A stretch of DNA of 21,321 bases. Origin: a virus. Location of the stretch: IMG/VR virus record IMGVR_UViG_3300044958_000137, positions 1-21,321 of that record; one strand, written 5' to 3'. A model generated the notes under the pieces. It worked only from the letters and a program-made list of their open reading frames with translations, had not been told where the DNA came from and did no database searches. This document shows positions 1 to 21,321 of the stretch, piece by piece. Made by a program: the position numbers and the translations under genes. The number at the start of each line of letters is the position of its first letter. Position 1 is the first letter of the stretch.

Positions 1-1
1 A

Positions 2-355
2 GTTAAAAAGGTTATGGGATTTTTAAAAAGAACAATTGGAAAACTTGCAGATACAAAACTTGGAAGACTTCTTGGTTTTGGTAAAGGAGATAGTGGTCAA
101 GTACCAGATGTGGAAGATATACAAAGAATTCCTATTGAGGCTACGACTTTAAAAGATTTACCTAGACAAGATACCCCTGATGTAAATGCTTTATTGCCTG
201 GCATGGGAACTGCTCAACCTATGATGGCTGCTGCACCTACTGTTATATCTGCACCATCATCAACAAATAATGTACAGCACAATCATCAAAATATTAGTAA
301 GACAGTGGTAGAACCAGACGTTTATTTCCAAAGACAAGCAGGGTTTGCAATATAA
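2..355 (+). CDS. C-terminal part of a probable phage structural (tail) protein, cut by window edge
   Basis: The only plus-strand gene. The frame is open to the first base of the window, so the ATG at 14 need not be the real start and the gene is probably the 3' end of a longer one. The visible part has a basic N-terminal stretch (KRTIGKLADTKLGRLLGF), a Pro/Ala/Met-rich middle, and an Asn/His-rich C-terminus ending VYFQRQAGFAI. C-termini of this kind (Asn-rich linker plus short hydrophobic end) occur on large tail or tape-measure-like proteins of marine T4-like phages, but no domain can be named. It converges on the replication block and stops beside the terminator hairpin at 361-383. The assignment to tail is inference from composition and position. 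Confidence 0.5.
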   Translation, partial: VKKVMGFLKRTIGKLADTKLGRLLGFGKGDSGQVPDVEDIQRIPIEATTLKDLPRQDTPDVNALLPGMGTAQPMMAAAPTVISAPSSTNNVQHNHQNISKTVVEPDVYFQRQAGFAI

Positions 356-383
356 AAAAATGCACCCCTAATCTAGAGGTGCA
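354..383 (-). terminator. Rho-independent terminator between convergent genes
   Basis: Hairpin at 361-383: TGCACC-C-CTA / TAG-A-GGTGCA with one C/A mismatch and a 3-base loop. On the minus strand it is followed by seven Ts (360-354), so it is a classic intrinsic terminator for the gp32 end of the leftward transcription unit. On the plus strand the hairpin lacks a clean T run but may also stop the incoming tail-gene transcript. Confidence 0.85.
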
Positions 384-407
384 TCTAATCAATTCTAATT
401 AAATTAA

Positions 408-1307
408 CTAACCGTTAGCTAACTTATTAAAATAGTCCATAGAGTCTTGTTCTTCACTTTCAACTGAAGCTGCGACTTTAGGTGCTTCAGATGGTGTTGT
501 ATCAACTTTAGGTGCGACTACAGTTTCTTCTTCTATTGAATCTGTTACGTTACCTACAGTAGTCTTACCAGATAAAACAATGTCTAATCTAGTTTTTAAC
601 TCTTCAAAAGATTTAAAAGCACTTGGTGCAGTAAAATCATTCAAAGGATACTGTGATTTCCATAGACTTTCTATGGCTTCATCATTATCTAAAATCGCAC
701 TTGGAGTATCGAACTCTGACTTATCATAGTTCCAATATCCATCTACCTTACGGATTTTTAACTTGAAGTTTGCACCTTTCCAAAAGTCAAAAGGATTAAT
801 TGCTTCGTCATCTGGAAAAGCAGGTTGCATAGATTCCATAATCTTGTCAAAGATTTTCTTACCATAACGGAATAGAAAAACTTTACCATCATTTTCTGGA
901 TGCTTCGCATCACTCACTACATATATGTTTGAGTAATACTGCAACTTACGTTTCTGTTTCCTTGCAATTTCCTTATCTGATTCAACTCCAGAATTCCACA
1001 ATGCTGTGTTATGCTGTGATACAGGGTCTTTCTCTTGTTTACCAAGTGTGGTTCGAGAATTCTCTATATACCATTGACCAGTAGGCCCTTGAAAAGCATG
1101 ACTCCATAGTTTTGCCCAAGGCAAATCTTCACCGTCAGGAGTTGGTAGAAATCTAATGACTGCATAACCATTACCAGACACGTCTAGTTCTGGTTTCCAT
1201 AGTCTTTCGTCCTTATAGGATTTCTTCTCTTGAGGTGCAGAATCTTCTTTTACTGCGTTTAGAAGTTTGTCGAGCGAATTGCTCTTCTTTAATGATTCTA
1301 GTGACAT
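408..1307 (-). CDS. 32: gp32 single-stranded DNA-binding protein
   Basis: T4 gp32 homologue. It coats ssDNA in replication, recombination and repair and contacts the gp59 loader and the polymerase. Visible support: an N-terminal basic/Leu segment for cooperativity (residues 1-35), the OB-fold core with GNGYAVIRFLP (45-55), KQKRKLQYYSNIYVV (117-131), GKVFLFRYGKKIFDKI (141-156) and WKGANFKLKI (about 176-185), FKSFEEL near 230, then an acidic tail ending DSMDYFNKLANG. Length 299 against about 301 in T4. Odd feature: the T4 zinc-binding module is not conserved; the place of CPVC reads DPVS (94-97), and the whole protein has no cysteine. The start has a strong AAGGAG Shine-Dalgarno. It is the last gene of the leftward unit, before the terminator at 354-383, with gp59 and gp33 just upstream as in T4. 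Confidence 0.95.
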   Translation of the reverse strand: MSLESLKKSNSLDKLLNAVKEDSAPQEKKSYKDERLWKPELDVSGNGYAVIRFLPTPDGEDLPWAKLWSHAFQGPTGQWYIENSRTTLGKQEKDPVSQHNTALWNSGVESDKEIARKQKRKLQYYSNIYVVSDAKHPENDGKVFLFRYGKKIFDKIMESMQPAFPDDEAINPFDFWKGANFKLKIRKVDGYWNYDKSEFDTPSAILDNDEAIESLWKSQYPLNDFTAPSAFKSFEELKTRLDIVLSGKTTVGNVTDSIEEETVVAPKVDTTPSEAPKVAASVESEEQDSMDYFNKLANG

Positions 1308-1345
1308 ATTTTCTCCTTATGTTATCATATGCTATTGTATTAATA

Positions 1346-2128
1346 TTATTTGTTATAATAGTATAAATTTTCGTATGCTATATATTCTACATTGAGATAT
1401 TCACCAGTCATTTTATGTACTGAACCAACCCACTTAAATTTCACATTACTATATTCATTAAATAAAGTATTAAGCTGGTTGTTCCAATTGACTGGATTAA
1501 ACCCCTTTGCAGTTTCGGGCAGATAATTAGCACTACCCTTATACATGTTATTTAGTCGTTCTTTATAGTCACTGCTATCGAACCCTAACATGTATATCTC
1601 GTTAGCACCACCTTGACATGCAAGATGTAGTGCAGTATTTCCAGCAGACCATTGAGTAGGATAATCAATACTTTTAATCATATCTTTCTCATCAACCCAT
1701 GTGATGTATAATCCTACATTCATTTCTGCTTTTAATCTTAAATCATTGTAATCTAAATTTGGGTTTTTGTCAAGTGCTTCTTTTAAATTACTTTGAGCTA
1801 TCTTTGGTTCTTTACCTTGTATGACACAATCAGTTCTATTTTCTCTTGATGTTTCATGTATCATTTCTGGTTTAAAATTCATTTTCATTGTGCCTAACAA
1901 CATATCATCTGCTTGTGGTATAACACTCCAATCTGTAAAATAACATTTACTTTTGTGTGCATAGCCAGATTCATATATCTCTTGTTGCATATTATAATCT
2001 ACAGATACAAGATTATCAACTTTAATATCTCTGTAGATTGCATTACAACCCCATGATTCCATATCGTTAATTAACGGTTTACCCATTCTAGATTCACCGT
2101 TACCATACACTATTACTTTTTTATACAC
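1346..2128 (-). CDS. Rossmann-like protein of unknown function (DUF115/sialyltransferase-like)
   Basis: Phage-conserved type protein starting at the nucleotide-binding-like strand KKVIVYGNGESRMGKP, followed by WGCNAIYRD, DYNMQQEIYESGY and, near the middle, TALHLACQGGANEIYMLGFD. That last pattern is typical of Rossmann-type proteins such as the DUF115/MptE-like and GT42-like glycosyltransferase families, where a conserved Gly-rich strand ends in G(F/I)D. The catalytic role cannot be told. Start choice: the frame is open upstream to an ATG at 2245, but that stretch overlaps the well-supported small ORF 2121-2318 and reads Arg-rich, like a shadow. I prefer the GTG at 2128, which overlaps the stop of the upstream gene (GTGTATAA), allowing translational coupling. 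No clear Shine-Dalgarno is seen for either start. Confidence 0.65.
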   Translation of the reverse strand: MYKKVIVYGNGESRMGKPLINDMESWGCNAIYRDIKVDNLVSVDYNMQQEIYESGYAHKSKCYFTDWSVIPQADDMLLGTMKMNFKPEMIHETSRENRTDCVIQGKEPKIAQSNLKEALDKNPNLDYNDLRLKAEMNVGLYITWVDEKDMIKSIDYPTQWSAGNTALHLACQGGANEIYMLGFDSSDYKERLNNMYKGSANYLPETAKGFNPVNWNNQLNTLFNEYSNVKFKWVGSVHKMTGEYLNVEYIAYENLYYYNK

Positions 2129-2318
2129 GCTTAGTAAAGTGTCTTTTGTGACGATATCCTTGTGGCCATTCTGGTTGTCTGGTCGCAAGTTTCTTAACTC
2201 TCTCGCCCATCTCATTAAACTTAATCTGCAATTCTGCACATTCATGTTCTAATTGACGAATACGCTTTAATTGTTTTGCACATTTATGTTCGAAGAAACC
2301 TTCTGAACTTTTGGACAT
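2121..2318 (-). CDS. Small coiled-coil protein of unknown function
   Basis: 65 residues with a good AGGAG ribosome site 6 bases before the ATG. Residues about 10-48 form a charged heptad-like helix (KQLKRIRQLEHECAELQIKFNEM...), followed by a very basic tail ending HKRHFTKRV, so a nucleic-acid or protein-bridging role is possible. It is the first gene behind the consensus promoter at 2356-2384 that lies in the end of the gp59 gene. It overlaps the start of the Rossmann-like gene. No family recognised. Confidence 0.65.
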   Translation of the reverse strand: MSKSSEGFFEHKCAKQLKRIRQLEHECAELQIKFNEMGERVKKLATRQPEWPQGYRHKRHFTKRV

Positions 2319-2327
2319 AATTTACTC

Positions 2328-2909
2328 CTATTGTTTTATTAATGTCATAGTAACTATTCTACACTTATTTTTATCGAATGTCAAGAACTTTTTATAATTT
2401 TCTAATATCTTATATATATTAGGCCAAACCACATCATCACTTAATTTCTTGTTCCAATTTTTTGTATACTCTACAAGACTATCAAGAATAATCATAGCTT
2501 CTATAGATACACGATTACCCAGATATTCTTTTAAAAGTATTGGGTGTGTATCTTTTGGTATTTCAAAAATATCATTTAGTTCATTGTTCTCTAGTAATGG
2601 AGTCATCTCTTGTTGAAATGTGTATGTCAAACTCTGCATACGTTTTTTCCATTCTGTATAGTTTTCGTCATTAAAATCACCTAGCCAACCTTTTTGATTT
2701 TTGATGAAGTTTGATAATAGGTAATCTCTTATTTTATCTTTGTCTTTATACTTGCGTGATGTTCGTACAAAGAAATGTCTGTCATTACGTTTCCAGAAGG
2801 AACTCTTAGTTGCTGATGATTTACCGTTATACTTAACAAAATCATAATCACCTTTACTAAAGTGTGCTTTCAATGCACAATACATTTGATATACTTCAAC
2901 TGCTTCCAT
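2328..2909 (-). CDS. 59: gp59 loader of replicative helicase gp41
   Basis: T4 gp59-type helicase assembly protein. It binds fork DNA and gp32 and loads the gp41 hexamer. Compared from memory with T4 gp59, the shared pattern runs along the whole length: VYQMYCALKAHF near residue 5, YDFVKYNGK (22-30), the KRNDRHFFVRTSRKY segment (about 40-54), YLLSNFIKNQKGWLGDF (about 63-79), EEMTPLL, PILLKEYL and AMIILDSLVEYTKNW (about 138-152), and VWPN near 162. Length 193 against 217 in T4. Its stop/start overlaps the oxygenase gene at 2909, and it sits between gp33 and gp32 as in T4, which strengthens the call. Confidence 0.9.
   Translation of the reverse strand: MEAVEVYQMYCALKAHFSKGDYDFVKYNGKSSATKSSFWKRNDRHFFVRTSRKYKDKDKIRDYLLSNFIKNQKGWLGDFNDENYTEWKKRMQSLTYTFQQEMTPLLENNELNDIFEIPKDTHPILLKEYLGNRVSIEAMIILDSLVEYTKNWNKKLSDDVVWPNIYKILENYKKFLTFDKNKCRIVTMTLIKQ
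2356..2384 (-). promoter_or_regulatory. Sigma-70-type promoter inside the 3' end of gene 59
   Basis: TTGACA (2384-2379), 17-base spacer, TAGAAT (2361-2356) on the minus strand. It lies about 40 bases before the ATG at 2318 and would drive the small coiled-coil gene, the Rossmann-like gene and gp32 separately from the upstream genes. Confidence 0.7.
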
Positions 2910-3469
2910 TATCTATTCCAATTTAACCAACCAGTCACAATTGTTTTTTCATGCGTCTTTGATATAATTCCATGATGCACATGAGTAAAATCTGTAGGCC
3001 ATAATATTAAATCACCCTTGATACATTCTGTTGTATGTTTTAGATGGGTAAAGTGTGTTCCACTATTTGGTGTATCTGTTAGATATAACATAAAGACTAA
3101 TGCTCTACTAGAAGTTTTAATATTTACTCTTTCAAAGTGTGGTTGAGGATATCCCATACCAAGATTATAATGTTGTATGTTTATATTTTCGCCTATAACT
3201 ACGTCCCAAGATTGTTCTGGTGGTAGATATTTAGTAAAATATTTTTCAACACATTTTCCAAGAAATTCTGGAAATCCACCGAATACGTTTACACTGTGTC
3301 GCATAAAATCTTCTGGAGCTATGTGAAGTTCTAAAGAGTCTTTAATTTTCTTGTTAACAGTTTTAGCACCAACCAATCCAACTCTGTGACCTTTTTCGTT
3401 TTCCCAAAAAAGTTTAAGTATTTTATCACAAACTTCATGTTGAACTTTGTAAGTTTCTATAAAGTTCAT
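2909..3469 (-). CDS. 2OG-Fe(II) oxygenase, prolyl-hydroxylase-like
   Basis: Predicted non-heme iron dioxygenase using 2-oxoglutarate and O2. Visible parts of the double-stranded beta-helix: INIQHYNLG (97-104), the first metal motif H-x-E (H111, E113) in YPQPHFE, FMLYLTD (126-132), GDLILWPTDFTHVHHG (152-167) holding the distal His, and KTIVTGWLNW near the end as the usual 2OG-binding strand. The metal motif is HxE rather than HxD, an accepted variant. It is inserted between gp33 and gp59, overlapping both by a few bases. Substrate unknown. It is one of four such enzymes in this window. Confidence 0.8.
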   Translation of the reverse strand: MNFIETYKVQHEVCDKILKLFWENEKGHRVGLVGAKTVNKKIKDSLELHIAPEDFMRHSVNVFGGFPEFLGKCVEKYFTKYLPPEQSWDVVIGENINIQHYNLGMGYPQPHFERVNIKTSSRALVFMLYLTDTPNSGTHFTHLKHTTECIKGDLILWPTDFTHVHHGIISKTHEKTIVTGWLNWNR

Positions 3470-3687
3470 ACAGGCAGTTGTGCGTGTCTTGGTAGAAAAT
3501 TTAACTCTCTAGCATTGTTTTCTATTTTTTCTTTTAATGCTTTTGTGATAAGACTAGATACTTTATCTGGCTCAATACTGTTTTTACTACAGTACCATAG
3601 AACAGCATCCATATGTGTTATCTTTTTTTGTTTGACTATATCTTCTATTTCTAAAGAAAATATTTTAGGTGTTTGTTTCACTTCCAT
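3466..3687 (-). CDS. 33: gp33 late-transcription co-activator
   Basis: Small (73 residues) homologue of the T4 gp33 RNA polymerase-binding protein, which links the sliding clamp to polymerase for late transcription. The helical pattern IEDIVKQKKITHMDAVLWYCSKN and the following IEPDKVSSLITKALKEKI, then NFLPRH, match the gp33 of marine T4-like phages as I know it. Its place directly before gp59 and gp32 is the T4 order. A GGAG ribosome site lies 5 bases before the ATG. The gene follows the PqqA-like peptide and a strong hairpin (3714-3734), and it is transcribed from the tmRNA side. Confidence 0.8.
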   Translation of the reverse strand: MEVKQTPKIFSLEIEDIVKQKKITHMDAVLWYCSKNSIEPDKVSSLITKALKEKIENNARELNFLPRHAQLPV

Positions 3688-3713
3688 AATTACTCCATCA
3701 TGATAAAGGTTAC

Positions 3714-3734
3714 GGTGGGGTATTGCACCCCACC
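3714..3734 (-). repeat. Hairpin repeating the tmRNA T-arm sequence
   Basis: Perfect 7-bp stem with a 7-base loop: GGTGGGG TGCAATA CCCCACC (minus strand). The inner 17 bases, TGGGGTGCAATACCCCA, are identical to the T-arm of the tmRNA at 4047-4063. There is no T run behind it, so it is not a standard terminator. It lies between the pqqA-like stop and the gp33 ribosome site. It could be an RNA-processing or stabilising hairpin, or a leftover of duplication of the tmRNA 3' end. Confidence 0.8.
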
Positions 3735-3748
3735 AAGTTTTGTACTAA

Positions 3749-3823
3749 CTATATTTCAGCACATGCATAACAGTTGATTTCTAAACCTACTGCTATTTCT
3801 GTTATTACTGGTGATTTCCACAT
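3749..3823 (-). CDS. pqqA: PqqA-like precursor peptide of pyrroloquinoline quinone
   Basis: A 24-residue ORF: MWKSPVITEIAVGLE, then INCYACAEI. It has the PqqA hallmarks: a Trp at the N-terminus, a Pro soon after, and the invariant Glu and Tyr spaced E-x3-Y (E15 and Y19) that host PqqE crosslinks and that end up as the PQQ cofactor. The pattern P-x-I-x-E-I-x-V-G-x-E-x3-Y-x-x-A-E-I resembles alphaproteobacterial and methylotroph PqqA as I recall it. A GTAGGGG ribosome site sits 7 bases before the ATG. It lies just behind the tmRNA coding piece and probably shares its transcript. No pqqBCDE genes are in the window, so maturation would depend on the host. Two Cys (18, 21) flank the Tyr, which is unusual. 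Confidence 0.8.
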   Translation of the reverse strand: MWKSPVITEIAVGLEINCYACAEI

Positions 3824-3842
3824 AGTATTTCCCCTACTTTGT

Positions 3843-4100
3843 TGGTGGACATTCTGTTGCTAGGTAGTCCACCGAAAACCCCATGAGATTAAGCAGCTAG
3901 TGCATAATCCTCGATTGCAAAGTTATCGTTTGCATTTACATTTTGAACTATGAAGCGTTCAACCTATAACTCTCCGTTTCACTATACAATACCAGTCGAA
4001 CCTATTTCGCCCCCTAAGTCGGAACTATCTAGGTCTGGTGGAGGCGTGGGGTATTGCACCCCAGTCCTGTCTATTCTTCGTTCCACTTCAACAAGTCATA
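3843..4100 (-). ncRNA. ssrA: Two-piece circularly permuted tmRNA (tag ANDNFAIEDYALAA)
   Basis: Phage-encoded tmRNA, which rescues stalled ribosomes and tags the peptide for proteolysis. Read 5'-3' on the minus strand, the acceptor piece comes first: hairpin ACTT/AAGT, H2 3' strand AATAGACAG (4075-4067), T-arm TGGGG-TGCAATA-CCCCA (4063-4047), acceptor 3' strand CGCCTCC, and encoded ACCA ending at 4036. After a 21-base spacer (4035-4015) comes the coding piece: acceptor 5' strand GGGGGCG (4014-4008, pairs with CGCCTCC with one G-U), the tmRNA signature GGTTCGACTGG, H2 5' strand CTGGTATT (3995-3988), and a TTGAAC/GTTCAA hairpin. Then the tag frame GCA-AAC-GAT... (3933-3889) gives ANDNFAIEDYALAA-stop, and a GGTGGAC/GTCCACC hairpin (3873-3844) closes the piece. 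The order acceptor-spacer-coding is the alphaproteobacterial permuted form. The outer ends are approximate. Confidence 0.93.
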
Positions 4101-4105
4101 CACTA

Positions 4106-4135
4106 TATATACCACAAAAGTATTATCTTTGTCAA
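4106..4135 (-). promoter_or_regulatory. Sigma-70-type promoter of the tmRNA/pqqA/gp33 unit
   Basis: TTGACA (4135-4130), 18-base spacer, TATATA (4111-4106) on the minus strand. Transcription would start near 4100, just before the tmRNA acceptor piece, and could continue through the PqqA-like peptide into gp33, the oxygenase and gp59. Confidence 0.75.
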
Positions 4136-4153
4136 TAGTTATTATAGGTTTTT

Positions 4154-4756
4154 TTACACATAGTGCAAATAAGTTTGTAGTATATATTTTGGTTTGTTTT
4201 TAGGTTTGTTACCCCTATGAGTCCAAGGCCACATGGGTGGAAATAATAGTACACTTCCTTTTTTACATGGTGACCTAAATGCTAACTTCTCTTGCATCTT
4301 ACCTCTCCAACCAAATTCTGGAAAGTCTGTTTCACCAGATACATTATCATCTAGGTAACAAAATACTGTAAGAAATCTTCTTGCAGCCTTATAACCATTT
4401 ACGTCAATATGATTGAAGAACTCATCTGTACCATTATCCTGATACTTGTTTATTCGTAAACCTTCCCAAGTCCATTCCTCTGGAAATTGGTATTTGTCAA
4501 TCTTACAGTCTTTCTTATATTTCTCTACTATACCTTCGTATATCTTTGTTATTTTAGATATGTCTTCTTCCCAACCCTTAGCACCAGATTTACCAAAGTT
4601 AGAATCCATAATATCAAGACGAGCAAACTTTCTTCTAAAGCTATCTACTTTGTCTTTATACTTGGTGTCTTCTTCAAATCGTTTTACTAGATAGTCGCAG
4701 TAGTCGTCATCTAAAACATTCTCATATACTCTACATAGGTGTGATAATTCACTCAT
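4154..4756 (-). CDS. 2OG-Fe(II) oxygenase, prolyl-4-hydroxylase-like
   Basis: A 200-residue iron/2-oxoglutarate dioxygenase with the whole core visible: GLRINKYQDN (99-108), FFNHIDVNG with the metal pair H116 and D118, RRFLTVFCYLDD (126-137), GETDFPEFG (141-149), the late part KKGSVLLFPPMWPWTHRG with distal H180, and KPKYILQTYLHYV carrying the basic 2OG-binding residue (K188 or K190). The order and spacing are those of P4H-type enzymes, which hydroxylate protein or small-molecule substrates. The target is unknown. It overlaps the start of the neighbour by four bases (stop-start overlap with the RecB-like nuclease) and is followed by the tmRNA promoter. Confidence 0.88.
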   Translation of the reverse strand: MSELSHLCRVYENVLDDDYCDYLVKRFEEDTKYKDKVDSFRRKFARLDIMDSNFGKSGAKGWEEDISKITKIYEGIVEKYKKDCKIDKYQFPEEWTWEGLRINKYQDNGTDEFFNHIDVNGYKAARRFLTVFCYLDDNVSGETDFPEFGWRGKMQEKLAFRSPCKKGSVLLFPPMWPWTHRGNKPKNKPKYILQTYLHYV

Positions 4757-5433
4757 AAGTTTTTTTCTTTGTACCAGTTATCAACTGATTCTGTTAATAA
4801 CGGAATATATTCTTTCTTTTCTTTAACAAATTCTTGAACTGTTCCATCTTCTGTAACAACTAACACTACAAGTTGATTGATTTCTTCACCAGTTCTTTCT
4901 CCATACATCTCAGCATAAGCTGCACATTGGATGTAATAGTTTTCAATCCATTCATCCTTCTTTTCTCTTGTTGATGTTTTAAAATCTATAATAGATAGTT
5001 TGTTATTATATTCTGCAACACAATCAACACGACCAGCAAGACGATACTTATCACTCCACAGACCAGCCTCTAGTTTTCTAATGTTATCTACACTATCTAA
5101 TGTGTGAGAAAGTTTCTGGAACATACACCATGGCAAGAAGTTCTTTTCATGTTCTTTCCATTTATCAGGCCATTGTAAATGCATGTTGTTTAAATAATCT
5201 TCAGCCATCTGATGAACTTTAGTACCACGATTTGCAGCTGTTCTTGCAATGTGATTTGCAACATCATTACCAACTCTTTTTCTCCACTCAAAAAGACTCT
5301 TCTTATTTCTGATTGATAATACTGTTGTGATTGATGGATAGTATTGACCCTCTGGTGTTTCATAGACACGAACACCTTCTTTGTTTATTGCAGTTATAGA
5401 AGGCAACTCTACTGTTTCATGATTGAATTTCAT
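4753..5433 (-). CDS. PD-(D/E)XK exonuclease, RecB/Cas4-like
   Basis: A 226-residue nuclease of the PD-(D/E)XK superfamily. Motifs seen: RGTKVHQMAEDYL (69-81, the RecB-type helix with H74), GRVDCVAEY (134-142, acidic D137), SIIDFKTST (147-155, the D-x-K metal site D150/K152), and YYIQCAAYAEMY (166-177, the Q-x3-Y motif of RecB-like nucleases). Comparable single-domain exonucleases are common near the replication genes of marine T4-like phages, probably for DNA repair, recombination or host DNA breakdown. Its start overlaps the stop of the SHMT gene at 5433, and its end overlaps the oxygenase gene. Confidence 0.85.
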   Translation of the reverse strand: MKFNHETVELPSITAINKEGVRVYETPEGQYYPSITTVLSIRNKKSLFEWRKRVGNDVANHIARTAANRGTKVHQMAEDYLNNMHLQWPDKWKEHEKNFLPWCMFQKLSHTLDSVDNIRKLEAGLWSDKYRLAGRVDCVAEYNNKLSIIDFKTSTREKKDEWIENYYIQCAAYAEMYGERTGEEINQLVVLVVTEDGTVQEFVKEKKEYIPLLTESVDNWYKEKNL

Positions 5434-6581
5434 TATGTATCCTTTGTTAGTATTTCAATTATATTGTGTGTCAAATCTCTGAACCAATCTGCACCATGTC
5501 CTCTAGTTGTTTCTGCAGCTGTACCTATACGAATACCAGACGTTTCCACAAAACTTCTTGGGTCATTTGGTATCCCATTTTTGTTTACAGTTATTCCATT
5601 CTCTTCTAGTAAATCTGCAGCTTCTCTACCAGAGTATTTCTTATCACTTAAATCAACTAACATCAAATGACTATCTGTACCACCAGTCAAAACATTAAAT
5701 CCATTCTCCATAAACACATCACTCATAACTTGTGCATTGTCTATAACTTGTTTGATGTATTGTATAAAGTCTGTGGTATTTGCTTCTTTAAATGCTTGAG
5801 CTTTAGATGCAATCATATTCATTAACGGCCCACCTTGTGTGCCTGGAAATATTGCAGAGTTTATTTTCTTTGTATACTCATCATTATTCCATAATATAAT
5901 ACCACCTCTTGGGCCTCGTAATGTTTTGTGAGTTGTTGATGTAACCACATCAGCATAGTGAACAGGGTTGATATAGTGACCACCAGCAACCAGACCAGAG
6001 TAGTGTGCCATATCACATAACAGTATTGCACCGACTTCATCTGCAATAATTTTGAACTTACTCCAATCAATTTGTCTTGAGTAAGCACTTGCACCAGCAA
6101 CAATCATTTTAGGTTTTAGTTCTTTTGTTAGTTTTTCAATAACCTCATAATCCAACCAACCTTCTTTATTCACACCATAGTAATATGCATCATATATCTT
6201 ACCAGATATGTTTGGTTTAGAACCATGACTTAAATGACCACCAGATGCTAAATCCATTCCAAGTATTCTATCGCCTGGCTTTAGAAATGCTTGATAGACA
6301 GCTGTGTTTGCGTTTGCACCACAATGTGGTTGTACATTAGCATGCGAACAATAATATATCTTTTTGACTTCATCTATTGCAAGTTGTTCAACCTCGTCCA
6401 TATATTCACAGCCATTGTAATATCTCTTACTTGGATATCCTTCTGCATACTTGTTTGTGAATACTGAACCACATAAATCCATGACAGCTTTACTTGCAAA
6501 GTTTTCACTTGCAATTAGTTCTATTGTGGTATTTTGTCGATTAACTTCTTTTAATAATATATTTTCAACGTCTTTGTTCAT
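5433..6581 (-). CDS. glyA: Serine hydroxymethyltransferase
   Basis: PLP enzyme that converts serine and tetrahydrofolate to glycine and 5,10-methylene-THF, the one-carbon donor for thymidylate synthesis. Nearly all family signatures are intact: ELIASENF (21-28), NKYAEGYPSKRYYNGCEY (43-60), ANVQPHCGANAN (81-92), GGHLSHG (114-120), CDMAHYSGLVAGG (189-201) with the PLP Asp, the Schiff-base Lys219 in STTHKTLRGPRGG, FPGTQGGPLMN, and SGIRIGT near the C-terminus. Length 382 against about 417 in E. coli; the C-terminal roughly 30 residues are missing and the end is compact. An auxiliary metabolic gene, likely serving nucleotide synthesis during infection. It sits in a tight series with lysozyme and the RecB-like nuclease (one-base overlaps). 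Confidence 0.96.
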   Translation of the reverse strand: MNKDVENILLKEVNRQNTTIELIASENFASKAVMDLCGSVFTNKYAEGYPSKRYYNGCEYMDEVEQLAIDEVKKIYYCSHANVQPHCGANANTAVYQAFLKPGDRILGMDLASGGHLSHGSKPNISGKIYDAYYYGVNKEGWLDYEVIEKLTKELKPKMIVAGASAYSRQIDWSKFKIIADEVGAILLCDMAHYSGLVAGGHYINPVHYADVVTSTTHKTLRGPRGGIILWNNDEYTKKINSAIFPGTQGGPLMNMIASKAQAFKEANTTDFIQYIKQVIDNAQVMSDVFMENGFNVLTGGTDSHLMLVDLSDKKYSGREAADLLEENGITVNKNGIPNDPRSFVETSGIRIGTAAETTRGHGADWFRDLTHNIIEILTKDT

Positions 6582-7027
6582 TATGTTTTAATGTTTCTCA
6601 TTCTCTCAACTAATCTATTTGCTCTGTTTGTTACTTGGCGATACCATCTGCTATCGACCATTTCATCTGCAGCTTGATTCCAATCTTTAGAATCTACACC
6701 ACGTTTCATACCCTTGAATTTACTTAATCTGGTTCTACCCATATTAAACATCATGTTTGCTATAATTTGTTGTGCTTCTTCTGGTAGTTCATCAAAGTTA
6801 TTGTACAGTTTATTGCAGTCGTTAATTACTCCAAGTACGTCTTGTTCGAAACATTCTGCGACTCTTTCTTCGCTGATGGTAGTCCCAACTGCTTGTCCAC
6901 TTTCTGAGTCAGTATCAATAACCAAATGACCAATACCAAAAGTAGGCAGACCAAGATGGTCGAGGTAAATGTCATGTCTTACTCCTTCATCTATTTCTAG
7001 TTGTTCTCTTAGTTTTTCTATATCCAT
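6581..7027 (-). CDS. e: T4-type lysozyme (GH24 endolysin)
   Basis: A muramidase that cuts peptidoglycan for host lysis. The catalytic triad of T4 lysozyme is present: E14 in LEIDEG, D23 in IYLDHLG and T29 in PTFGIGHL. Further family pieces are FEQDVLGVINDCNKL, QQIIANMMFNMGRTRLSKF and the C-terminal SRWYRQVTNRANRLVERM. Length 148 against 164 in T4. There is no signal peptide, so a holin or another route is needed for release. It overlaps PhoH at 7027 and SHMT at 6581 by one base each. Confidence 0.93.
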   Translation of the reverse strand: MDIEKLREQLEIDEGVRHDIYLDHLGLPTFGIGHLVIDTDSESGQAVGTTISEERVAECFEQDVLGVINDCNKLYNNFDELPEEAQQIIANMMFNMGRTRLSKFKGMKRGVDSKDWNQAADEMVDSRWYRQVTNRANRLVERMRNIKT

Positions 7028-7740
7028 TATTCTATCCCTAATCCTAATTTTGTTTTCTGAATTAAATAGTTTCTTACAAATCCAGAACGAACAATATCAC
7101 CGATATCAAACTCTACACAATTAAACTCTTCCATCTCTTCTAGTATTCTCAGGAAGTCATGCAGCCCATTCTTTTCACTTGTTTTTGATAAATCTGATTG
7201 ACCAAAGTCACCACAGAATACAATCTTTGAATCTTGACCTACTCTTGTAATAATAGTATCTAGTTCATGAAAGTTTAAGTTCTGACATTCATCAACGATT
7301 ATAATAGAGTTGTCAAATGTAAGACCTCTTAAAAAAGACGTAGATAAAAAATACAGACTACCTTGTTGTTTTAACTTTTCATACAGCATATTGAACGCTT
7401 GTTCATTAGGTTGTTGAAACATAAACTGTACCATATTTGCATAAGGCACTTGATATAATGCAGCTTTATCTTCTTCATCGCCTGGCAAGAACCCTATCTC
7501 TCTTGTGGGTATAAGTGAACGCACCAATACGACTTTATCATATTTTGATTGTAAGTTCATTACATCTTGTAAAGCAAGATATAAAGATATAAATGTTTTA
7601 CCAGTTCCAGCACAACCAAATAGGAATTGATTTTGTTTTTTCTTCCATGTTTCAAATACTATTTTCTGATTGTCTGTAATAGGTTTTACAGATATTAAAT
7701 TACCTGAGCCAATTTCTAGTTGCTTTTGTTTTTTAGCCAT
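7027..7740 (-). CDS. phoH: PhoH-like ATPase
   Basis: P-loop ATPase of the PhoH family, very common in marine phages; its role is uncertain (phosphate stress or RNA metabolism has been proposed). Walker A is GCAGTGKT (42-49), followed by KVVLVRSLIPTREIGFLPGDEEDK (about 69-92) and PYANM, Walker B SIIIVDECQN (145-154), then IITRVG and KIVFCGDFGQSDL. These are the standard PhoH blocks. Start choice: two ATGs lie close together, at 7746 and 7740. The GAGG ribosome site is 8 bases from the second and only 2 from the first, so 7740 is used (237 residues). A T4-late-like TATAAATA lies upstream at 7836-7843, and a 7-bp hairpin sits in the leader. Confidence 0.93.
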   Translation of the reverse strand: MAKKQKQLEIGSGNLISVKPITDNQKIVFETWKKKQNQFLFGCAGTGKTFISLYLALQDVMNLQSKYDKVVLVRSLIPTREIGFLPGDEEDKAALYQVPYANMVQFMFQQPNEQAFNMLYEKLKQQGSLYFLSTSFLRGLTFDNSIIIVDECQNLNFHELDTIITRVGQDSKIVFCGDFGQSDLSKTSEKNGLHDFLRILEEMEEFNCVEFDIGDIVRSGFVRNYLIQKTKLGLGIE

Positions 7741-7760
7741 TATCATTCCTCAATAAAAGT

Positions 7761-7786
7761 GAGGGAAAAACACGAGTTCTTCCCTC
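7761..7786 (-). promoter_or_regulatory. Leader hairpin upstream of phoH
   Basis: GAGGGAA (7786-7780, read on the minus strand) pairs with TTCCCTC (7767-7761) around a 12-base loop. It is followed by ACTTTTATT and then the phoH ribosome site. The T run is weak, so it is either a poor terminator of the upstream unit or a leader structure of phoH. Confidence 0.45.
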
Positions 7787-7835
7787 TGTATAGAAGGATA
7801 TGCTCTTTTAAAAATATATTTCCTCTACACATATG

Positions 7836-7843
7836 TATTTATA
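7836..7843 (-). promoter_or_regulatory. T4-type late promoter -10 box TATAAATA
   Basis: Exact T4 late consensus TATAAATA on the minus strand, just at the end of the 7839-8150 gene and about 96 bases before phoH. I found no other exact copy aimed at a gene in the window. Late promoters of this kind need gp55 and gp33, and gp33 is encoded here. It would drive phoH and lysozyme. A chance match is possible in AT-rich DNA. Confidence 0.4.
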
Positions 7844-8150
7844 TTATTCCATGTTTCTTAGCAACAGATTCAACTTTCTTTTCTCTAACAGTCTTACCAT
7901 CACCAAATCTATCTGAAAGAGCACTGTTTGGGTGACTTTGTGCAATCTTACTAAACACCTCTTTCATACCACCGTCCATCCCTTTACCAGATGGATTACC
8001 AGATGCAACATGGTCACCAACTATGGCTGGTGCTGTCATCTCTTTTTTAAGATGTGGATTGTCTTTTAATATTGTTTGTAGTTTACTCCACGAACAAAAC
8101 TCATCATAAGTTTCATTTGTTTTTGTGTTCGTCAATACATAAGTTGGCAT
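7839..8150 (-). CDS. Conserved T4-like phage protein, FmdB-like N-terminus
   Basis: 103 residues from the ATG at 8150. That start has AAAGGAC 7 bases upstream, while the longer frame from 8189 overlaps the neighbour and has no ribosome site. The N-terminus MPTYVLTNTKTNETYDEFCSWSK followed by LKDNPHL resembles the beta-hairpin of small FmdB-like phage proteins but lacks their CxxC pairs, then comes a Gly/Ser-rich middle (GNPSGKGMDGGM) and a basic tail with SRF-type DRFGDGKTVREKKVESVAKKHG. I know such proteins only as conserved hypotheticals of marine myoviruses. Function unknown. Confidence 0.65.
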   Translation of the reverse strand: MPTYVLTNTKTNETYDEFCSWSKLQTILKDNPHLKKEMTAPAIVGDHVASGNPSGKGMDGGMKEVFSKIAQSHPNSALSDRFGDGKTVREKKVESVAKKHGII

Positions 8151-8151
8151 A

Positions 8152-8406
8152 TCAGTGTCCTTTGATAGATTGTAACTCAATCTTATCACCTTTTAAAGAT
8201 TCAACTTCATTCTTTAACTGATGTACTTCTTCAGATAGTGCTTTGATTCTTTTAAGTGCTTCATAATAACTTTTTGTTAATTGTTTCATATCTTCTTTCA
8301 TAATTTCTAATTCACCTACAGTCAAATTAGCTCTCCCATTTAATCTTTGCTCCTCTGTTTCCTTTACACTTTCACGCAACATCTTGTCCCAAGTTCTCAT
8401 TGTCAT
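8152..8406 (-). CDS. Small coiled-coil protein of unknown function
   Basis: 84 residues with an AAGGAG ribosome site 8 bases before the ATG. The second half (about residues 30-78) is a long charged helix with heptad-like Leu/Val spacing (LEIMKEDMKQL, ALKRIKALSEEV, LKNEVESLK), so it is likely a coiled coil. It overlaps the end of the upstream gene by 35 bases. A possible internal promoter lies at 8568-8596. No family assigned. Confidence 0.65.
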   Translation of the reverse strand: MTMRTWDKMLRESVKETEEQRLNGRANLTVGELEIMKEDMKQLTKSYYEALKRIKALSEEVHQLKNEVESLKGDKIELQSIKGH

Positions 8407-8953
8407 TATCTAACTCCTTTGAATACCATTTTGGTATTTCTCTATTCTTCCAAGTCGCAAAACTATTTTTCTCTTTTATATAGTAGTTCTTATATGCACT
8501 TATTGGATTGTTCTCTATCTTGCAATAATCAGGCATTGCTTGTGGCATCTCTGTTATTGCATTATTTATTGTAATCCTTTTTGGTCTGTTTGTCAAGTAC
8601 TTTAATCTTTCTAATGTTTTATGTGACTTACCATATCTATATTCAAACTCATGACAAGTCCAAACCCACATATCTAATAACCAATCATAGTTCTCTGCAC
8701 ATTTTCTAGCCCATATATTTGATGGGTGATTTACATGACTTGCTTTCATAAGAAAGATTTCTCTTTCATCTGGTAATAACCATCTTTTAATTTTTCTACC
8801 ATTTTTAGTTTTATCATAATATTCTGCACCATCTAATACCCTATGTGAAGTAGATAATAACTGACAATACTCTATGGCCATCTTACAAACATGTTTATCG
8901 CATTGTTCTTTGGCTGCAATTTGAGGGTCTTCATTTAGGTAAAATATGTTCAT
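8372..8953 (-). CDS. Conserved phage protein of unknown function
   Basis: 193 residues beginning MNIFYLNEDPQIAAKEQCDKHVCKM, with LLSTSHRVLDG (33-43), KASHVNHPSNIWARKCAENYDWL (about 70-92) and FEYRYGKSHKT. Several conserved His, Asp and Trp residues (DKHV, HVNHPS, W) hint at an enzyme. Proteins with this opening recur in T4-like and other marine phages, where they carry no firm function. A link to pyrimidine-dimer glycosylases is conceivable but not supported by what I can see. It is tightly packed with the SleB-type gene upstream (one-base overlap at 8953). Confidence 0.7.
   Translation of the reverse strand: MNIFYLNEDPQIAAKEQCDKHVCKMAIEYCQLLSTSHRVLDGAEYYDKTKNGRKIKRWLLPDEREIFLMKASHVNHPSNIWARKCAENYDWLLDMWVWTCHEFEYRYGKSHKTLERLKYLTNRPKRITINNAITEMPQAMPDYCKIENNPISAYKNYYIKEKNSFATWKNREIPKWYSKELDNDNENLGQDVA
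8568..8596 (-). promoter_or_regulatory. Possible intragenic sigma-70-type promoter
   Basis: TTGACA (8596-8591), 17-base spacer, TACAAT (8573-8568) on the minus strand. It lies inside the 8372-8953 gene, about 160 bases before the ATG at 8406. The match is as good as the intergenic promoters, but the position inside a gene makes it less certain. Confidence 0.45.
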
Positions 8954-9477
8954 TATTTCTCATCATTAATTGTGTAAAAAATATGGTCGCCTATCTCAGT
9001 CGTTCTCTTCTTATGTTTTGCCCAAGAAGGTGTTACATAGTCTGCATGATACCATAACGCACCATCTGTAATATCAAGTAAACTTACCTTACCTTGTATA
9101 ATCATTAATGCAAAACTAAACATTCCATCATATTGATTTATGTTATTAGGTTTATCTGGTTTTCCATCACAATACCAACTAAATTGACATTTATGTTTTA
9201 CTGGGTGATAAGTTCCATCTTTTCTCCAACTCTCTCTGTGAGGGCCTTGTCTAACCACTTCACATACTGTGTTAGGATACATTTTACTTGCAACCCTATT
9301 TAATACTACATTTGATACTGCAATGATACCAGCTGTTCCTTGATTTCTTGCTTCATAATACATATTATCTGCAAGACATTTTGCCTGACCTACCTCTTGT
9401 AATTGTTCACTATAGTCCTTACCCATATCTATGGGAGTCATTATAAGCAATCCACCTATTATACTTTCAATTATCAT
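8953..9477 (-). CDS. SleB/CwlJ-type cell-wall hydrolase
   Basis: Hydrolase_2-family protein that probably cuts peptidoglycan. Core: CLADNMYYEARNQGTAGIIAVSNVVLNRV (34-62) with the catalytic-type Glu in YYEAR, then VCEVV, the CQFSWYCDGK block, and ALWYHADYVTPSWAKHK with GDHIFY at the end, all standard for the family. Residues 1-13 (MIIESIIGGLLIM) are hydrophobic and could be a membrane anchor or export signal. With the GH24 lysozyme it gives two different wall-cutting enzymes within 3 kb. GAGAGG lies before the ATG, which overlaps the end of the HExxH gene. Confidence 0.85.
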   Translation of the reverse strand: MIIESIIGGLLIMTPIDMGKDYSEQLQEVGQAKCLADNMYYEARNQGTAGIIAVSNVVLNRVASKMYPNTVCEVVRQGPHRESWRKDGTYHPVKHKCQFSWYCDGKPDKPNNINQYDGMFSFALMIIQGKVSLLDITDGALWYHADYVTPSWAKHKKRTTEIGDHIFYTINDEK

Positions 9478-9874
9478 TTTTCCACCTCTCTAATAAAATC
9501 TCTTGTTTCTCATATGCTTCTTCTTCCAACTTAGCTAACTTAGGATAAAACTCATTACGAGCTTGTTGTTTCACATGAACCATTTCGTGCATGACACAAG
9601 TTGTAAAATCATCACCTTTTAATGTTTTCTTTATCTCTATAAAATGCTGTCTATTGTGTTCACCTTCCCAGCAAAATCCCTCAACATTACTATCTAAAGT
9701 ATTTTTTAGTGCAATCCATATATCCAGAGTCCTCATTCGTGGCATCAATTGTTTTATACACCAATGTGCAATATTAGCTGTATACTGTCTTTGTTTTTTA
9801 GTACCACCAGTTACTTCAATTAGATTACCATTTTCAATATAAATATTGTCCATTGGGTCTGCAATATAGCTCAT
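9467..9874 (-). CDS. Small HExxH zinc metallopeptidase-like protein
   Basis: 135 residues. VMHEMVHVKQQ holds the zinc motif HEMVH (96-100), and a downstream LEEEAYEKQ (116-124) can supply the third ligand in gluzincin style. The N-terminal half is mixed and ends with QHFIEIKKTL, a beta-strand pattern usual before such an active site. There is no signal peptide, so it acts in the cytoplasm or after lysis. Its neighbour is the SleB-type hydrolase, which may mean a shared role in wall or lysis, but this is inference. Target unknown. Confidence 0.7.
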   Translation of the reverse strand: MSYIADPMDNIYIENGNLIEVTGGTKKQRQYTANIAHWCIKQLMPRMRTLDIWIALKNTLDSNVEGFCWEGEHNRQHFIEIKKTLKGDDFTTCVMHEMVHVKQQARNEFYPKLAKLEEEAYEKQEILLERWKNDN

Positions 9875-9875
9875 C

Positions 9876-10184
9876 TTATGGCCCTACAAAATAATCAATT
9901 AATCCATTTGCCATGATTGCAATACCTACTGCATTTATAATAATAAGTGACCTATCATTCCACATTAGTGCTACTACTAACCAACCACATAGTCCCACTA
10001 AATGTACGAATATGTTTAATGGATATATCTGATTAGAAGTAAGTAACATACCCACTAATAGTATTATACTTGCAGCCCATTTTATGTACCAGTCTGTTGT
10101 ATGTAAAGGTGTCTTTGTTGTTGTCATTGTTTCGTGTGCTTTCTTTTCTTTCATTTTCATTTTGATATATTCTTCATCTTTCAT
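9876..10184 (-). CDS. Small membrane protein, three predicted helices
   Basis: 102 residues from the ATG at 10184, which has GGAGGT 5 bases upstream; the in-frame GTG at 10199 is less likely. A basic cytoplasmic N-terminus (MKDEEYIKMKMKEKK) is followed by hydrophobic segments around residues 36-53 (WAASIILLVGMLLT), 58-77 (FVHLVGLCGWLVVALM) and 82-98 (LIIINAVGIAIMANG). No family recognised. It overlaps the stop of the 24-residue peptide upstream by a few bases. Membrane proteins of this size in phages may be holins or superinfection factors; nothing decides between them here. Confidence 0.65.
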   Translation of the reverse strand: MKDEEYIKMKMKEKKAHETMTTTKTPLHTTDWYIKWAASIILLVGMLLTSNQIYPLNIFVHLVGLCGWLVVALMWNDRSLIIINAVGIAIMANGLIDYFVGP

Positions 10185-10185
10185 A

Positions 10186-10260
10186 TTAACCTCCAACACT
10201 ACATAATGTTAACATTCCTAAAAATACTACTACTATTAATATTGCATATAAATTATTCAT
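10186..10260 (-). CDS. Very small hydrophobic peptide
   Basis: 24 residues, MNNLYAILIVVVFLGMLTLC then SVGG, a single transmembrane helix. Its start overlaps the end of the 10253-10453 gene, and its stop lies in the ribosome site of the next gene, so it fits the packed operon. A GGGGAG-like site (from GAGGGGAGTTTCA) lies a few bases before the ATG. Too short for a family call. Coding is likely from the spacing, but not certain. Confidence 0.5.
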   Translation of the reverse strand: MNNLYAILIVVVFLGMLTLCSVGG

Positions 10261-10453
10261 TGAAACTCCCCTCATGTTCTTGTTCAAGTTTAAGCCAAAG
10301 GTCTTCCATTGGAACACCTAACTTTTCTGCAACTGCATCAAATTGATTTTCTAATTCTTCAATTGTTTCCATACTTTGTCCAGCAATAACTGCTTGATAA
10401 GTTTGATAAATCATCCAAGCTTGTGCGTTTAATTGTTTTTTAGTTGTAATCAT
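10253..10453 (-). CDS. Small acidic helical protein of unknown function
   Basis: 66 residues from the ATG at 10453, chosen because GAGG sits 6 bases upstream; the longer frame to 10507 runs through the promoter at 10493-10523. Sequence: MITTKKQLNAQAWMIYQTYQ, then helices with ETIEELENQFDAVAEKLGV and EDLWLKLEQEHEGSFNE. Acidic and soluble. It is the first gene behind that promoter. Confidence 0.65.
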   Translation of the reverse strand: MITTKKQLNAQAWMIYQTYQAVIAGQSMETIEELENQFDAVAEKLGVPMEDLWLKLEQEHEGSFNE

Positions 10454-10492
10454 ATTTACCTCATCATTTATTGTTATCGAATCACTCATACT

Positions 10493-10523
10493 ATTATAAT
10501 ACCACATCTGGTGAATTTGTCAA
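10493..10523 (-). promoter_or_regulatory. Sigma-70-type promoter
   Basis: TTGACA (10523-10518) followed by TATTAT at 16 bases (10501-10496) or TATAAT at 19 bases (10498-10493). It overlaps the stop of the 10520-10828 gene and lies about 40 bases before the ATG at 10453. Confidence 0.65.
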
Positions 10524-10828
10524 GTCTTTATTTCCTTATATCCAGATATAAGATATTCAAATGTCTTATTATTAATAAGTACTTTGTCACCTACACTAGT
10601 TGACCTTGACTTTTCTACTGCATCAACATCTTCATTATTCCACCACGCATCTTCAATACTATTAGTTAACATAAATGCTCTATCAATCTTTTGTTCAAGA
10701 GATAAGTTTTTGTCCAAATAGACTTCTGCAACAGCTGTTTCAGCTCCAGTCTTCCAATTTTTCTGAATGACTAGAGCTGTGTCTTTAGTGACTTTGTTTA
10801 GATTTTTTTCTAATATCTTATTCTTCAT
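10520..10828 (-). CDS. Small protein of unknown function
   Basis: 102 residues from the ATG at 10828 with AAAGG about 8 bases upstream; the frame also reads from a TTG at 10834. Mostly helical and charged: KNLNKVTKDTALVIQKNWKT, EQKIDRAFMLTNSIEDAWWNNEDVDAVEKS, then a small beta-like end VGDKVLINNKTFEYLISGY. No domain recognised. It is second in a unit starting at 11217, with an 11-base gap. Confidence 0.65.
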   Translation of the reverse strand: MKNKILEKNLNKVTKDTALVIQKNWKTGAETAVAEVYLDKNLSLEQKIDRAFMLTNSIEDAWWNNEDVDAVEKSRSTSVGDKVLINNKTFEYLISGYKEIKT

Positions 10829-10839
10829 ATTCAACCTTT

Positions 10840-11217
10840 CTATATTAAGTAGTTAGCACCAGTCCAAACAACTGGAAAATTACCTTCTAGAACATTACCT
10901 CTAGGAGCATTTTGGGCAAAACTTTTATATCCATTTGCCATTAAAATGTCACCTTTTTTAAACTTCTTATGTTTATCATTTACTACGCCACCCCAGATTG
11001 ACTTTTGATTACCTAATGTTTTATAAATCGAAGTGTAAACTCTACCAACCTCAATCGTCCAACCTTTTACGAACGCTTCTTCCATTCTTGTTCTTACTTC
11101 TGTCTTAGTCTTAGAACCATCATAACTTGGACTGTCACAATAATCTGCATTTGCAGCCTTGATTAAGTTTTTAATACCGTCTTGAATGTTTGTAAATTGT
11201 TTTGTTACTTGTTTCAT
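10840..11217 (-). CDS. Protein of unknown function
   Basis: 125 residues with GAGAGGAAAT before the ATG. An N-terminal helical part (KQFTNIQDGIKNLIKAANADYC) is followed by DGSKTKTEVRTRMEEAFVKGWTIEVGRVY, a beta-rich half with WGGVV, KFKKGDILMANGY and GNFPVVWTGANYLI. The end looks like a small barrel or SH3-like fold, but this is only from the strand pattern. First gene after the consensus promoter at 11247-11275. Function not recognised. Confidence 0.65.
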   Translation of the reverse strand: MKQVTKQFTNIQDGIKNLIKAANADYCDSPSYDGSKTKTEVRTRMEEAFVKGWTIEVGRVYTSIYKTLGNQKSIWGGVVNDKHKKFKKGDILMANGYKSFAQNAPRGNVLEGNFPVVWTGANYLI

Positions 11218-11246
11218 ATTTTATTTCCTCTCATTTAATATACCTT

Positions 11247-11275
11247 ATTATAACAAAAAAAGGGGAGTTTGTCAA
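11247..11275 (-). promoter_or_regulatory. Perfect-consensus sigma-70 promoter embedded in a terminator
   Basis: TTGACA (11275-11270), spacer of exactly 17 bases, TATAAT (11252-11247) on the minus strand. The -35 lies in the loop and 3' side of the terminator hairpin, and the T run of that terminator forms part of the spacer. It drives the genes from 11217 leftward. Confidence 0.85.
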
Positions 11276-11283
11276 CTCCCCTT
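11254..11283 (-). terminator. Strong rho-independent terminator
   Basis: Perfect 10-bp stem AAGGGGAGTT/AACTCCCCTT (11260-11283) with a 4-base loop, followed on the minus strand by seven Ts (11260-11254). It ends the unit coming from the right (envelope proteins). The next promoter overlaps it. Confidence 0.88.
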
Positions 11284-11415
11284 AAAATACCTAGTAAAAA
11301 CAATGACTTACCTCATCACATATTTAATAACAAAATGGTAAGTACCGAATCGCCTAGATAGTGATTCGCATGACTATGATGATGAGATGAGAGGTGTGTC
11401 ATGCGAACCAAACTC
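11284..11415 (-). other. Structured intergenic region / 3' UTR
   Basis: No convincing gene. It holds an inverted repeat with 12-base arms (11363-11374 and 11398-11409, one G-U pair, 23-base loop). A second, competing 6-bp pairing, CGAATC (11346-11351) with GATTCG (11363-11368), shares one arm with it. The region would be the 3' end of the transcript from the 11816-11844 promoter, closed by the terminator at 11254-11283. It could hold a small RNA or a folding switch. Confidence 0.5.
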
Positions 11416-11580
11416 TTAATCTATGTACTCTGAACCTTGATAGCTCATCTTAATGACGCCACCAAACATTATAATAATTCCACTCATACCAATTAGAAAT
11501 ACTTGCCATAGTGGTAGACTTCCTTCTACACCAGCAACTCCTAGAATTGTTGTACATAAACCTATAAAAAATATTATCAT
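11416..11580 (-). CDS. Small two-helix membrane protein
   Basis: 54 residues with AAGAGG before the ATG. Two hydrophobic stretches: about residues 2-18 (IIFFIGLCTTILGVAGV) and 26-44 (QVFLIGMSGIIIMFGGVIK), joined by EGSLPLW, and a polar end SYQGSEYID. Its start lies next to the stop of the entericidin-like gene, so the two are co-transcribed. No function recognised; the pairing of a small lipoprotein with a small membrane protein may be meaningful. Confidence 0.7.
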   Translation of the reverse strand: MIIFFIGLCTTILGVAGVEGSLPLWQVFLIGMSGIIIMFGGVIKMSYQGSEYID

Positions 11581-11581
11581 A

Positions 11582-11779
11582 TTAATTTACCTCTTCTTCT
11601 ATTATATAAATTTCTTCTTCAGTTAATTGTTCTTGGACTACTTCTTGTTTATTAGCTTGTGCAACAATTTTATTTCTTGACCATTCTGCTACATCTTGAA
11701 CATCTTGACCTACACCAGCAACTGTTGAGCACCCTGCTACAAAAGAAACTGACAGTAATATTGACATAAATTTAATCAT
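11582..11779 (-). CDS. Entericidin-like small lipoprotein
   Basis: 65 residues. A signal peptide with lipobox VAGC (Cys17) is followed by STVAGVGQDVQDVAEW, which matches the C-(N/S)TV-x-GVG-x-D(V/I)Q core of the entericidin EcnA/EcnB family of small membrane-acting lipoproteins. The tail is longer than usual and very acidic (EEEIYIIEEEVN). Entericidins are known as a bacteriolytic toxin/antidote pair in enterobacteria and are widespread in alphaproteobacteria without known roles. First gene after the promoter at 11816-11844. Confidence 0.65.
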   Translation of the reverse strand: MIKFMSILLSVSFVAGCSTVAGVGQDVQDVAEWSRNKIVAQANKQEVVQEQLTEEEIYIIEEEVN

Positions 11780-11815
11780 AATTTAACCTCTCTTTGTTTT
11801 CGAATCAATATAACT

Positions 11816-11844
11816 ATTGTACACTAAAAAAGTGCGTTTGTCAA
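11816..11844 (-). promoter_or_regulatory. Sigma-70-type promoter before the entericidin-like gene
   Basis: TTGACA (11844-11839), 17-base spacer, TACAAT (11821-11816) on the minus strand, between the transporter gene stop (11848) and the ATG at 11779. Confidence 0.75.
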
Positions 11845-11847
11845 TAG

Positions 11848-12327
11848 TTAAAATCGTGATAAAAATCTACCAATATGATGAACCCAAGGCAATAGAGTTG
11901 CAGCCATAAATAGATTAACTCCAGTATGTGCAATCGCAATCCTTAGTGTGTCACCTTTGGGCACACCATCTGACACCAGAAAACCTGCTAACCATATTGT
12001 ACCAGTTGTTCCTATGTTCGCACCCAATACACACGCAATTGCAGCTGGTAAGGGTATTGCACCAGAAGCAACTAATGCTATGATTGCAGTTGTGGATAAA
12101 CTAGACGATTGCCATAATATTGTCATGACAATACCACCAAAGAACATATACATAGGATTTGCAGTAAACCACGATAAATGTTCCATATTACCCATTGATT
12201 TCATACCACCAGAAAACATCTTTAATCCAATATAGAATACAATAAGTCCTACAAGAACAGTTAATATAGGATTGCTTAACTCCATCTTTATCACCTTTTT
12301 TTGTAATTTTTTAATTTTATCTTTCAT
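11848..12327 (-). CDS. Half-size Na+/phosphate cotransporter-like protein
   Basis: 159 residues with one Na/Pi-cotransporter repeat (PF02690/NptA type). Signatures: FFGGIVMTILWQSSSLSTTAIIALVASGAIPL with the QSSS motif (73-76), LGANIGTTGTIWL (101-113), and AIAHTGVNLFMA (131-142), the family A-x-x-H-x-x-F/V-N motif. Predicted helices at about 18-38, 60-80, 80-106 and 128-148. Cellular NptA-like proteins hold two such inverted repeats, so this one would need to pair with itself. Likely phosphate uptake, an auxiliary gene for a P-limited host, though a different substrate cannot be excluded. It starts directly after the barrel gene (stop at 12328, ATG at 12327). Confidence 0.85.
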   Translation of the reverse strand: MKDKIKKLQKKVIKMELSNPILTVLVGLIVFYIGLKMFSGGMKSMGNMEHLSWFTANPMYMFFGGIVMTILWQSSSLSTTAIIALVASGAIPLPAAIACVLGANIGTTGTIWLAGFLVSDGVPKGDTLRIAIAHTGVNLFMAATLLPWVHHIGRFLSRF

Positions 12328-12990
12328 TTAGAATGATAGCTTTAAACTAGTTCCAAACATTGCAGATTCTTGTTTCAAATCATGACTTGATATGACTTCA
12401 ATATAGGGACTGAAACTCACATCATTTTCAAGATTGATTTTTACACCAGCTTGATTCTTAATACTGTCAATTGTAATATCATTTTCTTGTCCATTACCAA
12501 GATTCCAACGAGGTTGTACTTTACCCCAAAGACCAAATCTATCGTTTAAATCAACAGAAGTTTTACCAATTAGACGATAACGCCAATAGTCATTGGTTGA
12601 TTCTTTTTCATAATTTCTAAACTCAATTCTATGACCAAGAGAGAATAACCAAAAGTTTTTATATCTTAATACAGTACCATCATCTCTTACCACATCTTTT
12701 GGAGTCCAACTAATTAATTGATGGTCTACTTTAGGACGGTATTCTCTTGCACCATTTTCTTCAGCTATTCTAAATGCTACCTTAATTCCATACCATTTAT
12801 TTCCAAGTTGGTATGAGGGTTCTATATGGTCGTAATCAGAACGAAATTGGTTTCTTATATTAATGCCCCAATCTCCTGCTTGTACAGTAAAGTTATGTTC
12901 TGATTTAGTCCAATTGCTGTCAGCAGCTGAAGTTTTCTTGCAACCAATAAACAAAAATAGTGTTGCTAGAATTATTACGAAAAATTTCAT
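12328..12990 (-). CDS. Predicted outer-membrane beta-barrel protein
   Basis: 220 residues with AAGGAGA before the ATG. Signal peptide MKFFVIILATLFLFIGC is compatible with a lipobox (FIGC, Cys17) or with cleavage after KTSA. The rest is a run of alternating amphipathic strands rich in Trp/Tyr/Phe and ends in SLKLSF with the C-terminal Phe typical of BAM-assembled barrels. Strand-like pieces: INIRNQFRSD, YGIKVAFRIAEENG, FWLFSLGHRIEFRNYE, YWRYRLIGKTSVDL, GLWGKVQPRWNLG, AGVKINLEN, SFSPYIEVIS, AMFGTSLKLSF. Probably an 8-10 strand barrel, porin-like. Coupled to the Na/Pi-type transporter behind it. Confidence 0.7.
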   Translation of the reverse strand: MKFFVIILATLFLFIGCKKTSAADSNWTKSEHNFTVQAGDWGINIRNQFRSDYDHIEPSYQLGNKWYGIKVAFRIAEENGAREYRPKVDHQLISWTPKDVVRDDGTVLRYKNFWLFSLGHRIEFRNYEKESTNDYWRYRLIGKTSVDLNDRFGLWGKVQPRWNLGNGQENDITIDSIKNQAGVKINLENDVSFSPYIEVISSHDLKQESAMFGTSLKLSF

Positions 12991-13010
12991 CTTAGTTTCT
13001 CCTTGTTAAG

Positions 13011-13187
13011 TTAAATTAATTTAATACGTTTCCACGTCCTATTGCAATATCCACAAGACTTTACCTCATTCAGTTTAAGTTTGTAATATACCAATGGGTG
13101 TGAGTCATCTGTTCCAGAGCACTCTACCTTTGACCAGTCTATTTCAATTATGTGATGTGAATAGTTTCCAAAACAATCTTTTGGCAT
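13011..13187 (-). CDS. zf-CHCC-like zinc-finger peptide
   Basis: 58 residues; the ATG at 13187 overlaps the stop of the DUF6433 gene (TAATG). C23, H30, C45 and C48 lie in VECSGTDDSHPLVYYKL and VKSCGYCNRTWK, i.e. C-x6-HP-x(V)-Y ... C-x2-C. This is the layout of the zf-CHCC family (NDUFS6-like small zinc proteins), whose usual pattern is C-x-G-...-GHP-x-V-Y-L-...-CPYC. Basic C-terminus KRIKLI. Family role in bacteria unclear; in mitochondria NDUFS6 belongs to complex I. A phage use is unknown. The call rests on spacing and order of the four ligands. Confidence 0.65.
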   Translation of the reverse strand: MPKDCFGNYSHHIIEIDWSKVECSGTDDSHPLVYYKLKLNEVKSCGYCNRTWKRIKLI

Positions 13188-13681
13188 TAATCAGCTATTC
13201 CACTTGCAGATTTACTTCCTTGTGGATATACTGGGACTTCTGGAAGTTTGTATTCGTCTGTCCAACCAAATGCTTCTTTGACAACTGGTTCTGAAAGACC
13301 TTTGTATGCCTGATGCAGTTTTTTGTCTTTGGCTGCAAGAAGTAAATCAGCTTCACTTTCGTGTAACGCTTCTAACATCTGTATGAACATCTGTTCTTTC
13401 TTGTATTGTGGTGTTTTGTCATTTCCACTTTTAATAAATCTGTATAACTTCCTACACTCGTATGCTAGAACTGCATGTTCTGTTCCTGCTGGTGCTTCGT
13501 TTCTTTTAAAGGGTACTTCACCTTCTGGTAATACCCATTGAATATTTGGGTCAAAGGATGCTTTAATCACCATACGAAGTGCATCTGTATTATGCTCTCT
13601 CAGTATGTTTACCTTTTGTGTTTTTGTCTTTGCCTTGTGTACTTTATCAAGTATCTCTGATAATAATAATGTTCCACTCAT
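13187..13681 (-). CDS. DUF6433 family conserved phage protein
   Basis: 164 residues starting MSGTLLLSEILDKVHKAKTK, with KVNILREHNTDALRMVIKASFDPNIQW, LPEGEVPFKRNEAPAGTEH (about 51-69), KLYRFIKSG, MFIQMLEALHESEADLLLAAKDKKL and VVKEAFGW. This is a widespread family in marine T4-like phages, next to RNase H as here; to my knowledge its role is unknown. Mostly helical and soluble. It overlaps the zf-CHCC-like peptide downstream and is one base from RNase H upstream. Confidence 0.8.
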   Translation of the reverse strand: MSGTLLLSEILDKVHKAKTKTQKVNILREHNTDALRMVIKASFDPNIQWVLPEGEVPFKRNEAPAGTEHAVLAYECRKLYRFIKSGNDKTPQYKKEQMFIQMLEALHESEADLLLAAKDKKLHQAYKGLSEPVVKEAFGWTDEYKLPEVPVYPQGSKSASGIAD

Positions 13682-13682
13682 T

Positions 13683-14519
13683 TTAAAAATCTCCTATCGA
13701 TTCAGTTAGTTCTTTTAATCTATTTTCTATAAAATAATTAAGTAGTTTACTTCTATCTCCATGAGGAGCTGTATCTATCTCAGATAAAATTTGTTCTTCT
13801 AGTTCTTGTGGTATTTTATCTAAGTTAATTAACTTCTCATTCCTTTGGTAGTTTCTTTTGGTTTCGGTTGGCATACTATCCATAGATTGTAACCAAGTTT
13901 CTATCTTCTTCTTTCCTAAAGGTCTTTGACGTAATCCCTCTACAAAGGTGTTATCACCTGATAATACATTGGGTACGCCATCACTTGTATCACCTTTTAG
14001 TATATGTATTCTTATATAGGTATCTGGGTCATGTCCGTTTACATACTTCTTTAGAATAGGGCTGTATTGTTTTACGTTCTCATATTTGTGTAACTGTATG
14101 AAGTCTTTATCACCAGACACAATCATAGTTGATTCACTTCCTTGTTTACATAGTGTTCCAATAATATCATCAGCCTCTGCACCATATACCTCTAGGTATT
14201 TGTATGGTAGGTATTCCTTAAACTCAGCTTTAATTTTGTTTAATACACCAAATATATTATCCCAATCTTTTGAATCCTTCTCTCTGGACTTCTTACGATT
14301 TTGTTTATATTGTGGAAAGAAATCTCTTCTCCAATAATGTCTAGAATCATAAGTCAGTATTACCTCACCATACTTATCTTTAAACATATTCCTATATAAA
14401 CGAATTGAGTTAAGAATCATATGTCTTATCATAGGTTCATCAACTTCTTCTGACTTAGTCATATGAAAATTCATCATTACACTTGCCATACTTATTTGAT
14501 TCATATCAATTATTATCAC
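13683..14519 (-). CDS. rnh: RNase H / 5'-3' exonuclease (FEN-1-like)
   Basis: T4 RNase H homologue that removes RNA primers and nearby DNA from lagging-strand fragments. Metal-site acidic residues are in place: D5 (IIIDMNQ), D58 in YDSRHYWRRDFFPQYKQNRK (57-76), E115/D117/D118 in AEADDIIG, D137/D139 in SGDKDFIQL, and D177/D180 in GDTSDGVPN, the helix-hairpin-helix entry. Length 278 against 305 in T4. It overlaps the oxygenase gene by four bases (ATGA) at 14516-14519. Confidence 0.93.
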   Translation of the reverse strand: MIIIDMNQISMASVMMNFHMTKSEEVDEPMIRHMILNSIRLYRNMFKDKYGEVILTYDSRHYWRRDFFPQYKQNRKKSREKDSKDWDNIFGVLNKIKAEFKEYLPYKYLEVYGAEADDIIGTLCKQGSESTMIVSGDKDFIQLHKYENVKQYSPILKKYVNGHDPDTYIRIHILKGDTSDGVPNVLSGDNTFVEGLRQRPLGKKKIETWLQSMDSMPTETKRNYQRNEKLINLDKIPQELEEQILSEIDTAPHGDRSKLLNYFIENRLKELTESIGDF

Positions 14520-15283
14520 TTGTTTTCCTTTTTAGGTGCTTGCCAATATGCATTAAAACTCATACTTCGTCTTTCACCATCACAATAAAATGGATATACG
14601 GTATGTTTCAAGTAAGAAGGAAATAATAATATCATTCCTACTTCTGGTTTTACCATAAGAGTATCACTCCTCATATCTTGAGCTTCACCATATGAAAACT
14701 CAATTAATCCACTTGCTGGATAATGGTCTTTCGTTTCTTCATTAAAATGGTTCTCCATACCATCTGGTATTTTTAGATATATCACACCAGAGAAATGTCC
14801 ACTATGTTTATGCCATGGGTTGTATTCATTTTTATATTGACTTACAATCCAACTCTGAGCAATATTGATATTCTCTGTTTGTGGTATTGCACCCTTAGAT
14901 GCTTTATTCCATTCGTATGACCTATTCCAGTCTTTCATTTGTGTTAAATATTCTTTACAGTATGTTTTAAGTACGGATAGAGCATATGCAGAATCTTCTT
15001 TATTATACATTGGTATTGCAACTTCTTTAGATACCTTACCGACCAGACTATCTGAGAAATCCCACTTCTTACATAATCCATCATCTTTTAAAACTTTATC
15101 ACCAATATCATTAATGATGTTAACAAATCTTTGTGGTACTTTTGACTCTAGTATTGTTGGGCTAAAGTTTTGCCTCCAAGTCAATTTAAATTGGTCATCA
15201 CCAGCAAACGCAGTAGTATTTTTTACATGAGTTGCTACCATTGATTTTCTTCCACCAAATGGTGATTTATTTTTTGCCATCAT
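14516..15283 (-). CDS. 2OG-Fe(II) oxygenase, phage-type
   Basis: 255 residues with an active-site pattern like the 2OG-FeII_Oxy_5 family: IAQSWIVSQYKNEYNPWHKHSG (H158 and H160), HFSGVIYLKIP (163-173), VKPEVGMILLFPSYLKHTVYPF with the distal H227, and GERRSMSFNAYW supplying the Arg for 2OG. The N-terminal 130 residues are helical and specific to phages. Substrate unknown. Two ATGs, 15283 and 15280; the AGGA ribosome site fits the second slightly better. It overlaps the upstream gene by 17 bases. Confidence 0.8.
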   Translation of the reverse strand: MMAKNKSPFGGRKSMVATHVKNTTAFAGDDQFKLTWRQNFSPTILESKVPQRFVNIINDIGDKVLKDDGLCKKWDFSDSLVGKVSKEVAIPMYNKEDSAYALSVLKTYCKEYLTQMKDWNRSYEWNKASKGAIPQTENINIAQSWIVSQYKNEYNPWHKHSGHFSGVIYLKIPDGMENHFNEETKDHYPASGLIEFSYGEAQDMRSDTLMVKPEVGMILLFPSYLKHTVYPFYCDGERRSMSFNAYWQAPKKENK

Positions 15284-15653
15284 CTTTTCCTAACATTTCA
15301 AATAATTCTTCTTTTGTATATTTGATAAAATTACCTTCTGTTTTTGTCATAAATTTTTTCATTACAGCTTCAAGGGGGTGTTTAAGTCCTATATCTCTGA
15401 AGATTATACTTTTACAACACTCACTTATAAATCCTATATCACGAATAAAAGCTGCGTCTTTTAAATTAAAATCATTCTCACCCATTGTGTGTATTAGTTG
15501 TACCATAAGATGCTCAGTCAAATCTTCTGCAAATAAAAAATCTTCTTGTAGTTGAGTTGTTATTGGGTCTTTTGGAATTTTAACCTTCTTCTTAGATTGT
15601 TGTTTCCATGGCCCCTTTATTACTTTAGATTGTTTTATGTTATCGTCATCCAT
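15267..15653 (-). CDS. Conserved phage protein of unknown function
   Basis: 128 residues. A basic N-terminus with KGPWKQQSKKKVKIPKDP is followed by an all-helical body: FLFAEDLTEHLMVQLIHTMGEND, AFIRDIGFISECCKSIIFRDIGLKHPLEAVMKKFM and KYTKEELFEML. Similar helical proteins are found in marine T4-like phages near RNase H, with no function I know of. Overlaps neighbours on both sides (17 and 19 bases), so translational coupling is likely. Confidence 0.7.
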   Translation of the reverse strand: MDDDNIKQSKVIKGPWKQQSKKKVKIPKDPITTQLQEDFLFAEDLTEHLMVQLIHTMGENDFNLKDAAFIRDIGFISECCKSIIFRDIGLKHPLEAVMKKFMTKTEGNFIKYTKEELFEMLGKDDGKK

Positions 15654-16027
15654 GTTACCCTCTTTTCTTCATATTCACCATAAAAATCACTAGCCCAATC
15701 ACCATACTGTATATAATGATTCATTTGTCTTACGTATGCTTCTGCACTAGATGCTTTAGATATTGCTCCAGGCACTTTTCTACTCGCATCTCTTTTGTAA
15801 CTTCTTGCAAGGTCTTTTTGTGTCTTTATCCATTTCCTTACATTCTTCAAAGACAGATAATGTTCATCTGGTAATGCAACAACATCTGGATGTATATTTT
15901 TATACTGTGCAGGCCCTTTTGCTTCTCTTGCTTTTGCAAGTCTTTCTGAAGCTGCTTGTTTCTGTTCTTCAGTCATAGGTTTACGTTTCTTAGGACGTTT
16001 TGTTGAATCTTCTTTCCATTCACTCAT
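15635..16027 (-). CDS. Conserved basic phage protein of unknown function
   Basis: 130 residues. The first 40 are strongly basic and Ala-rich (KRPKKRKPMTEEQKQAASERLAKAREAKG), a nucleic-acid-binding-type helix. Then come HPDVVALPDEHYLSLKNVRKWIKTQKDLARSYKRDASRKV and AEAYVRQMNHYIQYGDWASDFYGEYEE. The protein recurs in T4-like marine phages as a hypothetical. It overlaps bS21 by one base, which suggests co-expression and raises the chance of RNA or ribosome contact, but that is inference. Confidence 0.7.
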   Translation of the reverse strand: MSEWKEDSTKRPKKRKPMTEEQKQAASERLAKAREAKGPAQYKNIHPDVVALPDEHYLSLKNVRKWIKTQKDLARSYKRDASRKVPGAISKASSAEAYVRQMNHYIQYGDWASDFYGEYEEKRVTWMTIT

Positions 16028-16314
16028 TAGTAACCTCTTGTATCTTTTCTTTTACTTACTTCTTTTAACCATCTTCTTCTACCAGCTGCTCTTGCGAGTC
16101 TTTTCTTTTCACTTCTGGTTTGAAATGATGCTCTTTCTCTTAGTTCATTAAAAATACCCTCAGTCTGCATACGTTTCTTTAATATCCTTAAAGCCTTTGT
16201 AACATCATTATTACGAACTTCTACACATAAACCATCTCTTGGTTTCTCTGTTTTATTATAAGGTTTTCTTTTAAAAGGTTTCTTATAATTATTATTTTGT
16301 TTACTGTACTTCAA
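16027..16314 (-). CDS. rpsU: Ribosomal protein bS21, phage-encoded
   Basis: Residues 28-90 are a full bS21: [54 protein letters not shown] and KEVSKR. bS21 is an exchangeable 30S subunit protein close to the anti-Shine-Dalgarno region and helps mRNA selection. The phage form has a 27-residue basic, Asn/Lys-rich N-terminal extension that normal bS21 (about 70 residues) lacks. Phage bS21 has been reported from marine phages, including pelagiphages. It could bias host ribosomes to viral mRNA. It sits between lipoproteins and conserved basic proteins in a packed operon. Confidence 0.95.
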
Positions 16315-16315
16315 C

Positions 16316-16867
16316 TTAATATATCTCCTTTAATTGCCATTCGTTATTTATTCTACATGCAGTTCCACGCATTTGTTCTAATTTTTTATTTACTTGCACA
16401 GAGGTTACAAACTCTCTACATTCACCCTCACTACTAATAGGCATTGCATTTACAGCAATGTTTTTAGTTGGGTGTTTCCAAGTAGATGATTGAAAGTTAT
16501 TATTACCATCTAAAGATTGTGAAAGTAACATAGTTGCATACATCTGGTCTACCTTATCAAACGTATCTCCAATCTGATATCCAATCACCAATCCAGTAAG
16601 TGCAGCTGCACTTATAAGTAATGGGTCACCACTACCATGTGTTGCAAGTACTCCAGCAATAACACCCATACCACCACCTATCTTTGCTTTAGAGTTTGGT
16701 GTTTCATCTGCCCAGACACCACGGCCTGGTTGATAAAAATCTTTGGAAGTACACCCAGTTATAGGACTGCACCCATTGTTTGCAATCCCACTAGGTAAAC
16801 CTATAAAACAACCACTTAAAGAAGTAATAATTAAACTATATAGAATCAGATTCTTCAACTGAACCAC
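16316..16867 (-). CDS. 17 kDa surface antigen-like lipoprotein
   Basis: 183 residues from a GTG at 16867, which has AGGGGG 7 bases upstream; it overlaps the end of the LPP20-like gene by 32 bases. Signal peptide with lipobox LSGC (Cys20). A glycine-zipper membrane stretch follows ([40 protein letters not shown]). The C-terminal half [40 protein letters not shown] is the pattern of the rickettsial 17 kDa antigen family (CREF and GTAC-R blocks). Probably an outer-membrane-anchored lipoprotein. Function in the phage unknown; surface alteration or superinfection exclusion is possible. Confidence 0.75.
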
Positions 16868-17504
16868 TAATCACCCCCTCTATATTATTTAATGATTGTG
16901 CTTCTTCTTCGTCTTTTGTCTTGTCTACTTGATTCTCAAGTTCTTTCCAAGCCTCAGTAGACCTTAATCTTGAATAGACCATTCTATCTTTTCTCATTCT
17001 ATTCATCATAATCTTGATGGCTTCTTCATTACTGTATTCAAGTAATACATATGCTCTGTATTGTGTACCATCTTGTGTTACATCACTTTTAGTTACTGAA
17101 TAACCAGCAACATCTACTTCTGCAACTACATTCTTAGATACCTTTTCAATCTCAGATAAAACACTTGTATCTAAATCACTTGAACCAATCTTTGCGATAA
17201 ATGTTTTTGTCATACTAGATAACTTACCATTTATTCTATCTGCAAGAACTGTCTTTGCGTTCAGAATTGCAATGTCTACTGCAAGTTGCAAATCTGGTGC
17301 TTTCGCAGAACCACTAGAATATATAGCTTCTTCATCTGTTGGCATATTCAGATACCAATCTGGTATATTAGTTATTTGTTTACTTACTTGTTCTGATTTG
17401 TAAGCAACCACTGGTTGTAGTGAGATGTCGTTCTTACCAGACTGACACGCACCTAAGCCGATTGCAAGTGCAACCATACTTGATATTGTTGTTATTTTAT
17501 TCAT
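16836..17504 (-). CDS. LPP20-like lipoprotein
   Basis: 222 residues. Signal peptide MNKITTISSMVALAIGLGAC with lipobox LGAC (Cys20). The core IPDWYLNMPTDEEAIYSSGSAKAPDLQLAVDIAILNAKTVLADRI matches the start of LPP20/FlgO-type domains (W-x-x-x-P-...-GSA...A...A..A). It continues with GYSVTKSDVTQDGTQYRAYVLLEYSNEEA, a typical closing beta/helix unit, and ends with a charged coiled segment. Family members are outer-membrane lipoproteins. Its start overlaps the stop of the small membrane gene upstream (ATGAATAA). Confidence 0.7.
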   Translation of the reverse strand: MNKITTISSMVALAIGLGACQSGKNDISLQPVVAYKSEQVSKQITNIPDWYLNMPTDEEAIYSSGSAKAPDLQLAVDIAILNAKTVLADRINGKLSSMTKTFIAKIGSSDLDTSVLSEIEKVSKNVVAEVDVAGYSVTKSDVTQDGTQYRAYVLLEYSNEEAIKIMMNRMRKDRMVYSRLRSTEAWKELENQVDKTKDEEEAQSLNNIEGVISGSVEESDSI

Positions 17505-17667
17505 TCACTTCTCCATTATTTAAGTTTTCAATATCGACATTATCTTGTAGTTTCTCTATTATCATTTCTTTGACACCATATTCAGTGGCCCAACTTGACA
17601 CACTACTTATAACATCATATTTAAATATACAAATCCCTACAAAAATTCCTATTATAAATTTAATCAT
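17497..17667 (-). CDS. Small membrane-anchored protein
   Basis: 56 residues: one N-terminal hydrophobic helix (MIKFIIGIFVGICIFKYDVI) and a soluble acidic tail (ATEYGVKEMIIEKLQDN, IENLNNGEVNE). Its ATG overlaps the stop of the exported protein gene (TAATG), and its stop overlaps the ATG of the LPP20-like gene by eight bases, so it is a real member of the operon despite its size. No family recognised. Confidence 0.7.
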   Translation of the reverse strand: MIKFIIGIFVGICIFKYDVISSVSSWATEYGVKEMIIEKLQDNVDIENLNNGEVNE

Positions 17668-18119
17668 TACTTTTCACAACTCTCCATTCTCACTTTTTGT
17701 TCACCTATTACAGGCATTAAAACATTCATATAAACTATCTTACACGATTTCTTCACACTTGTCAAGTCACAACTTAAATTTCTCTGACTATCCATAGTTT
17801 CTGGTAATATTTCATTCATGATTTTTCTCTTCGCACGAGTTTCTGCTTGACGACAAGCATCCGATTCGGACATGTCTGGGCCAAAGATATAATCTGCGTT
17901 AGCAGGATACCATTGACCATCTATTCTTGATTGAAGTTTGATACGACATTTTCGTGTGTCGTCTACATAAGGAAATACTTTTTTAGATTCTATCTTGGTA
18001 GATTCTATGTGACCTACGAATGATAGCTTGTCATTACTCTTATAATCACATTGACCATATGCTTGAAATGTAAGACTACTGATTAGTGTGGTGTATAAAC
18101 CAATTTTACGATAATTCAA
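17667..18119 (-). CDS. Exported protein of unknown function
   Basis: 150 residues. Signal peptide MNYRKIGLYTTLISSLTFQAYGQ with a likely cleavage after AYG. The mature part has six or more Cys residues (CDYKS, RKCRI, ACRQAE, LSCDL, KKSCKI, MESCEK), suggesting disulfides in the periplasm. GQWYPANADYIFGPDMSESDACRQAETRAKRKIMNEI resembles the A-C-x-x-A-x-x-x-A-K helix of LPP20/FlgT-type envelope proteins, which would fit its neighbour. Function unknown. Confidence 0.65.
   Translation of the reverse strand: MNYRKIGLYTTLISSLTFQAYGQCDYKSNDKLSFVGHIESTKIESKKVFPYVDDTRKCRIKLQSRIDGQWYPANADYIFGPDMSESDACRQAETRAKRKIMNEILPETMDSQRNLSCDLTSVKKSCKIVYMNVLMPVIGEQKVRMESCEK
17737..17765 (-). promoter_or_regulatory. 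Possible intragenic sigma-70-type promoter
   Basis: TTGACA (17765-17760), 17-base spacer, TAAGAT (17742-17737) on the minus strand, inside the exported-protein gene and about 70 bases before the ATG at 17667. It could give extra transcripts of the lipoprotein genes. Confidence 0.45.
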
Positions 18120-18304
18120 GTAACCCTCTTATAAATCTTTTCGCCATTTTCAATAACATATTTAACCATACCACCCTTTTCAAGACGGTTTAGTGTTTCA
18201 GTTGCAATCTCCTCAACTAAACTTTTCTTTTGCATATTCCTACCAATCTTCCATGCGAAGTATATTGATAGTCCAGCTATTACTGTGTGTGTATACTCAT
18301 TCAT
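18116..18304 (-). CDS. Small membrane protein
   Basis: 62 residues. A hydrophobic helix near the N-terminus (HTVIAGLSIYFAWKIG, about residues 6-21) is followed by a cytoplasmic-type charged helix (KKSLVEEIATETLNRLEKGG) and VKYVIENGEKIYKRVT. First gene after the promoter at 18333-18361 and overlapping the exported-protein gene by four bases. No family recognised. Confidence 0.65.
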   Translation of the reverse strand: MNEYTHTVIAGLSIYFAWKIGRNMQKKSLVEEIATETLNRLEKGGMVKYVIENGEKIYKRVT

Positions 18305-18332
18305 TTAAACCTCTTCTTTATTAACTATACTT

Positions 18333-18361
18333 AGTGTAACAAATATTTAGGGGTTTGTCAA
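18333..18361 (-). promoter_or_regulatory. Sigma-70-type promoter of the envelope-protein operon
   Basis: TTGACA (18361-18356), 17-base spacer, TACACT (18338-18333) on the minus strand in the gap between the 18369 stop and the ATG at 18304. It would drive the small membrane protein, exported protein, both lipoproteins and bS21. Confidence 0.75.
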
Positions 18362-18368
18362 TAGAGTT

Positions 18369-18629
18369 TTAAAGATTCTTAAAAGTCATCTGAGCATCTT
18401 TATCTTCAACTAACATTTGTTTTTCTTGTTCAGAATTGTAATGTCTATTGAGAACACCAAGTTTATCCTCAGAATGTGCAATTACATCTACCTGTGTATC
18501 AATTGCAGCTGCAAGGTCTGGGTGTTCCCCTATACCTGCTGGGTTTGTCACATAAACTTCAATATTTGCTTTTGCATTTAAAATATCTGCATTGTATTTT
18601 GCGGCTAATGCCTTTATTAAGTTACTCAT
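18369..18629 (-). CDS. Conserved T4-like phage protein of unknown function
   Basis: 86 residues, soluble and helical: LIKALAAKYNADILNAKANIEVYVTNPAGIGEHPDLAAAIDTQVDVIAHSEDKL then LNRHY. The segment NIEVYVTNPAGIGEHPDL is strikingly conserved in similar proteins of marine T4-like phages as I recall them, with no known role. It overlaps the stop of the RimK-like gene at 18629 and is the last gene before the promoter at 18333-18361. Confidence 0.75.
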   Translation of the reverse strand: MSNLIKALAAKYNADILNAKANIEVYVTNPAGIGEHPDLAAAIDTQVDVIAHSEDKLGVLNRHYNSEQEKQMLVEDKDAQMTFKNL

Positions 18630-19621
18630 TATAATCTCCAGTTATCTCTATTTTTATATATTTTAAGGACTTCTTTTAGTATATCACCTTTAATGATGGT
18701 ATTATATCCAACAGTTCCAGGCTGTGTATTTACTTCTAGAACATATGGTCTTTCTTTTTCTCTATTTTTAGATGGAATTAAATCTATACCAAGCCAACCT
18801 CCTCTTGGTTTCATGGCTTTTAAAACAATTTCTACTTCCATTTTTTCTAACTCTGTTAATTCCATTTTCTCTGGTTCAGAGCCTTGATGCACATTACTTC
18901 TAAAATCACCAGATGGAACTGGTCTTTTCATTGCACCATGTATTTTACCAGCAAGAACTATAACTCTAATATCATATTCAAGAGGAATAAACTCTTGAAT
19001 AATCATTCCTCTTTGTTGATTCAATCTTGTTATTAATTGTGTTGTAGCAAGTAATTGTGTTTCATTTTCAATTTTAATAACACCAACACCACCAGTTCCT
19101 AATTGTGTTTTAAGAATAACTGGAAACTTTGTATTTAATCTTTCATAGACATCTTTAGATTTTTCTGGACTATTTAATAGAAGTGTATTGGGTTGTTTTG
19201 CACCAACCTTTTTAAGAGTAACATATGTTCTCCATTTATCTGCACACAATAAATGCACACCTAACGAATTAATTACAGTTACATCAGACTCTTCTAAATC
19301 ATATATCATACCTTGCCAGTTTACAAACTCATTTGATTTAGACCTATTGAATACTACAGTATTTTCATCTATTAAAAATTCTTTATCATCAGAGTCGTGT
19401 ATAAAAAGTTTATTATTTTTACGAGTTAAGTACGAGTCTTCAATTCTACATTTAAAACCTTCAAGTCCAAGTTCTTTTCCATACTTCACCATCTTGATTG
19501 CCATTTCTTCAGCTTCTGCTTTTGAGTCATCACCTACATTTTTTGCGTCATTAAATATTACGACAAAGCGATATGGTTTCTCATTATCTTGTTCTTTTAA
19601 AAATTCAGCAAATTTTCCCAT
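18629..19621 (-). CDS. RimK-like ATP-grasp ligase
   Basis: 330 residues. An N-terminal pre-ATP-grasp part (1-120) is followed by an ATP-grasp fold: FPVILKTQLGTGGVGVIKI (166-184, Gly-rich loop), MIIQEFIPLEYDIRVIVLAG (206-225), FRSNVHQG (240-247), GIDLIPS (278-284) and VLEVNTQPG (294-302) with the metal residues D280, E296 and N298. The segments EF-x-x-x-x-x-D-x-R, FR-x-N-x-x-x-G and EVN are those of RimK, which adds glutamates to ribosomal protein S6 in E. coli. The substrate here is unknown: ribosome, other protein or small molecule. One-base overlap with regA. Confidence 0.82.
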   Translation of the reverse strand: MGKFAEFLKEQDNEKPYRFVVIFNDAKNVGDDSKAEAEEMAIKMVKYGKELGLEGFKCRIEDSYLTRKNNKLFIHDSDDKEFLIDENTVVFNRSKSNEFVNWQGMIYDLEESDVTVINSLGVHLLCADKWRTYVTLKKVGAKQPNTLLLNSPEKSKDVYERLNTKFPVILKTQLGTGGVGVIKIENETQLLATTQLITRLNQQRGMIIQEFIPLEYDIRVIVLAGKIHGAMKRPVPSGDFRSNVHQGSEPEKMELTELEKMEVEIVLKAMKPRGGWLGIDLIPSKNREKERPYVLEVNTQPGTVGYNTIIKGDILKEVLKIYKNRDNWRL

Positions 19622-20025
19622 TAGTCTTCTTTTTTCTTACCGATATTATATTTTGTTTCTAATGTCCATTCATCTTTTTCTTTGAAAGATAAAATCTTAA
19701 TTTGACTTAGGGGAGCCATAGGTTCTAGGTCACCCTTTACCTCAATTAGTCCCCAATCGTTTAATAGTTTTGCAATTGTATTTCTTCTTGAAATATCATT
19801 TTCTGATAGATTTGTGTCCTTACCATCTAAAGCAAAAAGTTCTTTAAAATGTACAATATAATACTTTCCTTGCTTATGCAAGATATGACACGATTGATAT
19901 AATGTTCTTTCTTTTCTAGAAGCAACACCGATACGAGAAAGAGTTTCTCTTACCTTTAAGAAGTCATCTGGTTCTTTCAGAAGAACTTCTAGCATATGCT
20001 CTTGTTTCCAATTAATACTTTCCAT
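19621..20025 (-). CDS. regA: RegA translational repressor
   Basis: T4 RegA homologue, an RNA-binding protein that blocks translation of early phage mRNAs at their start sites. Clear blocks: LLKEPDDFLKVRETLSRIGVA, LYQSCHILHKQGKYYIVHFKELFALDG, DISRRNTIAKLLNDWGLIEV, and ILSFKEKDEWTLETKYNIG at the end. T4 RegA has 122 residues; from the ATG at 20025 (GGGTGG upstream) this one has 134, with about 10 extra at the N-terminus. A later ATG (19995) would match T4 length but has a weaker ribosome site. It follows gp62 as in T4 and overlaps its end. Confidence 0.93.
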   Translation of the reverse strand: MESINWKQEHMLEVLLKEPDDFLKVRETLSRIGVASRKERTLYQSCHILHKQGKYYIVHFKELFALDGKDTNLSENDISRRNTIAKLLNDWGLIEVKGDLEPMAPLSQIKILSFKEKDEWTLETKYNIGKKKED

Positions 20026-20407
20026 TTTTACCACCCTTAAATAAACTATTTTTTATAGTCTTTATTTGTTCTTTGGTCAGTATGGTAAGAGCAGACTTAG
20101 CCTTTTCATTACTATATCCATAAAACTCTTTAACATACTCAAGATTGCTTACTTTATTCGCTCTCAACCAAGGCGTAAATCTTTTACGCTTCCTGATACT
20201 ATTTAGTAAAAAATCAAACTGTAACTTCTTATCTAGGTGATGGTTTTGGTTCATCTCATTTGCATACATGATTGTATCTGGAAATCCAGATAGAGCTTTA
20301 TTTACGATAAACGGTGGATATTTTTTCTCCCATATTTCATCTTCGGTATCCATGAGAGCTTCTTTGGTGTAATTGATTGCATTTAAATAATCTTTTAATT
20401 CATACAT
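20012..20407 (-). CDS. 62: gp62 clamp-loader small subunit
   Basis: 131 residues; partner of gp44 in the loader of the gp45 sliding clamp. It has the form common in marine T4-like phages: YPPFIVNKALSGFPDTIMYANEMN (30-53), LDKKLQFDFLLNSIRKRKRFTPWLRANKV (about 58-86), VKEFYGYSNEKAKSALTILTKEQI. It is shorter than T4 gp62 (187) and lacks its C-terminal part. Its position directly before regA is the T4 order. gp44 is expected upstream, but an oxygenase gene and a partial ORF come first. Confidence 0.88.
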   Translation of the reverse strand: MYELKDYLNAINYTKEALMDTEDEIWEKKYPPFIVNKALSGFPDTIMYANEMNQNHHLDKKLQFDFLLNSIRKRKRFTPWLRANKVSNLEYVKEFYGYSNEKAKSALTILTKEQIKTIKNSLFKGGKNGKY

Positions 20408-20409
20408 AA

Positions 20410-20907
20410 TTAATCTCTTTTCACATTTGTTTTAAAAACGACACATGTTCTAAGTTCGTAACACCCTCTTGAAACTGCTTGAGCTTGATGTGGCTTACTT
20501 GCTGTAAACATTATCAGTCTATTTCCTTTATATCCAACAAGTTTATCATCTATGGTAGTTCCACCACCCCACGATTGTTTCCAATCTAATCTGGGGTAAT
20601 AAATGATGGTAAAATCACCATCATCTACATGTCTGTGTGGCTCAATTCCAAAGGTGTGAGCATTTAAATATACCCTCTCCATCTCAAGTTCTGGTTTATG
20701 TTTTTTAACTGCGTTCCAAATAGGGATAAGGTCACCATAGCCATTGTCATAACATTCTTGAGGATTGTGTCCACAAAATACATGCCAGTGTTTATTCACA
20801 CCATTCTTTACAGAATCATAGTTGTACTTCCAAGATACATCTCTCAGTTGTATATCAATAATTTCTGCAACATGAGGTTCTAATATATCATCAAATACTT
20901 CTATCAT
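20410..20907 (-). CDS. 2OG-Fe(II) oxygenase
   Basis: 165-residue dioxygenase: VYLNAHTFGIEPHRHVDDGDFTIIYYP (79-105) with the H-x-D site (H93/D95), WGGGTTIDD (113-121), GNRLIMFTASKPHQAQAVSRG with the distal H140, and YELRTCVVFKTN with R153 for 2OG. Complete and compact, with no extra domains. It sits between gp62 and a partial ORF, overlapping the latter (ATGA). The fourth and shortest oxygenase of the window; its substrate is unknown. Confidence 0.85.
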   Translation of the reverse strand: MIEVFDDILEPHVAEIIDIQLRDVSWKYNYDSVKNGVNKHWHVFCGHNPQECYDNGYGDLIPIWNAVKKHKPELEMERVYLNAHTFGIEPHRHVDDGDFTIIYYPRLDWKQSWGGGTTIDDKLVGYKGNRLIMFTASKPHQAQAVSRGCYELRTCVVFKTNVKRD

Positions 20908-21320
20908 TTGAATTTCACCCTTTCATATTCAGTTATATTTTCACCAAATATATGACACGACTTTAAAGGTATTTCTTTTACCATGTCCTCTTGTTGTTTT
21001 TCTTTAAACCATTTAAGTTTGGTTGGAATATGTTGAAAAACAGATTTTTCAACTGCAACAAATTTTGTTAAATTATTATTAAATAATACAATAAAAAACG
21101 GACAATCGTATTTAACAAGATATTTATCTTTACGACCTAAAAAATGTATCCACTTGTAATATCTAGGGTGTTCCTCTACCCAAGAGGTAGGCCCACTTCT
21201 TTCTACATCAATATGACAAACAGCCTTTCCATTAAAAAATATTCCTATATCAACATCAGAATACTTGCCTGGTATGTCATAAGGTTTAGCTATAAATTTA
21301 TGGTCATTACTTGTATCAAC
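20904..21320 (-). CDS. Partial ORF, possible nuclease-like protein, cut by window edge
   Basis: The minus-strand frame is open from 21320 to the TGA at 20906-20904 (138 residues), which overlaps the next ATG as ATGA. No start lies inside the visible part, so the 5' end is beyond the window. Visible pieces: YSDVDIGIFFNGKAVCHIDVERSG, then YYKWIHFLGRKDKYLVKYDCPFFIVLFNNN, KFVAVEKSVF and CHIFGENITEYERVKF. Acidic residues in DVDIG and HIDVE with following strands could be a restriction-endonuclease-like fold; this is a guess from pattern only. Confidence 0.65.
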   Translation of the reverse strand, partial: VDTSNDHKFIAKPYDIPGKYSDVDIGIFFNGKAVCHIDVERSGPTSWVEEHPRYYKWIHFLGRKDKYLVKYDCPFFIVLFNNNLTKFVAVEKSVFQHIPTKLKWFKEKQQEDMVKEIPLKSCHIFGENITEYERVKFK

Positions 21321-21321
21321 A

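Follow-up and report, generated by a model that had tools for sequence, protein, structure and literature searches.

Organization of the pqqA locus

The window, i.e. the whole 21,321-nucleotide stretch of IMG/VR record IMGVR_UViG_3300044958_000137 analyzed here, is a fragment of a true T4-like phage genome. Its gene content includes gp32, gp59, gp33, PhoH, a serine hydroxymethyltransferase-like protein and lysozyme. The minus-strand open reading frame running from 3823 to 3749 is translated to the 24-residue peptide MWKSPVITEIAVGLEINCYACAEI, followed by a stop codon, and is located between a permuted tmRNA gene and the gene for a gp33-like protein (Table 1). Because gp32, gp33, gp59, PhoH and lysozyme genes surround this frame and cultured phages carry homologs of it (see below), its location is truly that of a phage gene.

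The peptide shares with the PqqA family (PF08042, TIGR02107) its length, a tryptophan near the N-terminus (W2), a proline (P5), E9 and the pattern G13-x-E15-x3-Y19, which contains the E-x3-Y pair; it differs from the family in being phage-encoded and standing alone, without pqqBCDE. It scored 22.7 bits against the Pfam PqqA model PF08042 (cut-off 21.1) and 26.7 against the NCBIfam equivalog model TIGR02107 (cut-off 20, E=3.5e-6). An earlier note, made from the letters of the window alone, had described a PqqA-like frame with a Shine-Dalgarno sequence, an N-terminal Trp and E-x3-Y; this description is borne out by the sequence and by both PqqA models, whose curated cut-offs are exceeded. In a six-frame profile search of the whole window, pqqA was the sole PqqA match (E=2.3e-5, 20.4 bits, which in this mode falls slightly below the Pfam cut-off). 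The plus-strand reading of 3749-3823 was rejected, its frame not being open.

Table 1. Features of the tmRNA-pqqA-gp33 region and T4-like marker genes of the window
Feature	Coordinates	Strand	Evidence
gp32-like ssDNA-binding protein (T4-like phage marker)	408..1307	-	phrog_224, E=2e-112
gp59-like DNA helicase loader	2328..2909	-	phrog_269, E=1e-61
gp33-like late-transcription coactivator, conserved downstream neighbor	3466..3687	-	phrog_254, E=2e-20
Stem-loop GGTGGGG-TGCAATA-CCCCACC, directly 3' of pqqA	3714..3734	-	MFE -16.3 kcal/mol, z -2.7
pqqA, 24 aa, MWKSPVITEIAVGLEINCYACAEI	3749..3823	-	PqqA profile matches; conservation under purifying selection in relatives
Shine-Dalgarno AGGGG of pqqA	3831..3835	-	Sequence; 7 nt before ATG
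Permuted (two-piece) tmRNA gene	3841..4099	-	Rfam RF04321 and RF01849; ARAGORN tmRNA*
tmRNA tag ORF, ANDNFAIEDYALAA and stop	3889..3933	-	ARAGORN
Promoter-like element TTGACA-N18-TATATA, upstream of the tmRNA/pqqA unit	4106..4135	-	Perfect -35 hexamer and conservation

The tmRNA is permuted and of the alphaproteobacterial type (RF04321, 109.2 bits, 4099-3889; RF01849 alpha_tmRNA, 94.5 bits, 4139-3841). The adjacency of the PqqA frame to the tmRNA, noted earlier, was confirmed, with the Rfam 3' end at 3841, 17 nt ahead of the pqqA ATG; the strand, which had not been stated, is minus. The end given by ARAGORN (3798) overlaps the pqqA start and is looser than the Rfam boundary. Upstream of the unit, the TTGACA-N18-TATATA element is kept in most relatives compared, e.g. 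ATTGACAAAGACAATACTTTTGTGGTATATATAAT, and is absent from two of them, L404 and L408. It was not listed in a consensus promoter scan, in which promoters were no more frequent than in shuffled sequences; its conservation points to a putative promoter function.

The GC-rich hairpin behind pqqA, probably a transcript 3' end or stabilizer, varies in stem sequence and persists in every relative examined, as judged from single-sequence folds (the MAFFT alignment misregisters the stems, hence covariation counts were dropped). Across the viral pqqA genes found, a downstream hairpin under -10 kcal/mol was found in 60%, versus 9% of control ORFs, and a Shine-Dalgarno-like motif in 94% versus 38%, the controls including some mis-called starts. 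Both features would suit a message that is short and strongly translated. The minus strand has two copies of the 17-base string GGGGTGCAATACCCCAC, one in the T-arm region of the tmRNA (4062-4046) and one in the hairpin behind pqqA (3731-3715); the repeat may have arisen by chance or by duplication of the T-arm, or may be a processing signal common to both.

Conservation and phylogeny of the pqqA slot

Relatives of the locus (80 in total) were collected through the neighboring gp33 protein, independently of the PqqA peptide. The order tmRNA-pqqA-hairpin-gp33 recurs among them: pqqA lies between tmRNA and gp33 in exactly the 12 loci closest to the window, those with gp33 at least 84% identical to its own, and in 42 more distant loci tmRNA is present and pqqA absent. 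Two checks proposed in the earlier note, conservation in related phages and the synonymous/nonsynonymous ratio, came out in favor of the gene. The frame occupies the same place with E15 and Y19 retained in 12/12 carriers, and the ratio is far from 1, with pN/pS = 0.16 across seven distinct coding sequences of the window clade (8 synonymous versus 5 nonsynonymous unique variable sites; binomial P ~0.0015 against neutrality). All replacements are confined to residues 6-11, outside G-x-E-x3-Y. These data characterize the window-clade pqqA as a short, putatively translated ORF under coding constraint. Since it is conserved in relatives gathered via gp33 rather than via the peptide and bears a coding signature, chance is excluded, and on sequence grounds we consider the frame to be a real pqqA. 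That all of the 231 peptides collected share W, P, G, E and Y was left out as evidence, because the search pattern demanded those residues.

The pqqA slot is confined to one T4-like clade that includes the OM43 phage Melnitz. In a tree of gp33 and gp59, all 25 slot carriers fall into a single supported 28-row clade containing Melnitz, and the 57 other rows have no pqqA in the slot; in a gp32-anchored set, slot pqqA was again limited to the same clade. In another subclade (L404, L408, L545 and L547), the same gp33-adjacent slot holds a different, HIMB59-like PqqA.

Distribution in viral contigs and cultured phages

Two degenerate DNA scans (at least 120 matches each) and the gp33 set were used to find further viral contigs, and among the matches listed at least ~230 bear pqqA. 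Two peptide types were distinguished, class A with FGFEVTMY and class B with VGLEIN(C/S)YACAE, the latter including the window. No pqqB, pqqC, pqqD or pqqE was found beside viral pqqA in ~230 loci among the matches listed, that of the window included. Representative neighbors encode portal, head, terminase, holin and endolysin proteins, and structural or lysis clusters are present in 91 of 230 loci (among the matches listed). One of the 32 larger pqqA contigs, 72 kb long, contains the full gene of a PQQ alcohol dehydrogenase adjoining a formate-dehydrogenase-like ORF. In this pqqA-bearing record (IMGVR_UViG_3300025120_009955; L058, L489), three genes stand in a row: one for a protein with curlin-like repeats, one for a complete PQQ methanol dehydrogenase, whose DYD motif is typical of lanthanide XoxF enzymes, and one resembling the alpha subunit of formate dehydrogenase. 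Two contigs binned with cellular genomes (L213 in a Maricaulis MAG, L304 in a Flavobacteriaceae MAG) are pqqA-bearing phages and binning errors, being up to 100% identical to viral contigs. A count of phage lineages by shared genes was not used, as the lineages merged by chaining into a single large group.

In a collection of 50,697 phage records, a class A query matched only nine from Methylophilales phages (Venkman, P19250A, MEP301, MEP401, MEP402 and four strains of Melnitz), one freshwater contig and two records that are mislabelled bacterial DNA. The latter, both named 'Acinetobacter phage MD-2021a' (CAKLQF020000010.1 and CAKLQH020000055.1), were rejected as bacterial DNA; the record inspected, CAKLQF020000010.1, holds a bacterial pqqABCDE operon and is thus at least partly host DNA. 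The peptides of five isolates and the freshwater contig all exceed the TIGR02107 cut-off (6/6, 34-41 bits). The annotations of Venkman, P19250A, MEP301 and MEP401 leave a gap where pqqA lies, and those of Melnitz and the freshwater contig show a hypothetical gene on the opposite strand instead; in none of the methylophage isolates is pqqA adjacent to tmRNA. To our knowledge, every known Methylophilales phage isolate (the OM43 phages and the freshwater P19250A) carries pqqA, although an exception may exist. A 2023 paper names three reported phages of OM43 (Venkman, MEP301 and Melnitz) and contributes MEP401 and MEP402; in the searchable papers on the Venkman, P19250A, MEP and Melnitz phages, phage pqqA is unmentioned.

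As a tblastn search of the phage collection with window-type peptides gave no match, no cultured phage of this PqqA type is known. Queries with two other alphaproteobacterial types of PqqA likewise gave no match in the collection, and the HIMB59-like type gave weak Acinetobacter matches only. No PHROGs family matches the phage PqqA peptides, which helps to explain why the gene has been overlooked; in the isolates it was probably missed owing to its length of ~24 aa.

Matching of phage PqqA to that of putative hosts

The class B phage peptides equal or nearly equal the PqqA of marine Alphaproteobacteria. Those of L123-type phages are identical (24/24) to the peptide of SP94, those of L133/L330-type phages (24/24) to the peptides of SFB_27D_100_8 and MarineAlpha9_Bin3, and the window peptide is 21/24 identical to its nearest marine alphaproteobacterial PqqA. 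The 24/24 matches are not contamination, since the phage and chromosomal genes are only 88-92% identical at the DNA level. The earlier view that the host needs the PQQ enzymes fits these data: PqqE exceeds its cut-off in 16 of 19 peptide-matched marine alphaproteobacterial genomes and PQQ alcohol dehydrogenase in 11 of 17. Several peptide-matched genomes carry 2-5 copies of pqqA. Such stand-alone or multiple genes (2-5 per genome) were seen in streamlined marine Alphaproteobacteria (L222 and L312 from one genome, L259, and genomes G011, G014 and G015), and are a cellular parallel to the phage gene.

The pqqA gene seems to follow the host, as class B matches marine Alphaproteobacteria and a HIMB59-like type fills the slot in another subclade. 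By peptide likeness alone, the host of the window phage would be a marine alphaproteobacterium. Host assignment via the tmRNA was dropped, because the window tmRNA had no DNA-level match in the 19 candidate genomes and the tags of matched genomes (ANDNSREVALAA and similar) differ from that of the window, so that the tmRNA names no host.

Comparison with known systems

Phage-encoded PqqA itself is already known. The earlier note had been aware of no described role for it, yet one Lake Baikal methylotroph phage population, VP_266, was reported in 2020 to encode PqqA and methanol dehydrogenase (Coutinho et al. 2020, PMC7678222). As in the window, this is a T4-like phage with a stand-alone PqqA, which was proposed to aid methanol oxidation; VP_266, however, was assigned to Methylophilaceae and has the methanol dehydrogenase, whereas the window PqqA is of the alphaproteobacterial type and lies behind a tmRNA. 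No dehydrogenase was seen within the 21 kb of the window. The gene is also listed among viral genes of reservoir sediments (2026; PMC13188868). Melnitz (PMC9004378) is the closest isolate by gp32 DNA and gp59 protein and also has a permuted tmRNA followed by gp33, but its tmRNA-gp33 slot lacks pqqA and its own copy is at 76,134-76,205. The stand-alone pqqA genes of methylotrophs and marine Alphaproteobacteria resemble the phage gene as extra or unlinked copies away from pqqBCDE with near-identical peptides; they differ in being chromosomal and, in the loci examined, not beside tmRNA. In the open-access literature searched, we found no mention of a tmRNA-pqqA-gp33 locus, of a host-matched alphaproteobacterial type, of so broad a distribution or of pqqA in cultured methylophages; the broad occurrence, the match to hosts, the link with the tmRNA and the presence in isolates where the gene had been overlooked appear to be new.

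Proposed role of phage PqqA

PqqE and PqqD cross-link the Glu and Tyr of PqqA, and PqqB and PqqC finish PQQ; one PqqA is consumed per PQQ, while the enzymes turn over. We propose, with a probability of roughly 0.8, that the window phage carries a genuine pqqA as a substrate-only auxiliary metabolic gene. Early synthesis of the peptide would be driven by the tmRNA promoter; the product would be bound by PqqD of the host and cross-linked between Glu15 and Tyr19 by host PqqE, and PQQ would be completed by host proteases together with PqqB and PqqC. The phage would thereby supply the consumable and leave its conversion to host PqqB-E. Because a new peptide is needed for every PQQ whereas the enzymes are used again, a gene of 75 bp could raise the PQQ supply, and the added cofactor may keep periplasmic PQQ-dependent alcohol and methanol dehydrogenases (XoxF type) active, providing energy during infection. 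The sequence data thus suggest that these phages may feed the alcohol- and methanol-oxidizing enzymes of their hosts. A PQQ-producing methylotroph strain carries five pqqA copies (PMC9851590). In Acetobacter, pqqAB overexpression increased PQQ by 29%, versus eightfold for the whole cluster (PMC7936290); with so small a gain, PqqA may not always limit PQQ, and support for PqqA alone being limiting is thin. Further PQQ or dehydrogenase genes may lie outside the 21-kb fragment.

The same binding pieces as in PqqA would also allow the phage peptide to act as a decoy that occupies host PqqD/PqqE, cuts PQQ output and shuts down periplasmic oxidation during infection, and PqqD could be titrated by surplus substrate. 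In a decoy, however, one would expect the loss of a cross-linked residue, and none of the gp33-anchored relatives with the gene has lost Glu15 or Tyr19; one pqqA phage also encodes a methanol dehydrogenase. Since the peptides of relatives are identical (24/24) to the host substrate, this role, raised earlier as that of a competing substrate, is improbable. We judge it equally improbable that the peptide serves a different radical-SAM or peptide-modifying system, or tmRNA-tied signaling or regulation, instead of PQQ synthesis. Phage genes are often repurposed and the tmRNA adjacency recurs in several subclades, but the TIGR02107 equivalog model is passed, the methylophage genes are not beside tmRNA, methylotrophs are the hosts wherever the host of a carrier is known, and most peptide-matched genomes encode PqqE.

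A recently acquired, functionless host fragment beside the tmRNA would agree with the very small size of the gene and its patchy occurrence among T4-like phages. Purifying selection on pqqA, the conserved Shine-Dalgarno sequence and hairpin, clade-wide retention and recurrence in unrelated methylophage isolates make such a neutral passenger very unlikely. Artefacts do exist in the collections, where two 'phage' records match via Acinetobacter DNA (with the pqqABCDE operon in one) and some 'host' contigs are mis-binned phages. Nevertheless, complete cultured phage genomes carry pqqA, and pqqA contigs encode portal, head, terminase and holin proteins, with a structural or lysis cluster in 91/230 loci, so that a chance ORF or cellular contamination is extremely unlikely as the source of the gene.

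Beyond the window, we lean, with less assurance than for the substrate-only gene itself, towards the view that host-matched pqqA mini-genes are near-universal in phages of PQQ-producing aquatic bacteria across several lineages, with precursor-only supply as a general strategy missed because of the ~24-codon length. If so, they would form a class of 'substrate-peptide' auxiliary genes, unlike the usual enzyme-coding ones, and could be used as host markers for unknown phages. Marine and freshwater methylotrophs, a major methanol sink, rely on PQQ enzymes; infection would directly tune methanol and alcohol oxidation if phages add to the supply of the PQQ precursor. Annotation pipelines miss metabolic genes this short. 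As cultured pairs already carry the unannotated gene (Venkman and Melnitz on OM43 strain H5P1, P19250A on IMCC19250), the idea is testable now.

Other genes in the window

Four 2OG-Fe(II) oxygenase-like genes are encoded on the minus strand of the window (2909-3469, 4154-4756, 14516-15283 and 20410-20907), one of them between gp33 and gp59; the fourth scores under the Pfam cut-off. The same strand encodes a RimK-like ATP-grasp ligase (18629-19621) and a 159-aa protein with a single Na+/Pi-cotransporter domain (11848-12327), a possible phosphate-uptake gene.
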